Shown here: in pieces, positions 1-64,000 of the stretch
How positions within the stretch are numbered: the stretch's first letter is position 1
Layout: each line of letters opens with the position of its first letter
From: Bradyrhizobium sp. ORS 278
GTDB lineage: Bacteria > Pseudomonadota > Alphaproteobacteria > Rhizobiales > Xanthobacteraceae
Assembly: GCF_000026145.1 (NCBI RefSeq)
Contig: NC_009445.1
Location: forward strand, 2,604,001-2,668,000
Direction: 5' to 3'
Length of the DNA: 64,000 bases
Position numbers and translations under genes: made by a program
Notes under the pieces: generated by a model
Databases searched by the model: none
Told to the model about the DNA's origin: nothing
The model's input: only the letters and a program-made list of their open reading frames with translations

Positions 1-1
1 C

Positions 2-130
2 GAGATCGGCGGCGGCGTCTATCGCGGCACGGCGGAGGCGATCGCGCCGGGCCAGTGGGATCTCGTGCTCGAAGGTGATTCCAGCGGTCGGCGGCTGTTC
101 CTGTCGAAGAACCGCGTGCTGCTGAACTGA
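2..130 (+). CDS. fixH: FixH C-terminus (partial, cut by window start)
   Basis: The last 42 codons of an open frame end at a TGA 14 bases before the fixI start. The tail reads EIGGGVYRGTAEAIAPGQWD and ends in VLLN. FixH is a small membrane protein encoded between fixG and fixI and needed for assembly of the cbb3-type high-affinity oxidase. The identification rests mainly on position directly ahead of fixI-fixS and on a tail that suits the family; most of the protein lies outside the window. Confidence 0.75.
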   Translation, partial: EIGGGVYRGTAEAIAPGQWDLVLEGDSSGRRLFLSKNRVLLN

Positions 131-144
131 AGGACTGACTGATC

Positions 145-2346
145 ATGCACGTGACGCGTGACTTCTCCCACTATGTGAAAGATCTCGGCAAGGGCCTCAA
201 GCACATCGACCTCGCGGTCGAGGGCGTGAGCTGCGCCGGCTGCATGGCCAAGATCGAGCGCGGCTTGTCGGCGCTGCCGGATGTGACCTTGGCGCGCGTC
301 AATCTCACCGACCGCCGCGTCGCGCTGGAGTGGAAGCAGGGCACGCTCGATCCGGCAAAATTCATCGATCGCCTCGCCGAGCTCGGCTACAAGGCCTATC
401 CGTTCGAGAAGGCGAGCGCAGAGGCCACCGAAGCCGAGGAATCGCGCTTCCTCCTGCGCTGCCTCGGCGTCGCGGCGTTCGCGACCATGAACGTGATGAT
501 GCTGTCGATCCCGGTCTGGTCCGGCAATGTCAGCGACATGCTGCCGGAGCAGCGCGACTTCTTCCACTGGCTGTCGGCCGTGATCGCGCTGCCGGCCGCG
601 GCCTATGCCGGCCAGCCGTTCTTCCGCTCGGCGTGGCGCGCCTTGAAGACCGGTAACGTCAACATGGACGTGCCGATCTGCATCGGCGTGATCCTGGCCT
701 TGGGCATGTCGATCGTCGAGACGTTCCATCACGCCGAGCACGCTTATTTCGATGCCGCGATCATGCTGCTGACCTTCCTCCTGGTCGGCCGCTATCTCGA
801 TCAGAACATGCGGCGGCGGACCCGGGCGGTCGCCGGCAATCTCGCCGCGCTGAAGGCGGAGACCGCGACCAAGTTCATCGGCCCGGATGAAATCTCCGAG
901 GTGCCCGTGGCCGCCGTCCGCGCCGGCGATCTGGTGCTGCTGCGCCCCGGCGAGCGTTGCGCCGTCGACGGCGTCGTGATCGAGGGCCGCTCCGAGATCG
1001 ACCAGAGCCTGATCACCGGCGAGACGCTGTATGTGCCGGCCGAGCAGGGCACCGCGGTCTATGCCGGCTCGCTGAACATTTCCGGCACGCTGCGCGTCCG
1101 CGTCTCGGCCGCCGCCGAGGGCACGCTGCTCGCCGAGATCACGCGCCTGCTCGACACAGCGCTGCAGGCGCGCTCGCGCTACATGCGGCTCGCCGATCGC
1201 GCCTCGCGGCTGTATGCGCCGGTGGTGCACGCCACCGCCGCGCTGACGGTGCTGGGCTGGGTGCTGGCCGGCGCGAGCTGGCACGATGCCATCGTCACCG
1301 GCATCGCCGTGCTGATCATCACCTGTCCCTGCGCGCTCGGCCTTGCCATTCCCACCGTGCAGACGGTCGCCTCCGGCGCGATGTTCAAGTCAGGCGTGCT
1401 GCTCAATGCGGGCGACGCGATCGAGCGGCTCGCCGAGGCCGATCACGTGATCTTCGATAAGACCGGCACCTTGACCTTGCCGGAGCTCGAAGTGGTCAAC
1501 GCCGCCGACATTCCGGCGGATGTCTTCTCCGTCGCCGGCCAGCTCGCGCTGTCGAGCCATCACCCCGTGGCGGCGGCGGTCGCGCAGGCCGCGAAGTCGC
1601 GGTCGCCGCTGATGGGCGCGGTCGAGGAGCCCGGGCAGGGCGTGCGCGCGGTGGTCGATGGCGTCGAGCTCCGGCTTGGCCGTCCCTCCTTCTGCGACGC
1701 CGAGGCGCTGGTGGCGCAGAGCGCCAGCGTCGATCCCGAAGCGTCCGTCGTGGCCTTCTGCCGTGGCGATCAAAAATATCTGTTCTCCGTGCGCCAGGGT
1801 TTGCGTCCCGATGCCGCGAAGATCGTCGCCGGCCTGCAGCGCCGCGGCATCAAGGTCGAAATCCTCTCGGGCGATCGCGAGGCGGCCGTCGCCGCCGCCG
1901 CGAAGGCGCTCGGGATCAGCGAATGGCGCGCCGGCGTCACCCCGGCCGACAAGATCGCTCGCGTCGAAGAGCTGAAGCGCGCCAACGTCAAGGTCATGAT
2001 GGTCGGCGACGGCATGAACGACGCGCCGTCGCTCGCTGCCGCGCATGTCTCGATGTCGCCGATCTCGGCTGCGCATCTCAGCCAGGCTACCGCCGATCTC
2101 GTCTTCCTCGGCCGTCCCTTGGCGCCGGTGCTGGCCGCGATCGACTATGCGCGCAAGGCGCTGCATCTGATGCGGCAAAATCTCTGGCTCGCGGTGCTCT
2201 ACAATCTGTTCGCCGTGCCGCTCGCCATCAGCGGCGTCGTCACGCCCTTGATCGCGGCCGCCGCGATGTCGGGCTCGTCGATCCTGGTGATGCTGAATGC
2301 GCTGCGCGCCCGCAAGGTCCGCGAGGAGGCCGCGTCATGGAAGTGA
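145..2346 (+). CDS. fixI: FixI/CcoI copper-transporting P1B-type ATPase
   Basis: This 733-residue protein is a heavy-metal P-type ATPase of the inner membrane. An N-terminal HMA metal-binding domain carries Cys30-x-x-Cys33 (VSCAGC). The membrane CPC motif is at residues 394-396, the phosphorylated DKTGT starts at Asp438, and the hinge GDGMND is at 621-626, so all catalytic signatures are intact. FixI/CcoI supplies copper for the CuB centre of cbb3 oxidase. It is followed by fixS with a 10-base overlap and preceded by the end of fixH, the standard fixGHIS order. The first ATG lies 14 bases after the fixH stop. In rhizobia the operon is usually under FixK control, but its promoter would lie left of the window. 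Confidence 0.95.
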   Translation: MHVTRDFSHYVKDLGKGLKHIDLAVEGVSCAGCMAKIERGLSALPDVTLARVNLTDRRVALEWKQGTLDPAKFIDRLAELGYKAYPFEKASAEATEAEESRFLLRCLGVAAFATMNVMMLSIPVWSGNVSDMLPEQRDFFHWLSAVIALPAAAYAGQPFFRSAWRALKTGNVNMDVPICIGVILALGMSIVETFHHAEHAYFDAAIMLLTFLLVGRYLDQNMRRRTRAVAGNLAALKAETATKFIGPDEISEVPVAAVRAGDLVLLRPGERCAVDGVVIEGRSEIDQSLITGETLYVPAEQGTAVYAGSLNISGTLRVRVSAAAEGTLLAEITRLLDTALQARSRYMRLADRASRLYAPVVHATAALTVLGWVLAGASWHDAIVTGIAVLIITCPCALGLAIPTVQTVASGAMFKSGVLLNAGDAIERLAEADHVIFDKTGTLTLPELEVVNAADIPADVFSVAGQLALSSHHPVAAAVAQAAKSRSPLMGAVEEPGQGVRAVVDGVELRLGRPSFCDAEALVAQSASVDPEASVVAFCRGDQKYLFSVRQGLRPDAAKIVAGLQRRGIKVEILSGDREAAVAAAAKALGISEWRAGVTPADKIARVEELKRANVKVMMVGDGMNDAPSLAAAHVSMSPISAAHLSQATADLVFLGRPLAPVLAAIDYARKALHLMRQNLWLAVLYNLFAVPLAISGVVTPLIAAAAMSGSSILVMLNALRARKVREEAASWK

Positions 2347-2522
2347 TGATCATTCTCGTCCCGCTCGCACTCGCACTGGGCTTGGCCGGCCTGGTCGGCT
2401 TCCTCTGGTCGCTGAAGAGCGGCCAGTACGAGGATCTCGAAGGCGCCGCCTGGCGCGCTATCGCTGATGACGACGAGCCGGCGCCGCCGGCTCAGCCGGA
2501 CGCCGCGCCGAGCCGGCCTTGA
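2337..2522 (+). CDS. fixS: FixS/CcoS cbb3 oxidase assembly protein
   Basis: A 61-residue protein with one N-terminal membrane helix (about residues 3-25, MIILVPLALALGLAGLVGFL), then a short acidic segment (SGQYEDLEG) and a Pro/Ala-rich tail. This is the typical size and shape of FixS/CcoS, which is required for insertion of haem and copper into cbb3 oxidase. The ATG overlaps the last ten bases of fixI, so translation is probably coupled. The last 31 bases overlap the end of the convergent MFS gene. The gene is easily missed because of its length, but position and helix pattern support it. Confidence 0.9.
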   Translation: MEVMIILVPLALALGLAGLVGFLWSLKSGQYEDLEGAAWRAIADDDEPAPPAQPDAAPSRP

Positions 2523-3721
2523 GCATCTGACGTCGTCAGCCGGCCCGCCAACAGCGCCGCGACGACCAGCACCGCCGCGATGCCGGCGACGCAGGCGCTC
2601 CAGCCGACCCTGTCGAACAACTGGCCGAGCACGGCCGTGCCGACGATGCCGCCGGCAAAATAGCTGGCGAGATAGAGACCGCTGGCGACACCCTGATCGT
2701 GCGTGGCGGCCTTGCCCACAAAGCCGGTGGTCACGGCCTGCGCGAAGAAGGTGCCGGCGCCGACCAGCACCATGCCGCTCAGCACCAGCGCGAGCCGTGG
2801 CGACAGCATCAGCAACAGCCCTAGTCCCGCGAGCCCCAGCGATCCCCAGATCGCAGGCCGGATGCCTGTCCGCGCGGCGATCCGTCCTGCGAGCAGGGTG
2901 GTGAGGATCGACGGCAAGAACACGACATAGACGAGCCCCAGGTGCATCATGCCGAGCGAGAGCGGCGGCCGCACCAGCACGAAGTTCACGAAGGTGAACG
3001 CACCGATGAAGGCGAACAGGATGCAGAAGCCGAGGCCGAATGCCGCGCGCAGGCGGCTGTTGCCGAGGTGGTCGAGGATGGCCGCGCTCCGCAGCGCGCT
3101 CGCGACACCTGCCATCATGCCGCCGCGTCCGAGCGTGCCGCCGACCAGCAAGGCGCCGCCGAGATTGAGCGCGGCGAAGACGTAGAAGGTGGGCGCGAGG
3201 CCGAGCTCGCCGGTCAGACTGGCTGAGAGCAGGCGCCCGACGAGGTTGCTCGCGACATTGCCGGCGATATAGGCCGCGAACGCGCCGCCGGCCTCGCTCA
3301 TGCTGCACTGCTCGCCGAGATGCGCCAGAGTGAGCGCGAACGCCGACGCCATGCACAGGCCCTGCAGGATGCGCAGACCTGCGAACACCGCAAGGTTTGG
3401 CGCGCTCGCGAGCAGCGCTGTGAAGACCGAGAGCAGCGCCAGGCTGCAGACGATCCCGATGCGGCGATCGATCAGCGGGCTGAGCAGGCCGGTCGCCAGG
3501 CTGGAGATCGCCATGCCCAGGGTGCAGGCGTTCACCGCAAGACCCATCGCGGCCGGGCTGACCTGGTAGTGCTGAATCAGCGCGGGTAGCATGGCCTGCG
3601 CGGCAAACAGATCGACGAGACTGAAGAATGCGATCAGGCCGATCACGACGGCGCGGCGGACCGTGGCCGGAACATGAGCGTGATCGGCTTGCGCCGGCGT
3701 TCGTGCGGAGATGTCCGTCAT
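2492..3721 (-). CDS. Major facilitator superfamily transporter
   Basis: A 409-residue membrane protein with about twelve hydrophobic helices and an MFS-like loop after helices 2-3 (PLIDRRIGIV). It resembles the drug/small-molecule exporter branch of MFS (YnfM/AraJ type); no substrate can be assigned. The start MTDISART was preferred over an upstream ATG 24 codons earlier because it leaves the usual short polar N-terminus before helix 1 (RRAVVIGLIAFFSLVDLFAA). It converges on fixS and the two coding regions overlap by 31 bases at their 3' ends. Confidence 0.85.
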   Translation of the reverse strand: MTDISARTPAQADHAHVPATVRRAVVIGLIAFFSLVDLFAAQAMLPALIQHYQVSPAAMGLAVNACTLGMAISSLATGLLSPLIDRRIGIVCSLALLSVFTALLASAPNLAVFAGLRILQGLCMASAFALTLAHLGEQCSMSEAGGAFAAYIAGNVASNLVGRLLSASLTGELGLAPTFYVFAALNLGGALLVGGTLGRGGMMAGVASALRSAAILDHLGNSRLRAAFGLGFCILFAFIGAFTFVNFVLVRPPLSLGMMHLGLVYVVFLPSILTTLLAGRIAARTGIRPAIWGSLGLAGLGLLLMLSPRLALVLSGMVLVGAGTFFAQAVTTGFVGKAATHDQGVASGLYLASYFAGGIVGTAVLGQLFDRVGWSACVAGIAAVLVVAALLAGRLTTSDAQGRLGAASG

Positions 3722-3799
3722 CACCCGTCCTCTCGGCTCGTGCGCGGAAGGCCGGAACGGCGGACCGCCCTTCCACGCCGAGCCGATCATCACGTTGCG

Positions 3800-4291
3800 T
3801 TACATGTTGTGGTCGTTCGGATCCTTGCGGACGTCGCCGACATAGAGGATGACCGTCTCCTTGCCGTCGTTCTTCCACCAATGCGAGGTGCCGAACACCT
3901 CCGGCCTGATATCGCCGGCCTTGTGCAGGATTGGCTCGGCGCAGTTGCTGGCATATTCGTAGATCTCGCCCTGCTGCACGAAGATCAGCGCCGGCCGATC
4001 ATCGTGGCTGTGCCACGGCACGATGCCGCCGGGCGCGATCGTCAGCTTGCGGAAGCGCAGCTCGCGGTCCTTGATGTTCGCCGGCTGCTTCTCCAGGTCG
4101 ATTGCGCCGAGCGTCACGTCGGTGACGCCGACGGCCTTCACGTCGACTTTCTCGCGCACGCCGGCCTTGATCTTGTCGGCCGGGCATTCGCCAGCGTGGG
4201 CCGCGGATCCGGTCGCGGCCAATCCGGCGAGCAGCGCCGTCGTCATCAGGAGCATCTTGATCCTGAATCGTCCCGGTGTCCTTGCGTCCAT
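3800..4291 (-). CDS. Secreted cupin-domain protein
   Basis: A 163-residue protein with a signal peptide (hydrophobic MLLMTTALLAGLAATGSA, likely cleavage after AHA near residue 33) followed by a single cupin barrel. The first cupin motif shows PGGIVPWHSHDDRPALIFVQ with a metal-ligand His pair, and a second motif contains FGTSHWW. It is probably a small periplasmic metal-binding beta-barrel, function unknown. The ATG at 4291 has a clear GGAGG seven bases upstream; longer frames extend into non-coding sequence. It lies just upstream of the MFS gene on the same strand, 78 bases apart. Confidence 0.8.
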   Translation of the reverse strand: MDARTPGRFRIKMLLMTTALLAGLAATGSAAHAGECPADKIKAGVREKVDVKAVGVTDVTLGAIDLEKQPANIKDRELRFRKLTIAPGGIVPWHSHDDRPALIFVQQGEIYEYASNCAEPILHKAGDIRPEVFGTSHWWKNDGKETVILYVGDVRKDPNDHNM

Positions 4292-4754
4292 GTCATGCCT
4301 CCAAATGATGTGCGCCGTGTCGTGCGGCGTTTCGCGGAAGCAAGCATGGCTTCGGATCGCGGATCGTGGAAATATAGGTTGGCTCTCGTCACCATAGCGC
4401 TCCGCTATCCCGGCCCATCCCGATAACCGCCCGCTATGGCCTCCATCGCGTGAAGGCATTTCATGCCGGCGCGGAGTTCATGTCTGCTTGCCGTACGTCC
4501 TGCCTGGCACATTTGAAACCGCTGACTGCTCCTTTCTCGCGAAGGGCTCTCAGCAAGGATCCGGCAGAGCCTTGCAGATTTTGGTGCCGGCTGTTTGCCG
4601 CTCACCTCATAAGCGACTAAGAAAGCGGTTCTCGATGATCGATCAGTTTGATCGTGGCCTGCTCGGTCAGGATGAGCACGAGCAGCCTAGTCAGTCGTAT
4701 GCGCGAGACCGGTGGATGGCTGATGTTCGGCCGCCTCCAGCAGAGGAGCTGCAC

Positions 4755-5468
4755 ATGACGGCACTCTCTCCCGACGATGCCGAGCGCTTGCGGCAGGCGT
4801 TCCTGCAATGCCGCGGCAGCGCCGCAACGCTGCGTGAGCAACTGGAGGCCTATGCTGCGGCGGGCCGCGAGATCTTCCCGGCCTACGCGGACGCGGTCGA
4901 CCGGCTGGTGACGCGGCTGCAGGCGAATGGCGGCGGTGAGAACGCGCCGCGCTTGGGCGAGGTGATGCCGCCATTCGTTCTGCCGGACGAGACCGGGCGG
5001 CTGGTCGATCTGCCGTCACTGCTGGCGACGGGGCCCGTCGCCGTGATGTTCTTTCGCGGCCACTGGTGTCCGTATTGTCGGCTCAGCGCCATCGCGCTCG
5101 TCCGCGCCCAAGAGCGCATTCGCGCGACTGGCGGCCGGCTCGTCGCCATCACACCGGAGCTGCAGTCCTTTGCACAGCGCTTCAAGGCCGAGACGGGGGC
5201 CGACTTTCCAGTGCTGAGCGATCTCGACAACGGCTATGCCTTGTCGCTCAACCTCGCGATCTGGCTCGGCAGCGACATCCGCGAACTGCTGGCGCATCAG
5301 GATTTCGCCGCCTTTCACGGCAACCAGGGCGGCCTGCTGCCGATCCCTGCGGTCTTCGTCGTCGGCCGGGACGGCCTCGTCAAGGCGCGCTACATCGATC
5401 CTGATTTCCGTCGCCGGATGGAGATCGACGATCTCGTTGCCGCGCTCGCGCAGGCCGCCCCCGCCTGA
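4755..5468 (+). CDS. Peroxiredoxin-like (AhpC/TSA, thioredoxin-fold) protein
   Basis: A 237-residue protein. After a helical N-terminal 60 residues comes a thioredoxin-fold domain with FFRGHWCPYC (Cys105, Cys108). CxxC directly after a beta strand is typical of the AhpC/TSA branch that uses adjacent cysteines, implying a thiol-dependent peroxidase or disulfide reductase. PAVFVVGRDGLVKARYIDP near residues 200-220 fits the conserved C-terminal strand pair. The ATG follows a GAGGAG site; an in-frame ATG at 4635 is possible but lacks support. A LysR-type regulator converges from the other strand. Confidence 0.8.
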   Translation: MTALSPDDAERLRQAFLQCRGSAATLREQLEAYAAAGREIFPAYADAVDRLVTRLQANGGGENAPRLGEVMPPFVLPDETGRLVDLPSLLATGPVAVMFFRGHWCPYCRLSAIALVRAQERIRATGGRLVAITPELQSFAQRFKAETGADFPVLSDLDNGYALSLNLAIWLGSDIRELLAHQDFAAFHGNQGGLLPIPAVFVVGRDGLVKARYIDPDFRRRMEIDDLVAALAQAAPA

Positions 5469-5486
5469 TCATGCCGGTGAGCGCGC

Positions 5487-6383
5487 TCACGCCAGCTGAC
5501 CCAGCCATTTCTGCCAGTCCCTGCCGCGCAACATGCGCATGACCGCGGATGCGACGGCGGTCCGCTCGCGGCCGGCGACGCCATAAAGGTGGATCGTCCG
5601 CCGCGCGTCGAGTCCATCCAGCGCCGTGCGCCGCAGCGTCGCCGGCAGTCTGGTGGTCTGCGGCACCACGCCGATGCCGACCCCGGCCTCGACCAATGCG
5701 ATCAGGTCGCGCTCGGAATGGACGTCATGGCTGCGCTCGATCTCGACGCCGAGCTCCCGCAGCTGCGTTCGCAGCCGCTCGCCATGCTCGCAATAGCCCC
5801 GCGACAGCAGCGCATCGCGGCCGAGTTCCGCGACGGCGATCGTGTCCTGCGCGGCGAGCCGATGCCTGTCGCTCACCGCGACGTCGAAATCCTCGGTGAA
5901 CAGCGGCCACACATCGAGCCGATCCCAGATCTCGCCGATCTCGGCGGCGATGCCGAGTTCGGCGTCGCCGCTCTTGAGATAGTCCGCAACCGCGCGGCTG
6001 CTGCCGCGCAGGAATCTGAACTCGAGCTTGTTGAACTGCCGCTGCAACTGCTCGAGCATCGGAAGCAGCACGGCGAGGTCGACCGAATTGGCGAGCGCGA
6101 TCCTGAGCGTGCCGACCTCGCCACTCTTGAAGGACGAAGCAAGGGTACGTGCGCCGGCGGCGGCCTCGTAGCACTGCTTCAGCAGCGGATACATGCGCTC
6201 GCCGAGCTCGGTCAGCTGTGCGGCCGGCCGCTCGCGCCTGAACAGGTCGCCGCCGAGCTCGGCCTCGAGCTGCTTGATGGCGCGGGTCAGCGAGGGCTGC
6301 GTGACGTTGCATTCCTCGGCCGCGCGCGTGAAGTGCAGCAGCCGGGCGACGGCAAGAAAATACCGGACCTGATGCATTTCCAT
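5487..6383 (-). CDS. LysR-family transcriptional regulator
   Basis: A 298-residue protein. The N-terminal winged helix-turn-helix reads YFLAVARLLHFTRAAEECNV then TQPSLTRAIKQLEAELGGDL, the classic LysR signature, followed by a periplasmic-binding-like effector domain. The start at MEMHQVRYF is the standard LysR beginning; upstream in-frame codons look non-coding. LysR proteins often control a divergent neighbour. Here the divergent neighbour is the deleted dehydrogenase remnant and the patatin gene, while the peroxiredoxin gene converges with it. The target is unknown. Confidence 0.88.
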   Translation of the reverse strand: MEMHQVRYFLAVARLLHFTRAAEECNVTQPSLTRAIKQLEAELGGDLFRRERPAAQLTELGERMYPLLKQCYEAAAGARTLASSFKSGEVGTLRIALANSVDLAVLLPMLEQLQRQFNKLEFRFLRGSSRAVADYLKSGDAELGIAAEIGEIWDRLDVWPLFTEDFDVAVSDRHRLAAQDTIAVAELGRDALLSRGYCEHGERLRTQLRELGVEIERSHDVHSERDLIALVEAGVGIGVVPQTTRLPATLRRTALDGLDARRTIHLYGVAGRERTAVASAVMRMLRGRDWQKWLGQLA

Positions 6384-6570
6384 GGATCGCTCCGTTCCAC
6401 CGGGCCCAGATCGCCCGGCTTCAATCTGACTGGGGACTACCAACTGGCATCACCCGATGGCGATAGAGGCATCCTATCGTACGGCAAGCCAAACGGCATT
6501 TCCGCCGGTCACTCTCGCCCGGCAGATTACCCGTGATCGAGCAATCCACGAAGTGATCGAAGGATACGCC

Positions 6571-6696
6571 ATGGCTGCAGATACGATGACGACCGGGGCT
6601 TCGTTACGTTCGCTGGCCGGCCGCGTCGTCGTGGTCACGGGGTCGACCAGCGGCATCGGCCTCGGCATCGCGCGCGGCGGCTGGACCGCGCACTGA
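6571..6696 (+). pseudogene. 3-hydroxybutyrate dehydrogenase remnant with in-frame internal deletion
   Basis: A 41-codon frame begins with a good ribosome site (AAGGA) and encodes a normal short-chain dehydrogenase N-terminus: LAGRVVVVTGSTSGIGLGIA, the Rossmann glycine motif of the 3-hydroxybutyrate dehydrogenase group. At residue 35 it jumps to GGWTAH and stops. GGWTA(Q/H) is the characteristic extreme C-terminus of that enzyme. The simplest reading is a precise in-frame loss of roughly 220 codons, leaving both ends of the gene. The product cannot be an active enzyme. It lies 70 bases before the patatin-like gene. Confidence 0.75.
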
Positions 6697-6766
6697 CGGT
6701 GCGGTGTAACAAGAGAACTCGCAACAACGAACAACAACCGAACATGCATCACACAGGAGGGGAGAC

Positions 6767-7918
6767 ATGGCCGAGGTCAATGATGGTTCGCGGATGATCT
6801 TCGATCGCAGCAAGCTGCCCGGGCAGGTGGTCCTCGTTCTCCAGGGCGGCGGCGCGCTGGGATCGTATCAGGCCGGCGTCTATCAGGCGCTGCACGAGGC
6901 GGGCCTCGAGCCGGACTGGGTGATCGGAACGTCGATCGGAGCCATCAATGCCGCGCTGATCGCCGGCAGTCCGGGACAGGAGCGGATGGCGCGGCTGCAC
7001 GAGTTCTGGAAGCGGATGCACCACCGGCCGGGCTGGACGCTGCGCACGGCCTTCCCGGATTTCAACGACCGCCTGTCCTATTGGACCACCGTGACGCATG
7101 GCATTCCCGGCTTCTTCCGTCCCAACGCGCTGGCCCATGCCGGTGACGCCTATCCGCTCGGGGCCGAGCAGGCGGGCTACTACTCGACAGGCCCGCTGCG
7201 CGAAACGCTGCAGGAGCTGGTCGACTTCGATCTCCTGAACAAAGCCGGGCTTCGTCTCACGGTGGGCGCCGCGCATGTCCAGAGCAGCCGGATGCATTAC
7301 TTTGACAGCCGCGACGCCGCGATCGATATACGTCACATCCTGGCCTCGGGCGCATTGCCGCCGGCCTTTCCCGCGGTGCGCATCGACGGCGAGTTGTATT
7401 GGGATGGCGGCATCCTGTCGAACACGCCGACCGAGGTGGTGTTCGACGACAACCCGCGCAAGAACTCTCTGATCTTCGCGGTGCATTTGTGGAATCCGCA
7501 CGGCCCGGAGCCCGTGACGATGGCGGAGGTGTTCAACCGTCACAAGGACGTCCAGTATTCGAGCCGGATCGCCAGCCATATCGTCCGCCAGCAGCAGACG
7601 CACCGCTTGCGGCACATCATCAACGAGCTGGCTGCGCGGCTGCCGGAGCATCTGCGCAACGATCCGGCCGTTCGCGAGCTTGCCAGCTACGGTTGCCAGA
7701 CGCGCATGCATGTCGTCCGGCTGTTGGCGCCGCAACTGGAGCGCGAGAGCCATACCAAGGACATCGACTTCAGCGAACGCGGGATCACGATGCGCTGGAG
7801 CGCCGGTTATCAGCACACCCGCTCCGCGCTGGAGCAGATGCCGTGGCAGGGCGAGTTCGATCCGCTCTCAGGCGTGGTGCTGCATGAACCGGCGGTGACG
7901 GCCGTTGCCGCGGAGTAG
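6767..7918 (+). CDS. Patatin-like phospholipase family protein
   Basis: A 383-residue protein. Its N-terminal patatin domain has the oxyanion-hole glycines (VLQGGGALGSYQAG), the nucleophile elbow GTSIG with Ser56, and the catalytic Asp213 in YWDGGILSNTP, so the Ser-Asp dyad is intact. A C-terminal region of about 120 residues (RHIINELAARLPEH and following) resembles the helical extension of bacterial patatins of the DUF3734 type. Likely a lipid acyl hydrolase. A strong GGAGGGGAG site precedes the ATG. The upstream dehydrogenase remnant suggests this gene once belonged to a 3-hydroxybutyrate/PHB operon. Confidence 0.88.
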   Translation: MAEVNDGSRMIFDRSKLPGQVVLVLQGGGALGSYQAGVYQALHEAGLEPDWVIGTSIGAINAALIAGSPGQERMARLHEFWKRMHHRPGWTLRTAFPDFNDRLSYWTTVTHGIPGFFRPNALAHAGDAYPLGAEQAGYYSTGPLRETLQELVDFDLLNKAGLRLTVGAAHVQSSRMHYFDSRDAAIDIRHILASGALPPAFPAVRIDGELYWDGGILSNTPTEVVFDDNPRKNSLIFAVHLWNPHGPEPVTMAEVFNRHKDVQYSSRIASHIVRQQQTHRLRHIINELAARLPEHLRNDPAVRELASYGCQTRMHVVRLLAPQLERESHTKDIDFSERGITMRWSAGYQHTRSALEQMPWQGEFDPLSGVVLHEPAVTAVAAE

Positions 7919-8159
7919 CGGACGGCGTTCCTCAGCGGATCATTTGTAGTTAAAGGTGCGGTCGGAGGGCATTTCGATACCGCCCGATCCCCTCGCTTTA
8001 AGGGATTAGTCGTCATTCGATCTTAATCATTAAGGCGCGCGGCAGCGGTGCCGCGATCTGCTTTGCCTACCATGGCGGAGTTTGCAGGCCGGTGCGCGTA
8101 TGCGCGGCGGCGGCTGGAGACTCCGGCCGGGCGCGCAAACATCTGATTAGGAATGGCCG

Positions 8160-10283
8160 ATGTCCGACCGTGCAACGATGCAAAGTCAAACGTTTCAAGC
8201 CGAGACCGGCGCGGTCAGTCTCAAATGGAAAATTCTCGCTGGCAATCTGCTGACCGGCTTCTTCGCAATGGCTTTCGCCGTTGCGCTGGCGTGGAGCAGT
8301 TGGGGCGATCTGGGCAAGCGCGAGCAGGCGGCACGGGTGCTGGATGCCTTTGAGCTGGTGCTGAAAGTGAATGCCCAGATCCCGCTGGAACGGAATATCT
8401 GGAATCTGCTGGCTGCTCCGGCGCCTGCTTCGGCTGACGATGCCGCCAAGCTCGACAAGACGATCGCGAGCACGGACGACCTGCTCAACCAGGCCAAGTC
8501 ATCCGCCAAGGCGGCGGGATTGGCGACCAGCAACATGGAAGCCGCCGAGCAGACACTTCGCGGCATCCGGTCCGCTGCCCGCGGTGCGGTAGGGCTGCCA
8601 GCAGCGCAGCGTCCAGCGAATATCCAGGCGGCGACGATCGACGGTCTCGGCCGCGCCGCCGAGTCATTGAATGCTGCGATCGACGCGACCGCAATCGAGC
8701 TGTCGCGGGTCGGTGGAGACGTCGAGAACCTGTTGCCGTCGGGTCAGCTGGCGCAGCTGTCGCAGTCGATGCGGACGATCAACGGTGCTCGCTCGGCGGT
8801 ACTGCGGTTCTTCATTCAAAACATCAGTTGGACGCCGGCGCGTCTCGCCGAGGTGACCGAGCAGAGCGGTCAGGTGACCCTGCTGTGGCAGCAGATCGAA
8901 CTCGCCGCGCGCAGCGTGCGCGACAATCCGGACGTCAGCTCTGCGCTCGAACATGTTCGTTCGACGCTGATGGGCGATGGTGAGCGACGTTATCGTCAGA
9001 TCGTCAACGCCGCTCGCGACAGCCAACCCTCGCCGGTCACCCCGGAGGAGTGGGGCCGCTGGACCACGCCGATGCTGAACAATGTCAACGTGCTGCGCGA
9101 CGCGGCGCTGACCTCGGCGCATCAGTCGATCGATCAGGCGATCGCCGCGGCGCGGATGCGGCTGTTCATTGCGCTCGGCGTTCTCCTGGTCGTCGCGGCA
9201 GTTTCGGTCGCCGTCGTCATCGGCGTCGTGCGCGGCGTCATCGGTCCGCTGGTCGGCCTGACCGGCGTGACCCTGCGCCTCGCCAATGGCGAGCTCAGCG
9301 CCGATATTCCGAACGAGTCCCGCAAGGACGAGATCGGCGCGATGGCCCGCGCGCTGAGGATCTTCAAGGACGCCCTGATCGCCAAGAAGGAGTCCGACGA
9401 AGCCGCCGCGCGCGACGCGCAGGCGCAGATCGATCGCGCCCGCCGGCTCGATACGCTCACCCGCAATTTCGAGGCGACGATCGCCGACATCGTCAACACC
9501 GTGTCCTCGGCCGCGTCAGGGTTGGAGAGCTCGGCCGACACGCTGACCAGCACGGCGAACCGCTCCAAGGAGCTCAGCACGGTGGTCGCGGCCGCCTCCG
9601 AAGAAGCTTCCGCCAACGTGCAGTCAGTCGCCTCGGCGACCGAGGAGCTGTCGTCGTCGGTCAACGAGATCAGCCGGCAGGTGCAGTCGTCCGCGCGCAT
9701 GGCTGGCGACGCCGTGCAGCAGGTGCGCCAGACCAACGGCCGCGTGGCCGAGTTGTCGCAGGCCGCGGCGCGCATCGGCGACGTCGTCGAGCTGATCAAC
9801 ACCATCGCCGGCCAGACCAACCTGCTGGCGCTCAACGCCACCATCGAGGCGGCGCGCGCGGGCGATGCCGGCCGTGGCTTCGCCGTGGTCGCGACCGAGG
9901 TGAAGGCGCTGGCCGAGCAGACCGCCAAGGCCACCGACGAAATTTCGCAGCAGATTTCCGGCGTCCAGGCGGCGACCCAGGAATCGGTCAATGCGATCCA
10001 GGCGATCAGCGCGACGATCGAGCGGCTCGCGGAGATCGGCGCGGCAATCGCCGCGGCGGTCGAGGAGCAGGGGGCCGCGACCCAGGAAATCTCCCGCAAC
10101 GTTCAGCAGGCCGCCCACGGCACCCAGCAGGTCTCGTCCAACATCACCGACGTGCAGCGCGGCGCCACCGAAACCGGCTCGGCGTCGGCCGAGGTGCTGT
10201 CCTCGGCGAAGTCGCTGGCGGGCGACTCCAACCGCCTCAAGCGCGAGGTCGGAAATTTCCTCGAGGCGGTGCGGGCGGCGTAA
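8160..10283 (+). CDS. Methyl-accepting chemotaxis protein
   Basis: A 707-residue transmembrane chemoreceptor. Helix TM1 spans about residues 24-46. A mostly helical periplasmic sensor of about 285 residues follows, then TM2 at about 335-357 ([20 protein letters not shown]) and a HAMP linker to about 415. The cytoplasmic signalling coiled coil has its conserved hairpin tip near 540-585 ([20 protein letters not shown], then [17 protein letters not shown]). The ligand cannot be inferred. Transcription ends at a strong hairpin-T-tract 26 bases after the stop, so it is probably a single-gene unit. The ATG follows AGGA at about eight bases. Confidence 0.93.
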
Positions 10284-10308
10284 GCTAAGGCAACCATGCG
10301 CGAAATCG

Positions 10309-10339
10309 AAAAGCCCGGACGAGTGTCCGGGCTTTTTTT
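10309..10339 (+). terminator. Rho-independent terminator after the chemoreceptor gene
   Basis: A perfect 12-bp stem (AAAAGCCCGGAC / GTCCGGGCTTTT) with a four-base loop GAGT runs into seven T residues, 26 bases after the MCP stop codon. Confidence 0.92.
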
Positions 10340-10346
10340 GCTCAAC

Positions 10347-10431
10347 CGTAGCCCGGATGAGCGCAGCGATATCCGGGATCTCACGAGCTGTGGAGATGAA
10401 CCCGGATGTCGCTGCGCTCATCCGGGCTACG
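10347..10431. repeat. Dispersed palindrome, GTAGCCCGGATGAGCGC type
   Basis: An 85-bp inverted repeat. The left arm (GTAGCCCGGATGAGCGCAGC) is mirrored by GCTGCGCTCATCCGGGCTAC on the right. Arms of this type are common intergenic palindromes in Bradyrhizobium and relatives (from general knowledge). It lies between the MCP terminator and the 3' end of the glycogen synthase gene. Confidence 0.85.
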
Positions 10432-10439
10432 CATTCTCG

Positions 10440-11879
10440 CTACGACGCCAGCATCTTCCGGTACAGCGCGTTGTAGCAGGCGGCTGAAAGGTCCCAGCTG
10501 AATGATCGCGCCATCGCAGACAGCCGCATCGCGTTCAACTGCTCGGTGCGCCTGAAGGCCGAGAAGGCGCGTTTGACGCCGCCGAGAAACGATTCCGCCG
10601 ACGGCTTTTCAAAAAGGAATCCGGTCTCGCCGTCGGTGATGGTCTCGGCGAGGCCGCCGGTCTGGTGGCCGATCGGCAGCGAGCCGAAGCGCTGCGCATA
10701 CATTTGGCTGAGGCCGCACGGCTCGAACCGCGACGGCATCAAGGTGAAGTCGCTGCCGGCGAAGATGCGCCGCGCCTGGGCGTCGTTGAAGCCGATGGCG
10801 ACGCCGATCGCATCCGGGCGGCGGCGATGAGCGTCCATCAGCGCACGCTCGATTGCCGGCTCGCCGGTTCCGGTGACGACGATCTGGCCGCCCGCGCCGA
10901 CGATCTCGTCGGCGGCCTCCAGCACCAGATCGATGCCCTTCTGATGCACCAGCCGCGCGACGATGCCGAACATCGGACCACGCGAGACCGCCAGCCCGAA
11001 CTGTTTGCGGACGTAGTCGGCGTTGGCCTTCTTGCCGTTCCAGTCGCCAGCGGCAAAGGGCTGCGCCAATTGCTGGCAGTAGCGGGGATCCCAGCTCTCG
11101 TCGATGCCGTTGAGGATGCCGGTCAGCTCATGGGCGTTGGAGCGCTGCCGCAGCAGGCCCTCCAGGCCGCAGCCGAGCTCGGATGTCGTGATCTCCTTGG
11201 CATAGGTCGAGCTGACGGTCGTCAGGTGCGACGCATAGACAAGCCCACCTTTCAGGAACGACAGCTTGTCGTAGAACTCCAGCCCGTCGATGTGGAACGA
11301 GGATTCCGGCGCGCCGATCCGCCGCAGCGACTCGCGCGGGAACAGGCCTTGGTAGGCGAGGTTGTGGATGGTCAGGATCGATGGCACGTCGACCCCGCGC
11401 CACGCCAGATAGGCCGGGACCAGCGCCGCCTGCCAGTCATTGGCGTGAACCAGGTCCGCCGCCCAGCTCTTGTCCAGCGTGCCGGCGGCGAGCTCGGCCG
11501 CCGACGCGGCGAGGCGGCCGAAGCGGATGTCGTTGTCCGCCCAGTCCTGGCCGCTCTCGTCGCCATAGGGGTTCCCAGGCCGGTCGTACAGCTCGTCGCA
11601 GAGCAGGACGTAGACCGGCAGGCCGTCGCGGGTCGATGATCGGCCGAGCGCGCAGCTAGGCATTTCTGCCAGCGGATCGCAGCGGCCGACGATCTCGATA
11701 TGTGTGAGTTGCTCGATCACGTCCCGGTAGCCGGGCAGCATGATCCTGACGTCGGTGTGAGAGCGCAGTGCCCGGGGAAGTGCCGCGGAAACCGCAGCCA
11801 GTCCGCCCACCCGGACGAAATCGTCCATTTCGGTCGTAACGAACAGAACCCGCAAGAGATGTCCTCGATCAAGCCCCAT
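10440..11879 (-). CDS. glgA: Glycogen synthase (ADP-glucose type, GT5)
   Basis: A 479-residue GT-B glycosyltransferase that would transfer glucose from ADP-glucose to glycogen. The N-terminal ADP-glucose loop reads VRVGGLAAVSAALPRAL, so the usual K-x-G-G-L lysine is arginine. The C-terminal retaining-transferase motif is present (PSRFEPCGLSQMYAQRFGSL, then TGGLAETI). Length is normal. The ATG at 11879 has AGGAC upstream and is preferred over a TTG nine codons earlier. No glgB, glgC or glgP lies nearby, so it is an isolated copy and may be a second GlgA paralogue. Confidence 0.85.
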   Translation of the reverse strand: MGLDRGHLLRVLFVTTEMDDFVRVGGLAAVSAALPRALRSHTDVRIMLPGYRDVIEQLTHIEIVGRCDPLAEMPSCALGRSSTRDGLPVYVLLCDELYDRPGNPYGDESGQDWADNDIRFGRLAASAAELAAGTLDKSWAADLVHANDWQAALVPAYLAWRGVDVPSILTIHNLAYQGLFPRESLRRIGAPESSFHIDGLEFYDKLSFLKGGLVYASHLTTVSSTYAKEITTSELGCGLEGLLRQRSNAHELTGILNGIDESWDPRYCQQLAQPFAAGDWNGKKANADYVRKQFGLAVSRGPMFGIVARLVHQKGIDLVLEAADEIVGAGGQIVVTGTGEPAIERALMDAHRRRPDAIGVAIGFNDAQARRIFAGSDFTLMPSRFEPCGLSQMYAQRFGSLPIGHQTGGLAETITDGETGFLFEKPSAESFLGGVKRAFSAFRRTEQLNAMRLSAMARSFSWDLSAACYNALYRKMLAS

Positions 11880-12091
11880 GTTCGTCCTATGCAAGAAAGG
11901 GTCCAAATTCTGTCATCAACAAAAAGCGATGCCGCAGCGCCGCGAAAGGCCAAACGCGCTCGACATCGATTGGTTCGATCTGGACAAGACAGGCACGGCG
12001 TCCGATGGCTTACGCTTCGTAAATGCGAGGATGGGCTGGCCTCCAGCCACGTCCGGCACAGAAGAAACGCCGACAACAGGGAGCTGCACGC

Positions 12092-13261
12092 GTGAGTCTA
12101 GATCGAGAGCATGAGAGCCGTTTGACAGGATGCTTCGAAGGCCTGCGCGTGCTGGACTTTTCGACGACGATCGCCGGCCCGCACTGTGCCCGCATGCTTG
12201 CAGATATGGGTGCGGAGGTGATCAAGATCGAGTCAGCCGAAGGTGAAACCATGCGCACGCGGCCGCCAATGCGGCATGGCTGCTCTACCGCTTTTGGTCA
12301 GCTCAACGTCGGCAAGAAGAGCGTCGTGCTGGATCTCAAGTCACGCGAGGGCGTCGATGCTGTGTGTCGGCTGGTCGCCGACGCGGATGTCCTGGTCGAG
12401 AACTTCCGGCCCGGCGTGATGCAGCGGCTCGGGCTCGACTACGCCGCGCTGAGCGCGCGCAATCCGCGGCTGATCTACTGCTCGATCTCGGGCTACGGCC
12501 AGACCGGCCCGTCGGCGGAACTGCCGGCCTATGCGCCGGTGATCCATGCCGCCTCGGGCTATGACATGGCGCATCTCGCCTACCAGCCGGGGCGGGATCG
12601 CCCGGACTATTGCGGCATCTATCATGCCGACGTCGTCACCGGGACGTATGCCTTCGGCGCCATTGCCTCCGCTCTGTATCAGCGCGAGCGTACCGGCCGC
12701 GGCCAGCACATCGACTGCTCGATGCTGGAATCGATGCTGAGCCTGACCTTGAACGAAATCCAATGGTCGCAATTTCCGGTGGTCCAGCCGTCCCGGCCGA
12801 CCTTCGGCCCGGCGGCGTGCCGGGACGGCTACGTGATGATCGCCATCGCCAGCGAGAAGACGTTCCAGAACCTGATGTCGGTGATCGGTCATCCCGAATG
12901 GACGAGCGATGCCCGGTTCGCCAGATATTCCGACCGGCGGGCAAATTGGGGTGCGCTGATGGACGGGGTCGAGGCCTGGTCGGGCCGGCTTAGCGTTGCC
13001 GACTGCGTCGCGGCGTTGAACTCCGGCGGCGTGCCGAGCTCCGCCTATCGCAGCGTTGCCGAGGCATTGGCCGATCCGCAGATCGCCCATCGCGGTGCCC
13101 TGGCTGACGTCGAGGACGACGCCGGCAGCTTCAAGGTCGTCAACCTGCCGTTCCGAATGTCAGAGGCGAAGGTCGCGGCCGGCCCGCGTGCGGCGAGCCT
13201 CGGCGAGCACACCGCCGAGGTCCTCCGCGAGGCGGCCGCGAACGCGCGCGACAATGGCTGA
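12092..13261 (+). CDS. CaiB/BaiF family (class III) CoA-transferase
   Basis: A 389-residue protein of the formyl-CoA transferase/CaiB family, which moves CoA between carboxylic acids. Family features visible are LRVLDFSTTIAGPHCARMLA, then DMGAEVIKIE near the N-terminus, the catalytic-region block LDLKSREGVDAVCRLVADAD with VLVENFRPGVMQRLGLDY, and ISGYGQTGP. The start is a GTG at 12092 behind a weak GGAG, chosen because upstream residues (Arg/Gln-rich) do not look like the family. The acyl substrate is unknown. The gene stands alone between the divergent glgA and the alcohol dehydrogenase gene. Confidence 0.88.
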   Translation: MSLDREHESRLTGCFEGLRVLDFSTTIAGPHCARMLADMGAEVIKIESAEGETMRTRPPMRHGCSTAFGQLNVGKKSVVLDLKSREGVDAVCRLVADADVLVENFRPGVMQRLGLDYAALSARNPRLIYCSISGYGQTGPSAELPAYAPVIHAASGYDMAHLAYQPGRDRPDYCGIYHADVVTGTYAFGAIASALYQRERTGRGQHIDCSMLESMLSLTLNEIQWSQFPVVQPSRPTFGPAACRDGYVMIAIASEKTFQNLMSVIGHPEWTSDARFARYSDRRANWGALMDGVEAWSGRLSVADCVAALNSGGVPSSAYRSVAEALADPQIAHRGALADVEDDAGSFKVVNLPFRMSEAKVAAGPRAASLGEHTAEVLREAAANARDNG

Positions 13262-13495
13262 GGTTGCTGAGGCAAAGGCTGCAGGGCTGCCATGAGCACG
13301 CGCCATGCGGGCGGCCTTGCTGCTCCCCACGTTTCCAGCCAATGTTCCGGCCATCGCAAGAACAGTCCGGATCCGCCGGACGCGCCATGCCGGGAGGAGA
13401 TGTCGAGGCCCGCTTGCCCCAGCGCAAGCCGTCGCCCGTCGGTCCCGTCGTGACGCCGTCCGGTCCTGCTAGTGCCGGACCACGGGAGTGAAAGC

Positions 13496-14563
13496 ATGAA
13501 GAGCTTCAAGGTCACCGATTTCAACGCGCCGCTGACCGAGGTCGACGAGCCGACGCCGCAGCCGTTTGGCAAGCAGGTGCTGATCAAGGTGAAGGCGGCC
13601 GGCGTCTGCCATAGCGACCTGCACATCTGGGAAGGTGGCTATGACCTTGGCCACGGCCGCAAGCCGCTGTCCTTGAAGGATCGCGGCGTCTCGCTGCCGC
13701 GGACCATGGGACACGAGAGCGCCGGTGAGATCGTGGCGTTCGGGCCCGAGGTCACCGAAGCCGAGAAAGGGGGCTTGAAGGTTGGCGACGTCGCGCTGGT
13801 CTATCCCTGGATCGGCTGCGGCAAATGTGCCACTTGCCTCGCCGGCGACGAGAACATGTGTCTGAAACCGGCCTCGCTCGGCGTCTATTGCGACGGCGGT
13901 TATGCCGATCACATGACGGTGCCGCATCCGCGCCACCTGATCGATCTCAAGGGTCTCGATCCCGTGACGACCGCGCCTTATGCCTGCTCGGGCGTGACGA
14001 CCTACAGCGCGCTTAAAAAGGTCGAGACGGATTTTGATACGCCGATCGTCATCTTCGGCGCCGGCGGTCTCGGCCTGATGGCGCTGTCCTTGCTCAAGGC
14101 GATGGGCGGCAAGGGCGCCATCGTCGTCGACATCGACGCCCGCAAGCGCGAGGCCGCGCTCGCGGCAGGCGCGCTGGCCGCCGTCGACGGCAAGGCGCCG
14201 GATGCGCTGGAGCAGTTGAACAAGGCGGCGGGCGAGCCGATCCGGGCGGTGATCGACCTGGTCGGCAATGCCGCCACGGCGCAGCTCGGCTTCGACTGCC
14301 TGACCAAGGGCGGCAAGCTCGTCATCGTCGGCCTGTTCGGCGGCGGCGCGCCCTGGGCGCTGCCGCTCATTCCGATCAAGGCGGTGACGATCCAGGGCAG
14401 CTATGTCGGCAATCTGCGCGAGACCAAGGAACTGCTCGACCTCGTCCGCGCCAAGAACATCGCGCCGATCCCGGTGACCCCGATGCCGCTCGCGAGGGCC
14501 AATGATGCCCTGCACGAGCTGCAAAAGGGCCAGCTGGTCGGCCGCGCGGTGCTGACGCCGTAG
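13496..14563 (+). CDS. Zinc-dependent alcohol dehydrogenase (MDR family)
   Basis: A 355-residue medium-chain dehydrogenase. Catalytic-zinc ligands are apparent in AAGVCHSDLH and TMGHESAGEI. A structural-zinc lobe is intact as GCGKCATCLAGDENMC (four cysteines). The Rossmann motif is VIFGAGGLGLMAL, followed by an acidic residue region (VVDID) that favours NAD. Likely an NAD-dependent alcohol or aldehyde dehydrogenase; the substrate is not evident. The ATG follows GGGAG. It is separated from the next gene by a dispersed palindrome. Confidence 0.9.
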   Translation: MKSFKVTDFNAPLTEVDEPTPQPFGKQVLIKVKAAGVCHSDLHIWEGGYDLGHGRKPLSLKDRGVSLPRTMGHESAGEIVAFGPEVTEAEKGGLKVGDVALVYPWIGCGKCATCLAGDENMCLKPASLGVYCDGGYADHMTVPHPRHLIDLKGLDPVTTAPYACSGVTTYSALKKVETDFDTPIVIFGAGGLGLMALSLLKAMGGKGAIVVDIDARKREAALAAGALAAVDGKAPDALEQLNKAAGEPIRAVIDLVGNAATAQLGFDCLTKGGKLVIVGLFGGGAPWALPLIPIKAVTIQGSYVGNLRETKELLDLVRAKNIAPIPVTPMPLARANDALHELQKGQLVGRAVLTP

Positions 14564-14579
14564 CCGTTGCTCTCACATT

Positions 14580-14664
14580 CGTCATTGCGAGGAGCGAATC
14601 GACGAAGCAATCCAGAGTCTTAACCTTGGCCCTGGATTGCTTCGCTTCGCTCGCAATGACGGCA
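14580..14664. repeat. Dispersed palindrome, GTCATTGCGAG type (copy 1)
   Basis: An imperfect inverted repeat. GTCATTGCGAGGAGCGAATC with GACGAAGCAATCCAGAG is mirrored by CTGGATTGCTTCGCTTCGCT then CGCAATGACGG. The same sequence, differing mainly in the loop, recurs near 36.6, 45.5 and 62.2 kb in this window. Confidence 0.9.
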
Positions 14665-14691
14665 ATAACTTCTTCGAATTCCAAGTGAGAC

Positions 14692-15771
14692 ATGCCCTCC
14701 ACCAACGCCCTCCACATCGCAGTCCTCCCCGGCGACGGCATCGGTCCTGAAGTGATGGCGCCGGCGCTTGAAGTATTGCGCAAGGTCGAGGCCAGGGCCG
14801 GCCTGTCGTTCCGCTTCACCGAGGCCCAGGCCGGCGCCAACAATTATCTCGCCACCGGCGTCTCGATCGCCGAGTCGACGATCCGGCTGTGCGAGCAGGC
14901 CGATGCCATCCTGCTCGGCGCCTGCGGACTGCCGTCGGTGCGCTATCCCGACAACACCGAGATCGCGCCGCAGATCGAGCTGCGCTTCCATTTCGATCTC
15001 TATGCCGGGGTGCGGCCGGCGCGGCTGATCCCGGGCGTGCCGAGCCCGATCGTCGGCGCCGCCGAGCGCGGCATCGACTTCGTCGTCATCCGCGAGTCGA
15101 CCGAAGGCCTGTTCGCCTCGATGGGCAAAGGTCAGGTGACACATGAAGAGGCGCGCGAGACCCTCGTCATCACGCGCAGAACCTCCGAGCGGCTGTTCAA
15201 CTTCTCCTTCAAGCTCGCCGAACGGCGCCGCGCGCGCGGCCGCTCCGGCACGTTGGGCTGTGTCGACAAGGCCAATGTGTTCAAGGCCTTCGCCTACTTT
15301 CGCAAGATCTTCGACGAGGTCGCCGAGCTGCATCCTGAGGTGAAGACAGAGCGGCTCTACATCGATGCCTGCGCGCTGATGCTGGTGAAGCGGCCTTGGG
15401 ACTTCGACGTGCTGGTCACCGAGAACATGTTCGGCGACATCCTGTCCGATCTCGCCGCGGGCCTCGTCGGCGGCATGGGCATGGCGCCCTCGGCCGACAT
15501 CGGCGACCGACATGCTGTGTTCCAGCCCTGCCATGGCACCGCGCCCGACATCATGGGGCAGGGCAAGGCCAACCCCACGGCGATGATCCTATCGGCGGCG
15601 ATGATGCTCGATTGGCTGGCTGACACCCACGGCATCGAAGGCGCCGCCGAGGCGGCGCAGCGGATCGAACAGGCGGTCGATCGGGTCTACGCCGCTGGTC
15701 TCAAGCCGTTCGAGTTCGGCGGCCATGCCGGCACGATCGACGTCACCAAGGCGGTGCTGCAAGAGCTGTGA
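14692..15771 (+). CDS. Isopropylmalate/isocitrate dehydrogenase family protein (tartrate dehydrogenase-like)
   Basis: A 359-residue beta-decarboxylating dehydrogenase. It has the N-terminal LPGDGIGPEVM, the substrate-binding arginine block (LRFHFDLYAGVRPARL), the catalytic RESTEGLF and the metal-binding VTENMFGDILSDLAAGLVGG. The C-terminus contains HGTAPDIMGQGKANPTAM. Family enzymes oxidise and decarboxylate D-malate-type substrates using NAD(P). No leu genes are nearby and the sequence RESTEGLFASMG differs from housekeeping LeuB, so a paralogue acting on tartrate/D-malate or a similar acid is more likely than leucine synthesis. This is inference. Confidence 0.85.
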   Translation: MPSTNALHIAVLPGDGIGPEVMAPALEVLRKVEARAGLSFRFTEAQAGANNYLATGVSIAESTIRLCEQADAILLGACGLPSVRYPDNTEIAPQIELRFHFDLYAGVRPARLIPGVPSPIVGAAERGIDFVVIRESTEGLFASMGKGQVTHEEARETLVITRRTSERLFNFSFKLAERRRARGRSGTLGCVDKANVFKAFAYFRKIFDEVAELHPEVKTERLYIDACALMLVKRPWDFDVLVTENMFGDILSDLAAGLVGGMGMAPSADIGDRHAVFQPCHGTAPDIMGQGKANPTAMILSAAMMLDWLADTHGIEGAAEAAQRIEQAVDRVYAAGLKPFEFGGHAGTIDVTKAVLQEL

Positions 15772-15786
15772 ACCGGCGTCGGCCGT

Positions 15787-17187
15787 TCAGAAGATCTGAG
15801 CGGTGACAACAGCATAGGCGACGAAGATCACGCCAAGACCCCAGACCATGCCGGGAATTTTGCCCCCGCGGCCGAAGGCGAGTTCGAGGCCGATATAGCT
15901 GAGCGTGCCGAGTGCCATGCCGTTGATCAGGTTGTTGGTCAGCACCGTGACCAGCAGCATCAGGACGATCGGCACGGCGGTGGCGAGATCGGTCATGTCG
16001 ACCTTGGCAAAGCCCTGCATCATCAGCACGCCGACCATGACCAGCGCCGGCGCGGTGGCCTGCGGCGGGATGATAACGAAGATCGGCCAGAAGAACAGCG
16101 CCAGGCCGAAGAACGCGGCGACCGTCAGCGAGGTCAGCCCGGTGCGGCCGCCGGCCTGCACGCCGGTGATCGATTCGATATAGGCCGTGACCACCGAGGT
16201 GCCGAGCACCGGCCCGACGATCGAGGCGGTCGCATCGGTGGCGAACACCGCGGTCGCATTGGGGATCGACCCGTCCGGGCGGCGGAGGTTGGCGGCGCCG
16301 GTCACGCCGATCAGCGTGCCCAAAGTGGAGAAGAACTCGGCGCAGAGAAAATAGAACAACAGGGGCAGCGCGATCAGGAAGTGGCTGAACAGATAGCCGA
16401 CATCCATCGCCATGAAGGTGCTGCTCGGCCAGCGCGGCCAGGACAGCAGCGTCTGCGGCATCGTGGTCACCATCTTGCCGTTGGCCCCCGGCACGAACAG
16501 CCCGACCAGGGTCAGCACCGCGATCGAGATGATCAGCGCGCCGGGCACGCGGCGGGCGACCAGCACCGGGGTCAGCAGCAGCCCGGCCAGCGTGAGAATG
16601 ACCGGTGGATTGCGCAGCGAGCCCATGGATACATAGGTGGATGGATTGGCGACGATGAAGCCGGCGCCGCGCAGCGCGATGAACACGATGAGGGTGCCGA
16701 CGGCGGCCTGGATGCCGATCTTCAGGGTTTCCGGGACGTCCCGGGCGGCGCGCTCGCGCAACCGGGTCAGGCTGAGGATCAGGAACAGCACGCCGGTGAA
16801 GGCGACCATGGCGAGCGCGCCCTGCCAGGGCATGCCCATCTGCTTGACGATGACGTAGGTGAAGATGACGTTCGAGCCCATCGCGGGCGCGACCGCCAGC
16901 GGCAGGTTGGCCGACAGCCCCATCAGCAACGAGCCGAGGATCGCCGCGAGCGCGGTGGCGCTGACGAGGTCGGCGCGGTCCATGCCGGCATTCGACATGA
17001 TCGCCGGATTGACCGCGATGATGTAGGCCATTGCTGCGAAGGTGGTGGCGCCCGCCATCAGCTCGCGGCCCACCGTCGTGCCGCGCTCGCTGAGCTTGAA
17101 GAAGCCGTCGAGCCGGCCCGCGGGCGTGGATCCGTTCGCCGCACTGCCGGCAGCCACAGCTGGCTGCGCCTTCGTCATGTCCTGCAT
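15787..17187 (-). CDS. NCS2-family purine permease (AzgA-like)
   Basis: A 466-residue polytopic inner-membrane protein with twelve or more helices. The N-terminal block AMAYIIAVNPAIMSNAGMDR is the signature of the AzgA branch (hypoxanthine/adenine/guanine:H+ symporters) of the xanthine/uracil permease family. Also visible are FTYVIVKQMGMPWQGALAMV and the late GGRTGLTSLTVA. It is the last gene of a minus-strand set behind an adenine-deaminase-type hydrolase (37-base gap) and a TetR regulator, so it probably imports adenine or a related purine for that enzyme. Confidence 0.9.
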   Translation of the reverse strand: MQDMTKAQPAVAAGSAANGSTPAGRLDGFFKLSERGTTVGRELMAGATTFAAMAYIIAVNPAIMSNAGMDRADLVSATALAAILGSLLMGLSANLPLAVAPAMGSNVIFTYVIVKQMGMPWQGALAMVAFTGVLFLILSLTRLRERAARDVPETLKIGIQAAVGTLIVFIALRGAGFIVANPSTYVSMGSLRNPPVILTLAGLLLTPVLVARRVPGALIISIAVLTLVGLFVPGANGKMVTTMPQTLLSWPRWPSSTFMAMDVGYLFSHFLIALPLLFYFLCAEFFSTLGTLIGVTGAANLRRPDGSIPNATAVFATDATASIVGPVLGTSVVTAYIESITGVQAGGRTGLTSLTVAAFFGLALFFWPIFVIIPPQATAPALVMVGVLMMQGFAKVDMTDLATAVPIVLMLLVTVLTNNLINGMALGTLSYIGLELAFGRGGKIPGMVWGLGVIFVAYAVVTAQIF

Positions 17188-17224
17188 CGCGATCTCCGTC
17201 CTTGCTGCGCCGTTGCAGCCTTGA

Positions 17225-19099
17225 TCACCAGACCACCGGATGCGTCTTGCCGGTCTGCACGTTGATGAAGCCTTGCGGCGCCTGCTCGCAGGGCGCGACC
17301 AGCACCCAGCTCCAGGGGGCGCAGGTCAGGGTCGCGAACATCAGCCGCTCGGGAAAGCCGGGATACCAGCGCGGCCGGAACGTCGGCTCGTACATCCAGT
17401 CGACCTTGCGCCCCTCGGCGTAGAGCGCCTGCATCTCGGCATCGAGCGCCTCGGCGCGGCGGCAGCTCATCAGTCCGCCGACCTCGAAGCGCACGGTCGC
17501 GGCGAGTTCGCCCTCACGCACCAGCGCCCAGCCGCCCTGCTGGGCGACGAGCGCGTTGACCGCCTTGGCCATCGCCGCATCCGAGGAGCCGACCGCCCAG
17601 ATGTTGTGCTTGTCGTGGGCAACCGAGCAGGCCAGCGCCGTTTCCGGCGTGCGCGGGCCGCAACCCTTCCAGAACATTTTCGAGACGAGGCCGTCGCCTG
17701 AGAAGCGGTCGACGATGGCGAATTTGGTGATCGCCTGGCTCTCGTCGCGCTGCACGGCGCCGTCTCGCACGGCAAGCTCGAAGGTGTAGAACTCCGGGTG
17801 CCAGTGGAACGGACGGATCACCGCCGCCTGCATCGTTGTGCGCCCCGGCGCGGCCGGCAGCGCGAAATCCTCCGCCTTGATCTCGCGCTTGATGTTGATG
17901 GTCTGCGTCGCCCAATCCGGCCAGGCGATGCGCGGGACATCTCCGAGATAGCGCGTGCCCTCGGAGACCTGTGCGCCGTCGGCCCAGACTTCGGCGATCT
18001 CCAGCTTGCCGACATCCGACAGCAGCACGACGTCGCCGAACCGGCCGGGCGCGAGGCTGCCGACGAACGGCGTCAGCCGCATGTGGCGCGCGGGATTGAT
18101 GGTGAGACACTGGATCGCGATCTCAGGCGCGAGCCCGGCCTCGATCGCGACGCGCGCATTGTGGTCGCTGGCGCCGAGCGCGAGCGTATGGCTGGCACTG
18201 CGGTCGTCGGTGGTGAAGGCGATCTGCGACCAGTCCTGTAGGCCCTTCTTCAACAGCCAGCCGATGATCTCGGGCATCGCGTAGATGCGCAGCTCGATGA
18301 ACAGGCCGCGGGTCAGCTTGTCCCAGGTCTCTTCCGGCGTCTGCACCTCGTGGTCGGAGGCGAGGCCGGCGGCCGCGAACGCGTTAATCTCGGGCAATTC
18401 GCGCAGGCCCGAGGCATGCCCCTCGACCACGCCGCGGGCCGCGAAGGTTGCGCCGATCATGCCCCACAGGCGCTCGTAGGACGGGTTGTCCGGGTTCCAC
18501 ACGGCCGGCCAGTCCATCACCTCGTCGAGCCCGGTGACCATCAGGCTCTCGCGCATGAACGAGGCCTGCTCGGCGCCGCCATACCAGCCGCCGCCCCATT
18601 CATAGGCCGTCGGCGGCACCGCCGAGCCGGGCTGCGGAAAGATCTTCAGCGGCGAGCCGCGACGCCGCGCCTCGAACCAGAATTCGAGATTGCGCGCGCC
18701 GTTGACGTTGGAGAATTCGTGGCTTGCCTCGCAGGTCCAGGTATTGCCGCGCGGCAGCACCAGCGCCGCCTCCCACTCCGGCGTCAGGTGCGAGCTCTCG
18801 ATGTGCTTGTGCACCTCGCCGAAGCCGGGAACGGCGGCGAGATCGGGCCGCTGCACGCGTTCGCGCACTTCGCCGCGATAGCTGCCGGCGGGGCCGACCC
18901 AGGCGATGCGCCGTCCCTTGAAGACGATCTCCTGGTCCTCGCTCCAGGTCCGGCTGTGGACGTCGAGCAGGCGGCCGACGCGGAGCGCGCGATCGGCGGG
19001 GCGGTGGCCGAGCGCGGTCAGCACCAGGTCCTGGCGGATCCGGACCTCCTGCGCGGCGTCGATCATGAGGTCGTCTGCAATGTCCTGCGCGAGATCCAT
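17225..19099 (-). CDS. ade: Adenine deaminase (amidohydrolase superfamily)
   Basis: A 624-residue protein with an amidohydrolase barrel and the C-terminal adenine-deaminase domain. The first metal-binding motif reads FGEVHKHIESSHLTPEW. FTTDDRSASHTLALGASDHN is near the centre, and SLAPGRFGDVVLLSD precedes the C-terminal part. SVAHDKHNIWAVGSSDAAMA is typical of the AdeC C-terminal domain. Expected reaction: adenine to hypoxanthine plus ammonia with Fe/Mn. It is slightly longer than most family members. The TetR gene is 15 bases upstream and the purine permease follows, which supports a purine-salvage role. Confidence 0.85.
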   Translation of the reverse strand: MDLAQDIADDLMIDAAQEVRIRQDLVLTALGHRPADRALRVGRLLDVHSRTWSEDQEIVFKGRRIAWVGPAGSYRGEVRERVQRPDLAAVPGFGEVHKHIESSHLTPEWEAALVLPRGNTWTCEASHEFSNVNGARNLEFWFEARRRGSPLKIFPQPGSAVPPTAYEWGGGWYGGAEQASFMRESLMVTGLDEVMDWPAVWNPDNPSYERLWGMIGATFAARGVVEGHASGLRELPEINAFAAAGLASDHEVQTPEETWDKLTRGLFIELRIYAMPEIIGWLLKKGLQDWSQIAFTTDDRSASHTLALGASDHNARVAIEAGLAPEIAIQCLTINPARHMRLTPFVGSLAPGRFGDVVLLSDVGKLEIAEVWADGAQVSEGTRYLGDVPRIAWPDWATQTINIKREIKAEDFALPAAPGRTTMQAAVIRPFHWHPEFYTFELAVRDGAVQRDESQAITKFAIVDRFSGDGLVSKMFWKGCGPRTPETALACSVAHDKHNIWAVGSSDAAMAKAVNALVAQQGGWALVREGELAATVRFEVGGLMSCRRAEALDAEMQALYAEGRKVDWMYEPTFRPRWYPGFPERLMFATLTCAPWSWVLVAPCEQAPQGFINVQTGKTHPVVW

Positions 19100-19114
19100 G
19101 CTGAGCGTCCTATG

Positions 19115-19786
19115 TCACGAGGCCTTCGGCTTGTCGGTTCTGCGCTTGCGCGACGGCGCCTCGGCCGACGCGGGGCCGCTCTGCCTGGCGGCCGCGGCGT
19201 CGCGCTTGCGGACATCCTTCAGGAGCGTCGTCGTCGCCCATTCGATCGCGTCGGCGATCTCGCCGCTCGACAGGCCGAAATCCTCGCGCAGCGTGTTCCA
19301 GGCCTGCGTGTTGTTGAGATAGGCGGCGAGCGCCTCGGCCTGCCGCGCCTGCTTGGCCGGCAGATGCCTGACGAGCGGCGCCATCGCCTTGCGATGCTGC
19401 TGGACCAGGCGGCGGCGGAACTGCGCGCGCAGCGAGCGGCCGGCGCGGGTCAGCGCCAGCGCGCGGGCGAGCTGCGGACGCCGGTCGTAACGCTGGCACA
19501 GCTCGCGAAACACGGCCGGCAACTCGTCCGGCCTGCTGAATGGAACGTAGCCGAACACGTTGTGCTCGATCCATTCGCCGGCGGCGTCCATCAGCTCGGC
19601 GCGGCCCTTGAAGTGCCGGTAGATGGTCCTCTCGGCGATGCCGGCGCGCCGCGCGACGGCGGCCATCGAGGTGTCGTCGCCCGCCTCATCCTCAAGGGTC
19701 TCGACGAACGCCGCGATGATGCGCTGCCGGGTCATGGCCGCGTATTCGTCGCGCAGGGTGGCCGTTTGTCGTTGGGCTGCACTCAT
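19115..19786 (-). CDS. TetR-family transcriptional regulator
   Basis: A 223-residue protein. The N-terminal helix-turn-helix at about residues 20-65 reads RQRIIAAFVETLEDEAGDDT then MAAVARRAGIAERTIYRHFK, a standard TetR DNA-binding domain. The C-terminal domain is helical and ends in a basic tail (KRRTDKPKAS). It is the first gene of the unit with adenine deaminase and a purine permease, so it is likely their local repressor, with a purine or related compound as ligand (inference). Confidence 0.88.
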   Translation of the reverse strand: MSAAQRQTATLRDEYAAMTRQRIIAAFVETLEDEAGDDTSMAAVARRAGIAERTIYRHFKGRAELMDAAGEWIEHNVFGYVPFSRPDELPAVFRELCQRYDRRPQLARALALTRAGRSLRAQFRRRLVQQHRKAMAPLVRHLPAKQARQAEALAAYLNNTQAWNTLREDFGLSSGEIADAIEWATTTLLKDVRKRDAAAARQSGPASAEAPSRKRRTDKPKAS

Positions 19787-19896
19787 GTCATAAGTCTGAC
19801 ATCAGCGTTCACGCAGCCGCAAGACGATTTTGCGGGCACGCGCGCCGCAAAAAGATGCGCGTCGACCGTGTCAGTCGAGAGAGATGGCGGCCGCGT

Positions 19897-20709
19897 TCAG
19901 CGCCCTTTGAAAACCGGCTTGCGCTTTTCCATGAAGGCGCGGCGGCCCTCGCGGAAATCCTCGGAATCCATGCAGGCGTCGCCGATCCGCTTGATCGCGG
20001 CCATGTCGCGTCGGCTCTCGTCCTTTAGCACTTCGGCGATGGTGATCTTGGCGGCCCGTACCGCGAGCGGCGCGTTGCCGGCGATGGTGCGGGCGATGTC
20101 GAGCGTGGCCGGCAGCAGTTCGTCAACGTTCATCATCCGATCGATGAGGCCGATCCGCAGGGCCTCCGTGGCGTCGATGCGCTGGCCGGTATAGAGCAGC
20201 AGCCGCGCCTGCGACGGGCCGACCAGCGACACCAGGTTGCGCAGGCCATCATGGCCGTAGGCGATGCCGAGCCTGGCCGCGGGAATGCCGAACTGGCTGT
20301 CGGTAGCCGCGAGGCGCATGTCGGCCAGCATCGCAATCTGGAGCCCGCCGCCGAGGCAGAAGCCGCGGATGCAGGCGATCGTCGGCTTGGGGAAGTCGGC
20401 GAGCAGCGCCCGCTGGGTGGCGCTCCGCTGCGCATAGGCCTCGGAGGCCTCCGCATTGTGGCGGCTCTGCTCGAACTGGCTGATATCGGCGCCCGACACG
20501 AACGCCTTGTCGCCGGCGCCGGTCAGCACCACGACCCGCACGGCGGCGTCGTCGCGCAGCGCGACCAGGGCGTGGCCGAGGCCCTCCCACATCTGCAACG
20601 ACATCGCGTTGCGCTTCTCGGGATTGTTGAAGGTGACGATCCCGACCCCGTCGCCGACGGTCAGGAGGATCTTGCCCTCGGCAAAGGCGGTAGGAGAGGC
20701 AGGTGACAT
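19897..20709 (-). CDS. Enoyl-CoA hydratase/isomerase family protein
   Basis: A 270-residue crotonase-fold protein. It shows the substrate-CoA block FNNPEKRNAMSLQMWEGL, the first oxyanion-hole strand GAGDKAFVSGADISQFE and the second (IRGFCLGGGLQIAMLADMRL). PAARLGIAYGHDG carries Gly/Tyr where hydratases often have a second glutamate, so the exact reaction (hydration, isomerisation or other) is open. Three closely spaced ATG codons (20721, 20715, 20709) could start the protein; the last is chosen because the preceding residues are low-complexity Met-Pro. A role in fatty-acid or aromatic-acid CoA degradation is possible. Confidence 0.85.
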   Translation of the reverse strand: MSPASPTAFAEGKILLTVGDGVGIVTFNNPEKRNAMSLQMWEGLGHALVALRDDAAVRVVVLTGAGDKAFVSGADISQFEQSRHNAEASEAYAQRSATQRALLADFPKPTIACIRGFCLGGGLQIAMLADMRLAATDSQFGIPAARLGIAYGHDGLRNLVSLVGPSQARLLLYTGQRIDATEALRIGLIDRMMNVDELLPATLDIARTIAGNAPLAVRAAKITIAEVLKDESRRDMAAIKRIGDACMDSEDFREGRRAFMEKRKPVFKGR

Positions 20710-21080
20710 CGGCATGGGCATCCGGAGCAGGCGGCAGGTTGACGCCATCGTTCACCGCGACCCATGCGGCGTCAACGCAAGATCAGGTTTGAGAGCCGCG
20801 CCAGGATCAACGCAAATCAGCGCTGAGCGAAACGCCGGAATGCCGCCACTTCCTATGACGGCAACGGCAGAAAAAAGTATAAAGAGGTGAGGGATATCAG
20901 GCCGCGCAGCCATCGCTGGGCGGACCGCAAAGGCCGGACAACCGGCCGTGTTGATCGATCGGCCCACAGGCCGAAGCTGTGAACTCGCCCGAGCTGGCAA
21001 AACGCCTAGCGCCCCCAAGTTGCGCCCTCGAGCGAAGATGGCTCATACCCATCACAGGGAGGCCTGTCAGACGGCCTGAC
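20710..21080. other. Intergenic, no gene seen
   Basis: 371 bases between the enoyl-CoA hydratase start and the XRE regulator stop. Open frames here are short and lack protein-like composition. The only clear structure is the GGCCGG hairpin listed separately. Confidence 0.6.
20929..20949 (-). terminator. Possible terminator of the LysR-XRE operon
   Basis: Read on the minus strand, CGGCCGG-TTGT-CCGGCC is followed by TTT. The stem is perfect but the T tract is short, so this is tentative. Confidence 0.4.
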
Positions 21081-21476
21081 CTATTCCTCGTTCGCAGCAA
21101 TCGACTCCATCAAGGACACCAGCTGACGTTGCACGGTCTGGTCCTTGATCTTGCTGTAGGCACGCAGCAAACGCAGGCTGAAAGCCGAGTCCAGGAACAG
21201 CAGGCTCTCGACTTCGCGGGCCTTGTTGTCACCGTCGTAGAAGAACGTCACGGGCACGTCGAGCGCGGTGGCGATCTGCTGCAGACGCGCAGCGCCGACA
21301 CGGTTGACACCCTTCTCGTACTTCTGGACCTGCTGGAAGCTCACGCCGAGCTTTTCGCCGAGCTCCGCCTGCGAGATCTTCTGCTCCACACGCCGCAGGC
21401 GAATGCGCTTGCCAAGCTCGATGTCGGGCTTGCCGGCACTGCGCTGCTTCATCTTCTTAGCCGCTGACTTGTTCAT
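21081..21476 (-). CDS. XRE-family transcriptional regulator (PhrR-like)
   Basis: A 131-residue regulator. A Cro/CI-type helix-turn-helix occupies residues 22-78 (GKRIRLRRVEQKISQAELGE then KLGVSFQQVQKYEKGVNRVG), followed by a short helical C-terminal region (LLRAYSKIKDQTVQRQLVSL). This form is abundant in Rhizobiales. The start lies seven bases after the stop of the LysR gene, and its GGAAGGA ribosome site is inside the end of that gene, so the two are co-transcribed and probably translationally coupled. The targets are unknown. Confidence 0.9.
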   Translation of the reverse strand: MNKSAAKKMKQRSAGKPDIELGKRIRLRRVEQKISQAELGEKLGVSFQQVQKYEKGVNRVGAARLQQIATALDVPVTFFYDGDNKAREVESLLFLDSAFSLRLLRAYSKIKDQTVQRQLVSLMESIAANEE

Positions 21477-21483
21477 ACTGATT

Positions 21484-22704
21484 TTACCGTCCTTCCATCG
21501 GAAATCCCCCGAATAAATGGGTCAGGGGTTCACCCATATATACTGTTTTAAGTTGCTGTGGATGTATGAATTCGTCTTTAAACCAGGGGTATTTGCCAGG
21601 GTTAAAGGCCTCCACCAACCAGTCGATCATGTGCCGCACCCTGGGGATGCGTCCGGTGGTGGCGTGGTATGACAGCCAGATATCGTAGGACCACTTCAGA
21701 TCAACTTCGAGGGGTACGATCTTCCCGCCCAGAGCACTCGCATAGGTTGGGAATACCCCAATACCAGCCCCGTGGGCGACAGCCCAGTAGTTGGCACTGG
21801 AAACGTTGGTGGTCATCGCGATCAGGTCCCGCTGCTCATAGCCGGGGAAGATGGTCGCGAAAGCTGTGTTGGCTGCCGCTTCATCTGCTACTTGCAGAAC
21901 CAAGCGATGTTTCACCAGCTCGTCAATCGACTTCGGAACGCCATACGTTTCGAGATATTTCTCGCTGGCAAAGCACATCAGGTGCATGCGGCCGAGCCGG
22001 ACCAGCTTGACATCGAGCGCCGCAGGCCGCGACAGATGGATGGCGACGTCGGCCTCGTGACGCGACACGTCGGCCGAGCGCATCGCGCAATACAGGTCGA
22101 CATTCACGTTCGGGAAGTTCTGCTGAAACTCGACCAGCCGCGGCGCCAGCCAGAATGTGCCGAGCCCCTCCGTCACGGCGACGCGGACCTCGCCGGAGGC
22201 GGCGCTGGCGAGACCGTCGCCGGCGCGGAGCAACTCGAAGGACGCGGCCTCCATGCGTTCCACCGCCGACACCACCAGCGCGCCCTCGTCGGTGAGCCGT
22301 GCGCCATGAACGTCGCGCGTGAACAGGGTCGCGCCGATCTGCCGCTCGAAATCATCGATGCGCCGCCGTACCGCATTGATCGAGAGCGTGAGCCGCTCGG
22401 CCGCCGAGCGGAAGCTGCCGGCCCTGACCACCTCGAGGAAGATGCGCGCGGCGTCCCAGTCGGTGAGATTGGCCAGCGCGGATTTGCTGGCGGCTGCCTT
22501 GGCGGGCGAGGGGCGATTGGGAGCAGGGCGCGCCGGCGTCTTGCCTGTGGCAACGCCAGCGCCTGCTGCAGCGTCCTCGCTTGCGTCCCGAATCACGGCG
22601 CCAGCTGATCCGTCCGTCTGCGCGGCCGGAGCCAGAGTCGCATCGGAGGCTGCCACCTCCTGGCGTTCCTTCTGAGGAACGCCCCGTTCCGCCGCAACGC
22701 GCAT
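21484..22704 (-). CDS. LysR-family regulator with long N-terminal extension
   Basis: A 406-residue protein. The first 75 residues are an Ala/Pro/Gly/Thr-rich, disordered-looking extension. The LysR helix-turn-helix follows (about residues 80-140: DWDAARIFLEVVRAGSFRSA, then AERLTLSINAVRRRIDDFER) and then the effector domain (VRVAVTEGLGTFWLAPRLVE). The extension is unusual for LysR proteins, which normally begin 5-10 residues before the HTH. A downstream start is possible, but the reading frame and ATG at 22704 are open throughout. It is followed at seven bases by an XRE regulator. Confidence 0.85.
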   Translation of the reverse strand: MRVAAERGVPQKERQEVAASDATLAPAAQTDGSAGAVIRDASEDAAAGAGVATGKTPARPAPNRPSPAKAAASKSALANLTDWDAARIFLEVVRAGSFRSAAERLTLSINAVRRRIDDFERQIGATLFTRDVHGARLTDEGALVVSAVERMEAASFELLRAGDGLASAASGEVRVAVTEGLGTFWLAPRLVEFQQNFPNVNVDLYCAMRSADVSRHEADVAIHLSRPAALDVKLVRLGRMHLMCFASEKYLETYGVPKSIDELVKHRLVLQVADEAAANTAFATIFPGYEQRDLIAMTTNVSSANYWAVAHGAGIGVFPTYASALGGKIVPLEVDLKWSYDIWLSYHATTGRIPRVRHMIDWLVEAFNPGKYPWFKDEFIHPQQLKTVYMGEPLTHLFGGFPMEGR

Positions 22705-22911
22705 ACAAGCTCTCTCCGCCTGCTAGAGTGCTACCGATAAACTACGGAAACTACGGGACATGGCGCTTTGGAAAGTCCGGACGCCATGGGTCGTGGATGG
22801 GTCGGTTCGAATGAGGTGGTTGAGACATTGACGCTCGAGACGAGTCTTTCGGCTTCTGTCCTTTGCTGCATGAGTTTACCGCCTGCGGATACGCAGGGGT
22901 CCATTCAATGT

Positions 22912-23226
22912 ATGCCAAGGACACGCTTAGCGCGAATCGACCTGAACATCGACGGTTTTTGTCATGACCGCAATGAAATGGTATTCGAAGATGGCCCGGT
23001 GTCATGCTATCTTGATGAACGGATGGTGGCGCTGACTCATCGAATCCTAGATTTCGATCAAGCGTCGTCGCACGGTTACGTGCGAGACGTCGGCGAGCCG
23101 ACCACAGCTTTGGACGCGGGGGGCGCAACCAAGCTGGATGGGACGCGCGCAGGGGAGCAACTGATGACGTATTGGAAAGCCATTCGTGGGCCGGGATTTG
23201 CTCGGCTCCCTCTCGTCGCACGCTAG
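22912..23226 (+). CDS. Hypothetical small protein (doubtful)
   Basis: A 104-residue frame starting MPRTRLARIDLNIDGFCHDR, with no recognised domain. It lies in a stretch of lower GC than its surroundings (about 22.7-23.2 kb), so an open frame here is somewhat more meaningful than elsewhere, but there is no clear ribosome site. It could be a decayed or horizontally acquired fragment. Confidence 0.3.
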   Translation: MPRTRLARIDLNIDGFCHDRNEMVFEDGPVSCYLDERMVALTHRILDFDQASSHGYVRDVGEPTTALDAGGATKLDGTRAGEQLMTYWKAIRGPGFARLPLVAR

Positions 23227-23241
23227 AACGGAACGACGCCC

Positions 23242-23508
23242 GTGGCCAATTCGGACGAACAGATGTTTGCAGTGCTCGCCTCGCTTGAGCAATGCCGCGC
23301 GACGTTGGTCGCAGCGGGCAATCGCGAATCGGCACACCTCATTTCGGTCGCGATCCTCGACCTGCGCATGAAGCTGAACCGCTTGGGCGAAGACGACCTG
23401 AAGTCGCTTTGCGACGAGATGGTTCAGTCCGACAACCCCGACAAGCTGCGCGATCCGAAGCTTCAGCCCGGCCAGCGTCGTCAGCCGCTCCTGCGAGTCG
23501 TGAAATAG
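23242..23508 (+). CDS. Conserved-looking hypothetical protein
   Basis: An 88-residue, mainly helical, soluble protein starting at a GTG. It contains EQMFAVLASLEQCRATLVAA and SAHLISVAILDLRMKLNRLG, with regular heptad-like spacing and normal codon use. No domain or function is recognised. It ends 355 bases before the ccdA-like gene. Confidence 0.55.
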   Translation: MANSDEQMFAVLASLEQCRATLVAAGNRESAHLISVAILDLRMKLNRLGEDDLKSLCDEMVQSDNPDKLRDPKLQPGQRRQPLLRVVK

Positions 23509-23863
23509 CACAGTTCACTATGTGCACAAAGGTGCATTTAGCGCAATTGTGATATGCCGTAACGGCAATGTGAGGGCGGGAGGTGAGCCACCGTTCCGCC
23601 GGTGGCAATGGCATCTATGATTTCGAGCAAGCGGCTCCCTCTTGGTGCCGGTGGCGCGTTGGCGGGATCTTATCCGCGATCCCCGGGATGGCGTCTCAGC
23701 TCTCATGCCGCGACATCGCAGCCCCTGAAATCGCAGCCCTGACATCGCAGCCCTGTGATCGGCCGTAACTTCGGCGCCTCTGTTGCGTAATGCTCGCATC
23801 GGCGGCATGAAGCAGCATGCCTGGGCGTCAGGACGCCGCCCGAGGGGTTAGCGTAGGACACGC
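23509..23863. other. Intergenic, short tandem repeat, no gene seen
   Basis: 355 bases without a credible coding frame. At 23713-23758 the unit (A)CATCGCAGCCCTGA is repeated three times imperfectly. No terminator or RNA gene was recognised. Confidence 0.5.
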
Positions 23864-24598
23864 ATGATTCAGAACGTATCGATTCCGGCGGCGTTCATCG
23901 CCGGCCTGGTGAGCTTCCTGTCGCCCTGTGTCCTGCCGCTGGTGCCGCCCTATCTGGTCTATCTCACCGGCGCCACGATCGAGCACATCGAGAGCCAGGA
24001 GCCGGCGGCGGCCTCGCGGCGGGCGGTGATGATCTCGGCGGCGCTGTTCGTGCTGGGCTTCTCCACCGTGTTCGTGATGCTCGGCGCCAGCGCCTCGCTC
24101 ATCGGCGGCCTCATTCGCGCCTGGTCCGAGCAGCTCTCGATCCTCGCCGGCGTCGTGATCATCGTGATGGGCCTGCATTTCCTCGGGCTGACCCGGATTG
24201 CGTTCCTGATGCGCGAGGGCCGGCTGCCGATCCCGAAGCCGGTCGGCCTGTGGGGCGCCTATGTCATGGGCCTCGCATTCGCCTTCGGCTGGACGCCCTG
24301 CATCGGGCCGATCCTGGCGGCCATTCTGTCGATTGCCGCCGCAGAGGCCACGGTGGCGAAGGGCGCCGGGCTGCTGGCGATCTATTCGGCCGGGCTCGGC
24401 ATCCCATTCCTGGTCGCGGCCTTCATGATCGAGCAGTTCTCGGCCCTGTTCATGCGGATGCGCGGCCACCTCGTGAACGTCGAGCGGGCGATGGGCGTGC
24501 TGATGATCGTCACCGGCATAGGCTTCCTCACCGGCGCCGTCTCGACCTTCAGCATCTGGCTGCTCGAGACCTTCCCGGCGCTGCAGCGGTTCGGCTGA
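23864..24598 (+). CDS. CcdA/DsbD-family cytochrome c biogenesis membrane protein
   Basis: A 244-residue protein with six predicted helices. Each half carries the reductant-transfer motif: FLSPCVLPLVPPYLVYLTGA with a Cys-Pro pair near residues 23-26, and GWTPCIGPILAAILSIAA with the matching cysteine. This is the CcdA fold that moves electrons from cytoplasmic thioredoxin across the membrane to periplasmic thiol oxidoreductases, for example for cytochrome c haem attachment. The ATG follows AGGA. It stands alone, convergent with a histidine kinase gene. Confidence 0.92.
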   Translation: MIQNVSIPAAFIAGLVSFLSPCVLPLVPPYLVYLTGATIEHIESQEPAAASRRAVMISAALFVLGFSTVFVMLGASASLIGGLIRAWSEQLSILAGVVIIVMGLHFLGLTRIAFLMREGRLPIPKPVGLWGAYVMGLAFAFGWTPCIGPILAAILSIAAAEATVAKGAGLLAIYSAGLGIPFLVAAFMIEQFSALFMRMRGHLVNVERAMGVLMIVTGIGFLTGAVSTFSIWLLETFPALQRFG

Positions 24599-24607
24599 AC
24601 GCGCCGA

Positions 24608-26122
24608 TCAGTCTTCGAGCTTGCAGGTGATGGTGTAGACCACGCCGGGCGGCAGGAAGTCGACCGTCGCCTCGCCGCCGAGCTGGTCGCGTGCGCTGCG
24701 CTCGATCAGCCGCGAACCGAATCCACGCTGGATCGGGGCGGACACCACCGGCCCGCCGGTCTCCTGCCAGACCAGCCTGAGCCGCGCCGGCAGCTTCTTG
24801 ACGATGTCAGCCGGAGTGAACTCCCAGGACAAGTCGACGCTGCCGGTGTCGTTGGACAGCGCGCCATACTTGGCCGCATTGGTCGCGATCTCGTGCACGA
24901 TCATCGACAGCACGACCGCGAGTCGCGGCGACAGCGCGACCTTCGGACCTGATATCCTGATTCGCTCGGGATTGTTCAGCCGGTACGGCTTGAGCACGCG
25001 GCCGATCACGTCCTCGAGCTCCGAGCCCTGCCATTTCTCCTTGCTGAGCAGATTGTGCGCCTCGGCAAGTGCGCCGAGCCGGCCCTCGAACTTCTCGCGC
25101 TCATAGCGGCTGGCGCTGCGGAAGGTCTGCACCGCGATCGCCTGCAGGATCGCCAGCGTGTTCTTGACGCGGTGATTGAGCTCCTCGATCAGGAGATCGT
25201 GCAGCATCTCGGCGCGCGCGATCGTGGTCGCCATCCGTACGGCAAAGGCCAGGCCGATCGCCAGCATGATGCCGCCGAGCAGGCTGGTGATGGCGAGGTT
25301 GCGCCACAGCGGCGCAACCAGCGAGGTCTCGCTGATGCCGGCGCCGATGATCCAGCCCGTGAGCGGCGAATGAGTGAAGCTCGACAGCAGCGGCTGGCCT
25401 TCGAGCGAGACGCTGGACAACGTCGCCTCATGCTCGCGCAACATGCGATCGTAGACCGAGGGCGATGCCTGCTTACCGAACGTCTCGGCCAGATTGGGCA
25501 CGCGCGCGAACACGGTGGCCTTGCGGTCGAGCAGCGACAGCGTCCAGTCTGCATTCGGCCGCTGCTTCTCCAGGATGGTCTGGAACATCTCGATCGGCGG
25601 ACTGAACGAGATGTCGTAGATGACTTGGCCGTCGCGGAACACCGGCACCTCGACGGTGATGATCAGGCTCTTCTTCACGATGCCGTAGAACAGGTCGGAA
25701 TATTGCACCTGCCGCGTCTCGAACACGCGCTGTGTGATCTCGCGGTTGCTGCGCAAGGGCAGGCGCGCCGTCTCCGTGGTCGCCGACGAGAACAGCTGAT
25801 GCCCCTCGCGATCGGCGACGAGGATGGTGCCGTCCTTGCCGTATTGCTCGAGAAAGCCCATTGCGATCGGGCGGAAGCGGTCGAAGTCACCGGTGGTCAG
25901 GGCGTCGGTGAGGGCGAGCACCTGGACGCCGCCGGTCATGCGCTGCATCTCCGCGTCGAGCGTCAGGCGGATGCTGCGCACCGTCTCGAGCACGCGCTGG
26001 CGCGCATCGCTGCGGTCCTGCATGTAGTTGTGAAGCACGATACCGCCGGCAAACAGGATGAGCGGCAGCGTGGTCCCTGCGACCAACAGAGCGAGCCGGA
26101 CCGGCAGGGAAAGCTTCGGCAC
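24608..26122 (-). CDS. Membrane sensor histidine kinase, HWE/HisKA_2 type
   Basis: A 504-residue kinase. TM1 is at about residues 8-32 (LALLVAGTTLPLILFAGGIV). A periplasmic sensor of about 240 residues (dCache-like arrangement, inferred) is followed by TM2 (LAITSLLGGIMLAIGLAFAV). The phosphoacceptor motif is LLIEELNHRVKNTLAILQAI, diagnostic of HisKA_2/HWE kinases, and the ATPase domain has MIVHEIATNAAKYGALS with a late RGFGSRLIER. The start was placed at a GTG with AGGGG upstream, just before TM1; an ATG 40 codons earlier would add a Pro/Arg-rich tail. No response regulator is adjacent, so the signal and partner are unknown. Confidence 0.88.
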   Translation of the reverse strand: MPKLSLPVRLALLVAGTTLPLILFAGGIVLHNYMQDRSDARQRVLETVRSIRLTLDAEMQRMTGGVQVLALTDALTTGDFDRFRPIAMGFLEQYGKDGTILVADREGHQLFSSATTETARLPLRSNREITQRVFETRQVQYSDLFYGIVKKSLIITVEVPVFRDGQVIYDISFSPPIEMFQTILEKQRPNADWTLSLLDRKATVFARVPNLAETFGKQASPSVYDRMLREHEATLSSVSLEGQPLLSSFTHSPLTGWIIGAGISETSLVAPLWRNLAITSLLGGIMLAIGLAFAVRMATTIARAEMLHDLLIEELNHRVKNTLAILQAIAVQTFRSASRYEREKFEGRLGALAEAHNLLSKEKWQGSELEDVIGRVLKPYRLNNPERIRISGPKVALSPRLAVVLSMIVHEIATNAAKYGALSNDTGSVDLSWEFTPADIVKKLPARLRLVWQETGGPVVSAPIQRGFGSRLIERSARDQLGGEATVDFLPPGVVYTITCKLED

Positions 26123-26344
26123 CAATGCCCCTTGGGATGCGTGTCTCGGGCGCCCGGCACGAGGCCATTGCGACCGGGCGCGGTGGGCCGCGGCCATCGC
26201 GTGTGGCGGGATGATATCAGGCTGGAGCGGCGACGTCCGCAATGCCCCCCGCGGCCGGCCCCGTTCACATCGCTGTCAGCATAGGAGAGCGGCGGGCGTG
26301 CGCCAAGCGCATTGCACGCCGATCCCCGGTTCCCTGCGGAGCCC

Positions 26345-27619
26345 TCAAAGATTGCTCTCCGAAATCGCCGCATACACCATCGAGCGCAACTCGCGCCGGA
26401 TCGGGTAGGCGCTGGACGGCAGCACCTGGGTCATGAAGATCGTGATCAGCTCCTCCGCGGGATCGATCCAGAAGGCCGTCGATGCCGCGCCGCCCCAGGC
26501 ATATTCGCCCGGGCTGCCGGCGATCAGCGTCTTGGCCGGATCCATCGTCACCGAGAAGCCCAGGCCGAAGCCGATGCCGTTATAGGCCGCTTCCGCGAAC
26601 ATCGAGCGCGACAGCGCCGGCAGGTCGACGCCGCCCGGCAGATGGTTCGAGGTCATCAGCTTCAGGGTCTTCGGCCCGAGCAGCCGGACGCCGCCGAGCT
26701 CGCCGCCATTGATCAGCGCGCGGCATAAGGTGAGATAGTCCGCCGTGGTCGCGCACAGGCCGCCGCCGCCGGAGATGAAGTCGGGCGGACTGAGGAAGGT
26801 GCTGGTGGCCGGATCATCCTGCAGCGTCAGGCCGCCCTTGCGATCCGCCGCGTGGAACGACATCATGCCGGCCGGATCGGCCGAATAGCACGCCGCCAGC
26901 CGGTGCGCCTTGGATGCGGGGACGTGGAAGTCCGTGTCGGCCATGCCCAGCGGATCAAAGATGCGTTCTTTCAGAAACTGCTCGAACGGCTTGTCGGCGA
27001 TCTTGCCGACGAGATAGCCGACCACGTCGGTCGAGACCGAGTAGTTCCAGGCCTCGCCCGGCGAGAACTCCAGCGGAATCTTCGCGAGGTCGTCGATCAT
27101 CGACTGCAGCGTGCCGGCCTTCTCGACCGCGCCGATCTTGGCGTCGCGATAGGCGGCATCGACGTTCGAGCGCTGCTGAAAGCCGTAGGTCAGACCCGAG
27201 GTGTGGCGCAGCAGGTCGACGATCAGCATCGGCCGCGCCGGCGGCCGGCTGATGAAGGCCGGCGCGGTGCCCGCGACGAACACGCCGAGGTTCTTCCACT
27301 CCGGGATGTACTTTGCGACCGGCTCGTCGAGCGCAACCTTGCCTTCCTCCACCAGCATCATGAACGCGACAGAGGTGATCGGCTTGGTCATCGAGTAGAT
27401 GCGGTAGATCGTCTGGTCGGTGACCGGGACCTTGCGCTCGACATCGGCATAGCCGAGCGAGCTCTGATGCACGATCTTGCCGCGGCGATAGACCATCAGC
27501 TGGGTGCCGGGAAAACGGCCGGCATCGACGTAGCGTTGCTGCAAATGCGCATCGATCCGATCGAGCGCGGCTTTCGACATGCCGACGGTGTCGGGCGAGG
27601 CAGGGGTCGGGGCGAGCAT
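26345..27619 (-). CDS. Serine hydrolase of the class C beta-lactamase/esterase family
   Basis: A 424-residue protein of the AmpC/EstB-like fold. The catalytic S-x-x-K is Ser76-Met-Thr-Lys79 in YRIYSMTKPITSVAFM, and the tyrosine motif is WNYSVSTDVVGYLVG. No signal peptide is seen, which argues for a cytoplasmic esterase or amidase rather than a true beta-lactamase. The start at MLAPTPASPD has a GGAG site; an ATG 21 codons upstream is possible. It is divergent from the dioxygenase gene with 149 bases between the starts. Confidence 0.87.
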   Translation of the reverse strand: MLAPTPASPDTVGMSKAALDRIDAHLQQRYVDAGRFPGTQLMVYRRGKIVHQSSLGYADVERKVPVTDQTIYRIYSMTKPITSVAFMMLVEEGKVALDEPVAKYIPEWKNLGVFVAGTAPAFISRPPARPMLIVDLLRHTSGLTYGFQQRSNVDAAYRDAKIGAVEKAGTLQSMIDDLAKIPLEFSPGEAWNYSVSTDVVGYLVGKIADKPFEQFLKERIFDPLGMADTDFHVPASKAHRLAACYSADPAGMMSFHAADRKGGLTLQDDPATSTFLSPPDFISGGGGLCATTADYLTLCRALINGGELGGVRLLGPKTLKLMTSNHLPGGVDLPALSRSMFAEAAYNGIGFGLGFSVTMDPAKTLIAGSPGEYAWGGAASTAFWIDPAEELITIFMTQVLPSSAYPIRRELRSMVYAAISESNL

Positions 27620-27768
27620 CCGGACGTCTCCGCTGTGGTCTGGTTTTTCGAGGGCGCGCGCCTGGATCATGCGCACGGCCATTTGTGCGGGTGATAGCCG
27701 AAAAACGCCCCACTTCCAATGGCAGGCCAGGAATGCGTCGTGTAGCCTTCAGCCCGGGAGGATCGGCC

Positions 27769-28686
27769 ATGACACAATTCAACGAAGCCGAACTGACGGA
27801 CACCGTCGTCGCCAGCTTCGACGCCACGCCGGACGCGCGCGCAAAGGTCCTGCTGCAGGAACTCGTCAAATCGCTGCACGACTATGTGCGCCGGACGAAT
27901 CTGACATTCGACGAATGGACGGCTGCGATCGATTTCCTGACCCGCACCGGCCAGACCTGCACCGCGAGCCGGCAGGAGTTCATCCTGTTGTCGGACGTGC
28001 TCGGCGTCTCCATGCTGGTGGACGCCATCAACCACCGCGACAGGGCAGGGGCGACCGAGACCACGGTGCTCGGCCCGTTCTATGTCGGCGAGCACAAGGT
28101 GACCGCCCACGGCACCGATATCTCGGCGGACCTCAAGGGGGAAAAGATGTTCGTGCAGGCGCGGGTGACGGACCTCGCGGGCGCGCCGCTGGCGGGTGCC
28201 GCAGTCGACGTCTGGCATGCGGATGACGAGGGCCTCTATGATTCACAGAAATCCGATTATGCCTCGGACGGTCCCTCGTCGCGGGCGCGCTTCATCGCCG
28301 ATGCCGACGGACGCTTCTTCTTCCGCACCATCCTGCCTTGCAGCTATCCGATTCCGACTGACGGCCCGGTGGGGCAGATGATTCTGAGCACCAAGCGGCA
28401 TCCGATGCGCCCGGCGCATGTGCATTTCCTGGTCGACGCCGAAGGCCACGAGCCGCTGATCACGCATGTGTTCATCGGCGGCGACGCCCATCTCGACAGC
28501 GACGTGGTGTTCGGCGTGAAGGATGAGTTGATCGCCGAGGTCGCGCAGCGCACCGATCCGGTAATGCCGGACGGCAAGCTCGCAGCAGGGCCCTGGCACC
28601 TGATGACCTATGAATTCCGCATGAAGCCGGGCGCGGGCGTCGCACCCAAGCCGATGCTCGCCAAGCCGGCCGGGGCAGCGGAGTAG
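27769..28686 (+). CDS. Intradiol ring-cleavage dioxygenase (catechol/hydroxyquinol 1,2-type)
   Basis: A 305-residue non-haem Fe(III) dioxygenase. An N-terminal helical dimerisation domain (about 1-100) precedes the catalytic beta-sandwich. The four expected iron ligands are visible: Tyr157 (DEGLYDSQ), Tyr193 (PCSYPIPTDGPVG), His217 and His219 (RPAHVHFLVDAEGHEPLITH). Length fits hydroxyquinol or catechol 1,2-dioxygenase; the substrate cannot be fixed. The ATG is behind a strong GGGAGG. It is not in a visible aromatic-degradation operon. Confidence 0.9.
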   Translation: MTQFNEAELTDTVVASFDATPDARAKVLLQELVKSLHDYVRRTNLTFDEWTAAIDFLTRTGQTCTASRQEFILLSDVLGVSMLVDAINHRDRAGATETTVLGPFYVGEHKVTAHGTDISADLKGEKMFVQARVTDLAGAPLAGAAVDVWHADDEGLYDSQKSDYASDGPSSRARFIADADGRFFFRTILPCSYPIPTDGPVGQMILSTKRHPMRPAHVHFLVDAEGHEPLITHVFIGGDAHLDSDVVFGVKDELIAEVAQRTDPVMPDGKLAAGPWHLMTYEFRMKPGAGVAPKPMLAKPAGAAE

Positions 28687-28708
28687 GCCCGTTTAACGCG
28701 CCCACTTC

Positions 28709-28742
28709 TTGTGCAACGCACAGGAAGTGGGCGAATCGCAAA
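28709..28742. terminator. Hairpin after the dioxygenase gene, possible terminator
   Basis: GCCCACTTC..TGTGC and GCACA..GAAGTGGGC form an imperfect stem of about 14 bp around a short AAC loop, 23 bases after the stop. There is no T tract, so termination is only possible. Confidence 0.45.
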
Positions 28743-28827
28743 TTTTGCGTGCGGCCGTGGGCCTGCGAAGCTCACGGTCGAATTTCCTAGTCGTTTGATT
28801 ATTCAATACTTCCTCTCGTTCCAAGGC

Positions 28828-28845
28828 TTGGCACGAAGCTTGAAT
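28828..28845 (+). promoter_or_regulatory. Sigma-54-like -24/-12 promoter for nrtABC
   Basis: TTGGCACGAAGCTTGAAT matches TGGCAC-N5-TTGCA with one mismatch (TTGAA). The GG of the -24 box and the G of the -12 box are present with correct spacing. An NtrC-dependent promoter would suit nitrate assimilation. Confidence 0.55.
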
Positions 28846-29008
28846 AACGAGCTTCGACGCCATCGATGCCGTCTGCGCAAGCCCCCATCCGTCATCTGAC
28901 GCTGCCCCTCCGAGGCACCTCCTCGGAACGCGCCCCTGTGCGCGACCGCGCGGTGCCTGGACGGGCCTCAATCCACCGAGCGCTTTTCAGACAAGGACGA
29001 CTGCACTC

Positions 29009-30325
29009 ATGACGAAGACCGCCCATCCTGCCCGCCGCAACGGCCTCAGCCGCCGTCAGCTCCTGAAGGCCGGAGCCGGCACCGCAGCGCTGCTCGCGGC
29101 CGCCAAGCTGAACCTGCCGGGCGGTGCCTTCGCGCAAGGCGCGGGCCCGGAAGTCACCGCGGCCAAGCTGGGCTTCATCGCGCTGAGCGATGCCGGCCCG
29201 CTGTTTGTTGCCAAGGACAAGGGCATCTTCGCCAAATACGGCATGCCGGATGTCGACGTGCAGAAGCAGGCGTCGTGGGGCACGACGCGCGACAATCTCG
29301 TGCTCGGCTCCGAAGGAAACGGCATCGACGGCGCGCACATCCTCACGCCGATGCCCTACCTGATCTCCGCGGGCAAGGTGACGCAGAACAATCAGCCGAC
29401 GCCGATGTACATCCTGGCGCGGCTCAACCTCGATGCGCAGTGCATCTCGGTCGCCAAGGAATATGCCGACCTCAAGCTCGGCCTCGACACCGCGCCGTTC
29501 AAGGCGGCGCTGGAGAAGAAGAAGGCCTCAGGCAAGTCGGTGAAGGCGGCGATGACCTTCCCCGGCGGCACGCATGATCTGTGGATCCGCTACTGGCTCG
29601 CCGCCGGCGGCATCGATCCCGACAAGGACATCGAGACCATCGTGGTGCCGCCGCCGCAGATGGTGGCCAACATGAAGGTCGGCACCATGGACTGCTTCTG
29701 CGTCGGCGAGCCCTGGAATGCGCAGCTCGTCAACCAGGGCATCGGCTACACCGCGGTGACCACCGGCGAGATCTGGAACAAGCATCCTGAAAAATCCTTC
29801 GCGATGCGCTCAGCCTTCGTCGACAAATATCCGAAAGCTGCGAAGGCGCTGACCATGGCGGTCATGGAGGCGCAGCAGTGGTGCGACAAGATGGAGAACA
29901 AGCAGGAGCTTGCGACCATCATGGCGAAGCGGCAGTGGATGAACTGCCCGGTCGACGACGTCGCCGGACGCACTGCCGGCAAGTTCGACTACGGCACCGG
30001 CAAGGTGATCGAGAACTCGCCGCATATCATGAAGTACTGGCGCGACTTCGCCTCCTATCCGTTCCAGAGCCACGACCTCTGGTTCATCACCGAGGACATC
30101 CGCTGGGGCAAATACGAGGCCGGCTTCGACGCCAAATCGCTGATCGCCAAGGTCAACCGCGAGGACATCTGGCGCGAGGCGGCCAAGGAGCTGAACGTTC
30201 CCGCCGCGGAAATCCCGACCTCCACGTCGCGCGGCAAGGAGACGTTCTTCGACGGCAAGGTGTTCGATCCCGAAGATCCCGCCGCCTATCTGAAGTCGCT
30301 GTCGATCAAGCGCATCGACGCCTGA
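29009..30325 (+). CDS. nrtA: NrtA-type ABC transporter substrate-binding protein
   Basis: A 438-residue exported protein. The N-terminus has a Tat-type signal (SRRQLLKAGAGTAALLAA, cleavage near AFAQG). The mature part is of the NrtA/SsuA family (AKLGFIALSDAGPLFVAKDK, FPGGTHDLWIRYWLAAGGID, and the Cys-rich MDCFCVGEPWNAQLVNQG), which captures nitrate or nitrite in the periplasm. The C-terminal FVDKYPKAAKALTMAVMEAQ region is typical. It is the first gene of nrtA-nrtB-nrtC, preceded by a sigma-54-like promoter, and leads into a nitrate reductase cluster, which makes nitrate the likely substrate. Confidence 0.93.
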   Translation: MTKTAHPARRNGLSRRQLLKAGAGTAALLAAAKLNLPGGAFAQGAGPEVTAAKLGFIALSDAGPLFVAKDKGIFAKYGMPDVDVQKQASWGTTRDNLVLGSEGNGIDGAHILTPMPYLISAGKVTQNNQPTPMYILARLNLDAQCISVAKEYADLKLGLDTAPFKAALEKKKASGKSVKAAMTFPGGTHDLWIRYWLAAGGIDPDKDIETIVVPPPQMVANMKVGTMDCFCVGEPWNAQLVNQGIGYTAVTTGEIWNKHPEKSFAMRSAFVDKYPKAAKALTMAVMEAQQWCDKMENKQELATIMAKRQWMNCPVDDVAGRTAGKFDYGTGKVIENSPHIMKYWRDFASYPFQSHDLWFITEDIRWGKYEAGFDAKSLIAKVNREDIWREAAKELNVPAAEIPTSTSRGKETFFDGKVFDPEDPAAYLKSLSIKRIDA

Positions 30326-30391
30326 TCAGGACCTCACGCCGCGCGCTCATCGAGCGCGCGGCTCCTCTCATTGCACGGAGAAAGGTTTCCG

Positions 30392-31300
30392 ATGTCCATG
30401 CCAGCATTGACCAATGACAGTATGCCCAAGGTGGTCCCCACTGCGTCAGCATCCACCACGGCGTCCGTCGTGACGATGACGCCGAAGCAGCCGCCGAAGG
30501 CCCAGCGCTATGTGAAGATGGCCCGCGAAGCCGCGGTGCGCATCGTGCCGCCGCTGATCGTGCTGGCGCTGTTCCTGATCGTCTGGGAGCTTTTATGCCG
30601 CCGCGCCGGCTCGGCGCTGCCGCCGCCATCGCGCGTGTTCGCCGATACCCGCGAGCTGATCTTCGATCCGTTCTTCGATCATGGCGGCATCGACAAGGGT
30701 CTGTTCTGGCATCTCGAGGCGAGCCTCCGCCGCGTCGCCATCGGCTATGCGATCGCCGCGGTCGTCGGCGTCGCGCTGGGCACCTTGATCGGCCAGTCGG
30801 TCTGGGCGATGCGCGGGCTCGATCCGATCTTCCAGGTGCTTCGCACGATCCCGCCGCTCGCCTGGCTGCCGCTATCGCTGGCCGCGTTCCGCGACGGCCA
30901 GCCGTCGGCGATCTTCGTCATTTTCATCACCTCGGTGTGGCCGATCATCATCAACACCGCGGTCGGCATCCGCAACATTCCGCAGGACTACCGCAACGTC
31001 GCCGCGGTGGTGCAGCTCAATCCGCTGGAATTTTTCGTCAAGATCATGATCCCGGCGGCCGCGCCCTACATTTTCACGGGCCTGCGCATCGGCATCGGCC
31101 TGTCCTGGCTCGCCATCGTCGCCGCGGAAATGCTGATCGGCGGCGTCGGAATCGGCTTCTTCATCTGGGACGCGTGGAATTCCTCGCACATCAGCGAGAT
31201 CATCCTGGCGCTGTTCTATGTCGGCATCATCGGCTTCGTGCTCGACCGCCTGATCGCGGTGGTCGGCAAGATCGTCACCCGCGGCACCGCGACGAACTGA
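30392..31300 (+). CDS. nrtB: NrtB-type nitrate ABC transporter permease
   Basis: A 302-residue inner-membrane permease of the BPD_transp_1 family with about six helices after a Thr/Pro-rich cytoplasmic N-terminus. Visible features are IVPPLIVLALFLIVWELLCR, the long TIPPLAWLPLSLAAFRDGQP segment and the EAA-like loop (MLIGGVGIGFFIWDAWNSSH). The ATG at 30392 follows GGAGAAAGG. It is 66 bases after nrtA and 13 bases before nrtC, so it is part of one operon. Confidence 0.93.
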   Translation: MSMPALTNDSMPKVVPTASASTTASVVTMTPKQPPKAQRYVKMAREAAVRIVPPLIVLALFLIVWELLCRRAGSALPPPSRVFADTRELIFDPFFDHGGIDKGLFWHLEASLRRVAIGYAIAAVVGVALGTLIGQSVWAMRGLDPIFQVLRTIPPLAWLPLSLAAFRDGQPSAIFVIFITSVWPIIINTAVGIRNIPQDYRNVAAVVQLNPLEFFVKIMIPAAAPYIFTGLRIGIGLSWLAIVAAEMLIGGVGIGFFIWDAWNSSHISEIILALFYVGIIGFVLDRLIAVVGKIVTRGTATN

Positions 31301-31313
31301 GAGGGACGGCATC

Positions 31314-32105
31314 ATGGCCTATCTGAAGCTCGACCACGTCGACAAGACTTTCACCCGCGGCACTGCGACCACCGAAGTGCTCAAGGACATCAACCTGACG
31401 ATCGAGAAGGGCGAGTACGTTTCGATCATCGGCCATTCCGGCTGCGGCAAGTCGACGATGCTCAACATCGTCGCCGGCCTCACCACCGCCACCACCGGCG
31501 GCGTGCTGCTCGAGGAGCGCGAGGTCAATTCGCCCGGTCCGGATCGCGCCGTCGTGTTCCAGAACCACAGCCTGCTGCCCTGGCTCACGGTCTATGAGAA
31601 CGTGCGGCTCGGTGTCGACAAGGTTTTCGCCAGGACCAAGACGAAGGCGGAGCGCGACGCCTGGACCCTGCACAACCTCAACCTCGTGCAGATGGCGCAT
31701 GCCAAGGACAAGCGTCCGAACGAGATCTCCGGCGGCATGAAGCAGCGCGTCGGCATTGCGCGCGCGCTCGCCATGGAGCCGAAGGTGCTGCTGCTCGACG
31801 AGCCGTTCGGCGCGCTCGACGCGCTGACGCGGGCGCATCTGCAGGACTCGGTGATGGCGCTGCATCAGAAGCTCGGCAACACCATCCTGATGATCACGCA
31901 CGACGTCGACGAGGCTGTGCTGCTGTCGGACCGCATCGTGATGATGACCAACGGCCCGAGCGCGCATATCGGCGAGGTGCTGGAGGTGGCGCTGCCGCGG
32001 CCGCGCAAGCGGCTCGAGCTCGCGACCAACCCGACCTATGTCAAGTGCCGCCAGCGCGTGCTCGAATTCCTCTATGAGCGGCACCGCTTCGTGGAAGCGG
32101 CCTGA
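31314..32105 (+). CDS. nrtC: NrtC/NrtD-type nitrate ABC transporter ATPase
   Basis: A 263-residue ATP-binding subunit. It has Walker A GHSGCGKST near residues 41-49, a Q-loop (VVFQNHSLLPWLTVYENVRL), the ABC signature ISGGMKQRVGIARAL, Walker B VLLLDEPFGALD and the switch histidine in LMITHDVDEAV. It is a single-domain ATPase without the NrtA-like fusion seen in cyanobacterial NrtC, matching the rhizobial NrtABC arrangement. The hemoglobin gene starts 90 bases downstream. Confidence 0.94.
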   Translation: MAYLKLDHVDKTFTRGTATTEVLKDINLTIEKGEYVSIIGHSGCGKSTMLNIVAGLTTATTGGVLLEEREVNSPGPDRAVVFQNHSLLPWLTVYENVRLGVDKVFARTKTKAERDAWTLHNLNLVQMAHAKDKRPNEISGGMKQRVGIARALAMEPKVLLLDEPFGALDALTRAHLQDSVMALHQKLGNTILMITHDVDEAVLLSDRIVMMTNGPSAHIGEVLEVALPRPRKRLELATNPTYVKCRQRVLEFLYERHRFVEAA

Positions 32106-32195
32106 TGGTTGCATGACCGAGGCGGAGAGCGGCTTGACCGCTCTCCGCCCTGGGCGACCAATCGTTTCTCTTTTCGATCATCAAAGGATTTTCCC

Positions 32196-32621
32196 ATGAC
32201 GCCGTCTCAGATCGCCTTGGTTCAGGACAGTTTTGCCAAGGTTGCGCCGATCTCCGATCAGGCCGCGACGATCTTCTACGATCGCCTGTTCGAGGTTGCG
32301 CCGCAGGTCCGCGCAATGTTTCCCGCCGATCTCACCGAGCAGCGCAAGAAGCTGATGGCGACCCTGGCGGTCGTGGTGAACGGACTGACGGACCTGCCTG
32401 CGATCCTGCCGGCCGCCAGCGCGCTGGCCAAGCGTCATGTGGGCTACGGCGCCAAGCCGGAGCACTACCCGGTGGTCGGCGCCGCGCTGTTGTGGACGCT
32501 CGACAAAGGGCTCGCCGAAGCCTGGACGCCGGAGGTCGCCGAAGCCTGGACCGCCGCCTATGGCACGCTGTCCGGCTTCATGATCGCGGAAGCCTATGGC
32601 AAGGCCCAGGCGGCGGAGTAG
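32196..32621 (+). CDS. bjgb: Single-domain bacterial hemoglobin (Bjgb-like)
   Basis: A 141-residue globin of the flavohemoglobin/Vitreoscilla type without a reductase domain. Likely Tyr-B10 is Tyr28 (ATIFYDRLF), and the proximal haem ligand is His81 (LAKRHVGYGAKPEHYPVVG). The remaining motif (VVGAALLWTLDKGLAEAWTP) is family-typical. In Bradyrhizobium diazoefficiens a similar globin, Bjgb, is encoded in the nitrate-assimilation operon between narK and flp and helps remove nitric oxide made during nitrate assimilation. Here it sits between nrtC and the FAD reductase, and no narK is present. The ATG is preceded by AAAGGA. Confidence 0.9.
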   Translation: MTPSQIALVQDSFAKVAPISDQAATIFYDRLFEVAPQVRAMFPADLTEQRKKLMATLAVVVNGLTDLPAILPAASALAKRHVGYGAKPEHYPVVGAALLWTLDKGLAEAWTPEVAEAWTAAYGTLSGFMIAEAYGKAQAAE

Positions 32622-32626
32622 TTGCG

Positions 32627-33841
32627 TTGAGTGAGCCGCTCGTCATCGTCGGCAACGGCATGGCCGCCGCGAAGCTGGTCGAGGAACTGTCGCAGACTGC
32701 GCTCGGCCGCTACGCCATCGCCGTGATCGGCGAGGAGCCGCGGCTCGCCTATAACCGCGTGCTGCTGTCCTCGGTGCTGGCGGGCGAGGCGGCCTCGCAC
32801 GAGATCGAGCTCAAGCCGGCCGCGTGGTGGCGCGAGCGCGGCGTCACGTTGAAATATGGCGCGCGCGTCACCGGCATCGATGTCGGCCGCCGCGAGCTCC
32901 AGATCGAGAACGACGAGAACGTGATGTTCTCGCGTCTGGTGCTGGCCACCGGCTCGCTGCCGCTGCGGCTGCCGGTGCCCGGCAGCGATCTGCCGGGCGT
33001 GCACACCTTCCGTGACAGCCGTGATACCGACGTGCTGCTCAGCCTCGCTGCGAAGAAAGCGCGCGTCGTGGTCGTCGGCGGCGGATTGCTGGGGCTGGAG
33101 GCGGCCTACGGTCTGGCCCGCGCCGGCGCCAAGGTGACGCTGCTGCACCTGATGGACCGGCTGATGGAGCGCCAGCTCGATGCGCCCGCCGCCGCGCTGC
33201 TGAAAGTGCTGGTCGAGCGCAAGGGCATCGAGGTTCTGCTGCAGGCGAGCACGGCCGCGATCCATGGCAGCGCCGGAGTCGAGGGTGTCGAGCTCGCCGA
33301 TGGGCGGCGCATCGCCGCGGACGCCGTGATCTTCGCTGCCGGCATCAAGCCCAATGTGGCGCTCGCCAAGGAGGCCGGGCTTGCCGTCAATCGCGGCATC
33401 GTCATCGACGATGTCATGCAGACCTCGGCTCCGGGAATCTTCGCGCTCGGCGAATGCGCCGAGCATCGCGGCACCTGCTACGGCCTGGTCGAGCCCGCCT
33501 ACGAGCAGGCACGCGTTCTGGCGCGGCATCTTGCAGGCCGCAAGGCCGCCTATGGCGGCAGTGTCGTGTCAACGAATTTGAAAGTCTCGGGTGTTGCGGT
33601 GTTTTCGGCCGGCGACTTCATGGGCGCCGGCGGCAGCGAGGCGATCGTGCTCAACGATGCCAGGCGTGGCATCTACAAGAAGCTGGTCATCGCCGACGGA
33701 CGGCTCACCGGTGCCGTGCTGATCGGTGAGACCCAGGATGCGCTCTGGTATCGCGATCTGATCCGCAGCCGGACGCCGGTCGCGGCGATCCGGCACGAGA
33801 TGATGTTCGGCCGCGCGGCGGCGCGGCCCAATGCGGCGTGA
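32627..33841 (+). CDS. flp: FAD-dependent NAD(P)H oxidoreductase of nitrate assimilation (Flp/NasB-like)
   Basis: A 404-residue two-dinucleotide-fold reductase. FAD is bound at LVIVGNGMAAAKLVEEL (N-terminus), NAD(P)H at VVVVGGGLLGLEAAYGLARA, and the FAD-closing motif is PGIFALGECAEHRG. It resembles the N-terminal half of NirB, without sirohaem or Fe-S parts. The start is a TTG at 32627 with GGCGGAG upstream, because the first conserved residues begin immediately after it and no ATG is available before residue 11. The start is only a few bases after the hemoglobin stop. It probably reduces NasC and/or the hemoglobin, as proposed for Flp in Bradyrhizobium. Confidence 0.85.
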   Translation: MSEPLVIVGNGMAAAKLVEELSQTALGRYAIAVIGEEPRLAYNRVLLSSVLAGEAASHEIELKPAAWWRERGVTLKYGARVTGIDVGRRELQIENDENVMFSRLVLATGSLPLRLPVPGSDLPGVHTFRDSRDTDVLLSLAAKKARVVVVGGGLLGLEAAYGLARAGAKVTLLHLMDRLMERQLDAPAAALLKVLVERKGIEVLLQASTAAIHGSAGVEGVELADGRRIAADAVIFAAGIKPNVALAKEAGLAVNRGIVIDDVMQTSAPGIFALGECAEHRGTCYGLVEPAYEQARVLARHLAGRKAAYGGSVVSTNLKVSGVAVFSAGDFMGAGGSEAIVLNDARRGIYKKLVIADGRLTGAVLIGETQDALWYRDLIRSRTPVAAIRHEMMFGRAAARPNAA

Positions 33842-33858
33842 GAGAGGGAGCTCGCACG

Positions 33859-36552
33859 ATGACGAGCGTTGATCCGAAGTTGCGCACAGTGCGTACCGCC
33901 TGTCCGTATTGTGGCGTCGGCTGCGGCGTGCTGGCGACGCCCGATGGCAGCGGCGGCGCGGCGATCTCGGGTGATCCCGTGCATCCGGCCAATCTCGGCC
34001 GCCTGTGCTCCAAGGGCTCGGCCCTTGGCGAGACGCTGGGGCTGGAGAACCGGCTGCTGTATCCGATGGTCCGCTGCAAGCACGGCATGGAGCGGGTGGC
34101 CTGGAGCGACGCGCTGGACCACGTCGCCACGCGGCTGAGGCACATCGTCGCCCGCGACGGCGAGGACGCGGTCGCGTTCTATCTCTCCGGCCAGATGCTG
34201 ACCGAGGACTATTACGTCGCCAACAAGCTGATGAAGGGCTTTCTCGGCTCGGCCAATGTCGACACCAATTCGCGGCTGTGCATGGCGTCCTCGGTCGCCG
34301 GCCATCGCCGCGCGTTCGGCGCCGACACGGTGCCCGGCACCTATGAGGATCTCGACCAGGCCGACCTGCTGGTGTTCGTCGGCAGCAACGCGGCCTGGTG
34401 TCATCCGGTGCTGTATCAGCGCATGCTGGCGAACAAGCAGAGCCGCGGCGCGAAAATCGTCGTCATCGATCCGCGCCGCACCGATACGGCGAGCGAAGCT
34501 GATCTGTTCCTCGGGCTCAAGCCCGGCACGGATGCCGCGCTGTTCTCGGGCCTGCTGGTGCATCTCGCCGACAGCGGTGCGCTCGATCGCGACTACATCG
34601 CGCGTCACACGTCCGGCTTCGACGACACGCTCGCGCGCGCCCGCCACCTCGCCGGCAGCGCCGGCGCCACCGCGCTTGCCACCGGCCTGCCGGAAGCCGA
34701 CGTCGCCGCCTTCTTCAAGCTGTTCCGCGACACGCCGAAGGTCGTCACGCTGTACTCGCAGGGTGTCAACCAGTCGGCGCAGGGCACCGACAAGGTCAAT
34801 GCGATCGTCAACTGCCATCTCGCCACCGCGCGCATCGGCAAGCCCGGCATGGGACCGTTCTCCCTGACCGGACAGCCCAACGCGATGGGCGGCCGCGAGG
34901 TCGGCGGTCTCGCCAATCAGCTCGCCGCGCATATGAGCTTCACGCCGCCGGACATCGATCGCGTCCGTCGCTTCTGGAAGGCATCCGACATCGCCACCCA
35001 TGAGGGGCTGAAGGCGGTGCAGATGTTCGAGGCGATCGCGCGCGGCCAGATCAAGGCGCTGTGGGTGATCGGCACCAATCCGGCGGTGTCGCTGCCGGAT
35101 GCCGATCTGGTGCGGTCGGCGCTGAAGAAGCTCGAGCTGTTCGTCATCTCCGAGAACGTCCGCTCCAACGACACCGTGGATGTCGGCGCCCATGTGCTGC
35201 TGCCGGCGCAGGCCTGGGGCGAGAAGTCGGGCACCGTCACCAATTCCGAGCGCCGCATCTCGCGCCAGCGCGCCTTCATGCCGCCGGTGGGGGAGGCGAA
35301 GCCGGACTGGTGGATCCTGAGCGAGGTCGGCAAGCGGCTCGGCCACGCGGCGGCATTCAACTATACCTCCGCCGCCGACGTGTTCCGCGAACACGCCGCG
35401 CTGTCGGCCTTCGAGAACGACGGCAGCCGCGACTTCGACATCGGCGGCCTCGCGACTCTGTCGGACGACGAGTACGACACGATGGCGCCGGTGCAGTGGC
35501 CGGTGCGCGCCGGCAAGCCGCCGTCGCCGCGCTTCTTCGCCGACGGCGCCTTCTACACCAACGACCGCAAGGCGCGCTTCGTCGCGCCGGAGGTGCCGGC
35601 GCTACGCAGCGAGACCACGGCCGCGCGACCGCTGCGGCTGAACACCGGCCGCATCCGCGACCAGTGGCACACGATGACGCGCACGGGCCTGAGCCCGCGT
35701 CTCGGCGCGCATCTGCCGGAGCCGTTCGTCGAGGTGCACCCGGACGACGCGCTGCGCTACGGCCTGATGCCGGACGGCTTCGCCAAGGTGACCACCGATC
35801 ACGGCCAGTGCATCCTGAAGGTGGTCGTCAGCGAGCGCCAGCAGCGCGGCATGCTGTTCGCGCCGATCCATTGGAACGCGACCAACTCATCGCATGGCCG
35901 CGTCGGCGCGATGGTCTCCTCCCACACCGATCCGTTCTCCGGCCAGCCGGAGGCCAAGGCCACGCCGGCCTCGATCAGTCCTTACGAGTACGTGTTCCGC
36001 GGCTTCATCCTGTCGCGCACCGAACTGACGCTGCCGTCGAACCTGTGGTGGGTGCGTGCGACCATCCCGGGCGGCTTCGGTTATCTGTTCGCCGACAATG
36101 GTGACCTCATGCGCTGGCCCGGCTGGTTCAAGGCCCGCGCCACGGACGACATCGCCGACTACATGGACGTCGGCGGCGGCGTCTATCGTGCCGCGTCGTT
36201 CGACGGCGATCGCATCGCAACGTCCGTGTTCGTCGGCCCCGGCCATGACGCGGGCGACTGGAACGTCGTGAAGACGATGTTCGCCGCCGACCATCTCGAC
36301 GACGAGCAGCGCCGCATGCTGCTGTCCGGCCGCGCGCCGGATGGCACCGGCGGTGGCCCGATCGTCTGCGCCTGCTTCGGCGTCGGCCGCGACACGATCT
36401 GCGATGCGATCGCCGCGGGCGCCCGCACGCCCGCAGAGATCGGCGCGAAGCTTAAGGCCGGCACCAATTGCGGCTCGTGCATCCCCGAGATGAAGCGCCT
36501 GATCGCGCAGGTGCCGGCGCAGGCGGAGGCATCCGTCAGAGTGGCGAGCTAG
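33859..36552 (+). CDS. nasC: Assimilatory nitrate reductase catalytic subunit (Mo-bisMGD)
   Basis: An 897-residue cytoplasmic molybdoenzyme reducing nitrate to nitrite. The N-terminal 4Fe-4S site is Cys15, Cys18, Cys22 and Cys50 (CPYCGVGC ... RLCSKG). Large Mo-cofactor domains follow (for example NVDTNSRLCMASSVAGHRRA, in which the Cys is the expected Mo ligand) with a late GRIRDQWHTMTRTGLSPRL. A C-terminal BFD-like 2Fe-2S domain has Cys837, Cys839, Cys871 and Cys874 (VCACFGVGRD ... NCGSC). No Tat signal is present, as expected for the assimilatory type. It is 17 bases after flp and an ATG follows GGGAG. No nitrite reductase gene is in the window. Confidence 0.95.
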   Translation: MTSVDPKLRTVRTACPYCGVGCGVLATPDGSGGAAISGDPVHPANLGRLCSKGSALGETLGLENRLLYPMVRCKHGMERVAWSDALDHVATRLRHIVARDGEDAVAFYLSGQMLTEDYYVANKLMKGFLGSANVDTNSRLCMASSVAGHRRAFGADTVPGTYEDLDQADLLVFVGSNAAWCHPVLYQRMLANKQSRGAKIVVIDPRRTDTASEADLFLGLKPGTDAALFSGLLVHLADSGALDRDYIARHTSGFDDTLARARHLAGSAGATALATGLPEADVAAFFKLFRDTPKVVTLYSQGVNQSAQGTDKVNAIVNCHLATARIGKPGMGPFSLTGQPNAMGGREVGGLANQLAAHMSFTPPDIDRVRRFWKASDIATHEGLKAVQMFEAIARGQIKALWVIGTNPAVSLPDADLVRSALKKLELFVISENVRSNDTVDVGAHVLLPAQAWGEKSGTVTNSERRISRQRAFMPPVGEAKPDWWILSEVGKRLGHAAAFNYTSAADVFREHAALSAFENDGSRDFDIGGLATLSDDEYDTMAPVQWPVRAGKPPSPRFFADGAFYTNDRKARFVAPEVPALRSETTAARPLRLNTGRIRDQWHTMTRTGLSPRLGAHLPEPFVEVHPDDALRYGLMPDGFAKVTTDHGQCILKVVVSERQQRGMLFAPIHWNATNSSHGRVGAMVSSHTDPFSGQPEAKATPASISPYEYVFRGFILSRTELTLPSNLWWVRATIPGGFGYLFADNGDLMRWPGWFKARATDDIADYMDVGGGVYRAASFDGDRIATSVFVGPGHDAGDWNVVKTMFAADHLDDEQRRMLLSGRAPDGTGGGPIVCACFGVGRDTICDAIAAGARTPAEIGAKLKAGTNCGSCIPEMKRLIAQVPAQAEASVRVAS

Positions 36553-36560
36553 CTCGGCAC

Positions 36561-36637
36561 CGTCGTTGCGAGCGAAGGAATCCAGAGTCCCGCGACGGCT
36601 CTGGATTGCTTTGTCGCTTCGCTTCTCGCAATGACGG
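36561..36637. repeat. Dispersed palindrome, GTCATTGCGAG type (copy 2)
   Basis: GTCGTTGCGAGCGAAGGAAT then CCAGAG is mirrored by CTCTGGATTGC and GCTTCTCGCAATGACGG. It is a shorter, diverged copy of the 14.6-kb repeat, placed just after nasC, where it might also act as a transcript end. Confidence 0.85.
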
Positions 36638-36682
36638 CAGTGGCCGATCGACGCGCCGCGCCATATCCTCTATGATTGTCCT

Positions 36683-37531
36683 ATGAAGCACAAGACATTC
36701 GGAACCGGCGGCGCCGGCGTGTCCGTCATCGGGCAGGGCACCTGGTATCTCGACCACGCCGACCGCAAGCGCGCCATCACGACGTTGCAGCGCGGCCTCG
36801 ACCGCGGCATGACGCATATCGACACGGCGGAGATGTATGGCGACGCCGAGCTCGTCATCGCCGACGCCATCACCGGCCGCCGCGACGAAGTGTTCCTGGT
36901 CTCGAAAGTGCTGCCCAGCAACGCCTCGCGAAAGGGGACCATCACCGCCTGCGAGCGCTCGCTGAAGCGGCTGAGGACGGATCGCCTCGACTGCTATCTG
37001 CTGCATTGGCCTGGCTCGCATCCGCTCGAAGAGACGGTGGCTGCATTCGAGGAACTCAAAGCCGCCGGCAAGATCGCGTCCTGGGGCGTCAGCAATTTCG
37101 ACGTCGACGATCTCGACGATCTCGACGAGCTGCTCGACGTCGCAGGCCGGGGCAAGATCGCCTGCAATCAGGTGCTCTATCATCTGCAGGAGCGTGCCAT
37201 CGAGCACGCGGTCATTCCATGGTGCGGCCAGCATGGCGTCGCCGTGGTCGCCTATTCGCCATTCGGCCATGACGACTTCCCGGAGCGCCGCAGCACGGGC
37301 GGCGAGGTGCTGCAGCGCATCGCCGAGCAGCATCACGCGACGCCGCACCAGATCGCGCTCGCCTTCCTGACCCGCGCCTCGTCGCTGCTCGCGATCCCCA
37401 AGGCGTCGCGGCCCGAACATGCCGAGGAGAATGCCGCGGCCGGCGAGATCGAGCTGACCGCCGCCGACATTGCAGCGATCGATCGTGCTTTCCCGCGCGG
37501 TCCGAAGCCGCGCGGTCTGCCGATGCTGTAG
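36683..37531 (+). CDS. Aldo/keto reductase family protein
   Basis: A 282-residue TIM-barrel oxidoreductase using NADP(H). The family signatures are GMTHIDTAEMYGDAELVIAD with the catalytic Asp and Tyr, LVSKVLPSNASRKGTITACE with the catalytic Lys, LDCYLLHWPGSHPLEETVAA with the His, and WGVSNFDVDDLDDLDELLDV. The C-terminal cofactor loop IPKASRPEHAEENAAAGEIE is complete. It resembles the YeaE/2,5-diketo-gluconate reductase group. It is a single gene; the substrate is unknown. Confidence 0.92.
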   Translation: MKHKTFGTGGAGVSVIGQGTWYLDHADRKRAITTLQRGLDRGMTHIDTAEMYGDAELVIADAITGRRDEVFLVSKVLPSNASRKGTITACERSLKRLRTDRLDCYLLHWPGSHPLEETVAAFEELKAAGKIASWGVSNFDVDDLDDLDELLDVAGRGKIACNQVLYHLQERAIEHAVIPWCGQHGVAVVAYSPFGHDDFPERRSTGGEVLQRIAEQHHATPHQIALAFLTRASSLLAIPKASRPEHAEENAAAGEIELTAADIAAIDRAFPRGPKPRGLPML

Positions 37532-37683
37532 TGCAGCATCACGGAGTATTACGGATGTTTGCTACTCCGGCGCGTAGCCAGCGCATAGATGCTGCCCGCT
37601 TTCGACGGGTTGTCGCGGCGCCGTGATTGGCGTTTTGTCGCCTCTCACCGATTCGTTTCGCCTTCCAATTTCCGAGTTCGACC

Positions 37684-38682
37684 GTGACCCCGCCCCCGAG
37701 CGCGGCTGCCGCCGCGCGGCTTGACGACGTGCCGACGACACTTCAGGACAAGCCGAGTGCGGCGCGCAAGCGTGCGCCGGCGCGGGCCGACCGCCCGTTC
37801 CGCGGCATCGCGCTGATCCTGCTGTCGACCGTGTTCCTCGGAACCTCGGACGTCACGGCGAAATATCTCTCCAAGACCTTGCCCTCCATCGAGATCACCT
37901 GGATCCGCTTCGTGGTGTTCGCGCTGATCATGGTGCCCGCGATGATCCCGGGCTCGCCGCTGTTTGCGATGCGCACCGAGCGCGTACCGCTGCATCTGCT
38001 GCGCGGCATCGCGCTGCTGGGCTCCTCGATCATGTTCATCTCCGGTTTACGCTATCTGCCGATTGCAGAGGCCTCCGCCACCGGCTTCGTCGCGCCGCTG
38101 TTCGTGACCGCGCTGTCGATCATCTTCCTTCACGAGAAGGTCGGCCTGCGCCGCTGGATCGCGACCGCCGTCGGCCTGTTCGGCGTGCTGATCATCCTGC
38201 GCCCGGGCACCGGCGCGTTCCATCTCGCCGCGCTGTTTCCGATCGCCTCGGCGTTTGCCTGGGCCTGCACCCTGATCATGACGCGCATGATGAGCGGCCG
38301 CGAGCACGCCATCACCATCATGACCTATTCGTCGATCGCCGGCGTCTGCCTGCTGTCGGCGATGGTGCCGTTCGTCTGGACCACGCCGTCCTGGCAGGAC
38401 ATCGGCTTCGGCGTGCTGGTCGGCGTCGCCTCGACCATGGGGCAGTGGATCGTCGTGCTCGCCTTCCGCTATGCCGACGCCTCGGTGCTGGCGCCGTTCT
38501 CCTACACTCAGCTGCTGTGGGTCAGCATCCTCGGCTTCCTGGTGTTCGGCGAGTTGCCCGACGTCTGGACCATCGTCGGCGCCGCCTTCATCGTCTCCAG
38601 CGGCCTCTACACCGCCCACCGCGAGCGCGTCCGCCGCTCGCAATTGCTGCAGGTCGCCGGCGAGAGCTCGCCGAATCCGTAG
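37684..38682 (+). CDS. EamA-family (DMT superfamily) transporter
   Basis: A 332-residue membrane protein with ten helices in two EamA halves, starting after a Pro/Ala/Arg-rich cytoplasmic tail of about 38 residues. Helix 1 is GIALILLSTVFLGTSDVTAK, and later segments include LPIAEASATGFVAPLFVTAL, FRYADASVLAPFSYTQLLWV and GELPDVWTIVGAAFIVSSGL. These are typical of drug/metabolite exporters; the substrate is unknown. The start used is a GTG at 37684; an ATG 19 codons earlier lacks support. Confidence 0.88.
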   Translation: MTPPPSAAAAARLDDVPTTLQDKPSAARKRAPARADRPFRGIALILLSTVFLGTSDVTAKYLSKTLPSIEITWIRFVVFALIMVPAMIPGSPLFAMRTERVPLHLLRGIALLGSSIMFISGLRYLPIAEASATGFVAPLFVTALSIIFLHEKVGLRRWIATAVGLFGVLIILRPGTGAFHLAALFPIASAFAWACTLIMTRMMSGREHAITIMTYSSIAGVCLLSAMVPFVWTTPSWQDIGFGVLVGVASTMGQWIVVLAFRYADASVLAPFSYTQLLWVSILGFLVFGELPDVWTIVGAAFIVSSGLYTAHRERVRRSQLLQVAGESSPNP

Positions 38683-38699
38683 ACGCCTCTCCACACGGC

Positions 38700-38816
38700 C
38701 GTCATTCGGGGGCGAGGCCGTCAGGCCACGAACCCGGAATCTCGAGCTTGGTTTGCTCCCGCGTCTCATCTCGGGATTCCGGGTTCGAGCCTCGCGGCCT
38801 CCCCCCGGAATGACGG
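38700..38816. repeat. Dispersed palindrome, GTCATTCCGGGG type (copy 1)
   Basis: CGTCATTCGGGGGCGAGGCC and ACGAACCCGGAATCTCGAG are mirrored by CTCGGGATTCCGGGTTCGAG and GGCCTCCCCCCGGAATGACGG. A second member of the same family lies at about 40.1-40.24 kb. Confidence 0.85.
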
Positions 38817-38893
38817 AGCGTATGGCTTGGAGTTGGCTCCCGCCGATGCTACCTGTGCTCCCCAGCAACAAGAACAATGGGGAGCACGCCGCG

Positions 38894-40066
38894 ATGATCA
38901 ATCTCACGCCCGAGACGGTTCTGCCCGATGATGGTGCCAGCGGCACACTGGTCGGCCGAGTCTGGCGGCCCGATCTGGACGGACCTGCGGTGGTCGCGGT
39001 GCGTGACGACGGCGTGTTCGACGTCACCTCGGCCTTCCCGACCGTCACAGCGTTGTGCGAGCACGACGATCCCGCTGCGGCGCTGAACGCGATGAAGGGT
39101 GAACGCATCGGCGACCTCGCCGCCATTCTCGCCAACACGCCGCCAGACCGCCGCAATCCCGCCCAGCCATGGCTGCTGGCCCCGGTCGATCTGCAGGTCT
39201 TAAAGGCCGCTGGCGTCACCTTTGCGATCTCGATGCTCGAGCGCGTCATCGAGGAGCGCGCGCGCGGCAATCCGGCGTCCGCCGAGGCGATCCGCAAAGA
39301 GGTGGTGCGCCTGGTCGGCGACGATTTCTCCAAGCTCAAGCCCGGCTCGGACCAGGCGATGCACTTGAAGCAGGTGCTGATCGAGCAGAACGCCTGGAGC
39401 CAGTATCTCGAGGTCGGCATCGGCCCCGACGCCGAGGTCTTCACCAAGGCGCCGACCTTGTCCTCGGTCGGCACCGGCATGGATGCCGGCCTGCATCCGA
39501 AATCGACCTGGAACAATCCGGAGCCGGAGGTCGTGCTGGTGGTGTCGAGCCGCGGTACGATCGTCGGCGCGACGCTCGGCAACGACGTCAATCTGCGCGA
39601 CTTCGAGGGCCGCTCGGCGCTCCTGCTCTCCAAGGCCAAGGACAACAACGCCTCCTGCGCCATCGGCCCCTTGCTCCGCCTGTTCGACAAGACCTTCACG
39701 CTCGACGATGTCCGCAAAATGGACGTGGCGCTCAACGTCGCCGGCAGCGATGGCTTCGTGCTCGACGGGCATTCGTCGATATCAAAGATCAGCCGCGACC
39801 CGACCGATCTCGTCGCCCAGACCATCGGCGCCGTGCATCAATATCCCGACGGCTTCGCGTTGTTCCTCGGCACCATGTTCGCCCCCGTCAAGGACCGCGA
39901 CGCGCCGGGGCAGGGCTTCACCCACAAGCGCGACGACATCGTCACCATCTCCGCCCCGCAACTCGGCCGCCTCGTCAACCGCATGCGCAACAGCGACGAA
40001 TGCGAGCCCTGGACCTTCGGCGTCGGCGCGCTGATGCGGAGCCTGGCGCGGCGCAAGCTGAGTTGA
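38894..40066 (+). CDS. Fumarylacetoacetate hydrolase family protein
   Basis: A 390-residue FAH-fold protein. The N-terminal 120 residues form the accessory domain. The catalytic barrel shows GTGMDAGLHPKSTWNNPEPE then VVLVVSSRGTIVGATLGNDV with NLRDFEGRSALLLSKAKDNN, i.e. the acidic metal ligands and Lys of the fold. Length and the GNDVNLRDFEGRSALLLSKA block fit the subgroup of 2-keto-3-deoxy sugar-acid dehydratases (pentonate pathways) better than the true tyrosine-pathway hydrolase, but this is inference from family knowledge. It could connect with the sugar-acid genes at 50-54 kb. The ATG follows GGGGAG. Confidence 0.82.
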   Translation: MINLTPETVLPDDGASGTLVGRVWRPDLDGPAVVAVRDDGVFDVTSAFPTVTALCEHDDPAAALNAMKGERIGDLAAILANTPPDRRNPAQPWLLAPVDLQVLKAAGVTFAISMLERVIEERARGNPASAEAIRKEVVRLVGDDFSKLKPGSDQAMHLKQVLIEQNAWSQYLEVGIGPDAEVFTKAPTLSSVGTGMDAGLHPKSTWNNPEPEVVLVVSSRGTIVGATLGNDVNLRDFEGRSALLLSKAKDNNASCAIGPLLRLFDKTFTLDDVRKMDVALNVAGSDGFVLDGHSSISKISRDPTDLVAQTIGAVHQYPDGFALFLGTMFAPVKDRDAPGQGFTHKRDDIVTISAPQLGRLVNRMRNSDECEPWTFGVGALMRSLARRKLS

Positions 40067-40090
40067 GCCGCGCAGCATCTTCACACACTG

Positions 40091-40242
40091 CGTCATTCCG
40101 GGGCGCGCGACAGCACGAGCCCGGAATCCATACGCCGCAGCGGGCGTGAGGCGGATGGTCTGAGTTACGATCGCGCTCCACCACGCAGGTTCGTAGTTAT
40201 GGACTCCGGGCTCGCGCTGTCGCGAGCGCCCCGGAGTGACGG
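40091..40242. repeat. Dispersed palindrome, GTCATTCCGGGG type (copy 2)
   Basis: CGTCATTCCGGGGCGCGCGA with GAGCCCGGAATCCAT is mirrored by ATGGACTCCGGGCTCGCGCT and CGCCCCGGAGTGACGG. The loop of about 70 bases is unlike that of copy 1. Confidence 0.85.
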
Positions 40243-40307
40243 CGCCGTTGATGTTACCGGCGTCGGTCCGTCACCAATGTCCGTTGCCGTCTCAATCCTG
40301 CCGCACC

Positions 40308-41693
40308 TCACGCGCTCCGCACCGGCGCCAGCCCGCGTTGTCCCTCCGCGGCCAGCGCGGCGCGGCGGTTGGCGACGGCTTCGTGAAACTGGATCAGCAC
40401 GAGGTTGAAGGCGGTGAGATCGCCGTCCTCGATCGCGCCGTCGTCGTGGCAGGCGAGCGTCTCGCGCAGGATGGCATCAGCCTCGGTCTGCATCTGGTCG
40501 AGCTCCGTCAAGGTCTGGGCCTGGCGCGCTGACGCGATCGCGGCGAGCAGGCGGTCGCGATGATCGGTGTTGTCCTGCCGTTCGCCGCGCTTGAGGAAAT
40601 GCCGCAGCCAGGCTGCGGCCGAGCCGAGGCCGGACAGGATCAGCACCGCGCCCCACAGATAGTCGCTGTATTTGTCGAGGAAGCTGCGCTCGTTGTTGTC
40701 GATATAGGCGGCGGCGCCGGGATGGGCGGGCAGCGCGGCGTCCTTGTCGGTGTCGGGCTTCTGGATCCTGGCCGCGCCCGGCACGGTCTTGGCGAGCTGT
40801 GCCTTGGCGGTGAACAACAGCCGCGCGAAGGCGCCGGCCGTCTCCTCCGACATCGCGGCGGTGGCGATGATCAACTGATTGATGCCAACCGTCTCGATCT
40901 TGTCGTCCGGCCGCTGCGGCGTGGTGGCGAAGGCGCCGGTTGGAATTTCCTCGGACTCATAGAGCGGATGGCGCTCGGCGATCGCCTCGGAGACGTCGAC
41001 GGCGAGGAAGCGCGGCTCGCCGCGGCGACGCGCGGTGGCGGCGATCGCATCCGCGATGGTCTTGTCGTTGACCGCGCCGACCATGGCGAAGGCGTCGAGC
41101 GTGGCATCTGCCGTCATCTCGGAGACCTGGTTGGCGCCGAACTGCACGACCGTCACCTTGTCCGGATTGACTCCGGATTCGCCGAGCACGACCCGGAGCA
41201 GGGCAACGTTGACCTGGCTGACGCCGACAACGCCCAGCCGGCGTCCGGCGAGATCGGCCATGCCCTTGATGCGCGCCTCGGACTTCGGTTTCGGCCCGCG
41301 CGGCGCCGCCCACAGCACCAGCAGATTGCGCCTGAGGATGGCCATCGAGCGGGCCGTCGGCGGCAGCTGCAGGTCGCCGCGCGCGACGGCGAGCTCCGCC
41401 TGTCCGTTCGCGAGCATCGTGATGCTCTGCAGCGGTCCGTCGGTTGCGACCGGCACCAGGCGGAGGGCGCTGTCCCTGGTGTCGAAGGCGTCCGCCAGCG
41501 CCCGCACCAGAACATCGTCGTCGCTGCCCGCAGGCCCGACCGCGATCCGCAGGGTCTGCGGCTGCCACAGCCAAGTGCCGACGGCGAGCAGCACGGTCAG
41601 ACACGACAGCACGCTCGCCAGCGCGAGCAGCTTGGGAAAACGCCGCCGTCGGCGCGGCAGGGGACTGTCTGGCGAAACGACGGTCGGCGGCAT
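40308..41693 (-). CDS. TAXI-family solute-binding protein with two membrane anchors
   Basis: A 461-residue protein. TM1 is at about residues 20-43 (LLALASVLSCLTVLLAVGTW). A TAXI/NMT1-type periplasmic binding domain follows (LRIAVGPAGSDDDVLVRALA, KGMADLAGRRLGVVGVSQVN, VVLGESGVNPDKVTVVQFGA). A second membrane helix at about 342-365 (LWGAVLILSGLGSAAAWLRH) leads to a basic, helical cytoplasmic tail of about 95 residues. Normal TAXI proteins are secreted, lack a C-terminal helix, and work with TRAP membrane subunits; none is encoded here. It may be a tethered sensor rather than a transporter component. The start at 41693 has no good ribosome site. Confidence 0.82.
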   Translation of the reverse strand: MPPTVVSPDSPLPRRRRRFPKLLALASVLSCLTVLLAVGTWLWQPQTLRIAVGPAGSDDDVLVRALADAFDTRDSALRLVPVATDGPLQSITMLANGQAELAVARGDLQLPPTARSMAILRRNLLVLWAAPRGPKPKSEARIKGMADLAGRRLGVVGVSQVNVALLRVVLGESGVNPDKVTVVQFGANQVSEMTADATLDAFAMVGAVNDKTIADAIAATARRRGEPRFLAVDVSEAIAERHPLYESEEIPTGAFATTPQRPDDKIETVGINQLIIATAAMSEETAGAFARLLFTAKAQLAKTVPGAARIQKPDTDKDAALPAHPGAAAYIDNNERSFLDKYSDYLWGAVLILSGLGSAAAWLRHFLKRGERQDNTDHRDRLLAAIASARQAQTLTELDQMQTEADAILRETLACHDDGAIEDGDLTAFNLVLIQFHEAVANRRAALAAEGQRGLAPVRSA

Positions 41694-41821
41694 CGGTGAG
41701 ATCGGGCCTCGTGGGCCGGCGCGGCGGCGGCCGGCAGGGGTCTCACCGTAATACACTGTTGTGACAGTTGCGACGCGATCGACGATCGTGGGAGTGGCGT
41801 GAGGGATGCCTACGCCACAGC

Positions 41822-41923
41822 TGTCATCGCCCGGCTTGACCGGGCGATCCGTACGCCGCAGCCTGAGTGGGTCCATCGAAGGCGCCGCGGCGTACTGGAT
41901 CCCCGCTTTCGCGGGGATGACGG
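41822..41923. repeat. Dispersed composite palindrome, GTCATCGCCCGGC / GCGGGGATGAC type
   Basis: GTCATCGCCCGG-CTTGA-CCGGGCGAT is one internal hairpin and ATCCCCGC-TTTC-GCGGGGAT another. The outer arms GTACGCCGC and GCGGCGTAC also pair, giving a cloverleaf-like fold. Located upstream of the TAXI gene. Confidence 0.8.
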
Positions 41924-41987
41924 CTGTGTTCGGGGCGGCCCTGGGACAGGAATGAAGTCCGAACTGCCGGACGCGACGGCGCCCCCC

Positions 41988-43241
41988 TCACACATGCCCC
42001 GACGCCATCTGCCCGGCGGCGCGGCGGGGGCGGTCCTGCAATTGGGCGGCATCGCCGAGCTCGCGGACCAGCGAGAGCGCATGGTCGCGCTCGGCGGCCG
42101 AGCTGCGGCGCGGCTCGGGGCGGCGCGGCGCCAGATCGTCCCCGATCGGATCCTTCGGCACCAGTGACAGCGCCCGCGCGAACGGATCAAGCGATGCGTC
42201 GTGGCCCTTGCCGCTCTCACGGCTCGGCTCCGGCTCGGCCGGCCGCCGCGCCACCAGGGTCTTGATGCGGCCGATCAGGCCCGACGGCGCCTCGGGCGGT
42301 GCCGAGTCGAACGGATCGGCATAGAACGTCGCGCCGGCCTTCTCCACCATGCCGGCGAGCGCGGTGACCATGCGCGGCGAGCCGCAGGCATAGACGACGT
42401 CGGTGGATGTCAGCGTCGGCATCGCCGGCTCGATCCGTCCGGTGCGGATCGAGGGATGATTGACCGGGCCTTCCTCCACGGTCGGGATCACCGTGACGTT
42501 CGGCAGCCGCGCCAGCTGCGCCAGGATCGGCGTCATGTAGAGCTGCGGCAGCTTCTTTGCGCCGGCGATGATCACCATCGGGCGGCTGCGGTTCTCGCGC
42601 AGCGCCATCGCCGCGATCGCCCAGATCGGTGCGAAGCCGGTGCCGCTGCCGGCGAGCACGAGGCGGCCGGCGCCGCCCGGCCGCAGGAACGCATGGCCAT
42701 ACGGCCCCTGGATGCGCAGCCGGTGCCCGGGCCGGATGCCGCTGCCGAGCGCCTGCGTGACGCGGCCGCCGCGCACCTTCTTGATGTTGAGATGGATGAC
42801 GCGGCCGCCGATGCGGCCATCGAACGACGCGGTCGGGCTGTAGGCGCGCGCCGGATAGCCGGCGAAGGTGAACTTGAAGTACTGGCCCGGCAGGTAGCTG
42901 ATGCTCTTCTCCGGCGCGATCATCAGCTCCATGATGTCGGGCGCGACCTCGCGCAGGCCGACGAGCCGCGCCTTGCAGGTATCGATCTCCGGCACATCCT
43001 CCACGTCGACATCGAGGTCTGACACCACGCGCGCCTGGCAGGCGTAGATCATACCCTGCGTATGCGTCTCGCCGCACACCGTCTGGCCCTTGGACACGTG
43101 AACCATGCAGGTGCCGCAGGTGCCGGCGCGGCAGTCGAACGGAATCTCGACGCCGTTGGCCAGCGCGCCATCGAGCAGCACGTCGCCTGCGCGGACGCGG
43201 AACTGGCGGCCCTTGACGGTGACGGTCCTGAAGTTCGACAT
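41988..43241 (-). CDS. 2Fe-2S ferredoxin/FAD-NAD(P)H reductase protein
   Basis: A 417-residue soluble electron-transfer protein. An N-terminal plant-type ferredoxin has the 2Fe-2S ligands Cys37, Cys42, Cys45 and Cys68 (FDCRAGTCGTCMVHV ... YACQAR). An FNR-like FAD domain follows (PGQYFKFTFAGYPARAYSPT) and an NAD(P)H domain (LVLAGSGTGFAPIWAIAAMA, VVYACGSPRMVTALAGM). A charged C-terminal extension of about 80 residues is unusual. The ATG follows GAGGAG. It is the second gene behind a polytopic 4Fe-4S protein (50 bases apart), so the pair probably passes electrons between NAD(P)H and a membrane partner. Confidence 0.9.
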   Translation of the reverse strand: MSNFRTVTVKGRQFRVRAGDVLLDGALANGVEIPFDCRAGTCGTCMVHVSKGQTVCGETHTQGMIYACQARVVSDLDVDVEDVPEIDTCKARLVGLREVAPDIMELMIAPEKSISYLPGQYFKFTFAGYPARAYSPTASFDGRIGGRVIHLNIKKVRGGRVTQALGSGIRPGHRLRIQGPYGHAFLRPGGAGRLVLAGSGTGFAPIWAIAAMALRENRSRPMVIIAGAKKLPQLYMTPILAQLARLPNVTVIPTVEEGPVNHPSIRTGRIEPAMPTLTSTDVVYACGSPRMVTALAGMVEKAGATFYADPFDSAPPEAPSGLIGRIKTLVARRPAEPEPSRESGKGHDASLDPFARALSLVPKDPIGDDLAPRRPEPRRSSAAERDHALSLVRELGDAAQLQDRPRRAAGQMASGHV

Positions 43242-43291
43242 GATCAACTCCTCGATGGAATACGCTTTGACTGTTGGAAGATTTGTGCCGA

Positions 43292-44473
43292 TCACGCCTT
43301 GCCGGGCGAGACGCGGATCAGGTTCTTGTTGGCCGTGCTCTCGAACCGGCTCGACCAGTAGTTCGAGGCCATCACCGGCCGCTTCAGCCAGCTCACCTTC
43401 GGATTGCGCAGCACCAGGAACCAGAAGAAGAACGGCGTCGTGACGCAGTGCGAGACCAGCGGAAACCAGTCCGGCAGCAGCGAGGCCGGGCCGGGCAGGC
43501 GGTACCAGTAGTAGGTGCTGATCGCGGCCGCTGCGAAGATGCGATGCATCTGGGTGCGGCTGGCCGGCTTGTAGCGCAGCACATGTTCGCCGATCTTGAA
43601 GATGGCGTAGCTGACGATGGCGGCGATGAACGGCCAGGCATAGGCGGTGATGACGGCGGCTTGATCGACCTGTTGCGGCGGATAGTCCGGCACCTGAAAC
43701 CAGCCCCAGACAAAGCCCGGGAAGCTGCCAATCAGGAAGTTGCCGAGGAACTGCTGGACCTTCGTGGGCACGCCCTGGGTCGGCGTCAGCTCCGGCGTCG
43801 AGTCGGGGCAGGGGTTGCTGCAGGCTTCGCAAATGTTGCAGCGGGCGTTCTTGAAGGTCAGGGCTGGGTTGGTGCCGTAGAGCCGCTCCACGGGGTGGAT
43901 CGGGCAAAGCGAGGTGCACCAGCCCGAGCGCATCTCGAAGATCGAGCCCATCGCGAACGCCATGAACGCGGCCGACAGCAGCATCAGCGCCGTCAGCGGG
44001 CCGTCGACATTCAGTCCGATGCGCCGCATCGGCACCACGACGAACAGCAGGGTCACGCTGATCACCGCCAAGGTCGCCGCGCCCCATTCGGGCATGCGGA
44101 TGTTCTGCGAGATTCCCATCTTGTTCGGCAAGAGATGAAAGGTCGCCATCGGGCAGATGTTACGCCACAGGCCAGGCGAGATCGTCACCAGCGCCGGCGC
44201 GATCGGGATCAGCAGATTCCACATCAAGGCTATGCCGAGCGGCGGAAAGAACAGCAGGAGGTTCACCAGTAGAACGCCGACGACCAGCATGACGGTCTGC
44301 ATCGTCAGCCAGAACCGCCGTTCGGCCCGACCGGTGCTGCGGCTGCCCGGCTGCGCCGCCGGCTGATAGCGGGCAGGAGCGACGTTGACCGCCACATGGG
44401 CGAGCGGCCGGGCGTTCCTGTATTGCGGAGCATGGTCGTGTCGGGACGAACGTTGAGCGCTGATGTTTTGCAT
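43292..44473 (-). CDS. Polytopic 4Fe-4S membrane protein (NapH/NosR-like polyferredoxin)
   Basis: A 393-residue inner-membrane protein with about seven helices. A cytoplasmic N-terminus of about 50 residues precedes TMQTVMLVVGVLLVNLLLFF. Cysteine motifs include LWRNICPMATFHLLPNKMG, RSGWCTSLCPIHPVERLYGT and the cluster ARCNICEACSNPCPDSTPEL, which supply Cys-x-x-Cys-type Fe-S ligands as in NapH/RdxA/NosR relatives. The start follows a GGGAAG site. It is upstream of and probably co-transcribed with the 2Fe-2S reductase. Perfect FNR/FixK boxes lie about 200-275 bases upstream of the start codon. The electron acceptor or donor is not known. Confidence 0.87.
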   Translation of the reverse strand: MQNISAQRSSRHDHAPQYRNARPLAHVAVNVAPARYQPAAQPGSRSTGRAERRFWLTMQTVMLVVGVLLVNLLLFFPPLGIALMWNLLIPIAPALVTISPGLWRNICPMATFHLLPNKMGISQNIRMPEWGAATLAVISVTLLFVVVPMRRIGLNVDGPLTALMLLSAAFMAFAMGSIFEMRSGWCTSLCPIHPVERLYGTNPALTFKNARCNICEACSNPCPDSTPELTPTQGVPTKVQQFLGNFLIGSFPGFVWGWFQVPDYPPQQVDQAAVITAYAWPFIAAIVSYAIFKIGEHVLRYKPASRTQMHRIFAAAAISTYYWYRLPGPASLLPDWFPLVSHCVTTPFFFWFLVLRNPKVSWLKRPVMASNYWSSRFESTANKNLIRVSPGKA

Positions 44474-44668
44474 TGCTTCCCAGGACGCGTTTTGATCTTC
44501 ACGATCGCGCCGACGTCACGGTCCCGAGCTGCCGACTTGTTAGTTCGGCGATCCCGTCGGCGCGTGTCGCAGCGCATGCTGTGCTGCAGAATCTGACGGC
44601 GAGATGTGGCGCTTTTTGACGGCCAATATGGACGTCCCTGGGCCATGCTGCGGTCGGCCTGCGGCCGA

Positions 44669-44682
44669 TTGATCTGGATCAA
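44669..44682. promoter_or_regulatory. FNR/FixK-type binding site
   Basis: TTGATCTGGATCAA is a perfect match to the TTGAT-N4-ATCAA consensus recognised by FNR, FixK and related regulators. Confidence 0.8.
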
Positions 44683-44701
44683 ATCCAGGAACATCAAGGA
44701 G

Positions 44702-44715
44702 TTGATCAGGATCCA
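44702..44715. promoter_or_regulatory. Degenerate FNR/FixK-type site
   Basis: TTGATCAGGATCCA matches the same consensus with one mismatch in the right half; it lies between the two perfect boxes. Confidence 0.35.
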
Positions 44716-44735
44716 TTGTTGATTGTCAAAGCCGT

Positions 44736-44749
44736 TTGATCTGGATCAA
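44736..44749. promoter_or_regulatory. FNR/FixK-type binding site (second)
   Basis: A second exact copy of TTGATCTGGATCAA, centred 67 bases from the first. The two-box arrangement supports oxygen-responsive control of the Fe-S genes to its left. Confidence 0.8.
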
Positions 44750-45246
44750 TGACGGCCCTGGCTGTGACGCATCGCAGGCGTGATCGAGGCGGCGAATATG
44801 TGCTCCTATCAGCGGCCTCATGGTTCGAGACGCGCCTACGGCGTTTCCGTTACTCGACGCGGAGACCCCAGGGCTGCACGTCGGGCAAATCAGGTCGCGC
44901 GCGAAATTCCTGTCCAGCCCTCTGCTGAAAAATAAATTGCTTGGCGACTTCGCAAAATCAGCATTACTCTTCCGCCCATTCCGTTGCGTCGGAGGGGGCG
45001 TATCGCGGTCGTCATGGACGTCGGCAGCGGAATGCGGTGGGCGTGGGTCGTTGCAGCGTGATCTTTCGCGCCGACGAACAGCGATGCACGCACGGTCAAG
45101 TCGCGCGGTCCTGGCACCCCGAAGCTGGTGTCACGCCTGTGCCGGCGCTCACGCGCCGCGCAGGCCACGGTGGCCAAAAGCCGGCGCACCGGGGAGAACG
45201 CGAAGCAGCCGTCAAAACCATCGCGCAGGGAAGGCCGGACGTGTTC

Positions 45247-45390
45247 GGCCAGACCTGTGGTACCTGCCGCCTGCATTCTTTTCCGCAGGCGGGCCACGGG
45301 CGCGGCCAGCGCCCGGCCTTCCCTGCGCCCTCTGTTTGTTGAGGGCGATGCTGGATCAAAGCTCGGGCGCAAGACGCGTCGCGAGATCGC
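45247..45390 (+). repeat. Dispersed structured element, copy A
   Basis: This segment matches, in inverted orientation, the last ~145 bases of the window. It contains hairpin 1 (GCCGCCTGC, 10-base loop, GCAGGCGGGC at 45266-45294) and hairpin 2 (GCCCTC, 8-base loop TGTTTGTT, GAGGGC at 45327-45346). Between them lies the GCGGCCAGCGCCCGGC block, which is shared by both copies. The element may extend left to about 44.9 kb, which cannot be tested here. It is probably non-coding. Confidence 0.75.
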
Positions 45391-45455
45391 GAAGCTGTAT
45401 TCTCATGCATCAGAAAATACTGTTGGACGAACGTGAGCACGGCAGAGACCACAGT

Positions 45456-45542
45456 CGTCATTGCGAGCGCAGCGACGCAATCCAGGATCTTCCCGCGGAT
45501 GCACTCTGGATTGCTTCGTCGCTGCGCGCCTCGCAACGACGG
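45456..45542. repeat. Dispersed palindrome, GTCATTGCGAG type (copy 3)
   Basis: GTCATTGCGAGCGCAGCGAC then GCAATCCAGGAT is mirrored by TCTGGATTGCTTCGTCGCTG and CTCGCAACGACGG. Confidence 0.88.
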
Positions 45543-45578
45543 AGATCCTGGTGGGCGTCTCGTTTCAACAAGCACGGT

Positions 45579-45699
45579 GTCGTCCCGGCGAACGCCGGGA
45601 CCCATAATCCCAGGGAGATGTTGTTGCGCACGATGTCGGCCCAGTCTTGTCTCACCACACCTGCTGCGGAGTATGGGTCCCGGCGTTCGCCGGGACGAC
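45579..45699. repeat. Dispersed palindrome, GTCGTCCCGGCGAACGCC type
   Basis: GTCGTCCCGGCGAACGCCGG then GACCCATAAT is mirrored by TATGGGTCCCGGCGTTCGCC then GGGACGAC, around a loop of about 65 bases. It lies just beyond the Lrp regulator's stop codon. Confidence 0.88.
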
Positions 45700-45725
45700 G
45701 GTGGGGCGTGGCGAGGCGGCGTGGC

Positions 45726-46187
45726 TCACACCGGAAGTGCGATCGAGTACTTGACCTGGCTCAGGGCAAAACTCGACTCGATCGAGGCGATGCCGTCGAG
45801 CCGCGTCAGCTTGGTCTTCAGGAATGCCTCATACGACGACAGGTCCGCCGCGACCACGCGCAGCATGTAGTCGCGATTGCCCGTCATCAGATAGCACTCC
45901 AGCACCTCGGGCCAGGCCGAGATCGCCTTCTCGAAGCGCTTCAGGTCCTCCTCCTTCTGCCGGGCCAGCTTGATGGAGATGAACACCGAGACGTGCAGCC
46001 CGAGCGCCTTCTGGTTGACGGTGGCGATGTAGCGGGTGATGACGCCGCGCTCCTCCAGGAGCTTCACCCGGCGGTGGCAGGGCGAGACGGAGAGGCCGAC
46101 CTTGTCGGCGAGCTCCTGCATGGTGATGCGGCCGTCGGCCTGGAGGTGGCCGAGGATCTTGCGGTCGATGACGTCGAGTTCGGGCAT
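45726..46187 (-). CDS. Lrp/AsnC-family transcriptional regulator
   Basis: A 153-residue regulator. The N-terminal helix-turn-helix (LDVIDRKILGHLQADGRITM then QELADKVGLSVSPCHRRVKL) is followed by the RAM ligand-binding domain (VEVLECYLMTGNRDYMLRV-like segment at about 95-115). It is divergent from the E1-type dehydrogenase gene. In Pseudomonas putida an Lrp-type regulator (MdeR) governs a similar E1 gene (mdeB), so control of the neighbour by an amino acid is a reasonable inference. Confidence 0.92.
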   Translation of the reverse strand: MPELDVIDRKILGHLQADGRITMQELADKVGLSVSPCHRRVKLLEERGVITRYIATVNQKALGLHVSVFISIKLARQKEEDLKRFEKAISAWPEVLECYLMTGNRDYMLRVVAADLSSYEAFLKTKLTRLDGIASIESSFALSQVKYSIALPV

Positions 46188-46330
46188 TGGGATGCTGTGC
46201 CGGGATTGATAGCTCTGACGGGAAAATATCCCAATAATGTTCGCCCATGCGCGAAAAATTGAGAATTATGGCCAGCTCGACGGGACTAGAGTCAACGAAT
46301 CCACCGAACCGCCCCTGGGAGCAGCGCGCC

Positions 46331-48715
46331 ATGGCCAGGCCACCCGCATCAACGCCATCCGCATCGTCAGACCGTCTCGCTATCCTGAACGCGCTGACCC
46401 GCAAGGCCCTGTGGCTGTCGTCTTGGACGATTCATCACGCCAACCACATCCGGCCGAACATCGACGGCCTCAAGGTCGGCGGCCACCAGGCGTCCTCCGC
46501 GTCGCTCGCGACCATCATGTCGGCGCTTTACTTCTCGGTGCTGCGCCCAGAGGATCGCGTCGCGGTGAAGCCGCATGCGAGCCCGGTCTTCCATGCCATC
46601 CAATATCTGTTCGGACGGCAGACCAAGGAGAAGCTGGAGAATTTCCGCGGCTTCAAGGGCGCGCAGTCCTATCCGTCGCGCACCAAGGACGTCGACGATG
46701 TCGACTTCTCGACCGGCTCGGTCGGCCTCGGCGTCGCGCAGACGCTGTTCTCCTCGCTGGTGCAGGACTACGTCAAGACGCATGGCTGGATGAAGGATCG
46801 CCGCGAGGGTCGCATGATCGCGCTGGTCGGCGACGCCGAGATGGACGAAGGCAACATCTTCGAGGCGCTGGCCGAGGGCTGGAAGCACGGCCTGCGCAAC
46901 ACCTGGTGGATCGTCGACTACAACCGCCAGAGCCTGGATGCCGTGGTGCGCGAGGGGCTGTGGGAGAAGTTCGAGACCATGTTCCGCAACTTCGGCTGGG
47001 ACGTGGTGATCGTGAAATACGGCCGGCTGATGCGCGAGGCCTTTGCCGAGCCCGGCGGCGAGTCGCTCAGGCGCTGGATCGACAACTGCCCGAACGCGCT
47101 GTACGCGGCGCTGTGCTTTCAGGGCGGGGCGGCGTTCCGCAAGCACATCCAGGACGAGATCGGCGACCAGGGCGACGTGACCCGGCTCCTCGATAATCGC
47201 AGCGACGACGAGCTGCTGGCGCTGATGAGCAATCTCGGCGGCCACGACATGGCGAGCATGCTGGAGGCGTTCGAACAGATCGACCACGATCGCCCCGTCT
47301 GCTTCATCGCCTACACGATCAAGGGCGTCGGCCTGCCGTTCCAGGGCCACAAGGACAACCACGCCGGGCTGATGACGGTCGCGCAGATGGAGAAATGGCG
47401 CGCCGAGCAGAACATCCGTCCGGGCCATGAGTGGGACAAGTTCGAAGGCCTGACGCAGGACCCGGCGACGCTTGAAGCGTTTCTGGCCTCCGTGCCGTTC
47501 AACCGCGACGGCCGCCGGCTCGACGACGCCGTGCTCGACGTACCGGAGCGGCTGACCTTCACCGCGGCCGCGCAGATGTCGACGCAGCAGGGCTTCGGCT
47601 TGATCCTTAACGATCTCGCCCGCAGCGACATCGCGATGGCGTCGCGGATCGTGACCTCGTCGCCCGACGTCACCGTCTCGACCAATCTGGGCGCGTGGGT
47701 CAACCGGCGCGGCCTGTTCGCGCATGCCGAGAAGGCCGACCTGTTCCGCAGCGAGAAGATCCCCTCGACCTTCAACTGGGCGGCCTCGCCCAAGGGGCAG
47801 CACATCGAGCTCGGCATCGCCGAGATGAATCTGTTCATCATGGCCTCGGCGCTCGGCCTGTCGCACTCCATCAACGGCGCGCGGCTGCTGCCGATCGTCA
47901 CGCTGTACGATCCGTTCATCGAGCGCGGCCTCGATGCGCTGAACTACGCCTGCTATCAGGACGCGCGCTTCATGGTCGTCGCGACCCCGTCGGGCGTCAC
48001 GCTGGCGCCGGAGGGCGGCGCGCACCAGTCGATCGCGACGCCACTGATCGGCATGGCGCAGGACGGCTTGTCCTCGTTCGAGCCGGCCTTCGTCGACGAG
48101 CTCGCGGCGATCATGAAATGGGGCTTTGGCCACATGCAGGCCGCGCCGGGCGAGGGCGGCTCGGTCTATTTGCGGCTATCGACGCGCACCGTCGACCAGC
48201 CGCAGCGGATCATGACGCCGGAGCTGGAGGCCGACATCGCCGCCGGCGCCTATTGGCTGCGCAAGCCGGGGCCGAATGCAGAAGTGATCATTGCCTATAC
48301 CGGCGCGCTCGCGCCTGAGGCGATCGAGGCGACCGGATTAATCGGCGAATCCCGCCGCGACGTCGGCCTGCTCGCCGTCACCTCGGCGGACCGGCTGCAT
48401 GCCGGATGGACGGCGGCGCGCAGCCTGCGCAGGCATCGCCGCGGCGTGCAGCATCTCAGCCATATCGAGCAATTGCTGGCGCCGCTGCCGCGCGACTGCG
48501 GAATCGTCACCGTCATCGACGGCCATCCGGCGGCGCTCGGCTGGCTAGGCTCGGTGCGCGGCCATCGCGTCGAGGCGCTGGGGGTCGAGAAGTTCGGTCA
48601 GACCGGCACGATCGACGATCTCTACCGTCATAACGGCATGGACGCGAATGCCATCATCGACGCGGCCGAGAGCCTGACCGGCGCGCCGGTGCGGCACCGC
48701 AAGATGGCGGTGTGA
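46331..48715 (+). CDS. Homodimeric 2-oxoacid dehydrogenase E1 (AceE/MdeB-like, transketolase fold)
   Basis: A 794-residue thiamine-diphosphate enzyme. The N-terminal ThDP domain has RPNIDGLKVGGHQASSASLA and the cofactor motif GDAEMDEGNIFEALAEGWKH ... NTWWIVDYNRQSLD. The central pyrimidine domain includes KGQHIELGIAEMNLFIMASA, and a transketolase C-terminal domain follows. It is shorter than AceE (about 890). No E2/E3 genes are adjacent. With the divergent Lrp regulator it resembles MdeB, an alpha-ketobutyrate-preferring E1, but pyruvate cannot be excluded. The ATG at 46331 has GGGAG upstream; in-frame ATGs at 46247 and 46268 are alternatives. Confidence 0.87.
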   Translation: MARPPASTPSASSDRLAILNALTRKALWLSSWTIHHANHIRPNIDGLKVGGHQASSASLATIMSALYFSVLRPEDRVAVKPHASPVFHAIQYLFGRQTKEKLENFRGFKGAQSYPSRTKDVDDVDFSTGSVGLGVAQTLFSSLVQDYVKTHGWMKDRREGRMIALVGDAEMDEGNIFEALAEGWKHGLRNTWWIVDYNRQSLDAVVREGLWEKFETMFRNFGWDVVIVKYGRLMREAFAEPGGESLRRWIDNCPNALYAALCFQGGAAFRKHIQDEIGDQGDVTRLLDNRSDDELLALMSNLGGHDMASMLEAFEQIDHDRPVCFIAYTIKGVGLPFQGHKDNHAGLMTVAQMEKWRAEQNIRPGHEWDKFEGLTQDPATLEAFLASVPFNRDGRRLDDAVLDVPERLTFTAAAQMSTQQGFGLILNDLARSDIAMASRIVTSSPDVTVSTNLGAWVNRRGLFAHAEKADLFRSEKIPSTFNWAASPKGQHIELGIAEMNLFIMASALGLSHSINGARLLPIVTLYDPFIERGLDALNYACYQDARFMVVATPSGVTLAPEGGAHQSIATPLIGMAQDGLSSFEPAFVDELAAIMKWGFGHMQAAPGEGGSVYLRLSTRTVDQPQRIMTPELEADIAAGAYWLRKPGPNAEVIIAYTGALAPEAIEATGLIGESRRDVGLLAVTSADRLHAGWTAARSLRRHRRGVQHLSHIEQLLAPLPRDCGIVTVIDGHPAALGWLGSVRGHRVEALGVEKFGQTGTIDDLYRHNGMDANAIIDAAESLTGAPVRHRKMAV

Positions 48716-49208
48716 AAGCTGAGGGGATCTCACGAGTCTGAACGTAGATACGCCGCCTCCTTCGCCTGGACAAAGGAGACGGCGCTGCAACTTGGGGACA
48801 AAGGACTGCGTGCTAAAAAATCAGTCAGTACGAACAGACCCAGCCATTCGTGATGAAACTGCGTCTTCCGGGGCCGGCGATCTACGGGGGTAGCGTACCC
48901 GAGGTCATCGCTGCAGAATGTGAACCAGTTCACATCTCGCAATGAATCTTCAGGACTGGAATTCTGTGGTCCGGAATGAGGTCCTCGGCCGGCCTGGACG
49001 TCGGATCAGGGGCTTGCTGCAATGCAAAATGGCGCGGCGACGAAACGCGTGTCCGTCGGCTTGCGCCGGTCGAGGCCTTGCTCCTATATCCGACCGACGC
49101 AACCCCGGTCCCCGCATGTGGCGGGTTCATCCCGCGGATCGCGCGTGCCAGGATGCAGGTCCGCGCGCAGCCGCTCCCCCATATGCTTCCACCTGAAGAG
49201 GTTTTCCG
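48716..49208. other. Intergenic region with a symmetric operator-like site
   Basis: 493 bases between the E1 gene and the aldehyde dehydrogenase. No credible gene was found. The clearest signal is the TGTGAAC dyad at 48919-48934. Confidence 0.55.
48919..48934. promoter_or_regulatory. Symmetric operator candidate
   Basis: TGTGAAC-CA-GTTCACA is a perfect 7-bp inverted repeat with a two-base spacer, 275 bases upstream of the aldehyde dehydrogenase start. It is a plausible site for a dimeric regulator such as GntR or CRP type; the owner is not known. Confidence 0.4.
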
Positions 49209-50639
49209 ATGGTCAATCGCCTGCAATTCTACATCGACGGCGCCTGGGTCGATCCGGTCGTCAAGAAGTCCACCCCGGTCGTCAATCCCGCGACCGAAGA
49301 GGCGATGTATGAGGTTGCGCTGGGCTCCAAGGCCGATGTCGACAAGGCTGTCGCCGCCGCCAAGCGTGCCTTCGAAACCTTTTCGCAGACGAGCCGCGAG
49401 GAGCGCGTCGCGCTGCTCGAGAAGATCATCGCCATCTACAAGGGCCGCATGAAGGAGATCGGCGCCGCCGTGTCCGACGAGATGGGCGCGCCGCTGCCGA
49501 TGGCGGAGAAGCTGCAGGCCGGCGCCGGCCTCGGCCATCTGATGTCGACGCTCGATGTGCTGAAGAAGTACGAGTTCGAGGAGACGCTGCCGTCGTCAGT
49601 GGTGGTGCGCGAGCCGGTCGGCGTCGTCGGCATGATCACGCCCTGGAATTGGCCGCTCAACCAGATCGCCTGCAAGGTCGCGCCGGCGCTTGCCGCGGGC
49701 TGCACCATGATCCTGAAGCCGTCGGAGTTCACCCCGACCTCGGCGCTGATCTTCGCCGAGATCCTGCATGAGGCCGGCGTGCCGAAGGGCGTGTTCAACC
49801 TGATCAACGGCCTGGGGCCGGAGGTCGGCGCCGCCATGAGCGAGCATCCGGACATCGACATGATCTCGTTCACCGGCTCGACCCGCGCCGGCATCGACGT
49901 CGCCAGGCGCGCCGCGCCGACCGTGAAGCGCGTCAGCCAGGAGCTCGGCGGCAAGTCGCCGAACGTGATCCTGGAGGGCTCCGACCTCGTGAAGGCGGTG
50001 ACCGGCGGCGTCATGCACATGTTCAACAATTCCGGCCAGTCCTGCAACGCGCCGTCGCGCATGATCGTGCCGGCTGCGCGGATGAAGGAAGTGGCTGCGA
50101 TCGCCAAGGGCGTCGCCGACAAGACCAAGGCCGGCGATCCGCGCGGCGAGGGCACCACGATCGGCCCGGTGGTCAATCGCGGTCAGTGGGACAAGATCCA
50201 GGCACTGATCAACAAGGGCATCGAGGAGGGCGCGACCCTCGTCGCCGGCGGCCCGGGCCTGCCCGAGGGCGTCAACAAGGGCTTCTATGTCCGTCCGACG
50301 ATCTTCGCCGACGTCAAGCCCGAGATGACCATCTCGCGCGAGGAAATTTTCGGACCGGTGCTGGTGATCATCGGCGCTCAGGATGAGAACGAGGCGGTCA
50401 AGATCGCTAACGACACGCCCTATGGTCTTGCCGGCTACGTCACCGCGCCGACCATCGAGAAGGCGCGCGAGGTCGGCCGCAAGATCCGCGCCGGCAACGT
50501 CAACCTGCAGGGCGTCCCGAACGACCGCACCGCGCCGTTCGGCGGCTACAAGCAGTCCGGCAACGGCCGCGAATGGGGCCGGTTCGGTCTCGAGGAGTAT
50601 CTCGAGGTCAAGGCCGTCGCAGGCTACAACGCGGCTTGA
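49209..50639 (+). CDS. Aldehyde dehydrogenase family protein
   Basis: A 476-residue NAD(P)-dependent aldehyde dehydrogenase. It shows the cofactor motif MISFTGSTRAGIDVARRAAP, the general base in QELGGKSPNVILEG and the catalytic Cys279 in NNSGQSCNAPSRMIV; the late EEIFGPVLVI and KQSGNGREWGRFGLEEYLEV are also present, so it is complete. The substrate is unknown. Its position beside lactonase, uronate dehydrogenase and IlvD-type dehydratase genes would fit alpha-ketoglutarate semialdehyde oxidation in an oxidative sugar-acid route (inference). The ATG follows GAAGAGG. Confidence 0.92.
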   Translation: MVNRLQFYIDGAWVDPVVKKSTPVVNPATEEAMYEVALGSKADVDKAVAAAKRAFETFSQTSREERVALLEKIIAIYKGRMKEIGAAVSDEMGAPLPMAEKLQAGAGLGHLMSTLDVLKKYEFEETLPSSVVVREPVGVVGMITPWNWPLNQIACKVAPALAAGCTMILKPSEFTPTSALIFAEILHEAGVPKGVFNLINGLGPEVGAAMSEHPDIDMISFTGSTRAGIDVARRAAPTVKRVSQELGGKSPNVILEGSDLVKAVTGGVMHMFNNSGQSCNAPSRMIVPAARMKEVAAIAKGVADKTKAGDPRGEGTTIGPVVNRGQWDKIQALINKGIEEGATLVAGGPGLPEGVNKGFYVRPTIFADVKPEMTISREEIFGPVLVIIGAQDENEAVKIANDTPYGLAGYVTAPTIEKAREVGRKIRAGNVNLQGVPNDRTAPFGGYKQSGNGREWGRFGLEEYLEVKAVAGYNAA

Positions 50640-50650
50640 TCGGTGAAGGT

Positions 50651-50740
50651 GCGTAGGGTGGGCAAAGCGAAGCGTGCCCACCATCTACGCCATCAACAAG
50701 AACGGTGGGCACGGCGCTCCGCGCCTTTGCCCACCCTGCG
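50651..50740. repeat. Dispersed palindrome, GTAGGGTGGGCAAAG type
   Basis: GCGTAGGGTGGGCAAAGCG and CGTGCCCACC are mirrored by GGTGGGCACGG and GCGCCTTTGCCCACCCTGCG. This is a typical intergenic palindrome of Bradyrhizobium-like genomes, placed between two convergent genes. Confidence 0.88.
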
Positions 50741-50750
50741 AAGCGAAGAC

Positions 50751-51719
50751 TTAACCGCCGAGCGCGCCCTGCGTATTCACGTAGAGCGCGTAGATCGACT
50801 GGCTGGCGGCCATGAACAGGCGGTTGCGCTTGAGGCCGCCGAAACAGACATTGGCGCAGCGCTCGGGCAATGCGATGCGTCCGATCGGGGCGCCATCGGG
50901 CGCGAACACCATGACGCCGTCGAGCTCGGGCGAGCCCATGCCCCAGCCGCACCAGAGATTGCCGTCGACGTCGCAGCGCATGCCGTCCGGCGTGCCCGGC
51001 CCGGCATCGATGTGGACCCGCTTGTTGGCAAGCATCGTCCCGTCAGCGGAGACGTCATAAGCGAGGATCTTGCGGTTCGGCACGCCGCGGGATTCGACGA
51101 CATAGAGGATGGATTCATCAGGCGAGAAGCACAGCCCGTTCGGTCCCAGCACGCCCTCGGCAACGATGCTCGCTTGGCCAGTAGCGCCGTCGATCCGGTA
51201 CACGTTGGCGTCGATCTCGGACTCGGCCTTGTAGCCCTCGTAATTGCCGAGCAGTCCGAAGGTCGGATCGGTGAACCAGATCGATCCGTCGGACTTGACG
51301 ACGACGTCGTTCGGCGAGTTCAGCCGCTTGCCGTCGAAGGCGTCCATCAGCACGGTAATGGACCCGTCATATTCGGTCCGCGTCACGCGGCGGCCGCCAT
51401 GCTCGCAGGTGACGAGCCGGCCCTGCCGGTCCCTGGTGTTGCCATTGGCGAAGTTGGACGGCTTGCGGAACACCGACACCGCGCCGGTCTCCTCCTCCCA
51501 TTTGAGGATGCGCTGGTTGGGAATGTCGCTGCACAGGAGATAGCGCCCATCGCCGAACCACACCGGCCCCTCCGCCCAGCGCAGGCCCGTCGCCAGCCGC
51601 TCCACAGCCGACAGCTTGAGCCAGTACTTCTCGAAGCGCGGGTCCAGCGCCTGGATCGCCGGATCGGGATAGAAGGTGGCAGGGCGAAAGCCTTGCGCAT
51701 GAGCGTTTCCGTCGGACAT
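50751..51719 (-). CDS. SMP-30/gluconolactonase-family lactonase
   Basis: A 322-residue six-bladed propeller hydrolase. Metal-ligand blocks are visible: LRWAEGPVWFGDGRYLLCSD (Glu), DGKRLNSPNDVVVKSDGSIW (Asn) and VDGNLWCGWGMGSPELDGVM. GNTRDRQGRLVTCEHGGRRV is also family-typical. Likely hydrolyses aldono- or aldarolactones. It is divergent from the uronate dehydrogenase gene (89 bases between starts), whose product is a lactone, so the two probably act in sequence. No signal peptide is seen. Confidence 0.9.
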   Translation of the reverse strand: MSDGNAHAQGFRPATFYPDPAIQALDPRFEKYWLKLSAVERLATGLRWAEGPVWFGDGRYLLCSDIPNQRILKWEEETGAVSVFRKPSNFANGNTRDRQGRLVTCEHGGRRVTRTEYDGSITVLMDAFDGKRLNSPNDVVVKSDGSIWFTDPTFGLLGNYEGYKAESEIDANVYRIDGATGQASIVAEGVLGPNGLCFSPDESILYVVESRGVPNRKILAYDVSADGTMLANKRVHIDAGPGTPDGMRCDVDGNLWCGWGMGSPELDGVMVFAPDGAPIGRIALPERCANVCFGGLKRNRLFMAASQSIYALYVNTQGALGG

Positions 51720-51808
51720 TCGGCCCGTCCTGTTATTGCGCGGTTGCGATCTCTGCTATCATTGACAGGTAACGACCGCAAACCTGCGGACCCAACACGA
51801 GGGATGAA

Positions 51809-52627
51809 ATGCCACGTATCTTGATGACCGGTGCGAGCGGTGGAATCGGCTCTTCCTTGCGGAAGCTGCTGCCGCCGATTTATCCGGACCTTTTGCTCAG
51901 CGACCTCAAACCGCCGGCCGATCTCTCCAGCCAGGAGACCTTCAAGGCGGCCGATCTGGCCGACCTCGCCCAGGTCGAGGCGCTGTGCGAAGGCGTCGAC
52001 GGCATCATCCATTTCGGCGGCTATTCGGTCGAAGGTCCCTGGAACGACATCCTGCAGGCCAACATCATCGGCGGCTACAATTTGTTCGAGGCCGCGCGCC
52101 GCAAGGGTGTGAAGCGTGTTGTGTTCGCGTCGTCGAACCATGCGGTGGGCTTCTATCCGCGCCATCGCAAGATCGACAATGACGTGCAGCCGCGCCCCGA
52201 CGGCCGCTATGGCGTCAGCAAGGTGTTCGGCGAGGCGGTGGGCTCGCTCTATGCCGACAAGCACGGGCTGAAGGTCACGTGCCTGCGCATCGGCAATTTC
52301 GGCGAGAGGCCGCTCGACCGGCGCCGGCTGTCGATCTGGCTGAAGCCCGAGGATCTCGTCCAGCTCTGCCGCATCGGCCTCGAGCATCCGGACATCCATT
52401 TCGAAGTGCTGTACGGCGCCTCGCTCAACGAGCGCGCCTGGTGGGACAACCAGCGCGCCTATGATCTCGGCTACCGTCCGACCGGCCGTGCCGAGGATTT
52501 CCGCGAGCACGCCCTGGCCGAGCAGGCCAAGCTGCCCGCCGATCCGATCGGGGACTATTTCCAGGGCGGCGCGTTCTGCACCACGGAGTTCGACGGTGAC
52601 ACCAGCCGGATCATCGACTGGGGTTGA
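51809..52627 (+). CDS. udh: Uronate dehydrogenase-like NAD-dependent epimerase/dehydratase
   Basis: A 272-residue extended SDR. It has the NAD motif ILMTGASGGIGSSLRKLL, the dyad Tyr134-x3-Lys138 (GRYGVSKVFGEAVGSLYADK) and the block VKRVVFASSNHAVGFYPRHR, which closely resembles known uronate dehydrogenases (FASSNH..G.YP). The expected reaction is galacturonate or glucuronate to an aldarolactone with NAD. The AHP-type sugar-binding segment LRIGNFGERPLDRRRLSIWL is also conserved. The sequence match is by eye, so a sugar dehydrogenase relative remains possible. Confidence 0.82.
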   Translation: MPRILMTGASGGIGSSLRKLLPPIYPDLLLSDLKPPADLSSQETFKAADLADLAQVEALCEGVDGIIHFGGYSVEGPWNDILQANIIGGYNLFEAARRKGVKRVVFASSNHAVGFYPRHRKIDNDVQPRPDGRYGVSKVFGEAVGSLYADKHGLKVTCLRIGNFGERPLDRRRLSIWLKPEDLVQLCRIGLEHPDIHFEVLYGASLNERAWWDNQRAYDLGYRPTGRAEDFREHALAEQAKLPADPIGDYFQGGAFCTTEFDGDTSRIIDWG

Positions 52628-52636
52628 TACGATCTC

Positions 52637-52668
52637 GCCGTTCCGGGGCCGGCGTGCCCCGGGACGGC
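52637..52668. other. Strong intergenic hairpin between uronate dehydrogenase and dehydratase genes
   Basis: GCCGTTCCGGGGC and GCCCCGGGACGGC form a 13-bp stem with one G-T wobble and a six-base loop. There is no T tract. It could be an mRNA-processing or stability hairpin, or a partial terminator within the unit. Confidence 0.6.
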
Positions 52669-52714
52669 GCTTGCGACAGACAAGAACAAGAATAGAAGAA
52701 GAGACGGGACTGAC

Positions 52715-54433
52715 ATGACCGATGGCCTGCGCAAGGGACTGACCGCTTACGGCGATGCCGGATTCTCGCTGTTCCTGCGCAAGGCGTTCATCAAGGCGGC
52801 GGGCTATTCCGACGACGCGCTCGACCGTCCGATCGTCGGCATCACCAACACCTATAGCGACTACAATCCCTGCCACGGCAACGTGCCGCAGATCCTGGAG
52901 GCCGTGAAGCGCGGCGTCATGCTGTCGGGCGCGATGCCGTTCGTGTTTCCGACGATCTCGATCGCCGAAAGCTTTGCGCATCCGACCTCGATGTATCTGC
53001 GCAACCTGATGGCGATGGAAACCGAGGAGATGATCCGGGCCCAGCCGATGGACGCGGTGGTCGTCATCGGCGGCTGTGACAAGACCCTGCCCGCGCAGAT
53101 CATGGCCGCAGTGTCCGCCGATCTGCCGACAGTTGTTATTCCAGTCGGGCCGATGGTGGTCGGGCATCATAAGGGCGAGGTGCTCGGCGCCTGCACCGAC
53201 TGTCGACGCCTGTGGGCCAAATATCGCGCTGGTGAAATGGACGACAGCGAGATCGAAGCGGTCAACGGCCGGCTCGCGCCGTCGGTCGGCACCTGCATGG
53301 TGATGGGGACGGCCTCGACCATGGCCTGCATCACCGAGGCGCTCGGCCTTTCGCTGCCGATGAGTGCGACGATTCCCGCACCGCATGCCGAACGCTTCCG
53401 CTCGGCCGAGGCCAGCGGCCGGGTCGCCGCGGAAATGGCTAAGGCGAAGGGGCCGAAGCCGAGCGAACTGCTGACGCCGGCCGCTTTCAAGAATGCCCAG
53501 GTGGTGCTGCAGGCCATCGGCGGCTCGACCAACGGCCTCGTGCATCTCACCGCGATCGCCGGCCGTACGCCGCACACCATCGATCTCGACGCGTTCGACC
53601 ACATCGGGCGCGAGGTGCCGGTGCTGGTCGACCTCAAGCCATCCGGCGATCACTACATGGAGCATTTCCACCATGCCGGCGGCGTGCCGAAGCTGATGAA
53701 GCAGCTCGGCGATCTCATCGATCTCGACTGCCGCTCGATCACCGGCCAGTCGCTCCGCGACATCGTTGCTGCAGCCGAGGAGGTGCCGGGCCAGGACGTC
53801 ATCCGCTCGCGTGCCGACGCAATCAAACCTGAAGGTGGCCTCGCTGTGTTGCGCGGCAATCTCGCGCCGCGCGGCGCGGTCATCAAGCATTCCGCGGCGA
53901 GCCCGAAGCTGCTGCAGCACACCGGCCGCGCCGTCGTGTTCGAATCGGTCGAGGACATGACCTTGCGGGTCGACGATCCCGGCCTCGACGTTTCGGCTGA
54001 CGATGTGCTGGTGCTGCGGAACGCAGGACCGAAGGGTGCGCCGGGGATGCCGGAGGCGGGCTATTTGCCAATTCCGAAAAAGCTCGCGCGCGGCGGCACC
54101 AAGGACATGGTGCGGATCTCCGATGCGCGCATGAGCGGCACGGCGTTCGGCACGATCGTGCTGCACATCACGCCGGAATCCGCGGTCGGCGGACCGCTGG
54201 CGCTGGTCAGGACCGGGGACATGATCCGGCTCGATGTCGCCAAGCGCCGCATCGACCTGCTCGTCGACGATGCCGAGCTCGATCGCCGGCGAGCCGCGCT
54301 GAAGCCTGCGACGACTCCGGACTGGGCCGAGCGCGGTTATGCGCATCTGTTTCATGAAACGATCCTGCAGGCCGACGACGGCTGCGATTTCGATTTCATG
54401 CGCCGGAAAGGGAAGGGACAAGGAAAAGGGTGA
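52715..54433 (+). CDS. IlvD/Edd-family dehydratase (sugar-acid type likely)
   Basis: A 572-residue Fe-S dehydratase. Cluster cysteines are Cys53 (YNPCHGN), Cys121 (VIGGCDKTLPAQ) and Cys194 (SVGTCMVMGTASTMACITEA). The family core continues with QAIGGSTNGLVHLTAIAGRT and the C-terminal KDMVRISDARMSGTAFGTIV. Such enzymes dehydrate dihydroxy-acids in valine synthesis (IlvD) or aldonic/aldaric acids. Its place after uronate dehydrogenase and beside a lactonase argues for a sugar-acid dehydratase. The Lys/Gly-rich C-terminal tail (KGKGQGKG) is odd. Confidence 0.88.
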   Translation: MTDGLRKGLTAYGDAGFSLFLRKAFIKAAGYSDDALDRPIVGITNTYSDYNPCHGNVPQILEAVKRGVMLSGAMPFVFPTISIAESFAHPTSMYLRNLMAMETEEMIRAQPMDAVVVIGGCDKTLPAQIMAAVSADLPTVVIPVGPMVVGHHKGEVLGACTDCRRLWAKYRAGEMDDSEIEAVNGRLAPSVGTCMVMGTASTMACITEALGLSLPMSATIPAPHAERFRSAEASGRVAAEMAKAKGPKPSELLTPAAFKNAQVVLQAIGGSTNGLVHLTAIAGRTPHTIDLDAFDHIGREVPVLVDLKPSGDHYMEHFHHAGGVPKLMKQLGDLIDLDCRSITGQSLRDIVAAAEEVPGQDVIRSRADAIKPEGGLAVLRGNLAPRGAVIKHSAASPKLLQHTGRAVVFESVEDMTLRVDDPGLDVSADDVLVLRNAGPKGAPGMPEAGYLPIPKKLARGGTKDMVRISDARMSGTAFGTIVLHITPESAVGGPLALVRTGDMIRLDVAKRRIDLLVDDAELDRRRAALKPATTPDWAERGYAHLFHETILQADDGCDFDFMRRKGKGQGKG

Positions 54434-54441
54434 GCTCAGTC

Positions 54442-55227
54442 CTACTTTCCTTTGCTGGTGAACCGCTTCACAGCGGCACGGAATCCGTCGGTGTGCATGC
54501 AATTGATGATCGCATCGCGCTCGGCGCCGAGCTGGTCCTCGACCGAACTGGTGGGAGCGCGATGGATCAGCGCCTTGGTCGCAGCGATCCCCGCCGGCAT
54601 GTTCTGGGCCAGCCGCTGCGCCAACGCCTCGGTCGCCGCAGCCAGCTCGGATGCGGCAACGACCTTGGCGACCAGGCCCCATTCGCTGGCCTGTGCGGCC
54701 GTGAAGCTGTCTTCCGCGAGGAAGATCTGCAGCGCGCGCCGGACACCCGCGGTGGCGACGACACCCACCGTGCCGCCGCCGTCAGGCGAAACGCCGAGCT
54801 TGGCGTAGGCCGGTGTGAAGCGCGCTTCCTCGGCGGCGATGCAGAGGTCGGCAGCGAAGGCGAGCGACATCCCGGCACCGGCCGCGGAGCCATGCACGCT
54901 CGCGAGCACGATCTTTGGCATCCGCCGCAGGCTCGCGATGAAGGCGTGGTAGTGATGCAAGAGCTCGCTGACCACGGTCGTAATGGTGTCGGCCTCGGCC
55001 GCGGCGCCGATCGTCTGCAGGTCGCCGCCGGCGCAGAAGGCGCGGCCCTCGCCCTTCAGGACGAGCACCCGGATGGTCGGATCGGCTTCGACCTGCGCCG
55101 CGAGCTGTTCCAGCCGCTTGGCGATGGCGAGGTTGATGGCGTTGAACGCGGCCGGGCGATCCAGCGTGATGGTCGCAATCGGTCCGTCGATGGACAGGCG
55201 AGCGGGTTCCGCGGCTGCGTCCGACAT
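54442..55227 (-). CDS. Enoyl-CoA hydratase/isomerase family protein
   Basis: A 261-residue crotonase-fold enzyme. It has TITLDRPAAFNAINLAIAKR, the oxyanion strand LKGEGRAFCAGGDLQTIGAA, ASVHGSAAGAGMSLAFAADL and FTPAYAKLGVSPDGGGTVGV. The position that holds a catalytic Glu in true hydratases reads differently, so an isomerase or another crotonase activity is possible. It is convergent with the IlvD gene (8 bases between stops) and divergent from the FAD oxidoreductase gene. Confidence 0.9.
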   Translation of the reverse strand: MSDAAAEPARLSIDGPIATITLDRPAAFNAINLAIAKRLEQLAAQVEADPTIRVLVLKGEGRAFCAGGDLQTIGAAAEADTITTVVSELLHHYHAFIASLRRMPKIVLASVHGSAAGAGMSLAFAADLCIAAEEARFTPAYAKLGVSPDGGGTVGVVATAGVRRALQIFLAEDSFTAAQASEWGLVAKVVAASELAAATEALAQRLAQNMPAGIAATKALIHRAPTSSVEDQLGAERDAIINCMHTDGFRAAVKRFTSKGK

Positions 55228-55377
55228 TCAGTCCTCCCTTGTATCGTTGTTGCCGCATTTAAGGCGCACAGCGGCCCGGTGACAATGCCGGGGAAGTCTG
55301 CGACAACCCGGTTCCGCTGGCATGACGGGAGGTAAACCCGGAGCAGACGAAGCGCGCGAACACGGGATACGGACAGA

Positions 55378-56613
55378 ATGGGGCAGGGTGCTGTGACTAA
55401 GAGACCGGTGGTGATCGTGGGTGCGGGGCATGCGGGCTTTCAGCTCGCGACCTCGTTGCGTCAGGCAGGCTTTGTCGATCCCATTCATCTGATCAACGAC
55501 GAGCCGCATCTGCCGTATCAGCGCCCGCCTTTGTCGAAGGCCTATCTCAAGGGTACCGGCGGCCCCGAGACGCTGATGTTTCGGCCGCAGAAGTTTTACG
55601 CCGACCAGGCCGTCGATCTGGTCTATGACCGCGCCGTGGCGGTGCAGCGTGAGCCGCGCAAGGTGCTGCTGGCCTCCGGCAAGACCCTGGACTATGGCCA
55701 CCTCGTGTTCGCGACCGGCGCGCGCAACCGACTGCTCGATATTCCCAACGCCAATCTTCCGGCGGTTCGTTACCTCCGCATCCTCGATGACAGCGAAGCG
55801 TTGCGCAGCCTGCTTGGCGACGCCAAGCGCGTCGTCGTGATCGGCGCCGGCTTCATCGGTCTTGAATTCGCTGCCACCGCGCGCATCAAGGGACTCGAGG
55901 TCGACGTGCTCGAACTCGGCGCGCGGGTGATGGCGCGGGCGGTGACGGCGGAAATCTCCGAGTACTTCCAGAAGCAGCATGCCGATGCCGGCGTACGCAT
56001 CCATCTCGGCGTGCAGTCCACCAGCATCGAGGCCGACGGCAACAAGGTCATCGGCGTCAGCCTCAGCGACGGTCGGCATATTCCCGCCGATCTCGTCGTG
56101 GTCGGCGTCGGCGTGCTGCCGAATGTCGAGCTCGCGGCGGAGGCCGGATTGCAGGTCGCCTCCGGCATCGTCGTCGACGAATATCTCCTGACCAGCGATC
56201 CGCACATCTCGGCGATCGGCGACTGCGCGCTGTTCGCCAGCCCGCGCTTCGGCGGGACCCTGCGGCTGGAGTCGGTACAGAACGCGACCGACCATGCCCG
56301 CTGCGTCGCCGCGCGGCTCACGGGAGACGTCAAGCCGTACGATGGCCAGCCCTGGTTCTGGAGCGACCAGGCCAATGACAAGCTCCAGATCGCCGGGCTC
56401 ACCACGGGCTATGACCAGGTCGTGCTGCGCGGGGATCCGGCGCAAAAGGCATTCTCCGCATTCTGCTACAAAGAGGGCCGGCTGGTCGGCATCGAATCCG
56501 TCAACCGCGCCGGTGATCACATGTTCGGCCGCAAGCTGCTCGCCGCGGGCGGCACGATCGATCCGGCCGAGGCCGCCGATCCGAGCTTCGACCTGAAGAG
56601 CGCGCTCGGCTAG
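55378..56613 (+). CDS. NAD(P)H-ferredoxin reductase (BphA4/rubredoxin-reductase family)
   Basis: A 411-residue flavoprotein. FAD-binding VVIVGAGHAGFQLATSLRQA is at the N-terminus. NAD(P)H-binding KRVVVIGAGFIGLEFAATAR is near residue 155, and the FAD-contact motif HISAIGDCALFASPRFGGTL is followed by a C-terminal reductase domain (YDGQPWFWSDQANDKLQIAG). It probably reduces a ferredoxin for an oxygenase or P450, but neither is encoded nearby. A GTG four codons downstream is an alternative start. The stop shares CTAG with the ribokinase stop on the other strand. Confidence 0.9.
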   Translation: MGQGAVTKRPVVIVGAGHAGFQLATSLRQAGFVDPIHLINDEPHLPYQRPPLSKAYLKGTGGPETLMFRPQKFYADQAVDLVYDRAVAVQREPRKVLLASGKTLDYGHLVFATGARNRLLDIPNANLPAVRYLRILDDSEALRSLLGDAKRVVVIGAGFIGLEFAATARIKGLEVDVLELGARVMARAVTAEISEYFQKQHADAGVRIHLGVQSTSIEADGNKVIGVSLSDGRHIPADLVVVGVGVLPNVELAAEAGLQVASGIVVDEYLLTSDPHISAIGDCALFASPRFGGTLRLESVQNATDHARCVAARLTGDVKPYDGQPWFWSDQANDKLQIAGLTTGYDQVVLRGDPAQKAFSAFCYKEGRLVGIESVNRAGDHMFGRKLLAAGGTIDPAEAADPSFDLKSALG

Positions 56614-57518
56614 AGCAGCGCGCGCACCTCCTCTGCTGTGGGCATCGATGGGCCGGCGCCCATCCGCTGCACGGAGATCGACGCGGCGACATTGGCGTAG
56701 GCGATCGCATCCGTCATCGCCGCGCCCTGCGACAGCCGTGCCGCCAGCGCACCGACGAAGCAATCGCCCGCGCCGGTGGTGTCGACGGCCTTCACCGCGC
56801 GGCCGTCCACCCGTCTGGCCTCGCCGGCAGCCACCGCTACGGCGCCACGCGCGCCCAGAGTGACGCAGACCGTCTGGTCAGTGCGTGCATCGAGCTTCCA
56901 CACAGCATCGACGACCTGCTGCGACGTGGGAGCGTTGCCGAGGTCGATGCCGGACAGGAAGCCGAGCTCGGTCTCGTTGAGCACGAGGACATCGACCACC
57001 GCGAACAATCCCTGAGCGAAGGCGCTGGCCGGGGCGGGATTGAGGATCGTCGTGGCCCCGGCGGCTTTTGCCCGCTGGAAGAACGTCACGATGGTCGCTT
57101 GCGGGATCTCGAACTGGCTCACCGCCACGTCACCCGCAATCAGCGCGGTCTGCCCCACATCGTCGGCGCGGACCTCGGCATTGGCGCCAGGGATGACCAC
57201 GATGGTGTTGTCGGCCTTCGCCAGCGTGATGATCGCCGTGCCCGTCGACACGCCTGCGCTGTCCTTCACTGCCGCGAGATCGATGCCCTGTGCGGCAAGA
57301 AACGCCCGCAACTGCTCGCCGAACGCGTCGCGGCCGAGCCGGCCGATCAGCGACGTCGGCGCGCCGAGCTTGGCGGCCGCCACCGCCTGATTGGCGCCCT
57401 TGCCGCCGGGAAAATACATCACCGACTGTCCCGCGACGGTCTCGCCGACGCGAGGATGGCGCTCGGCCGTCGCCACGACATCCATGTTGATGCTGCCGGC
57501 AACGACGACGCGCCCCAT
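56610..57518 (-). CDS. rbsK: Ribokinase
   Basis: A 302-residue PfkB-family kinase. The N-terminal signature is VVVAGSINMDVVATAERHPR then FPGGKGANQAVAAAKLGAPT (ribokinase GGKGANQ loop). The second motif KAVDTTGAGDCFVGALAARL carries the catalytic Asp and anion-hole glycines. It would phosphorylate ribose to ribose-5-phosphate. It is the second gene of a minus-strand pair with another PfkB kinase 21 bases upstream. No ribose transporter is adjacent. Confidence 0.9.
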   Translation of the reverse strand: MGRVVVAGSINMDVVATAERHPRVGETVAGQSVMYFPGGKGANQAVAAAKLGAPTSLIGRLGRDAFGEQLRAFLAAQGIDLAAVKDSAGVSTGTAIITLAKADNTIVVIPGANAEVRADDVGQTALIAGDVAVSQFEIPQATIVTFFQRAKAAGATTILNPAPASAFAQGLFAVVDVLVLNETELGFLSGIDLGNAPTSQQVVDAVWKLDARTDQTVCVTLGARGAVAVAAGEARRVDGRAVKAVDTTGAGDCFVGALAARLSQGAAMTDAIAYANVAASISVQRMGAGPSMPTAEEVRALL

Positions 57519-57539
57519 CCGCCTTCTCCCAAACAGCCG

Positions 57540-58439
57540 CTAGACGCGGGCTTCGAACTCTTGTCTCACCAGCTCGATGTCGGCGAGCGTCGGCAGGCCG
57601 GCCTCGTTGCCAAGCTTCTGGATCTTGTAGGTCGAGGCCGCGCGGGCGAACTCGAAATGCTCCTTCCAGCTCTTCGCCGGATTGGCCAGATAGGAGTAAA
57701 CGTAGGCGCCGTGGAAGACGTCGCCGGCGCCGTTGGTGTCGATGACGCGCTCCCGCGGGATCGGGTAGGCGGGCAACGTATGCACCGCGCCGACCTCGTC
57801 GTACCAGAGCAGGCCCTTCTCGCCCTGAGTCACGCCGCCGATGCGGCAGCCGCGGCTCTTGAGATAGTCGAGCATCTTCTCCGGCGTGAGGTCCATCTGC
57901 TCGCACAGCCGCTCGGCGACAATCGCAACATCGATGTATTCCAGCAGCTCATGCGTGTTGGTGCGCAGTCCGCCGCCGTCGAGCGAGGTCAGGATGCCGG
58001 CCTCGCGGCATAGCTTGGCATAATGCAGCGCCGCATCCGGCTGGTGGCCGTCGACGTGGAGAGCGCGGCAATTGCCCAGATTGAGCAGTGGAAACGGATG
58101 GATGTGGGCGTCGTCGCGGCAGCGCACGATGGCGCGCTTGCCGTCCTTCGGCATGATGAAGGACAGCGAGGAGGCATTGACCTTCCGTGGATGTACGGAG
58201 ATGCCGTACTTCGCGGTCATGTCCTGGAACATCCGCCCGAGCCAATCGTTCGCGATGGTTGCGATGAGGTCGGGCACGATGCCCAGCTTGGCGCAGCAAA
58301 ATGCCGCAGTGACGGCGTTGCCGCCGAACGACACGGCGTAATCGGAGGCGACGTGCTTCTCGTCTCCGGTCGGCATGTGGTCGGTGATGAACGTGACGTC
58401 GATGTAGGTCTGTCCGATAAAGAGGGCCTGCATTGGCAT
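57540..58439 (-). CDS. PfkB-family sugar kinase
   Basis: A 299-residue kinase. The first motif reads AVSFGGNAVTAAFCCAKLGI and the second VIDTNGAGDVFHGAYVYSYL with the catalytic Asp, so it is intact. It is closer to the ketohexokinase/KdgK-like group than to ribokinase, judged from the short N-terminal region (ALFIGQTYIDVTFITDHMPT). The substrate is unknown. It precedes ribokinase in a likely operon and is divergent from the glutamate-type dehydrogenase gene. Confidence 0.88.
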   Translation of the reverse strand: MPMQALFIGQTYIDVTFITDHMPTGDEKHVASDYAVSFGGNAVTAAFCCAKLGIVPDLIATIANDWLGRMFQDMTAKYGISVHPRKVNASSLSFIMPKDGKRAIVRCRDDAHIHPFPLLNLGNCRALHVDGHQPDAALHYAKLCREAGILTSLDGGGLRTNTHELLEYIDVAIVAERLCEQMDLTPEKMLDYLKSRGCRIGGVTQGEKGLLWYDEVGAVHTLPAYPIPRERVIDTNGAGDVFHGAYVYSYLANPAKSWKEHFEFARAASTYKIQKLGNEAGLPTLADIELVRQEFEARV

Positions 58440-58637
58440 TTCTGTCTCATGAAAGGGGTGATCGCGGCCCCGGCGCCGCAGATTAGCAAGCGGTTAAAGC
58501 GGATCAACGCTGAAATTCTTCGTCAAATCGTCACCATGGTGGTTGAGATCGCCCCCTTGCAACCGGCGGCCCCCTGCCGCCGGCGCAAGGGTCGCGCTAT
58601 GGTTGCCGGCCTGCAGGAGCAGATTCGGGAGTGGAAG

Positions 58638-59897
58638 ATGACTGTCTATGCGGGTCCGGTCTTCGAGATGGCCGCCAATCAGTTCAACGTGATCGCCGAT
58701 CACCTTGGCATCCCAGGCGACGAGCGCGACCGGCTGCTGCTCCCGAAGCGGGCGATCACCGTCTCGTGTCCGATCCACAAGGACGACGGCACCATTGCCG
58801 TGTTCGAGGGGTATCGTGTTCAGCATCTCCTGACCATGGGGCCGACCAAGGGCGGCACCCGTTTTGCGCCGACCGTCGACATCGGCGAGGTCGCGGCGCT
58901 TGCGATCTGGATGAGCTGGAAATGCGCGCTGGTGGGCTTGCCCTATGGCGGCGCCAAGGGCGGCGTCAATGTGGACCTCTCCAAGCTGTCCCGCCGTGAG
59001 CTGGAGTCGCTCTCCCGCCGCTACATGCAGGAAATGATCCCCTTCGTCGGCCCGCATACCGACGTGATGGCGCCGGACATGGGCACCAACGAGCAGGTGA
59101 TGGCGTGGTTCATGGATACGTACTCCATGTATCAGGGCCAGACCGTGACCGAGATCGTCACCGGCAAGCCGGTGTTCTCGGGCGGCACGCTCGGCCGCCG
59201 CGAGGCGACCGGCCGCGGCGTCGCTCACGTGTCGCGGCGGGTGATGGATCTGCTGGGCATCGATCCCGCCAAGTCCACCGTCGTTGTTCAGGGCTTCGGC
59301 AATGTCGGCTCCTACGCTGCGCTCGGCTTTCACCAGATGGGCATGAAGGTGATTGCGGTCAGCGATCATACCGGCGCGCTCCACGATGCCAGAGGCCTCG
59401 ACATTCCCGCACTGATGGCGCATGCAAGCAAGCACGGCAGCATCGCTGGCTTCTCCACCGAGCTCGCCTTCGATCCCAAGGACATCCTGACGCTCGCCTG
59501 CGACATCCTGGTGCCGGCGGCGATCGAGCGCGTCATCGACGCCAAGGTGGCGGCGAACCTGAAATGCCGCGTCATCGCGGAAGCCGCCAACGGCCCGACC
59601 ACGCCGGATGCCGACCTGGTGCTCGACCAGCGCCGCAAGGAGATCTTCCTCATTCCCGACATTCTCTGCAACTCCGGCGGCGTCATCGTCAGCTATTTCG
59701 AATGGGTGCAGGATCTGCAGCAGCTGTTCTGGGAGGAGGAGGAGGTGATGCGGCGCGAGTACCAGATCCTCGATCGTGCCTTCGAGAAGATGGTCGCGCG
59801 CGCCAAGGCCGACGACATCGCGCACCGGACGGCGGCGATGGCGATCGGCGTCGAGAAGGTGCGCAACGCCAAGAACACGCGAGGGCTGTTCCCGTGA
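58638..59897 (+). CDS. Glu/Leu/Phe/Val dehydrogenase family protein
   Basis: A 419-residue amino-acid dehydrogenase. The glutamate-dehydrogenase dimerisation domain has HLLTMGPTKGGTRFAPTVDI and the catalytic-Lys loop GLPYGGAKGGVNVDLSKLSR. The NAD domain contains STVVVQGFGNVGSYAALGFH and RVIAEAANGPTTPDADLVLD. It converts glutamate (or a related amino acid) to its 2-oxo acid plus ammonia; length fits NAD-GDH. The start at 58638 follows GGGAGTGG; long upstream in-frame sequence is the reverse of the kinase gene and was excluded. A VOC gene overlaps its stop. Confidence 0.92.
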   Translation: MTVYAGPVFEMAANQFNVIADHLGIPGDERDRLLLPKRAITVSCPIHKDDGTIAVFEGYRVQHLLTMGPTKGGTRFAPTVDIGEVAALAIWMSWKCALVGLPYGGAKGGVNVDLSKLSRRELESLSRRYMQEMIPFVGPHTDVMAPDMGTNEQVMAWFMDTYSMYQGQTVTEIVTGKPVFSGGTLGRREATGRGVAHVSRRVMDLLGIDPAKSTVVVQGFGNVGSYAALGFHQMGMKVIAVSDHTGALHDARGLDIPALMAHASKHGSIAGFSTELAFDPKDILTLACDILVPAAIERVIDAKVAANLKCRVIAEAANGPTTPDADLVLDQRRKEIFLIPDILCNSGGVIVSYFEWVQDLQQLFWEEEEVMRREYQILDRAFEKMVARAKADDIAHRTAAMAIGVEKVRNAKNTRGLFP

Positions 59898-60742
59898 TCA
59901 CCGGCCTCGACCACATCGTCGTCCTGCTCGAGGACATCAAGGCCGGCAGCGCCACGTTCGAGACGCTGCTCGGCCGCAAGCCGTCGTGGCAGAACTCGGG
60001 CGACGGTGCCGAGCGCGTGCTGTTCACGCTCGACAATGTGAGCGTCGAACTGATGGCGCCGATCGGGCAGAGCCCCGCCGCCGACCGGATTCGCAACGTC
60101 ATCAAGATCTGGGGCGAGGGGCTCGCCAGCATCTGCTTCGCCACGGCCGACATCGGCAAGACGCATCGCCGGCTGGAGCGGGTGGCGCTGAAGCCGGATC
60201 CGATCGCCGAGGTCGACAGCACCGACCGCGTTTCCGGCCAGACGCTGCACTGGAAGCGAACGCGCGCGATGACGGATCTCACGCGCGGCGTGCGCATGTT
60301 CTTCCTCGAACTCGGCCAGAAGCGGCCTGTTTCGGAGACGACGGCCGACTCCGCCGTGCTCGGCCTCGACCACATCGTGGTCTCCACCGAGGATCCCGAG
60401 CGCGCCGCCGCTCTCTACGGCGCGCGGCTCGGCCTCGACATGGCGCTCGACCGCAGCCACCAGGAATGGGGCCAGCTGATGTTCTTCCGCTGCGGCGATC
60501 TGATCGTCGAGGTGGTGAAGCGGCCGGTCGCCGGCAACGACAAGGCCAACGACAAGCTGTGGGGCCTGACCTGGCGCGTGGCGGATATTGAAGCGACGCG
60601 CGCGCGCCTCGTCGCCGCTGGCCTGCAGGTCTCCGAGCCCCGGGCAGGGCGCAAGCCCGGCACGCGGGTGATGAGCCTCTACAGCGGCACGTGCGGCATC
60701 CACACGCTGATCCTGGAGAAGACGCCACAGGCGGCGGAGTGA
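59894..60742 (+). CDS. Two-domain VOC (glyoxalase fold) family protein
   Basis: A 282-residue protein with two vicinal-oxygen-chelate halves. The first begins VITGLDHIVVLLEDIKAGSA and the second LGLDHIVVSTEDPERAAALY. Each opens with the metal-ligand His, and GQLMFFRCGDLIVEVVKRPV and CGIHTLILEK carry further ligand positions. The activity may be a lyase, isomerase or dioxygenase. The GTG start overlaps the preceding dehydrogenase stop as GTGA, indicating translational coupling and a joint role. Confidence 0.85.
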   Translation: MITGLDHIVVLLEDIKAGSATFETLLGRKPSWQNSGDGAERVLFTLDNVSVELMAPIGQSPAADRIRNVIKIWGEGLASICFATADIGKTHRRLERVALKPDPIAEVDSTDRVSGQTLHWKRTRAMTDLTRGVRMFFLELGQKRPVSETTADSAVLGLDHIVVSTEDPERAAALYGARLGLDMALDRSHQEWGQLMFFRCGDLIVEVVKRPVAGNDKANDKLWGLTWRVADIEATRARLVAAGLQVSEPRAGRKPGTRVMSLYSGTCGIHTLILEKTPQAAE

Positions 60743-60843
60743 GGCTGCTTGATACGACGCATCGAGATGCGCATCTCTCGCAATGAGCGGCCCGCAGCGT
60801 CGTTCACGCGTTTCGCGGTTGGCTTGCGAAGGATAGAGGCGGG

Positions 60844-60894
60844 GCCTCGCCCTTCGAGACGCCCGCCTTCGGCGGTCTCCTCAGGGTGAGGGGC
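60844..60894. repeat. Dispersed palindrome, GCCTCGCCCTTCGAGACG type
   Basis: GCCTCGCCCTTCGAGACGCC and GGCGGTCTCCTCAGGGTGAG form an imperfect hairpin. The sequence is the reverse-strand relative of the element at 60994-61037. Confidence 0.75.
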
Positions 60895-60993
60895 TAAGGT
60901 CACTGGACGCACGACCACGACATCCACCGAACTGAGCGGTGTGCACGAGCAGGCTGCTCAGGGTCGATGTGCAGCGCAGAGTTCGGTACGACA

Positions 60994-61037
60994 CCCTCAT
61001 GGTGAGGAGCGCCGCAGGCGCGTCTCGAACCATGAGG
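60994..61037. repeat. Dispersed palindrome, CCTCATGGTGAGGAG type
   Basis: CCTCATGGTGAGGAGCGCCG and GGCGCGTCTCGAACCATGAG pair to form a hairpin. It is in the opposite orientation to the element 100 bases upstream, suggesting a split or composite inverted pair. Confidence 0.78.
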
Positions 61038-61154
61038 CCCCAGGCCGTGCAACATCATGCTCGGCGATCTCGCGGCCGAGATAAGCGGCATTGCATCGGC
61101 GACGAGACAGCTGTGGTATAGGTCGAACTGGTTCTCAGAGACGCATTTCTGCCT

Positions 61155-62153
61155 ATGAGCTCGCCGGCCGTTCCTTCCGCATCCCACTCGCTCTATCCCC
61201 GCCGCGTGTTCATGCTCGGCGCCACCGGGACGATCGGCCGTGCCACCGTGCGTGCGCTCGTCGCGCGCGGGCACGAGGTGGTCTGCTTCGTCCGCCCACG
61301 CAGCGAGGCCATCACGATTCCTGGCGCCACCGTCAGGACCGGCGACGTCACCGATCCCGCCTCGCTCGTGCGCGACGGCTTTCGCGGCGAGCGCTTCGAT
61401 GCCGTCGTGTCCTGCATGGCGTCGCGGACCGGCGTGCCCCGGGATGCCCAGGCAATCGACTATCAGGCGCATGTCAACGTGCTGGAAGCGGCCCGCGCGG
61501 CAGGCGTCACGCAATTCGTGCTGTTGTCCGCCATCTGCGTGCAGAAGCCGCTGCTGGCGTTTCAGCAGGCCAAGCTCGCGTTCGAGGCGCAGCTGGTCGC
61601 GGCGGGCCTGACCTACTCGATCGTCCGTCCCACCGCGTTCTTCAAGTCGCTGTCGGGACAGGTCGCGCGGGTGCAGCAGGGCCGGCCCTACCTGGTGTTC
61701 GGCGATGGCCGCCTCACCGCGTGCAAGCCGATCAGCGATGCCGATCTCGGCGCCTATCTCGCCGGCTGTCTCGATGATGAGGCGCTCTGGAACCGCGTGC
61801 TGCCGATCGGCGGCCCCGGGCCCGCCATCACCCCGCTCGATCAGGCCGAGCATCTGTTCGCGCTGCTCGGCCGCAAGCCGAACATCCGTCGCGTCCCGGT
61901 GGGCCTGCTCGATGCCATCATCGGCGGGCTCGACGTCGCCAGGCGGATCGTGCCGTCGCTCGCCGACAAGGCCGAACTCGCCCGCATCGGCCGCTACTAC
62001 GCCACCGAATCCATGCTGGTGATGAACCCCGCCACCGGCCGCTACGATGCCGACGCGACGCCGTCCACGGGATCGGACACGTTGTTCGACTACTACGCCC
62101 GGCTGATCCGCGGCGAAGCCGAGGCCGAACGCGGCGATCACGCGGTGTTCTAA
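61155..62153 (+). CDS. bciA: Divinyl (proto)chlorophyllide a 8-vinyl-reductase, BciA type
   Basis: A 332-residue NAD(P)H-dependent SDR-like reductase. The cofactor motif is RVFMLGATGTIGRATVRALV. Blocks typical of BciA are present: DAVVSCMASRTGVPRDAQAI, FVLLSAICVQKPLLAFQQAK, YSIVRPTAFFKSLSGQVARV and FGDGRLTACKPISDADLGAY. BciA reduces the C8 vinyl group of (bacterio)chlorophyll precursors to ethyl. This is the only tetrapyrrole gene seen in the window, so it is separated from any photosynthesis cluster. It ends just before a palindrome interrupted by an IS66 element. The presence of the gene suggests a photosynthetic host. Confidence 0.85.
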   Translation: MSSPAVPSASHSLYPRRVFMLGATGTIGRATVRALVARGHEVVCFVRPRSEAITIPGATVRTGDVTDPASLVRDGFRGERFDAVVSCMASRTGVPRDAQAIDYQAHVNVLEAARAAGVTQFVLLSAICVQKPLLAFQQAKLAFEAQLVAAGLTYSIVRPTAFFKSLSGQVARVQQGRPYLVFGDGRLTACKPISDADLGAYLAGCLDDEALWNRVLPIGGPGPAITPLDQAEHLFALLGRKPNIRRVPVGLLDAIIGGLDVARRIVPSLADKAELARIGRYYATESMLVMNPATGRYDADATPSTGSDTLFDYYARLIRGEAEAERGDHAVF

Positions 62154-62239
62154 GCCCATCTCTTTCCGCGTCATTGCGAGGAGCGAAGCGACGAAGCAAT
62201 CCAGGGCCGCACGCGTGGCCCTGGATTGCTTCGCTACGC

Positions 62240-63780
62240 GTAACTGCCCAGGTCCCCGCTCGGTCAAGCGAGGCGGATTTTATGGGTGAGCTGTGTTGGG
62301 CATGCGGACAATGTTTCGAGCATGTTCCATCCGCGCTTTCGAGCGGTGCCGATCAAGGTACGTAGCGTTGCGAAGTTGTCCGCGCCTTGAGAGGTGCGAA
62401 AGCCGCCAGAGATCTTCTGCCGCAACTTCATCATGCGGGCATCGCGCTCGGCCTCGTTGTTGGTAAACGGCACCGCCGGGTTGCGCAGGAACAGTAGCAC
62501 TGCCTCTTTGTGCAGCTTGAGGCGCAGCAGGAGATTATGGCCGGTGCGCCGCCTGATCCGTCCGCGTTTGACATCGCGCGGCAGTGCGGGAAGCGCCTCG
62601 TGCCAGGCGATGCCGGCGCGGATGATACGGTCATACTTCCGCTCGGCGGTGCGGATTTTGGCGGGAGGCAGCGCACCTGTCTGGCCGGCTGGACGCTCCG
62701 GCGCCAGATTGACCTCATGGCACAGGTCTCGGAGCAGCGTACGCATGCGTCGAGCCCAGGCCTCGCCGTCGATGTCCACCAGCGCCGTCAGCTCGCGCAG
62801 ATGATGCGCATTGCACAGCGCATGCGTGACCCCCGGCATCTGAAAATAGGATGTCCAGTGGTCGTGCATCACGATATGCGCCGCTTGCGTCAGCACCTCG
62901 CCGCGCCTTTGGGACACGCGATAATGCACCAGCCCGTTGATCCCGGCGGTGCCCGCGACATGCAGCCATTGCGGCGTGGCACCCACCCAAAACCCGGTCT
63001 CATCCAGATGCTTGACCGGTGCTCCGCGGATCTCTTCGCAGACTGCCGCAGCGAAATCCCGCGTCCGACTGGCGGCACGGGCGATCATCTGCCCGATCGT
63101 GCCGGCCGAGACAGTCACGCCAAACAGATCGGTGAGGACCTGTCCCAAACGATCTTCAGGCAGGAACTGTCCAGCCGACAGATACGTCACCACGGCGGAC
63201 AACCGTGCGCCATATTGCGCTGGCGCCTTGACCTCCGTGGGAAACGTTCCCGTCGTGACTGCGCCACAGCCGCTGCATGTGCAACGATAGCGCTGATGCT
63301 CCGTGACGATCAGCGGCCTCGGCGCCGGCAGATCGAACACCTGACGGCTGTCGACAAAGTCCAACGGCTCCTCGCCCAGCGCCGCTTGGCAGCCTCTGCA
63401 CGTGGCGGGGCGATGGATGATTGTATGATCGACCTGGTCCGACCGCTTCAAGTGCTTGCCTGGATGACCTGGCTGGCCGCCGGGCTTCCTCACCCCTCGC
63501 TCGCGAAGGCTGCGTGTCCGGCGCGGACCCTGGCCCGGCCCATCGCTCGAAGGCGGTTTGCTGCTATTGGAGCTATCCAGACCAAGCCGGCGCTCCAGAT
63601 CGGCCACACGGGCCAACAGCAACGCGTTCTGCTGTTCCAGCATCAGGTTGCGCGCCTGCAACTCCCCAATCAGGGCCAGCAGCGAATCAACCGACAATGA
63701 GTGCGGTGGCTTCATCCATACCTTGACTCACAAACGCATGGGGTCAGTCAAGGGATGAGGTCGGGTACCTGGGCAGTTAC
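62240..63780 (-). mobile_element. IS66-family insertion sequence (single-ORF type)
   Basis: A 1541-bp complete element. Ends are perfect 14-bp inverted repeats, GTAACTGCCCAGGT at 62240-62253 and its complement at 63767-63780. It is flanked by the 8-bp direct repeat CGCTACGC (62232-62239 and 63781-63788). An 8-bp duplication and GTAA-type tips are the known hallmarks of IS66. Only the transposase gene is present; the tnpA and tnpB accessory genes of larger IS66 elements are absent, as in the ISBst12-like subgroup. Intact ends and the perfect duplication suggest a recent insertion. Confidence 0.95.
62264..63715 (-). CDS. IS66-family transposase (TnpC-like)
   Basis: A 483-residue transposase with the IS66 layout. 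An N-terminal leucine-zipper-like coiled coil (LIGELQARNLMLEQQNALLL) is followed by a charged SSKPPSSDGPGQ linker. A zinc-finger Cys block has CRGCQAALGEEP and CTCSGCGAV. The catalytic domain includes KHLDETGFWVGATPQWLHVA (Asp), HDHWTSYFQMPGVTHALCNA with HHLREL, and the late VPFTNNEAERDARMMKLRQK (Glu), so it is probably active. It begins shortly inside the right end of the IS. Confidence 0.94.
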   Translation of the reverse strand: MKPPHSLSVDSLLALIGELQARNLMLEQQNALLLARVADLERRLGLDSSNSSKPPSSDGPGQGPRRTRSLRERGVRKPGGQPGHPGKHLKRSDQVDHTIIHRPATCRGCQAALGEEPLDFVDSRQVFDLPAPRPLIVTEHQRYRCTCSGCGAVTTGTFPTEVKAPAQYGARLSAVVTYLSAGQFLPEDRLGQVLTDLFGVTVSAGTIGQMIARAASRTRDFAAAVCEEIRGAPVKHLDETGFWVGATPQWLHVAGTAGINGLVHYRVSQRRGEVLTQAAHIVMHDHWTSYFQMPGVTHALCNAHHLRELTALVDIDGEAWARRMRTLLRDLCHEVNLAPERPAGQTGALPPAKIRTAERKYDRIIRAGIAWHEALPALPRDVKRGRIRRRTGHNLLLRLKLHKEAVLLFLRNPAVPFTNNEAERDARMMKLRQKISGGFRTSQGADNFATLRTLIGTARKRGWNMLETLSACPTQLTHKIRLA

Positions 63781-63854
63781 CGCTACGCTCGCAATGACGG
63801 GGAGACTCGTTTTGGAGCGATCATACTCAAGCTGACGGTGGCGAGACATGCGGT

Positions 63855-64000
63855 CATCTTCTCGCGGCGCGTCTCGCGTCCGAGCCTTGCTCTTCGTCCT
63901 GCCCTCTCCGAGAAGAGGGCACGGGGAATGCCGGGCGCTGGCCGCACCCATGGCCCGCCTGCAGAAAGATAAGCAGGCGGCAGTCACCACAGGTTCAGCC
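63855..64000 (-). repeat. Dispersed structured element, copy B (cut by window end)
   Basis: Read on the minus strand, this segment parallels 45247-45390. It has the same hairpin 1 stem (GCCGCCTGC / GCAGGCGGGC, loop TTATCTTTCT) and the same hairpin 2 stem (GCCCTC / GAGGGC, loop TTCTCGGA). The GCGGCCAGCGCCCGGC block is also shared. It continues beyond the window. No open frame here looks like a gene. Confidence 0.75.

Follow-up and report, generated by a model that had tools for sequence, protein, structure and literature searches.

A dispersed half-kilobase element of Bradyrhizobium with a predicted RNA fold and one-sided spacing of its copies

At least 121 full copies of an element of about half a kilobase are dispersed through the genome of Bradyrhizobium sp. 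ORS 278, every one scoring at least 111.9 bits with a covariance model derived from 30 of the copies. We read the element, with somewhat more conviction than doubt, as a long-lived, non-autonomous mobile family of about 0.5 kb whose RNA fold is kept in place and whose copies exclude one another on the 5' side only. What is new is that the spacing is one-sided: the pattern is plain in the high-copy genomes, and from it we infer a cause. Two of the copies fall in the window, by which we mean the whole stretch of 64,000 nucleotides analysed here (positions 2,604,001-2,668,000 of the single contig of 7,456,587 bases). A preliminary description had pointed out these two homologous copies; the stems and loop pairs that it quoted are as written, and the copies are 80% alike over 187 bases (E 2.9e-40). 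It had also suspected a widely copied non-coding element, which the genome-wide count bears out, and the same count disposes of its own reservation that only two copies might exist.

Extent and predicted fold of the element

How large is the element? The preliminary description had given it 144 bp (45247-45390). The homology of that stretch stands, but it is not the whole element: comparison of copies extends copy 1 to about 44,880-45,404, some 0.5 kb, of which the 144-bp stretch is the 3' third. Against the closest copy, homology begins at 44,878; against 29 further copies it runs from about 44,984 to about 45,398, and at least two versions of the 5' part occur among the copies. The copied unit of about 510 bp is delimited by three alike copies (L012, L013 and L017), whose likeness runs from about 310 nt before the start of the core (45200 in copy 1) to about 200 nt after it. 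Copy 2 is cut by the end of the window: its core match (contig 2667863-2668047, - strand) ends 47 bases past the window, and its homology continues to about contig 2,668,256, some 256 bases past it. The two window copies form a convergent pair 18.7 kb apart. Their features are collected in Table 1.

Table 1. Coordinates of the element and its predicted parts in the window
Feature	Position in window	Strand	Basis or remark
Whole element (copied unit), copy 1	44880..45404, edges approximate	+	Homology to closest copy; comparison of L012, L013 and L017
Weak promoter-like signal, CTTGGC-N17-ATTACT, directly upstream of the folded part	44940..44968	+	Read from sequence
5' hairpin domain, helices 1-3	44979..45032	+	Predicted consensus fold
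Multibranch domain, helices 4-12	45034..45224	+	Predicted consensus fold; closing stem 45034-45040/45218-45224
Long hairpin	45225..45326	+	Predicted consensus fold; outer stem 45225-45238/45313-45326
Inner stems of the long hairpin	45254-45261/45293-45300 and 45267-45274/45285-45292	+	The latter is the first stem of the preliminary description
Short hairpin, CCCTC/GAGGG	45328..45345	+	Predicted consensus fold; second stem of the preliminary description
3' hairpin, CTCGGGCGC/GCGTCGCGAG	45362..45385	+	Predicted consensus fold
Copy 2, 3' part only, cut by window end	63845..64000, low edge approximate	-	Covariance-model core match

The consensus fold predicted by RNAalifold from 30 copies has 18 helices and 112 pairs, with 96.2% of cells paired; 51 pairs show a compensated change, against 31 in shuffles, and most of these fall in the multibranch domain. 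Cells changed on both sides number 264, against 87 after shuffling and at most 75 when partners were slid, and the covariation score is 0.308, against 0.162 and at most 0.091, respectively. The consensus structure was derived from the same 30 copies, so that the slid-partner control leans in its favour. None of 500 shuffles scored as high on any of five covariation measures, though kinship by itself can lift unstructured sequences above their shuffles, an effect that is weaker for pair-counting measures. The window copy has a more stable fold than its own shuffles (z -4.8 over 417 nt and -5.45 over 186 nt). The two stems first described are 2 of 18 predicted helices; among the 16 missed is the outer stem of the long hairpin, around which mismatch-free 15-mer arms lie at 45223-45237 and 45314-45328.

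The identity of the stems in both window copies, noted earlier, is real. The GCCGCCTGC/GCAGGCGGGC stem is invariant in all 30 copies and thus by itself carries no covariation there. A pattern that could read 93 of 110 ORS 278 and G112 copies (17 were unreadable) found this stem in 73; the 20 that differ have, by eye, mostly alternative apical stems that are still complementary. These counts leave out G237, in which 57 of 60 copies escaped a strict regular-expression pattern of the apical stem. The equal loop lengths remarked upon hold between the two window copies and not across the 30.

Is the folded molecule RNA or DNA? The preliminary description had allowed either, and spoken against protein. 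The 111 pairs of 30 copies include 372 G.T cells, against 19 A.C cells and 102 with other mismatches, a count with some circularity since the structure model itself permits G.U. The + strand is the lower in folding energy in 30 of 30 ORS 278 copies and 80 of 80 G112 copies, against just 102 of 220 flanking windows. Because of compensation, the bias of G.T over A.C and this strand-specific stability, RNA is now preferable to DNA, and selection most likely acts on the element as RNA. The hallmark of a structured non-coding RNA, compensatory base changes on one strand, is present. Rfam 15, group II introns included, gave no match at the gathering threshold anywhere in the window; a relaxed threshold gave six matches near the element, all far below threshold (five microRNA families and one tRNA-like-structure pseudoknot).

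A protein-coding gene was considered and rejected. An open frame spans the 395-nt core on one strand in 20 of 110 copies and on the other strand in 37, so that the conserved protein frame that would have told against the first reading is not seen; together with the compensation, the scarcity of open frames supports selection or copying for a folded nucleic acid. The ORFs overlapping the element match no Pfam or NCBIfam family. One of them has 60 patchy database relatives, all predictions of 73-233 residues, which suggests that some Bradyrhizobium 'hypothetical proteins' are translations of this element.

Signals for transcription were sought as well. Of 53 readable G237 copies, 14 have a sigma-70-like signal of at least 9/12 before the fold, and none of the 53 has one on the reverse strand; for ORS 278 (2 of 30) and G112 (4 of 62) copies the means equal those of shuffles. 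A consensus promoter scan returned none at the promoter-like signal of the window copy. No terminator-like site was found at the element, nor a terminator-like T-run at its 3' hairpin.

All of 110 copies examined are intergenic, at median distances of 334 and 300 bases from genes called with a home-made gene caller. The window copy is antisense to both neighbouring genes. An Lrp/AsnC-type regulator gene (45726-46187, -) adjoins copy 1, with a pyruvate dehydrogenase E1-like gene nearby (46247-48715, +). Directly 3' of copy 1 lie palindromic repeats that we take for CGTC-type REPs (45451-45720), including a 46-nt inverted pair (45579-45624/45654-45699). An IS66-family transposase gene (Pfam DDE_Tnp_IS66; 62264-63715, -) starts about 140 nt 3' of copy 2.

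Distribution, copying and change at fixed sites

The best 150 candidates were scored in each genome, so that copy numbers are lower bounds where almost all of these gave a match, namely in ORS 278 and in the related genomes G112 (at least 127), G262 (at least 134) and G237 (at least 88). The low-copy genomes hold 44 (G005, where two models agree), 17 (G021) and 6 copies (G009, with model R1 only). Rows dropped before these counts were antisense echoes and a few weak partial matches far below the copies in score: 21 of 148 in G112, 16 of 150 in G262, 61 of 149 in G237, 13 of 57 and 44 of 88 in G005, 19 of 36 in G021 and 2 of 8 in G009. For ORS 278, where the 150 were chosen from 6,336 first-look candidates, the 28 of 149 rows dropped, all scoring at most 50.6, are antisense echoes located where the copies themselves lie.

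With a DNA query, 259 of 265 genomes of the genus give a match, ORS 278 included. A broader model was applied to the family with strict filters, the best 8 candidates of each genome being scored; it has matches in 158 of 296 genomes, those of Bradyrhizobium counted, and in 24 of 47 genera. Among 80 matching records listed, all belong to Bradyrhizobium apart from one 'Bradyrhizobiaceae' MAG and one contig of a Reyranella MAG (L203, JAUXWB010000242.1); the latter may be misbinned or transferred. A plasmid search with the window copy gave zero matches, and one with a G237 copy a single record, matching 20% of the query.

L012, L013 and L017 are 92-94% alike at three unlinked sites, which indicates copying. 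No target-site duplication is visible by eye at these three, and no inverted repeat joins the ends of the unit in them or in the window copy. A site filled in G112 (L093) is empty in Bradyrhizobium sp. MOS003 (L202, 7542-7623), with 81 bases between the two genes, and is too diverged there for exact insertion edges to be placed. MOS003 has a copy about 3 kb from the empty site, beyond the neighbouring gene and in opposite orientation. The gene on the right flank of L129 (G112) lies inverted on the left flank of L257 (G237); the element seems to occupy the same gap in opposite orientation.

What happens to a copy once it has settled? Of 30 ORS 278 copies, 21 have a counterpart with the same flank among the 80 of at least 127 G112 copies compared, 10 of them by both flanks. 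One copy, L024, matches two G112 copies by its flanks; the pairing with L120, supported by the tree, was kept and that with L072 omitted before counts. At the 21 orthologous sites, paired positions differ by 7.8% and unpaired positions by 18.1%. Pair-preserving double changes come to 50, against 5.5 expected (pairs non-standard in the ORS 278 copy are omitted; an earlier count of pairs, 62 and 14 broken, includes them), and one-sided changes that break a pair number 37, against 131 expected. Pair-breaking double changes likewise exceed expectation (12 against 6.5); the 148 one-sided changes that leave the pair intact do not (153.8 expected). The preliminary description would have been overturned by uncompensated stem changes; compensation is found both in the 30-copy fold and at these 21 sites. 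By this compensation in place, settled copies are shown to be kept for their fold, most likely as an RNA.

Gene conversion between copies could bring in ready-made stems. L078 and L079 are mosaic and alike locally (97.7% over 217 bases only), and four adjacent pairs have changed together in L023. The orthologue, however, is nearer than the rest of the 80 G112 copies in 15 of 21 cases, and nearer than any of the other 29 sampled ORS 278 copies in 18 of 21; exchange between copies may therefore exist, but does not dominate.

Spacing of the copies

In ORS 278 the mean gap between copies is 61.6 kb with a CV of 0.53, against 0.99 at random, and none of 20,000 random sets was as low. Median gaps are 22 kb for convergent neighbours (3' ends facing), 76 kb for divergent ones and 65-68 kb for those on the same strand. 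Strand permutations as extreme numbered 0 of 20,000 in each of ORS 278, G112, G262 and G237, rounded genome lengths being used for the last three. With exact lengths, gaps below 30 kb in these four high-copy genomes make up 61 of 118 convergent, 24 of 234 same-strand and 0 of 118 divergent gaps; the smallest divergent gaps are 37.6, 43.3, 34.1 and 48.1 kb. Copies are also even in G112 (CV 0.69) and G262 (CV 0.75), with random sets as low in 0 and 4 of 20,000. G237 is even over 0-5.58 Mb (CV 0.54) and not over the whole genome (CV 1.15), because a block of about 1.4 Mb, set aside after it had been seen, holds a single copy; a gap of 929 kb between copies is tolerated in this genome. The block (5.58-7.01 Mb) is perhaps a symbiosis island. 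With its 44 copies, G005 is not evenly spaced (CV 0.92 against 0.97 at random) and has a modest orientation effect (permutation 0.014); the 17 copies of G021 show no spacing effect (CV 1.22, permutation 0.62).

A simple model, in which places and strands are random and no copy is allowed within 45 kb 5' of another, with a 2% leak, was compared with these counts. For ORS 278 it gives a CV of 0.57 against 0.53 observed, 20.6 convergent gaps below 30 kb against 19, and median gaps within about 30% of those seen, and it over-predicts convergent pairs (39 against 32). At 45 kb it fits less well in G112, run with its exact length (CV 0.59 against 0.69), and in G262 (0.57 against 0.75), where 12 same-strand gaps below 30 kb are seen against about 2 predicted.

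On how many independent arrangements does this rest? Of 40 sampled G262 copies, 26 share positions with the 80 G112 copies, whereas 8 of 60 G237 copies (11 pairings, all by the 3' flank) share a position with the 110 from ORS 278 or G112, and 8 of the 40 G262 copies share a flank with G237, one of them through a repeated gene. As ORS 278, G112 and G262 have many positions in common, the evidence for the spacing comes from about two arrangements, theirs and that of G237, which we judge from its few shared positions and the lower likeness of its copies to be probably a separate group of the genus. The convergent pairing of copy 1 (L001) is preserved in three other genomes, its orthologue there facing a partner across 19.9 kb in G112 (L096 and L095), 17.0 kb in G262 (L328 and L327) and 15.0 kb in G237 (L285 and L286). 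Copy 2 (L019) has no flank match among the G112 copies compared, and its orthology thus rests on place and orientation.

Several causes of the spacing were tried and rejected. With local hopping, similar copies would be neighbours; the most similar copies are not neighbours in the samples from ORS 278 (30) or G237 (60). Among 80 copies of G112 similar copies are modestly nearer (median 0.99 against 1.58 Mb; 23 of 5,000), partly through a series of four successive, closely alike copies on the same strand at steps of 43-47 kb (1584422-1717392, L076-L079), which look like a serial amplification with the exclusion distance as its step. Orientation to replication is marked only in G005 and G021: with the origin assumed at 0, 73% and 76% of copies, respectively, are co-oriented with replication, and the best split was reached in 8 of 1,000 permutations of G005, the one of the two that was permuted. 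It is no better than permutation in ORS 278 (276 of 300), G112 (65 of 300) and G262 (157 of 300) and mildly above it in G237 (11 of 300). Gene orientation gives no rule on the 5' side, where the neighbour is co-oriented with the element in 54 of the 102 copies having a called 5' gene, and a mild excess on the 3' side, where 66 of 108 genes face the element.

Explanations, known systems and meaning

How might such a pattern arise? In the reading that we favour, the working part would be a folded RNA of about 410 nt, transcribed from the + strand. New copies would land in intergenic DNA far from the parent, probably through an enzyme acting in trans, and a settled copy would then be kept for its RNA fold. 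Each copy would disfavour others for some 45 kb in the 5' direction and not in the 3' direction, as the gap counts display, either through a one-sided transposition immunity or through loss of copies from a stretch that is already served.

The main rival, to our minds unlikely, is that of a domesticated chromosome-architecture RNA that would stay near its gene and fold or anchor the nucleoid, selection then favouring copies set at intervals and with a polarity. Orientation-dependent loop anchors exist in eukaryotes, and the regular, polar spacing, the selection of the fold in place and the positions partly kept across genomes would all suit such a role, as would the co-orientation with replication in G005 and G021, if the origin lies at 0. 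A bacterial precedent is naRNA4 of E. coli (PMC6907758). Complete genomes of the same genus make do with just 6 (G009) or 17 (G021) copies, however, which together with the 929-kb gap of G237 argues against a general need for the element, and the orientation by replichore is like permutation in ORS 278, G112 and G262 and mild in G237. It is also improbable that the hairpins matter as DNA, in the manner of REP or BIME palindromes that form cruciforms or serve as gyrase or IHF targets. The palindromes are strong and presumed CGTC-type REPs adjoin the element, but neither a duplex nor a cruciform would be expected to show the asymmetry of G.T and A.C or the strand-specific stability, the conserved helices include many internal ones, and size and complexity differ from those of REPs (20-40 bp; PMC3733652). 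Compensation of this kind lacking an excess of G.U would have pointed to DNA; the excess is there.

We give scant credence to a neutral, decaying mobile repeat whose stems seem kept through recent shared ancestry or sequence exchange. Mosaic, locally alike copies such as L078 and L079 and the four pairs changed at once in L023 are what it would lead one to expect; at fixed sites, nevertheless, pairs are preserved between orthologues far more often than independent change would give, and the rate of change at paired sites is under half that at unpaired ones. Equally improbable is a cis-acting element in the mRNAs of neighbouring genes, be it attenuator, 3'-UTR stabiliser or terminator: the position of all 110 copies a few hundred bases from genes would fit it, but the 5' neighbour follows no rule of orientation and the window copy runs antisense to the genes on either side. 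Least probable of all is that recombination alone sets the spacing by deleting direct copies that lie too close. It would account for the long same-strand gaps, and cannot explain the contrast between convergent and divergent pairs; nor are opposite-strand neighbours recent inverted duplicates, as their mean identity is about that of all pairs (0.657 against 0.666 in G112, 0.742 against 0.733 in G237 and 0.675 against 0.670 in the ORS 278 samples).

Does the element belong to a known class? NEMIS/Correia, ERIC and RUP elements are likewise non-autonomous, dispersed, foldable and sometimes transcribed; they measure about 100-160 bp, and several have terminal inverted repeats, unlike the present element, which has no inverted repeat from end to end. 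A MITE with terminal inverted repeats was accordingly rejected for the window copy and the three alike copies. Target immunity in Tn7, Mu and Tn3 also keeps further copies away, over kilobases to tens of kilobases. We know of no transposition immunity that is one-sided; the exclusion seen here differs in being so, and no transposase is linked to it.

In Bradyrhizobium itself, Hahn et al. (2016; PMC5082802) describe Br-REP1 and Br-REP2 as dispersed, palindromic, intergenic repeats with RNA reads at example loci, and state (data not shown there) that Br-REP2 belongs to a larger element present in Nitrobacter, Oligotropha and Afipia as well. They resemble the element in genus, dispersal, palindromes and intergenic position; neither a 0.5-kb fold nor a spacing is given in the accessible part of that paper, and the consensus sequences printed there match nowhere in the window, even when up to 3 mismatches are allowed. 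The GTAG/CGTC REPs surveyed in Bradyrhizobium ORS278, BTAi1 and USDA110 (PMC3733652, 2013) are 20-40 bp hairpins, high-copy, palindromic and intergenic like the element, and presumed CGTC repeats adjoin copy 1; an RNA of 18 helices or such spacing does not appear in the sections of that survey available. Membership in the REP/BIME class was rejected, given a unit of about 510 bp with 18 helices against a palindrome of 20-40 bp. In E. coli, naRNA4 of REP325 is a repeat-encoded nucleoid RNA that acts with HU (PMC6907758), a structured RNA from a repeat as here, where a nucleoid role would be a proposal by analogy; the available text does not describe it as a 120-copy family. As far as their accessible text goes, PMC5082802, PMC3733652, PMC12306157 and PMC6907758 have no description of the element or of such spacing. 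The same holds for the literature searched, which took in few subscription journals and no supplements, and an earlier notice may exist.

Dispersed bacterial repeats are usually taken as scattered debris. The element described here is most likely an RNA selected at fixed sites, and at the same time its copies are landmarks whose distances follow a directional rule. A bolder reading, which we put forward tentatively, is that about 120 half-kilobase RNA genes may partition the chromosome, each commanding about 45 kb upstream through directional immunity or as a mark of a domain; it includes the equally tentative claim that the rule may hold in two groups of the genus whose copies lie at mostly different positions. 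Which biology would lie behind it? If the rule arises by insertion, it would be a one-sided immunity of a kind unknown to us. If it arises by selection, the element would mark functional stretches of the chromosome and offer a sequence handle on their size.
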